12,849 bases of DNA. It comes from Gemmatimonadota bacterium (GTDB lineage: Bacteria > GCA-2686955). Each line of letters starts with the position of its first letter. The first letter of the stretch is position 1. A program made the position numbers and the translations under genes. Below are positions 1-12,849 of this stretch, piece by piece. Below the pieces are notes generated by a model. That model did no database searches. It was given only the letters and a program-made list of their open reading frames with translations, and was not told where the DNA came from. The stretch is from contig NYZA01000014.1 of the NCBI GenBank assembly GCA_002686955.1, positions 1 through 12,849 on the forward strand, given 5' to 3'.

Positions 1-2
1 AG

Positions 3-866
3 GGGCGCATGCTGACTCCGCTCCCTTTCGATCTCGGCCTCGTGATCATGGGGAACAACCAGGTCGCGGTCGATTCGGTCTGCTCGCGCATCATCGGCCT
101 CGATCCGATGGAGATCGAGCATATCCGCCTGGCGCACGAACGGGGCTTCGGCCCCACCGAGCTCCGCGAGATCGACGTCTTGGGAGATATCGGCCTCGAC
201 GAGGCAAGCGAGCGTGCATCCGGCTTCCGAACCGGGCTGATCCGGGTAGAGGACTACTTCGAGGGGACCAAGATCCGAGCCTATTCCGGTCCCCCCCCGG
301 GAGGTGAGGATTACTGCTGGGGAGGGTGCCCGGGCGCCCTGGAAGAGGCGGTCGAGATCCTACGAGTCATTGACCAGGGAGCCGACGCCAAGATGCCCGC
401 GATCCATATTGTCTTCGGCCGCTACGAGGGGGAGATCCCAGCCGCGCCCAACGAATGGGTGGTGTTCATCGGAGATTGCGCCTCGTTTGAGGGGTCGATC
501 GGATCGCGCCGAGCCCACGTCATCGACATCTACCGCGACCGTCTCAGCCGACACCCGGTCTCGGCTCGCCATGACGATGTAATCATGAAGATGTTCCGAA
601 CGATGAGAGAGACGCACCGCCTGCGATCGAATCGTCACATCCGCCTGAAAGGGTGCCCGGTCAGCGTCGCGGAACAGCTCCTCGTCTTGGCGGCCGCCGC
701 CGGCATTCCCAATCCCTACCTCGCGCCGGCCAGAGCGATCCCCTTCGCGAACTCCTATTTTTCGTGGCGCACACACTCGGTGCTGCGCAGACTCCGCGGA
801 GATCCCTACAACAAACGCGGCCTCGCCGAACGCGGAGCGGCAAAGACCGAGCTGCCGGCGAATTGA
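3..866 (+). CDS. DUF362-family protein, 5'-truncated by window edge
   Basis: The frame is open to the left edge, and the first ATG (position 9) falls inside a conserved domain, so the true start lies upstream. Residues 15-60 (counted from that ATG) carry a block typical of the C-terminal end of DUF362 domains: GNNQVAVDSVCSRIIGLDP, then an H-I-R-L-A-H-E helix and a D-V-L-G strand. DUF362 proteins are often found with iron-sulfur proteins; their biochemical role is poorly known. A roughly 200-residue C-terminal part follows with spaced cysteines: C103-W-G-G-C107, G-D-C157, and K-G-C216-P. This pattern could bind a metal or an Fe-S cluster (inference). There is no signal peptide in the visible part. 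It ends with TGA at 864-866, followed by a 227-base gap before the next likely gene start, so no operon link is evident. Family assignment is fairly sure; function is not known. Confidence 0.75.
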   Translation, partial: GRMLTPLPFDLGLVIMGNNQVAVDSVCSRIIGLDPMEIEHIRLAHERGFGPTELREIDVLGDIGLDEASERASGFRTGLIRVEDYFEGTKIRAYSGPPPGGEDYCWGGCPGALEEAVEILRVIDQGADAKMPAIHIVFGRYEGEIPAAPNEWVVFIGDCASFEGSIGSRRAHVIDIYRDRLSRHPVSARHDDVIMKMFRTMRETHRLRSNRHIRLKGCPVSVAEQLLVLAAAAGIPNPYLAPARAIPFANSYFSWRTHSVLRRLRGDPYNKRGLAERGAAKTELPAN

Positions 867-1083
867 GACCGGGCACGAGTCATTGCACCGTGGCCGTCAC
901 GACATCGGAGCGCGCCCCGGCTTCAATAGCCGAGGACGATCGGACGGGCTCGGTGCATTGCGACAAAACAGGTCGGATTCAGCTAGCGCGGTCCAGAGGA
1001 GTGCCGAAGTGCGCCAACGACTAACTTCCTTCACAGCTCTATCCGATCTTGATAGTGGAGAGGCACTGGACCGAGCCGAAATC

Positions 1084-1087
1084 GGAG
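1084..1087 (+). promoter_or_regulatory. Ribosome binding site choosing the 1094 start
   Basis: GGAG lies six bases before ATG 1094. The upstream alternatives TTG 1049 and GTG 1055 have no comparable purine-rich site, so the shorter 251-residue product is preferred. Confidence 0.55.
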
Positions 1088-1093
1088 ACCGTG

Positions 1094-1849
1094 ATGGATC
1101 TCATGCCGATCAACGACCCAGCCGGCGCCCGGAACTTCTTGCTCGACAAGATGATCCAGGCACGCACGTCGTTGCCTGAGAGCGGAGATCCAGCCCCGAA
1201 TGACGCCGATGTGCATGTCTATCTCGCGGGCCTGCTGGCTCAGATACTACCCTCCGAACGGCACGAGGAGCTATCGGTCGGCTACCTCTACGACTACGAT
1301 TTCGAGCTCGCGGACGCGCTTGAAGGGGCAGACGGCGCCCGCACTTTCCGCACGCTCAAGACCAACGCCGACAACATCTTGGTCGCCCTCGGCATCTTTC
1401 GAGCGCTTCCCACTCCCCGGGTGCGCCATAAAGGCTTCGTCACCCGCGACGACTATGTTGGGCGCGGACGCACTTACTACACCCAAGCCGCCTCTTGCCG
1501 AAAGCGGATCGATCGGCAGACCACCGCCAGGGTCGAGGTGCTCGAGAAGCTCTCCGATCGCTTCGAGGCCTACTTGCAGCTGCTCGATCATCTTCGCGCC
1601 GACTATCTCGATCTGCACACCAAGCTCTCGTCGGGCACGCTCTTTCATCTGGAGCACGACGCCTCGGAGACCGCCCGTAGCGTGGCGCTCAGCCGCGCCG
1701 TCGACGAGCTCCTCGACGTCTGGAACTCGTGGCGCAATGGCCAGGGGACCGAGCTCGCGGTAAACGACGCTCTGAGCGCGGTGCGCGCCCTCGATCCCCG
1801 ATTCGTGTGGCCACCTCCATCGCCGCTCGACCCAGGAACGCTCGTCTGA
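1094..1849 (+). CDS. Hypothetical helical cytosolic protein (251 aa)
   Basis: I do not recognise the family. The start is placed at ATG 1094 because GGAG at 1084-1087 sits six bases upstream. The frame is open further upstream (TTG 1049, GTG 1055), but those starts have no convincing ribosome site. The protein has no signal peptide or membrane segment. It is rich in charged and helix-forming residues. A block near the N-terminus (D-V-H-V-Y-L-A-G-L-L-A-Q-I-L-P) is followed by an acidic stretch, then N-A-D-N-I-L-V-A-L-G-I-F. A long amphipathic helical region (about residues 150-200, R-V-E-V-L-E-K-L-S-D-R-F-E-A-Y-L) could form a coiled coil. The C-terminus is proline-rich. Codon use matches the neighbouring genes, and the long frame with its well-placed ribosome site makes it a likely real gene. 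It appears to be transcribed alone. Confidence 0.7.
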   Translation: MDLMPINDPAGARNFLLDKMIQARTSLPESGDPAPNDADVHVYLAGLLAQILPSERHEELSVGYLYDYDFELADALEGADGARTFRTLKTNADNILVALGIFRALPTPRVRHKGFVTRDDYVGRGRTYYTQAASCRKRIDRQTTARVEVLEKLSDRFEAYLQLLDHLRADYLDLHTKLSSGTLFHLEHDASETARSVALSRAVDELLDVWNSWRNGQGTELAVNDALSAVRALDPRFVWPPPSPLDPGTLV

Positions 1850-2179
1850 CAACGCCGATTCCGTGCGCTCTTGCTGGATCGATATGGACTCCCTATCGAT
1901 GCCTGAAGGTGTAGCAAGGGGTCATCGGTCGAGACCCCCAGCCCATGAATTCAGGGGATTGTGGAGGCGACACGCGCTTTCCGTTCGTCCACGGCGGAAG
2001 CCACGCAATCTCCGGTGGCCGCGCATCGTGTAGCGGCTGGGCGGCCGGAGCTTGTGAACGCGTGCGCCGGGGCGAGCCTTTGGGTTATTCTCTGGGTCAC
2101 GATCAGGCGATCGCCCATCGACCAAAGCTCCCCTGGTTGTTATCCCGTCCCCGATTCCCGCCGGTCAACATGGAGACAC
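1850..2179 (+). other. Intergenic region with two short hairpins
   Basis: 330 bases without a supported gene. A 7-bp inverted repeat (ATCGATA 1878-1884 with TATCGAT 1894-1900) and a 6-bp one (GGGGTC 1918-1923 with GACCCC 1933-1938) lie 30-90 bases after the preceding stop. They could act in transcript termination, but neither is followed by a T tract. A 10-bp palindrome (GGCGATCGCC, 2106-2115) lies nearer the next gene. I see no clear sigma70-type promoter. Open frames crossing the region have compositions unlike proteins. Confidence 0.4.
1918..1938 (+). terminator. Possible hairpin terminator after the hypothetical gene
   Basis: GGGGTC/GACCCC stem with a 9-base loop, preceded by a second small hairpin at 1878-1900. 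No downstream T run, so a factor-independent role is doubtful. Confidence 0.2.
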
Positions 2180-2575
2180 ATGATGAGACGTCGCTGTTCT
2201 CAGATGTCGGGAATGATCCTCACCCTCCTCGCCTCGATCGCCGCCGCCGGGCCCGCCCGCGCGGTGACCCTCACCACCGTCGGAAGCTGTCCCGGGACGA
2301 TCGATTTCGTCGTCACCGGTGCGTCCCCTTTCACGAAGGCAGCCTTCGTCTATGCCTTCGGCACCGGCAGCTTCGTCGTGCCGGCGGGCTACCCATGTAC
2401 CGGAACAGTGCTCGGGCTGGACGCCACGGCGACGCTCTACTCGTACGAAGATCTCGATGCATCAGGAAGTGTCACTCTTACGGTCACGGTACCGCCTTGG
2501 GCATGTGGAAACGTATACGTCCAGGTCGTGGACACGACGGCCTGCACAACCTCGGCCGCAACGCTCATTCCATAA
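2180..2575 (+). CDS. Small secreted four-cysteine protein (131 aa)
   Basis: Probably an exported protein of unknown function. Two adjacent ATGs (2180 and 2183) follow GGAG at 2172-2175; spacing of seven bases favours 2183, which would give 130 residues. An N-terminal signal peptide is clear: R-R-R, then a hydrophobic core M-I-L-T-L-L-A-S-I-A-A-A and a likely cleavage after A-R-A. The mature part (about 100 residues) is beta-rich and holds four cysteines in the contexts SCPGT, YPCTG, WACGN and TACTT, which could form two disulfides after export. The arrangement C-P-G-T-x-D-F-V-V-T-G-A-S-P ... A-C-G-N-V-Y-V-Q-V-V-D-T-T-A-C resembles, from memory, beta-sandwich modules found in secreted proteins of Planctomycetes and similar bacteria; I could not verify this. 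The stop codon touches the palindromic element at 2575. The M23 peptidase gene lies downstream on the same strand. Confidence 0.75.
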   Translation: MMRRRCSQMSGMILTLLASIAAAGPARAVTLTTVGSCPGTIDFVVTGASPFTKAAFVYAFGTGSFVVPAGYPCTGTVLGLDATATLYSYEDLDASGSVTLTVTVPPWACGNVYVQVVDTTACTTSAATLIP

Positions 2576-2757
2576 GGGTCCGGAAAAAAACAGACGTGTC
2601 ACCTCGCATCCCATATTCGGGCCATCTTCGACCGATGCCTCAATCGTGCAATCCTCGACGTAGGCTGCTACTACGCCTCCGGTTGCACTCAATCGGATCG
2701 GCCGAATCTGACCCGAGCCTGGGCGCGATCTGACACGTTTGTTTCTTTCCGGACCCT
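2575..2757 (+). mobile_element. MITE-like palindromic element with 27-bp terminal inverted repeats
   Basis: A 183-base segment bounded by near-perfect inverted repeats: 2575-2601 (begins AGGGTCCGG, ends ACGTGTCA) and 2731-2757 (begins TGACACGT, ends CCGGACCCT). They match at 25 of 27 positions, and weaker similarity continues about 20 bases inward. The eight bases ATAAGGGT occur at 2572-2579 and again at 2758-2765, so they flank or overlap the ends like a target duplication. The inside has no credible gene but contains a partial inner stem (TGCAA near 2648 with TTGCA near 2684). Its size and palindromic form suggest a non-autonomous element moved by a transposase elsewhere, such as a MITE or a REP/RAYT-type repeat. 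In RNA it would form a long hairpin between the two flanking genes. Confidence 0.65.
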
Positions 2758-2765
2758 ATAAGGGT
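2753..2765 (+). promoter_or_regulatory. Hairpin holding the ribosome site of the M23 gene
   Basis: ACCCT-ATA-AGGGT forms a 5-bp stem with a 3-base loop. Its right arm contains the AAGGG ribosome site of the M23 gene, and its left arm belongs to the terminal repeat of the palindromic element. The left arm can instead pair with the far end of that element, so access to the ribosome site may depend on which fold forms (inference). Confidence 0.3.
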
Positions 2766-2771
2766 TAGCTC

Positions 2772-4889
2772 ATGATCCGTCGTCGCTTGTTCTCCGGTCT
2801 CCTTCCCCTCGTCGCGGCATCGGCGACACTTGGCGCGACTGTCCCGGCCTACGAGGCGGGCGATCGCCTGATCTGGATCGGGAGCGACGACCGTGCCCGT
2901 GTGTTGCCTGTGCCCGGCCTGATGGCGGTTCGCGACGCGGTCTCTCTGCCGGACGGCGGCGTTAGAGTGTTGATCGCTCGGAAATCCGCGTCGCTCCTTC
3001 CGCGTAGCGATGCACTCGCCGGTACCGATCTCGCTTGCGCCGACATCCTCCCGGAGCGGGTCGACCCGAGAATCCTCCAACTCGTCGACGATGCGATTGT
3101 TCTCGACGCGAAACTCTCTCCCACGGGCGAGCTCGTGTCAATGTGGACCATCGAGATGGAGGTGCGGGTTGTCGACGCCCCGCGGGGCGAACCCGTGCAC
3201 GCAATCGCCGCTGCCGCGGAGCCATCGTGGGTGAGCGACGGCCGTGCGCTCTTTGTGTCTCGCCTTGCCGAGAGGGCGCCGGCGCTCTCGGGCGCCCTTT
3301 TCCCCGGTCCGCTGAATCTCGCGAAGTTCGATTTGCGCTCTGGGCGGATCGATGATTGGACCGCTGGAATCGACGATTCCAGGTCGACGCCCATGCCGAG
3401 CGGAGGGGCCGTCTTCGTAAGTGGTCGCCGAACCGGTATCGCCTCTCTTTGGCGCTTGGATCGTGCGGGTTCCGAACCCGAGCAATTGACCAATATCGGA
3501 ATCGACGAAGCCACGCATGCCGATTTCGTACCTGTTCCCAACGGTGCGCTCTTCGTGGCCCCCGATGGCGATCTCGCCGCCTATGCGATCCGCTATGGCG
3601 AGCGCCGCGAGATCTGGATTCTGGAGCTCGCGAGCGGCGCGACGCGGTTTCTGGCGGGAGGATCCCATCCACGTTGGAGCGCGAGCGGAAGACTCGTGAT
3701 GCGGGCGCCCGCGAGCGGCGGAAGAGATCAACTCCTCTCGATCGATCTCGATTCCGATGCGCGACAAGTGCTTGCCACTGGCCTTCCCCCGCTTCGGGAC
3801 CCACTTCGCCGCCCGCACGAGGCTTCCATCGACTCCGAGACACAACCGAGCTGGACTCCCAAGAGCCCCGGACGCGAAATCGGTGCAGCGACGCCGGAAG
3901 AGCTGCTGGACTCCATCTTCGACGAGCAGCCGAATGGTCCCGATGTCGACGCGGGCACGACCTTCCGCCTGCCGCTGTCCAGCAATCCCGGCTACACGGG
4001 GTACTACGACAACGATGCCGGCGGCGGGGTTCTCGACTGGAAGTGTGGATCGTGGACATACAACGGTCATCGTGGCACCGACTTCGGTGCGGCACGGTGG
4101 AGCAATATCCATGCGGGGGCCGACGGTGAGGTGTATGCGCGATGCGACGGTTTCGGCGAGGGCTGGGTCGGCAATACCGATTGTGGTGGTTTCGGCAATA
4201 TGATCATGCTGAACCATGGAGATTCGTACACGATTTATGCTCATATGCAGAACGGCACTCCGACGGGATGGGGCTCCAAGGCTTGCGCGGAGCTGATCGG
4301 ACGGAGTGGCAACTCCGGCAACAGCTCGGGACCGCATCTGCACTTCGAGGTGCAGAAGTACGGGTATCCCGATGACGACCCATTCGCGGGGAGCTGCTCG
4401 GGCCCGGAGAGTTTCTGGACGGACCAAAACAACGGTTGGCCCACCACCGATTGCCAGGATCCCGGCGGCGACATCGTTGTCGTCGACAACGACGATTCCG
4501 GTTTTCGTATGGTCGGGCCGCCGGAGTACTGGTGGCTGGCCACCGGTTGGGGCTACGGAGGCTCGACCCGCTGGACGTGGAATATCACGAGCATGCCTTT
4601 CGAGAACGGCGCCGGTTGGCTTTTCAACACCAATGCCCGCGGCTACGACGTACAGGTGTACATACCGGGGAACTACGCAACGACCGGCAATGCAAACTAC
4701 TATGTGCACACCGGCGGGAGTTGGCGCGGCCCTTACAGCGTCGATCAAAACAGCTACTACGAAGAATGGGTGAGTCTGGGGCGCTTCAACTTTCGCAACG
4801 GCGTCAACAAGGTCGGCGTGATCGACGTTTCTGGCGAGGCATACGGCACACAGCGCGTCGCGGCTGACGCCTGCCGAATAGTGCCGTAG
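2772..4889 (+). CDS. Secreted beta-propeller / M23 metallopeptidase / golvesin-like protein (705 aa)
   Basis: Predicted exported zinc endopeptidase of the M23 (LytM/lysostaphin) family, which cuts peptidoglycan cross-bridges or other glycine-rich peptides. Start ATG 2772 has AAGGG (2760-2764) seven bases upstream and opens with a signal peptide (M-I-R-R-R, hydrophobic core, cleavage near A-T-V-P-A). Residues about 30-365 look like PD40/TolB-type propeller repeats (for example L-S-P-T-G-E-L-V-S-M-W). The M23 domain spans about 400-550 with its full zinc and catalytic set: H433-R-G-T-D437, Y-A-H491, H522-L-H524. Residues 567-705 match the golvesin C-terminal/Xly-type domain: V-V-D-N-D-D-S-G-F, Y-Y-V-H-T-G-G, Y-S-V-D-Q, and the final A-A-D-A-C-R-I-V-P. 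This suggests binding to a polysaccharide or cell wall (inference). It is probably transcribed alone and converges with the epimerase 11 bases downstream. Confidence 0.93.
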   Translation: MIRRRLFSGLLPLVAASATLGATVPAYEAGDRLIWIGSDDRARVLPVPGLMAVRDAVSLPDGGVRVLIARKSASLLPRSDALAGTDLACADILPERVDPRILQLVDDAIVLDAKLSPTGELVSMWTIEMEVRVVDAPRGEPVHAIAAAAEPSWVSDGRALFVSRLAERAPALSGALFPGPLNLAKFDLRSGRIDDWTAGIDDSRSTPMPSGGAVFVSGRRTGIASLWRLDRAGSEPEQLTNIGIDEATHADFVPVPNGALFVAPDGDLAAYAIRYGERREIWILELASGATRFLAGGSHPRWSASGRLVMRAPASGGRDQLLSIDLDSDARQVLATGLPPLRDPLRRPHEASIDSETQPSWTPKSPGREIGAATPEELLDSIFDEQPNGPDVDAGTTFRLPLSSNPGYTGYYDNDAGGGVLDWKCGSWTYNGHRGTDFGAARWSNIHAGADGEVYARCDGFGEGWVGNTDCGGFGNMIMLNHGDSYTIYAHMQNGTPTGWGSKACAELIGRSGNSGNSSGPHLHFEVQKYGYPDDDPFAGSCSGPESFWTDQNNGWPTTDCQDPGGDIVVVDNDDSGFRMVGPPEYWWLATGWGYGGSTRWTWNITSMPFENGAGWLFNTNARGYDVQVYIPGNYATTGNANYYVHTGGSWRGPYSVDQNSYYEEWVSLGRFNFRNGVNKVGVIDVSGEAYGTQRVAADACRIVP

Positions 4890-4900
4890 AGAGTGCTCGT

Positions 4901-5881
4901 TCAGCCTCGCGCTCTCCACAGCCGCATCAGCTCGGCCTCCCGTTCGGGCGACAAACCGGCCCGCATCGGTCCAGGATCACCCTTGCGCCAGTCGGCCGTG
5001 GCTTCGACGGTTTCGGAGAGATCTCTGGTTCGCAATCCCGCCGCAACGGCTTTGTCGATGCTGACCGCATTGAAGCCGGGGGACCCTGCGACCCAGAGCG
5101 GCATTTCGGTGTAGGGTGTGACCTGGTTCTCGAGCAGAAACTCGTCCTTCGCCCAGACAAAGCTCGCATCCGAACCAAATGTATCGCGGCAGGTATCGAA
5201 AAGAACGCCCATCGAGGTTGGCGGAGTGGGCCCGGTCGCATGGTAGATCCCGGACAGAGCTCGTTCGATTCCCAACAGGATGAACCGCGCAAGATCACGG
5301 GCATCGATGAGCTGCACGGGGTCGGCTGGTTTGCCGGGCGCCAGAACATCCCCGCCTCGCGCAATCCGTGTGACCCAGTAGGTGAAACGGTCGGAGGGAT
5401 CATGGGGCCCTACGATCAGCCCCGGCCTGATATTGAGGGCACGGGCGGCGAGCTCCGCCTCGACGACACCCTCGCAAAGCGCCTTCAGCCCACCATAGGT
5501 GGAACCCGTGACGTTCTCGGTCTTGGGATCTTCGAGCGATTCGGTCGGTGCATCCTCGGCGAGGCCCGGGGAGCTGGGCTCGGCAAGAGCGGAGAGCGAG
5601 GAGATGTAGACGTAGCGGTCCACCGCGTCAGCGAGGGCGCTCGCGGAGGCCCGGACGATCCTCGGCAGATATCCGCATGTATCGATCACCGCGTCCCAGC
5701 GCCGACCCCCGAGGCAAGAGAGATCGCCGGTCCGGTCGCCTCGAATCCGCTCCAAGTCTGGAAGGAGAGCTGGGTTGCTGCGTCCCCGATTGAAGAGGGT
5801 GATCTCGTGGCCCGCGGCGCGGGCCGTCTCGACGAGGTGCCGCCCGAGGAAGATCGTGCCGCCGATGATGAGTAGTTTCAT
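4901..5881 (-). CDS. NAD-dependent epimerase/dehydratase (extended SDR), 326 aa
   Basis: Cytosolic oxidoreductase of the extended short-chain dehydrogenase family, usually acting on nucleotide sugars or related carbonyl compounds; the substrate cannot be told. The N-terminus M-K-L-L-I-I-G-G-T-I-F-L-G gives a Rossmann GGTxFLG nucleotide-binding loop (residues 7-13). The catalytic Y129-x-x-x-K133 (YGGLK) is present, and S94/S95 or S97 in Y-I-S-S-L-S is the likely third catalytic residue. R-P-G-L-I-V-G-P-H-D is a typical family strand. The GGTxFLG form and D-T-C-G-Y resemble a subgroup often annotated as isoflavone-reductase-like or 'NAD-dependent epimerase' proteins in bacteria. The start at 5881 is supported by GAGAGG eight bases upstream. 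A 13-bp hairpin abuts that ribosome site. There are no further genes downstream on this strand; it ends tail to tail with the M23 gene. Confidence 0.93.
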   Translation of the reverse strand: MKLLIIGGTIFLGRHLVETARAAGHEITLFNRGRSNPALLPDLERIRGDRTGDLSCLGGRRWDAVIDTCGYLPRIVRASASALADAVDRYVYISSLSALAEPSSPGLAEDAPTESLEDPKTENVTGSTYGGLKALCEGVVEAELAARALNIRPGLIVGPHDPSDRFTYWVTRIARGGDVLAPGKPADPVQLIDARDLARFILLGIERALSGIYHATGPTPPTSMGVLFDTCRDTFGSDASFVWAKDEFLLENQVTPYTEMPLWVAGSPGFNAVSIDKAVAAGLRTRDLSETVEATADWRKGDPGPMRAGLSPEREAELMRLWRARG

Positions 5882-5894
5882 GCTTGAAACCTCT

Positions 5895-5922
5895 CGCGCG
5901 GCACGGCGAGCCGCGCCGCGCG
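5895..5922 (-). promoter_or_regulatory. 13-bp GC hairpin abutting the epimerase ribosome site
   Basis: Arms 5895-5907 (CGCGCGGCACGGC) and 5910-5922 (GCCGCGCCGCGCG) are separated by two bases. Read on the minus strand the single irregular pair is G-U, so all 13 pairs can form; on the plus strand it is an A-C mismatch. The stem ends one base before the GAGAGG ribosome site of the epimerase and 15 bases after the stop of a possible 21-codon ORF. It could limit translation or end transcription; there is no strong U tract. Confidence 0.45.
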
Positions 5923-5937
5923 TTGTGGGCTCCTACA

Positions 5938-6003
5938 CTACTCCTTCCCAGTGTCGGGGATCTTCACCGACTCGATGTAACGGCATAGGTGCTTGGTGAT
6001 CAT
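5938..6003 (-). CDS. Possible 21-codon small ORF / leader peptide
   Basis: A short frame begins at ATG 6003 and stops with TAG at 5938-5940. The product starts MITKHLCRYIES and ends IPDTGKE. The main support is a very strong ribosome site, AAGGGAGG (6010-6017), six bases before the ATG; it is better than that of most genes here. It has no signal peptide and one cysteine, and I do not recognise it. It precedes the strong hairpin (5895-5922) and the epimerase start, 56 bases downstream, so it could be a leader peptide coupled to that gene or an independent micro-protein. It could also be chance, since purine-rich stretches are common. Confidence 0.4.
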   Translation of the reverse strand: MITKHLCRYIESVKIPDTGKE

Positions 6004-6389
6004 GATGTGCCTCCCTTCTCGCGGAAACGGTATGATTTCCGCGCGATTTGATGGATCGACCAGCGGCGCCACCCTGGTGATTCTCTTCCGGTGATACGGC
6101 GGTGCTCGTTCTCCCGTATTGCCGCCGCATTGTCCGTGCCAAACGTTCAAATCGCTTGCCAGATACCGGTTAGGGTGATATCACGAACCCTCGACACGAA
6201 ATCAGTGCCGGTCAGCGCGACGCTCCCGTCAAGCCGTTGTCAATCACACCGACGGCATCGAAGTTCACAACAGTCTGCCAATAGCACGACCACCTCCCTT
6301 GACCCGACCAGCGCTCCCGGTTAATCAAGAAGAGGTTCGATGCCGGGGCGAGCCCGGCCCATCCACTCATCGACCGTCAGGAGGTACCG
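6004..6389 (+). other. Intergenic region upstream of the thioredoxin-like gene
   Basis: About 386 bases with no supported gene on either strand. It lies between two diverging units (the minus-strand leader/epimerase and the plus-strand thioredoxin-like gene), so it should hold both promoters; I could not identify either with confidence. It contains a 10-bp palindrome GTGATATCAC (6175-6184), a possible operator but also expected by chance at this size. It also contains a GC hairpin in the probable 5' leader of the plus-strand gene (GCCGGG 6342-6347 with CCCGGC 6353-6358), about 20 bases before the ribosome site AGGAGG at 6379-6384. Confidence 0.5.
6010..6017 (-). promoter_or_regulatory. Strong ribosome binding site for the 21-codon ORF
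   Basis: AAGGGAGG on the minus strand, six bases before ATG 6003. It is the main evidence that the short frame is translated. Confidence 0.4.
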
Positions 6390-7208
6390 ATGATCAGTTC
6401 CAAGACGCTCGTCGCATTGCTCGCCCTGCCGCTAGCGACCGGATCCGCGACGGCGAGCTACAACATCGGCGATGTCGTCGACAACTTCATACTGGACGAT
6501 GTCGACGGCGTGAGTCACTCGCTGTACGATTACGAAGGCAAGTTGATCGTACTGAACTTCGGAGAGTATTGGTGAGGCAGCTGCAACCTCGAATGGGCGG
6601 CTATGGACCAAGAGATCTGGCAGCCGTACAAAGACGAGGGCGTGGTGGTCATCACGATCGGATCCGACGGTTTTTCGCAGTTCAATCAGAAAGAACAACA
6701 GTACAACACGGGCTGGGTCTGGCTTTTCGACGCATCTAAACAGCTCCAAGACGACTACGGTGTTTGGTTCTATCCCAGCAACCTGATGCTCGATCAGGAG
6801 TTCAGGCTCGTCTACCAGAGCACCTTCAGCCAATGGACATTGGAGTACCTTCACGAGCCGATTCAAGAGCACCAATACGACGTATTCGTGCACCAGATCG
6901 AACCAAGGCACCAGATCGTGCAGGCCGGCGACGCCTTCTCGTTCGACGTGATGCTCTCCAATGCCACGGCCGGCCCTAGATCGGTCAGCGCCTGGCTGGA
7001 TGCCATCCTCCCCGGCCACGTGAACTACGCCGGCAACCCGGTCGACAGCCAGCAGCTGACTCTTCCCGGTGGCGCTACGGGAGGCAACACACTCTCGCTG
7101 CAGGTTCCAGGAACCGCTCCAGCCGGGGACTACTGGATCCGACTTTCGGTCGGAGACGATCAGACGACACCCGGTTGCGCCGATCTGGCGCGAATCACCG
7201 TCGAATAG
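6390..7208 (+). CDS. Exported thioredoxin-like protein with in-frame TGA at the redox cysteine (probable selenoprotein, 272 aa)
   Basis: Start ATG 6390 has a perfect AGGAGG (6379-6384) five bases upstream and opens with a signal peptide (residues 1 to about 22, ending S-A-T-A-S). A TlpA/AhpC-type thioredoxin fold follows: G-K-L-I-V-L-N-F, then Y-W-TGA-G-S-C65. In this family W-C-x-x-C belongs here, so the TGA (6573-6575, codon 62) replaces the nucleophilic cysteine. The same frame continues without a break: V-V-V-I-T-I-G-S-D, Y-G-V-W-F-Y-P-S (the cis-proline segment), and a C-terminal Ig-like module (about 165-272) ending at TAG 7206-7208. If TGA is read as selenocysteine, this is a periplasmic or secreted UxxC oxidoreductase. 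Other genes here (866, 1849, 4901, 10182) use TGA as stop, so the genetic code is normal. The alternative is a nonsense mutation TGC to TGA; broken neighbours downstream keep that open. No selenocysteine machinery is visible in the window. Confidence 0.8.
6576..6602 (+). promoter_or_regulatory. Candidate SECIS-like stem-loop just after the TGA
   Basis: AGCUGC (6579-6584) can pair with GCGGCU (6597-6602), with one U-G pair. Two further pairs, CC (6587-6588) with GG (6595-6596), form above a two-base bulge (AA), leaving the apical loop UCGAAU about 14 bases after the TGA. Bacterial selenocysteine insertion elements are stem-loops in the coding sequence directly after the UGA, so position and size fit. 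The loop does not begin with the G-U seen in well-studied examples, so this is only a candidate. Confidence 0.35.
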
Positions 7209-7222
7209 ATGCAGCCTTTCAT

Positions 7223-7248
7223 GTGCCGGCCTCGACGGAAGCCGGCAC
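7223..7248 (+). terminator. Hairpin after the thioredoxin-like gene
   Basis: A perfect 8-bp stem GTGCCGGC (7223-7230) / GCCGGCAC (7241-7248) with a 10-base loop begins 15 bases after the TAG stop. There is no T run after it. It may end or stabilise the transcript. Confidence 0.4.
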
Positions 7249-7261
7249 CCGGCGGAACCTG

Positions 7262-7782
7262 TCAACGACTTTGAGACCGACGGGCGGACATTGGCCCGCG
7301 GTCTGATCTTCCCCCTCTCGGATGCGTCAAAGCATCAGGTCGAAGGCACGCTCGCCCTTGCGCTCTGTCGAGATGACAGCTCCACTTGCCGTCCGGCTTC
7401 GATCGCGCTCCGTGGAGGAATCGTGGGTGCGCTGAGGGCAATGACACTGGAGGAGCTCGTGGTCGTGCCGGACGTGGGCGAGTCCGCATTCGGCGATGAC
7501 AACGTTGCCGCCGCCTTCTCCCGGGCCGAGTCCACCAACAAACGCGTGCTCCTGGATTCCTCGGCACGGCGGGCAGGTGAGCATGCGTACGGTGATATGC
7601 GTCTGCGCGCCGGGAAGCAGACCTCGGAGCTTTTCGTGGAAGTGGGGCGCCGAGACGAGGCGATGATCCTCCTGAGAGAGACTCTCGAACAAGCCTAGCG
7701 ACCGAAGAAGGGCGAAAAAGTAAGAACCTGGCGCTACATCGAGCTGATCGAGGATCTTCTCAGAAAGCTGGAGGCGGAATAG
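7262..7782 (+). pseudogene. Remnant of a thioredoxin-family gene with internal loss and an in-frame TAG
   Basis: One frame carries two protein-like blocks but no intact gene. The first half reads like the N-terminal and early thioredoxin parts of a two-domain thioredoxin-family protein: G-L-I-F-P-L, V-E-G-T-L-A-L-A-L-C-R-D-D-S-S-T-C-R-P, then A-A-F-S-R-A and K-R-V-L-L-D-S-S-A. At that point a W-C-x-x-C motif is expected, but the sequence reads R-R-A-G-E-H-A. The rest resembles a helical C-terminus (V-G-R-R-D-E-A-M-I-L-L-R-E-T-L-E-Q-A), then TAG at 7696-7698, then the same frame goes on for 27 protein-like residues (P-K-K-G-E-K-V-R-T-W-R-Y-I-E-L-I-E-D-L-L) to TAG at 7780. There is no credible start or signal peptide. 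The reading is a decayed gene with the central part deleted. Family assignment is from motif memory. Confidence 0.55.
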
Positions 7783-7817
7783 CGCGTTACCATTGCGCGC
7801 TAGCCCGAACCGTGAAC

Positions 7818-7822
7818 GGAGG
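7818..7822 (+). promoter_or_regulatory. Ribosome binding site of the broken subtilase
   Basis: GGAGG seven bases before GTG 7830 fixes the start there rather than at GTG 7812, which overlaps no such site. Confidence 0.55.
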
Positions 7823-7829
7823 TCTGCTC

Positions 7830-8817
7830 GTGACGATCCTGACACCGACCAAATATGCTTGCACCCTCGCGGCCACGATCCTGATCGGATCGACGGCCCA
7901 GGCCCTTGGCAACACTCCCCTCCCCCGCCCGGCGGCGATCAAACCCGCGCGCACCGTAGTGGCTTCCGGGTCCGACGCGAGCCGTGTAGTCGTCAAGTAC
8001 GCCGAAGGGATCGAGGTACGCCTCGACCGCGGCGATCTGAGCGCATCGGCTCCCGGCCTCGATCGGCTCTTTCGCCGTGCAGCTCTTCGATAGGAGCTAC
8101 CGTGACTCGGGCGCGATTCTGGTCGGCGCCGGCACTCCCTCGAATCACGCCCCGGAGTATTTCACCAACTACGGGAGTCGAATCGACTGTCAGGGCTATG
8201 GATCCGGTGTCTATTCAACCGGTTATGGCGATCTATGGGAGCCCGAGATCGACCAGGCCTACACCAGCTCTTTCAGCGGCACATCGAGTGCGAGCCCGAT
8301 CGTGACCGGGGCCGCGGCCGCGACATTCCTACTGAATCTCGAGACCTCGGGCCGCTTCCTCACCCCCTTTGAGGTACGCGATCTGCTCTCGACCCATGGC
8401 ACGCCTCAAGGACCTCCCCTGAGCAAGCCGATCGGCGTGCTGCCCGACCTCGCCGAAATCGTTCAGAATCTGCTGCCCGGGTACGGGTGGAGAATGGAGA
8501 TGCTACCGGAGGTGAACCAGATCGCTCCGGGGGACCAGGCCGGTGTGATCATGCGTCTCAGCAACACCGAGTCGGTCGAAGCGACGACGCAGGTATGGGT
8601 CGAGGCGATCCTCACCGGTGAGAATCGCTGGCCGTATGGGCGGACCCTGGGATCACCTCGTGATGTCACGGTGCCCGCGCAGAGCAGTCAGCTCCTTTCG
8701 ATCAGCGTCACGGTGCCCTGGGCCGCCGAGCTTGGCACCTACGTCGTCACCGCCTATTCGGGGGACGAACCGACCGCTCCCCTCAGCGCATCGTTCGCGC
8801 ACGTCGAGGTTAGATAA
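7830..8817 (+). pseudogene. Subtilase (S8) with its central catalytic half missing and a frameshift
   Basis: GTG 7830, with GGAGG seven bases upstream, begins a signal peptide (Y-A-C-T-L-A-A-T-I-L-I-G, cleavage near A-Q-A) and a pro-region (S-R-V-V-V-K-Y-A-E-G-I-E-V-R-L) that ends at TAG 8091-8093. An overlapping frame (open from about 8077 to the TAA at 8815-8817) starts abruptly inside a subtilase domain: L-F-D-R-S-Y-R-D-S-G-A-I-L-V-G-A-G, F-T-N-Y-G-S-R, and the nucleophile block G-T-S-S-A-S-P (Ser codon 8284-8286). The Asp, His and oxyanion Asn parts are absent, so probably 200 or more residues were lost and the frame changed. CTCTT occurs on both sides of the junction (in D-R-L-F and in L-F-D-R), which suggests deletion between short repeats. 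A C-terminal Ig-like module (about 8490-8814) resembles that of the thioredoxin-like protein. It cannot be an active protease. An assembly error is possible. Confidence 0.75.
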
Positions 8818-8958
8818 CCACCTCTTTCCCAAGAGCAGGGCCGGAATCGAGGATAGACTTTCGGTGCGCAACCCACGCGCGCGCCGGCGGATGCCGATCA
8901 CCGACGAGACGCCACGCACCCGCATCTCGCCGCCCGCGCCCCACCAAAAGGAGTATTC

Positions 8959-10182
8959 ATGCGCAGGCTCGCCCTCCCGCTCGCTTCCACGGTCCTCGCC
9001 GCGACCATCGCCGACGCCGAAGTGCGGATTTCGATCGGCACGGAATCCCCCGACCAGCTCCCGCCGATGATCGCCGAGATGATTCGCGAACACGGTGCGA
9101 CGCTTCGCCACACCCTGCCTCGTCTAGCGGCCGCCTCTTTCGTCGTGGAGGACACCGCCGTGCTCGACCGGATTCGATGCAATTCGGCGATTGCCGAAGT
9201 CGCCGACTACATCGAGCTCGTCGGCAGAGCGAGCGTGCCGCGTGGTGAGGTGCCCTACGATATCGCTTTCGAGCCGGGCGTTCGGCGGCGCCCCGTAGGC
9301 ACGTACAATCCGGACGATCCGGACTATTCCAAACAATGGCCGATCTCCTGCATCCAGGCGGACAAAGCCTGGGATGTGATCCAGGGAGGCAATGTGACGA
9401 TCGCGATCGTCGATACGGGGATCGATCTCTATCACGAAGATCTACGAAGCAACTGCAACACGGTGGACGACTGGGACTTCGTCAACAACGACGATTTCCC
9501 CTTGGATGACTACGGCCACGGTACGCACGTAGGCGGTATCGCTTCGGCGATCATCGACAACGGAGCGGGCATCGCGGGCTGCTTCCAGGCCACACTTTTG
9601 GCCGTGAAGGTCCTGGACTCGAATGGCTACGGCTGGTGGGACGATGTCGCAGCGGGCATAGATCACTCCGTCGAGAAGGGCGCCGATGTCATCAACATGA
9701 GTCTTGGCGGAGGCAGCGACGATTCACTTCTGAAGGCTGCTTGCGATGCAGCCTATGCGGCGGGCGTTCTCGTAGTCGCCGCCGCTGGCAACGACGGGCC
9801 GCTCTTCTTCGCCAACTATCCGGCCAACTACACTTCGGTCATCGGAGTGGGTGCATTGGGTGGGTTCATCTTCGGGGACTGCGAGAAGGCTGCATTCTTC
9901 TCACAGCGCGGTTTTGGTGACGACAATTCCCGTGGCAATGTCGAAGTCATGGCTCCGGGCAAATTCGTCTATTCGTGCTACCCGAACGACGAGTACACCC
10001 GGATGGACGGAACCTCGATGGCCGCTCCACACGTGGCTGCCCTCTGCGCCGCCTATCGCGCCTACGTCCCATCCTGGTCCGCGGAGCAGATTCGCCACCA
10101 TATCCAGGCCAACGCGGACAACCTTGGTGGGAAGTTCACATTCGGCTACGGTCGCATCGATTTCTTCCCCCCCATCGACTGA
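8959..10182 (+). CDS. Secreted subtilisin-like serine protease (S8), 407 aa
   Basis: Complete extracellular endopeptidase. ATG 8959 has AAAAGGAG (8946-8953) five bases upstream. Residues 1 to about 20 form a signal peptide (M-R-R-L, hydrophobic core, A-D-A end). Residues about 22-90 resemble an I9-type inhibitory propeptide that is removed on maturation. The catalytic domain begins near residue 110 (Y-S-K-Q-W-P, then A-W-D-V-I-Q-G). The triad is complete: D152 in I-V-D-T-G-I-D, H187 in H-G-T-H-V-G-G, and S353 in G-T-S-M-A-A-P-H. The oxyanion residue is N278 in A-A-A-G-N-D. Several cysteines in the mature domain may form disulfides. The protein ends soon after the catalytic domain, with no accessory domain, unlike its neighbours. 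The next subtilase begins 18 bases after the TGA, so the two are probably co-transcribed. No clear promoter is seen in the 141 bases upstream. Confidence 0.95.
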   Translation: MRRLALPLASTVLAATIADAEVRISIGTESPDQLPPMIAEMIREHGATLRHTLPRLAAASFVVEDTAVLDRIRCNSAIAEVADYIELVGRASVPRGEVPYDIAFEPGVRRRPVGTYNPDDPDYSKQWPISCIQADKAWDVIQGGNVTIAIVDTGIDLYHEDLRSNCNTVDDWDFVNNDDFPLDDYGHGTHVGGIASAIIDNGAGIAGCFQATLLAVKVLDSNGYGWWDDVAAGIDHSVEKGADVINMSLGGGSDDSLLKAACDAAYAAGVLVVAAAGNDGPLFFANYPANYTSVIGVGALGGFIFGDCEKAAFFSQRGFGDDNSRGNVEVMAPGKFVYSCYPNDEYTRMDGTSMAAPHVAALCAAYRAYVPSWSAEQIRHHIQANADNLGGKFTFGYGRIDFFPPID

Positions 10183-10200
10183 CGATAAAGAGACGACATC

Positions 10201-12849
10201 ATGCCAAACAGGACCGCTACGTTCATGGCGGGTGCACTGCTCGCCGCCCCCTCGCAATCCTCCGCCGGCGTGATCACGCCGGAGCTCGATCGCTTTCTCT
10301 ACGGAGCCGAAGCGGAAGAGTACGTCCCGATCATCGTTCACCTCCGAGACAAGGCCGACCTTGCCGCGGCATCGCCTGGTCGCTCGAAACGGGGCGTCGT
10401 ACTCGATCGTGCCACCCGGCACGAGGCCGCCGTCCTCGCGATGAAGGCTCACGCTTCTCGATCGCAGGGGGCGATCCGGTCTCTTCTGAGGCGGCGCAGG
10501 TCCGAGGGCGGCGTGGACACGTTCACGCCATTCTGGATCGCCAATGCGCTGTACGTAGAGGCGTTGCCGGAGGTGATCAACGAGTTGGCGATGCGACCCG
10601 CCGTTGCTTCGATTTCGTACGATACGCCGATCGAGTTGGTCGAACCGGTGAGCGAGCAACCCACCAAGAACGCCGCCGCGGGGGCGGAATCGGGATTGAA
10701 AGACATCAACGCCCATCTGCTCTGGGCATTGGGGTACACCGGTGAAGGCGTGCTCGTCTCGCACCTCGACACCGGCGCGGACGCCAATCACCCCGCGATC
10801 GGCGATCGCTGGCGCGGCCACGAGCCCGACGTGTCGCCCGCGGAGTCGTTTTTCGACCCCGTCACGAACTGGACCTTCCCGCGCGATTCCGGAAGTCACG
10901 GGACGCACACCATGGGTACCATTTGCGGCATGACGCCGGGAGATACGATCGGTGTGGCCTTCGACGCCACGTGGATCTCGGCGGCAGTGATCGATCGGAT
11001 CGATCTCAATCGAACGATGGCCGACGCCATCCTCGCCTTCCAGTGGAGCGCCGATCCGGATGGCGATCCCGGCACGGTGGACGACGTACCGGTCGTCTCA
11101 TCGAACTCCTGGGGCTTCAGCCCCCTCTATCACGGTGTCCCCCACTGCGACGACGCATTTTGGGATTCGATGGATGGCGCCGAAGCGGCGGGCGTGGCCA
11201 TCGTATTCGCGGCGGGCAATGAGGGGAGCGGATCGAAAACTCTGCGCACGCCGGCGGATCGAATCACGACGAGCACCAACGCTTTTGCCGTGGGCGCGCT
11301 TCGTCCCGGGTCGGAAACCGTCGCTTCTTTCTCCAGCAGGGGACCTTCAGGATGCGACAATACAACGATCAAGCCCGAGGTCAGCGCTAGAGGCGAAAGC
11401 GTTCGCTCTTCGATACCAGGCAACGGTTACGCGACTATGTCCGGCACCTCGATGGCTTGCCCGCACGTGGCGGGAGGGGTGGCGTTGCTCTACGACATCA
11501 ATCCGGATCTCGATCCCGCCCGGGCCAAAGAGATACTGATGGAAACCGCCGTAGATCTCGGATCAACGGGTGAGGACAACACCTACGGATGGGGACGAAT
11601 CGACCTGCTGGCTGCGGGCCAGGCCGTGGCGGCTGAGATGGGCGGGATCTACGGAGTAGTTTCCGGCGACTCGTTCCCGCTGGAAGGGGCCAGGATCGAA
11701 GACCTCGGATCGGAACAGTTCGCGTTGAGCGACAGCACCGGCGGCTATGTACTGAGTGTGACACCCGGTGCCACTTACGATATTCGTGCCGGCTCCTACG
11801 GCTATCGCCAGGAAGTGACCTCCGTCACAGTTCCCCCCGAGACCTTCGTCGAAGTAAACTTCGATCTCGAAGCCTCGGTCGACGGCACGCTCTCGGGCAC
11901 CGTCACCGATTCTCAGTCGGGTCTTCCGATCGAAGGGGTACAGGTCACAGTGCTCGACACACCTTTGGCACCGGTCTACAGCAACCCGCTCGGAGCATAC
12001 GATCTGAACGTGGCCGGCGGAGCGGCGTACGACGTGTCGTTCTCGAAGCTGGCCTGGGAACCACTCGTGGTCGAGGACGTCGCGATCGTCGAAGGCCAGA
12101 ACACGAGCCTCGATGTCTCACTCGATCCCTTCCCGACCATACTGGTATGGGAACCCGATCCGACACCGATCAGCGGGAGCTTCATCCGCGGCTACTTCGA
12201 AAACCGCGGTCAAAACGTGCTCGTTGCCGGCAACTTGGATGAGTACGGAGATCTCCGCCAGTTCGCCAAGGTTTTCGTCTGTCTAGGCATGTCGCCCAAC
12301 GCTTACCAAATCGATCCCTCCGGCCCGGAGGATCTGGCGTTGGTCGACTTCCTCGAGGCGGGTGGCGGCCGCCTGCTCTACATCGAAGGGGGCGACTTCT
12401 GGGCCTTCGATCCGGCAACGCAGATTCGGAGTTACTTCAATATCGCCGGCGTATCGGATGGGGCCGATGATCTATTCCAGGTCGTCGGCGCACCCGGCAC
12501 TCCCACCGAGGGCATGTCGTTTGCATACGGCGGCGAAAACAGGTTCGTCGACCGGATCTCCCCCGAGGGCGGGGCCAAGGCGATCTGGTACAACCCAAAC
12601 GGCTCTTGGGTCGTGGGTGTCCTGAACACATCACCTTCGGACCATCTCACAATCGGACAGAGCTTCGAGATGGGGGGCCTCGGCAGCACGACGATGCTAG
12701 CCCGGATTTCTCACCAACTTTCGTCGCGAGGCGGCGCAGATTCGTGCCCTGGCGGTGCTTCTCACCGTTTCGCGCGGAGGCGTGCTGGTTGCACGTCGCA
12801 CAAAGCGAAACGGGGGGAAGTGCTGCCAGGGTGCGGAGATGCGCCGCCA
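10201..12849 (+). CDS. Large multidomain secreted subtilase (S8), 3' end open at window edge and probably interrupted near 12698
   Basis: Second intact S8 catalytic domain, 18 bases after the preceding protease, with only a weak ribosome site (AAAGAG), so translation may be coupled. A signal peptide (M-P-N-R-T, then F-M-A-G-A-L-L-A-A-P) is followed by a propeptide to about residue 150. The triad is D190 (H-L-D-T-G-A-D), H233 (S-H-G-T-H-T-M-G) and S417 (S-G-T-S-M-A-C-P-H-V-A-G-G); N340 (A-A-G-N-E-G) is the oxyanion residue. The set resembles bacillopeptidase F-type subtilases. Then come two carboxypeptidase-regulatory-like beta modules (about 481-559 and 561-642; G-x-V-x-D/T ... P-I-E-G-V-Q-V-T). 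A third domain (about 647-833) begins I-L-V-W-E-P-D-P-T-P and contains F-L-E-A-G-G-G-R-L-L-Y-I-E-G-G-D; it is unidentified. After residue 833 (12699) the frame stays open by chance but no longer looks like protein; the natural end is probably lost to an inserted element. Confidence 0.9.
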   Translation, partial: MPNRTATFMAGALLAAPSQSSAGVITPELDRFLYGAEAEEYVPIIVHLRDKADLAAASPGRSKRGVVLDRATRHEAAVLAMKAHASRSQGAIRSLLRRRRSEGGVDTFTPFWIANALYVEALPEVINELAMRPAVASISYDTPIELVEPVSEQPTKNAAAGAESGLKDINAHLLWALGYTGEGVLVSHLDTGADANHPAIGDRWRGHEPDVSPAESFFDPVTNWTFPRDSGSHGTHTMGTICGMTPGDTIGVAFDATWISAAVIDRIDLNRTMADAILAFQWSADPDGDPGTVDDVPVVSSNSWGFSPLYHGVPHCDDAFWDSMDGAEAAGVAIVFAAGNEGSGSKTLRTPADRITTSTNAFAVGALRPGSETVASFSSRGPSGCDNTTIKPEVSARGESVRSSIPGNGYATMSGTSMACPHVAGGVALLYDINPDLDPARAKEILMETAVDLGSTGEDNTYGWGRIDLLAAGQAVAAEMGGIYGVVSGDSFPLEGARIEDLGSEQFALSDSTGGYVLSVTPGATYDIRAGSYGYRQEVTSVTVPPETFVEVNFDLEASVDGTLSGTVTDSQSGLPIEGVQVTVLDTPLAPVYSNPLGAYDLNVAGGAAYDVSFSKLAWEPLVVEDVAIVEGQNTSLDVSLDPFPTILVWEPDPTPISGSFIRGYFENRGQNVLVAGNLDEYGDLRQFAKVFVCLGMSPNAYQIDPSGPEDLALVDFLEAGGGRLLYIEGGDFWAFDPATQIRSYFNIAGVSDGADDLFQVVGAPGTPTEGMSFAYGGENRFVDRISPEGGAKAIWYNPNGSWVVGVLNTSPSDHLTIGQSFEMGGLGSTTMLARISHQLSSRGGADSCPGGASHRFARRRAGCTSHKAKRGEVLPGCGDAPP
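12697..12849 (+). mobile_element. Probable end of a mobile or structured element interrupting the subtilase
   Basis: From CTAGCCCGGATTTCTCACC (12697-12715) onward the subtilase frame loses protein character (serine, arginine and cysteine-rich, no domain pattern). The motif TTCTCACC occurs twice (12708-12715 and 12759-12766), each followed a few bases later by TTTCG. A 119-base hairpin follows. From memory, ends reading CCCGGATTTCTCA are common at IS1380-type insertion sequences in environmental bacteria; I cannot verify this, and no transposase gene is within the window. Confidence 0.4.
12730..12848 (+). repeat. 44-bp imperfect inverted repeat forming a long hairpin
   Basis: Arms 12730-12773 and 12805-12848 match in inverted orientation at 34 of 44 positions without gaps. 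They share GGCGGCGCA at the base, CCCTGGC in the middle and CGTTTCGC near the top. Seven of the ten differences become G-U pairs in the plus-strand RNA, so 41 of 44 pairs can form. The 31-base spacer folds again: GGCGTGC (12779-12785) pairs with GCACGTC (12791-12797) around the loop TGGTT. The structure may extend beyond the window edge. Confidence 0.75.

Follow-up and report, generated by a model that had tools for sequence, protein, structure and literature searches.

Organization of the Putatively Recoded Gene

The window, the whole 12,849-nucleotide stretch of DNA analysed here, contains a 272-codon reading frame in which codon 62 is TGA; the rest of the frame is open and ends in TAG (Table 1). 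The TGA is read directly in the sequence of one draft assembly and lies in the motif W-U-G-S-C; when the readthrough protein is aligned with ResA, position 62 falls on the first Cys of CxxC, in agreement with the initial annotation, which had put the TGA on the first Cys of a W-C-x-x-C motif. The 210 codons 3′ of the TGA remain open with normal coding scores (0.19−0.22 per codon), and they include C65, the cis-Pro and the Ig-like module, as had been described. Standard ORF calling yields two products of 61 aa and 201 aa, which is the split that had been anticipated. Of the 102 single-base routes by which a stop can arise in the readthrough frame one falls on codon 62 (1/102), which bears out the earlier view that a chance nonsense hit at this codon is unlikely.

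Table 1. Features of the TGA-containing gene and its surroundings in the window.
Feature	Coordinates	Strand	Basis
Readthrough gene, exported ResA/TlpA-like thioredoxin-fold oxidoreductase (putative), 272 aa, U at 62	6390..7208	+	AhpC-TSA 4e-16, ResA 6e-13, Foldseek
In-frame TGA at the nucleophilic Cys position of CxxC	6573..6575	+	Sequence, alignment with homologues
Shine-Dalgarno-like AGGAGGT upstream of ATG 6390	6379..6385	+	Sequence read
Probable signal peptide (predicted)	6390..6458	+	Hydrophobic N-terminus in translation; helix 4−16 in model
AhpC-TSA/thioredoxin-fold domain with resolving Cys65 and cis-Pro129 loop	6465..6803	+	Pfam, alignment, model
Expected bSECIS region, without canonical element	6576..6640	+	Hairpin scoring, covariance model
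C-terminal β-sandwich (Ig-like) module	6882..7205	+	Common to other exported proteins of the genome; model

The readthrough protein is a member of the AhpC-TSA family (PF00578; 59.5 bits against a gathering cut-off of 26), and ResA is its nearest solved structure both by sequence and by fold; the predicted fold has a mean pLDDT of 77.6 and matches ResA in Foldseek with an E-value of 3e-11 and a TM score of 0.83−0.89 when normalised by target length. ResA/TlpA-like proteins are extracytoplasmic thiol-disulfide oxidoreductases. C/U62, C65 and P129 are invariant in an alignment of ten sequences; the redox pair, the cis-Pro loop and the thioredoxin fold are all present. Against the model for ResA proper (NF002854) the protein scores 62.3 bits, below the curated cut-off of 170, and it is considered kin to ResA outside NF002854. 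Membership of the UGSC family was also considered and dropped, as the protein has no match to the NF041046 model (UGSC-containing selenoprotein) at E-values up to 10.

The Ig-like module is seen again in roughly nine further loci of the genome, including the subtilase at 8077−8817, and this recurrence suggests a general surface or secretion role. Copies are found on contigs C5, C12, C64, C76, C80, C134, C219 and C244 of this genome (G000), and the module also occurs across proteins of G001 and G103; a Pfam search of the module gave no family above the cut-off. Multidomain architectures are also found in several other UxxC homologues. The pairing of a UxxC thioredoxin with this C-terminal module, for which the initial annotation knew of no described selenoprotein, is therefore a more modest novelty, as the module is common in the exported proteins of the genome and other UxxC homologues also carry additional domains. 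The subtilase gene at 7812−8817 itself looks broken; an ORF at 7812−8093 with a signal-peptide-like start overlaps, in another frame, the ORF at 8077−8817, in which the S8 domain is represented only by its C-terminal part.

Selenocysteine Machinery and Stop Codon Usage

The genome is a draft MAG of 4.28 Mb in 270 contigs with 84.5% completeness. A tRNA-Sec is found at 76.9 bits and is called tRNA-SeC by ARAGORN; the next-best matches to the tRNA-Sec model that were checked are other tRNAs, and therefore only a high score was counted. SelA and SelB are both found in the assembly, and SelD (contig C248, L018:1531-1533) has an in-frame TGA of its own followed by a strong canonical SECIS at spacing 26; the search for selA, selB, selD and tRNA-Sec suggested at the outset thus recovers all four. 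TGA is the commonest stop codon, closing 184 of 287 called genes in the 396 kb of the genome that were sampled, in line with the earlier statement that neighbouring genes use it as an ordinary stop.

Thirteen AhpC-TSA loci are found in this genome and four of them have an in-frame TGA, in each case at the first Cys: C66 (WUPVC), C27 (WUPIC), C108 (WUPIC) and the window gene. C27 (L053:1618-1620), C66 (L054:1597-1599) and C108 (L172:1666-1668) are three more probable selenoproteins, each a WUPxC protein of the AhpC-TSA family with a canonical SECIS; C27 also contains LVIVD repeats and an Ig-like domain, and C66 has an FlgD_ig tail. The SelB of the organism would serve four canonical SECIS elements. 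The organism therefore has the capacity for Sec insertion and by all signs uses it in the sister genes. In other TGA-bearing genomes a tRNA-Sec of at least 59 bits is found in 10 of the 11 tested, the exception being G116, which is 60% complete; the survey left out the TGA-bearing genomes G206 and G331. As tRNA-Sec occurs in some Cys-only genomes too, the survey is a consistency check and is not discriminating.

Homologues and Phylogeny

A search of the genome contigs with the single protein gave no matches, and 80 loci were recovered with a four-sequence profile. It had been proposed to look for Cys or Sec at position 62 of the homologues, and both are seen: 22 distinct genes, the window gene included, have TGA in this alignment column, and more than 105 have Cys. 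The TGA occurs at the equivalent codon in 18 distinct homologues from other genomes; the phylum-wide search for TGA orthologues covered two genomes of the host’s phylum. The nearest relatives of the window gene are a gene of G001 and the paralogue C47 of the same genome, and both have TGC at this position. Immediately ahead of the second Cys, Pro is present in 101/112 Cys homologues versus 2/21 of the other TGA homologues, and the window gene has Ser; these counts are not independent, because TGA genes from one phylum are related. The motif GSC occurs in 5/21 TGA homologues (the five being related) versus 0/112 Cys homologues. In the phylum of G078 (L026, L149-L155, L157) nearly every close homologue has the TGA; these homologues mostly share a hairpin core of GGAGGCUCC, whose imprint is seen in the residues E-A-P that follow the motif.

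In a quick tree the window gene nests together with its two Cys relatives in a clade comprising 19 Sec and 12 Cys rows (SH-aLRT 83−91), and within the clade the trio is sister to a Sec group (SH-aLRT 85); because the trio nests among mostly Sec members, Sec is the more economical ancestral state. The branch to the window gene is long (0.55 in the same tree). Residue changes on this branch number 9/38 before the TGA and 26/85 after it, while the two Cys relatives differ from each other at 4/38 and 27/88 positions in the same regions; judged from these sequences, change on the window branch is neither concentrated nor faster downstream of the TGA, relative to the Cys pair.

The Expected SECIS Region

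The published bSECIS rule describes a loop of 3−9 nt, a stem of 4−16 bp, a G in the first two loop bases, a spacing of 16−37 nt and an MFE of −7.5 or lower (PMC13188914). Downstream of the TGA the other 21 TGA genes form a gap-free alignment with a common hairpin made of a 7-bp stem and a 5-nt loop. Each of the seven stem pairs has changed on both sides, and the covariation is 0.507, whereas shuffles give 0.159 and slid controls no more than 0.176. By the published rule, 20/21 of these homologues have an element at spacing 16−17 with −4 kcal/mol or lower, and the remaining one has an interrupted stem of −2.2 kcal/mol; the same scoring finds an element in 1/111 Cys genes.

By the published rule the window gene has no canonical element in the expected region, its best uninterrupted stem reaching −0.3 kcal/mol. 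Two candidate hairpins are present: one, at spacing 13, has a UCGAAU loop in which neither of the first two bases is G, and it breaks the rule; the other, if bulges are allowed, is an imperfect hairpin with an AGAGAUC loop at spacing 35 and −10.7 kcal/mol, which is within the MFE limit. This second hairpin is at background level, being equalled by 26/112 Cys homologues and by 147/300 synonymous recodings. When the window gene is left out of the covariance model, its TGA scores 10.2 bits with the hairpin bypassed, versus 26−46 bits for the other TGA genes, which as training members score this highly by construction. The model is considered to work because it also recovered two TGA genes outside the training set, from Krumholzibacteria, at 36−37 bits; both have the motif WUPVC (L073:1139-1183 and L069:1795-1839), and in L069 the TGA gene is located upstream of the Cys homologue through which that locus was recovered. 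An Rfam scan of the TGA region gave no match, and the 61-nt fold around the TGA is no more stable than its shuffles (z 0.80).

A subset of genuine selenoprotein genes fails the bSECIS model (PMC13188914, PMC12013277), and bSECISearch missed at least 13% of known selenoprotein genes in one benchmark (PMC12013277). The initial annotation did not take a SECIS into account. The case for Sec is weaker for the window gene than for its TGA relatives, since the other TGA homologues have a SECIS and the window gene has no recognisable one. That UGA-62 is read as Sec despite the lack of a canonical bSECIS, through an atypical hairpin (at spacing 13 or 35) or a weaker need for any hairpin, is considered an evenly balanced proposition.

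Interpretation of Codon 62

UGA-62 of the window gene is probably decoded as Sec; the probability is put at roughly 0.75, as a judgement and not a computed posterior. The TGA, its alignment with the catalytic Cys, the full Sec machinery and the probable Sec sister genes come directly from computation. The position of the TGA, the sister Sec genes, the lost Pro of CxPC, the mostly Sec clade and the absence of faster change downstream argue for Sec; the missing SECIS, the TGC of G001 and C47, the long branch, the broken-looking subtilase neighbor and the reliance on one draft assembly count against it.

The best-placed alternative, considered unlikely, starts from a Cys gene whose natural protein would read W-C-G-S-C and in which TGC became TGA, either by recent nonsense mutation or through an error in the consensus. 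It would account for a gene without SECIS whose two closest relatives carry TGC, one base away, and the source is a draft MAG in 270 contigs; however, such an event must strike exactly the codon where relatives carry Sec, and the loss of the CxPC Pro marks Sec members. Interrupted genes also look rare in this genome, with 19 candidates in 396 kb, most of which have a start codon just past the stop; this screen is rough and missed C66. The probable Sec gene C108 is among its candidates, and few of the others were judged unexplained.

Slightly less probable still is a decaying selenoprotein gene, in which the TGA and GSC are relics, the SECIS has been lost and the present product is limited to the 61-residue fragment. 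A place within a mostly Sec clade, a Sec-like GSC motif without SECIS and the long branch would all be expected of such a gene; the Cys paralogue C47 could take over its function, and a degenerate-looking subtilase gene lies ~600 bp downstream. Decay is opposed by the intact coding character of the codons after the TGA, which, measured against the Cys pair, have not evolved faster than the upstream codons, and by the retention of a good Shine-Dalgarno site. A general reassignment of TGA to an ordinary amino acid, or readthrough without Sec, fits a frame open on both sides of the TGA but is very improbable, as the in-frame TGAs of SelD and of the AhpC-TSA genes occupy positions typical of Sec and genome-wide reassignment, contradicted by the stop usage, was dropped.

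With Sec as the preferred reading, the gene product would be a UxxC thiol-disulfide oxidoreductase that is exported and belongs to the ResA/TlpA-like (AhpC-TSA) class; the SelA/SelB/SelD/tRNA-Sec system would read UGA-62 as selenocysteine, and its SECIS, if present, would be atypical. Sec62 is predicted to act as the nucleophile and Cys65 as the resolving residue, a pairing that fits the reduction of disulfides or peroxides, which would take place outside the cytoplasm; the Ig-like C-terminal domain probably serves in attachment or secretion.

If the UGA is truly decoded, the gene would be a natural test of the tolerance of bacterial SelB for a non-canonical SECIS, and its three sister genes with canonical elements would supply internal controls from the same genome; if it is not, the gene cautions against taking a TGA at a catalytic Cys plus complete Sec machinery as proof. 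This one genome has four candidate UxxC genes; because gene callers split such genes, UxxC thioredoxins are annotated too rarely in poorly sampled phyla.

Comparison with Known Selenoproteins

UxxC proteins of PF00578 are already among the prokaryotic selenoproteins (PMC13188914; Prx-like 1 in PMC2398784), and UxxC proteins of cd02966 are also listed (PMC13188914); because these have the same fold, the window protein is a member of a described UxxC class (PF00578/cd02966) and not a new family. The initial annotation of a probable new selenoprotein (UGSC) is thus probably right about Sec, while the protein falls in the described class and, without a match to NF041046, outside the UGSC-containing family; the unusual feature of the window gene is its absent SECIS. 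Thioredoxin-fold selenoproteins fused to extra domains were described in 2008.

The UGSC-containing selenoprotein of NF041046 has the string UGSC in common with the window protein and is otherwise of a different family. The WAxxUGC protein of NF041054 is also a ResA-like selenoprotein, but it matches weakly (15 bits against a cut-off of 300) and has its Sec in a UGC motif, whereas the window gene has UxxC. ResA from Bacillus (PDB 4nmu, 1st9) shares the fold, the position of the CxxC, the cis-Pro and, by prediction for the window protein, an extracytoplasmic location; however, it is a Cys protein with CEPC/CKPC and has no C-terminal Ig-like domain. The Prx-like thiol:disulfide oxidoreductase (PF00578, UxxC; Prx-like 1) is alike in its AhpC-TSA fold, in having Sec first in UxxC and in its common Cys homologues, but the window protein has an additional Ig-like domain at its C-terminus, and its gene has no recognisable bSECIS. 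The thiol-disulfide isomerase-like protein of cd02966, a TlpA-like domain, shares by its description the ResA/TlpA-like fold and the UxxC motif; the window protein differs from it in having an accessory C-terminal domain.
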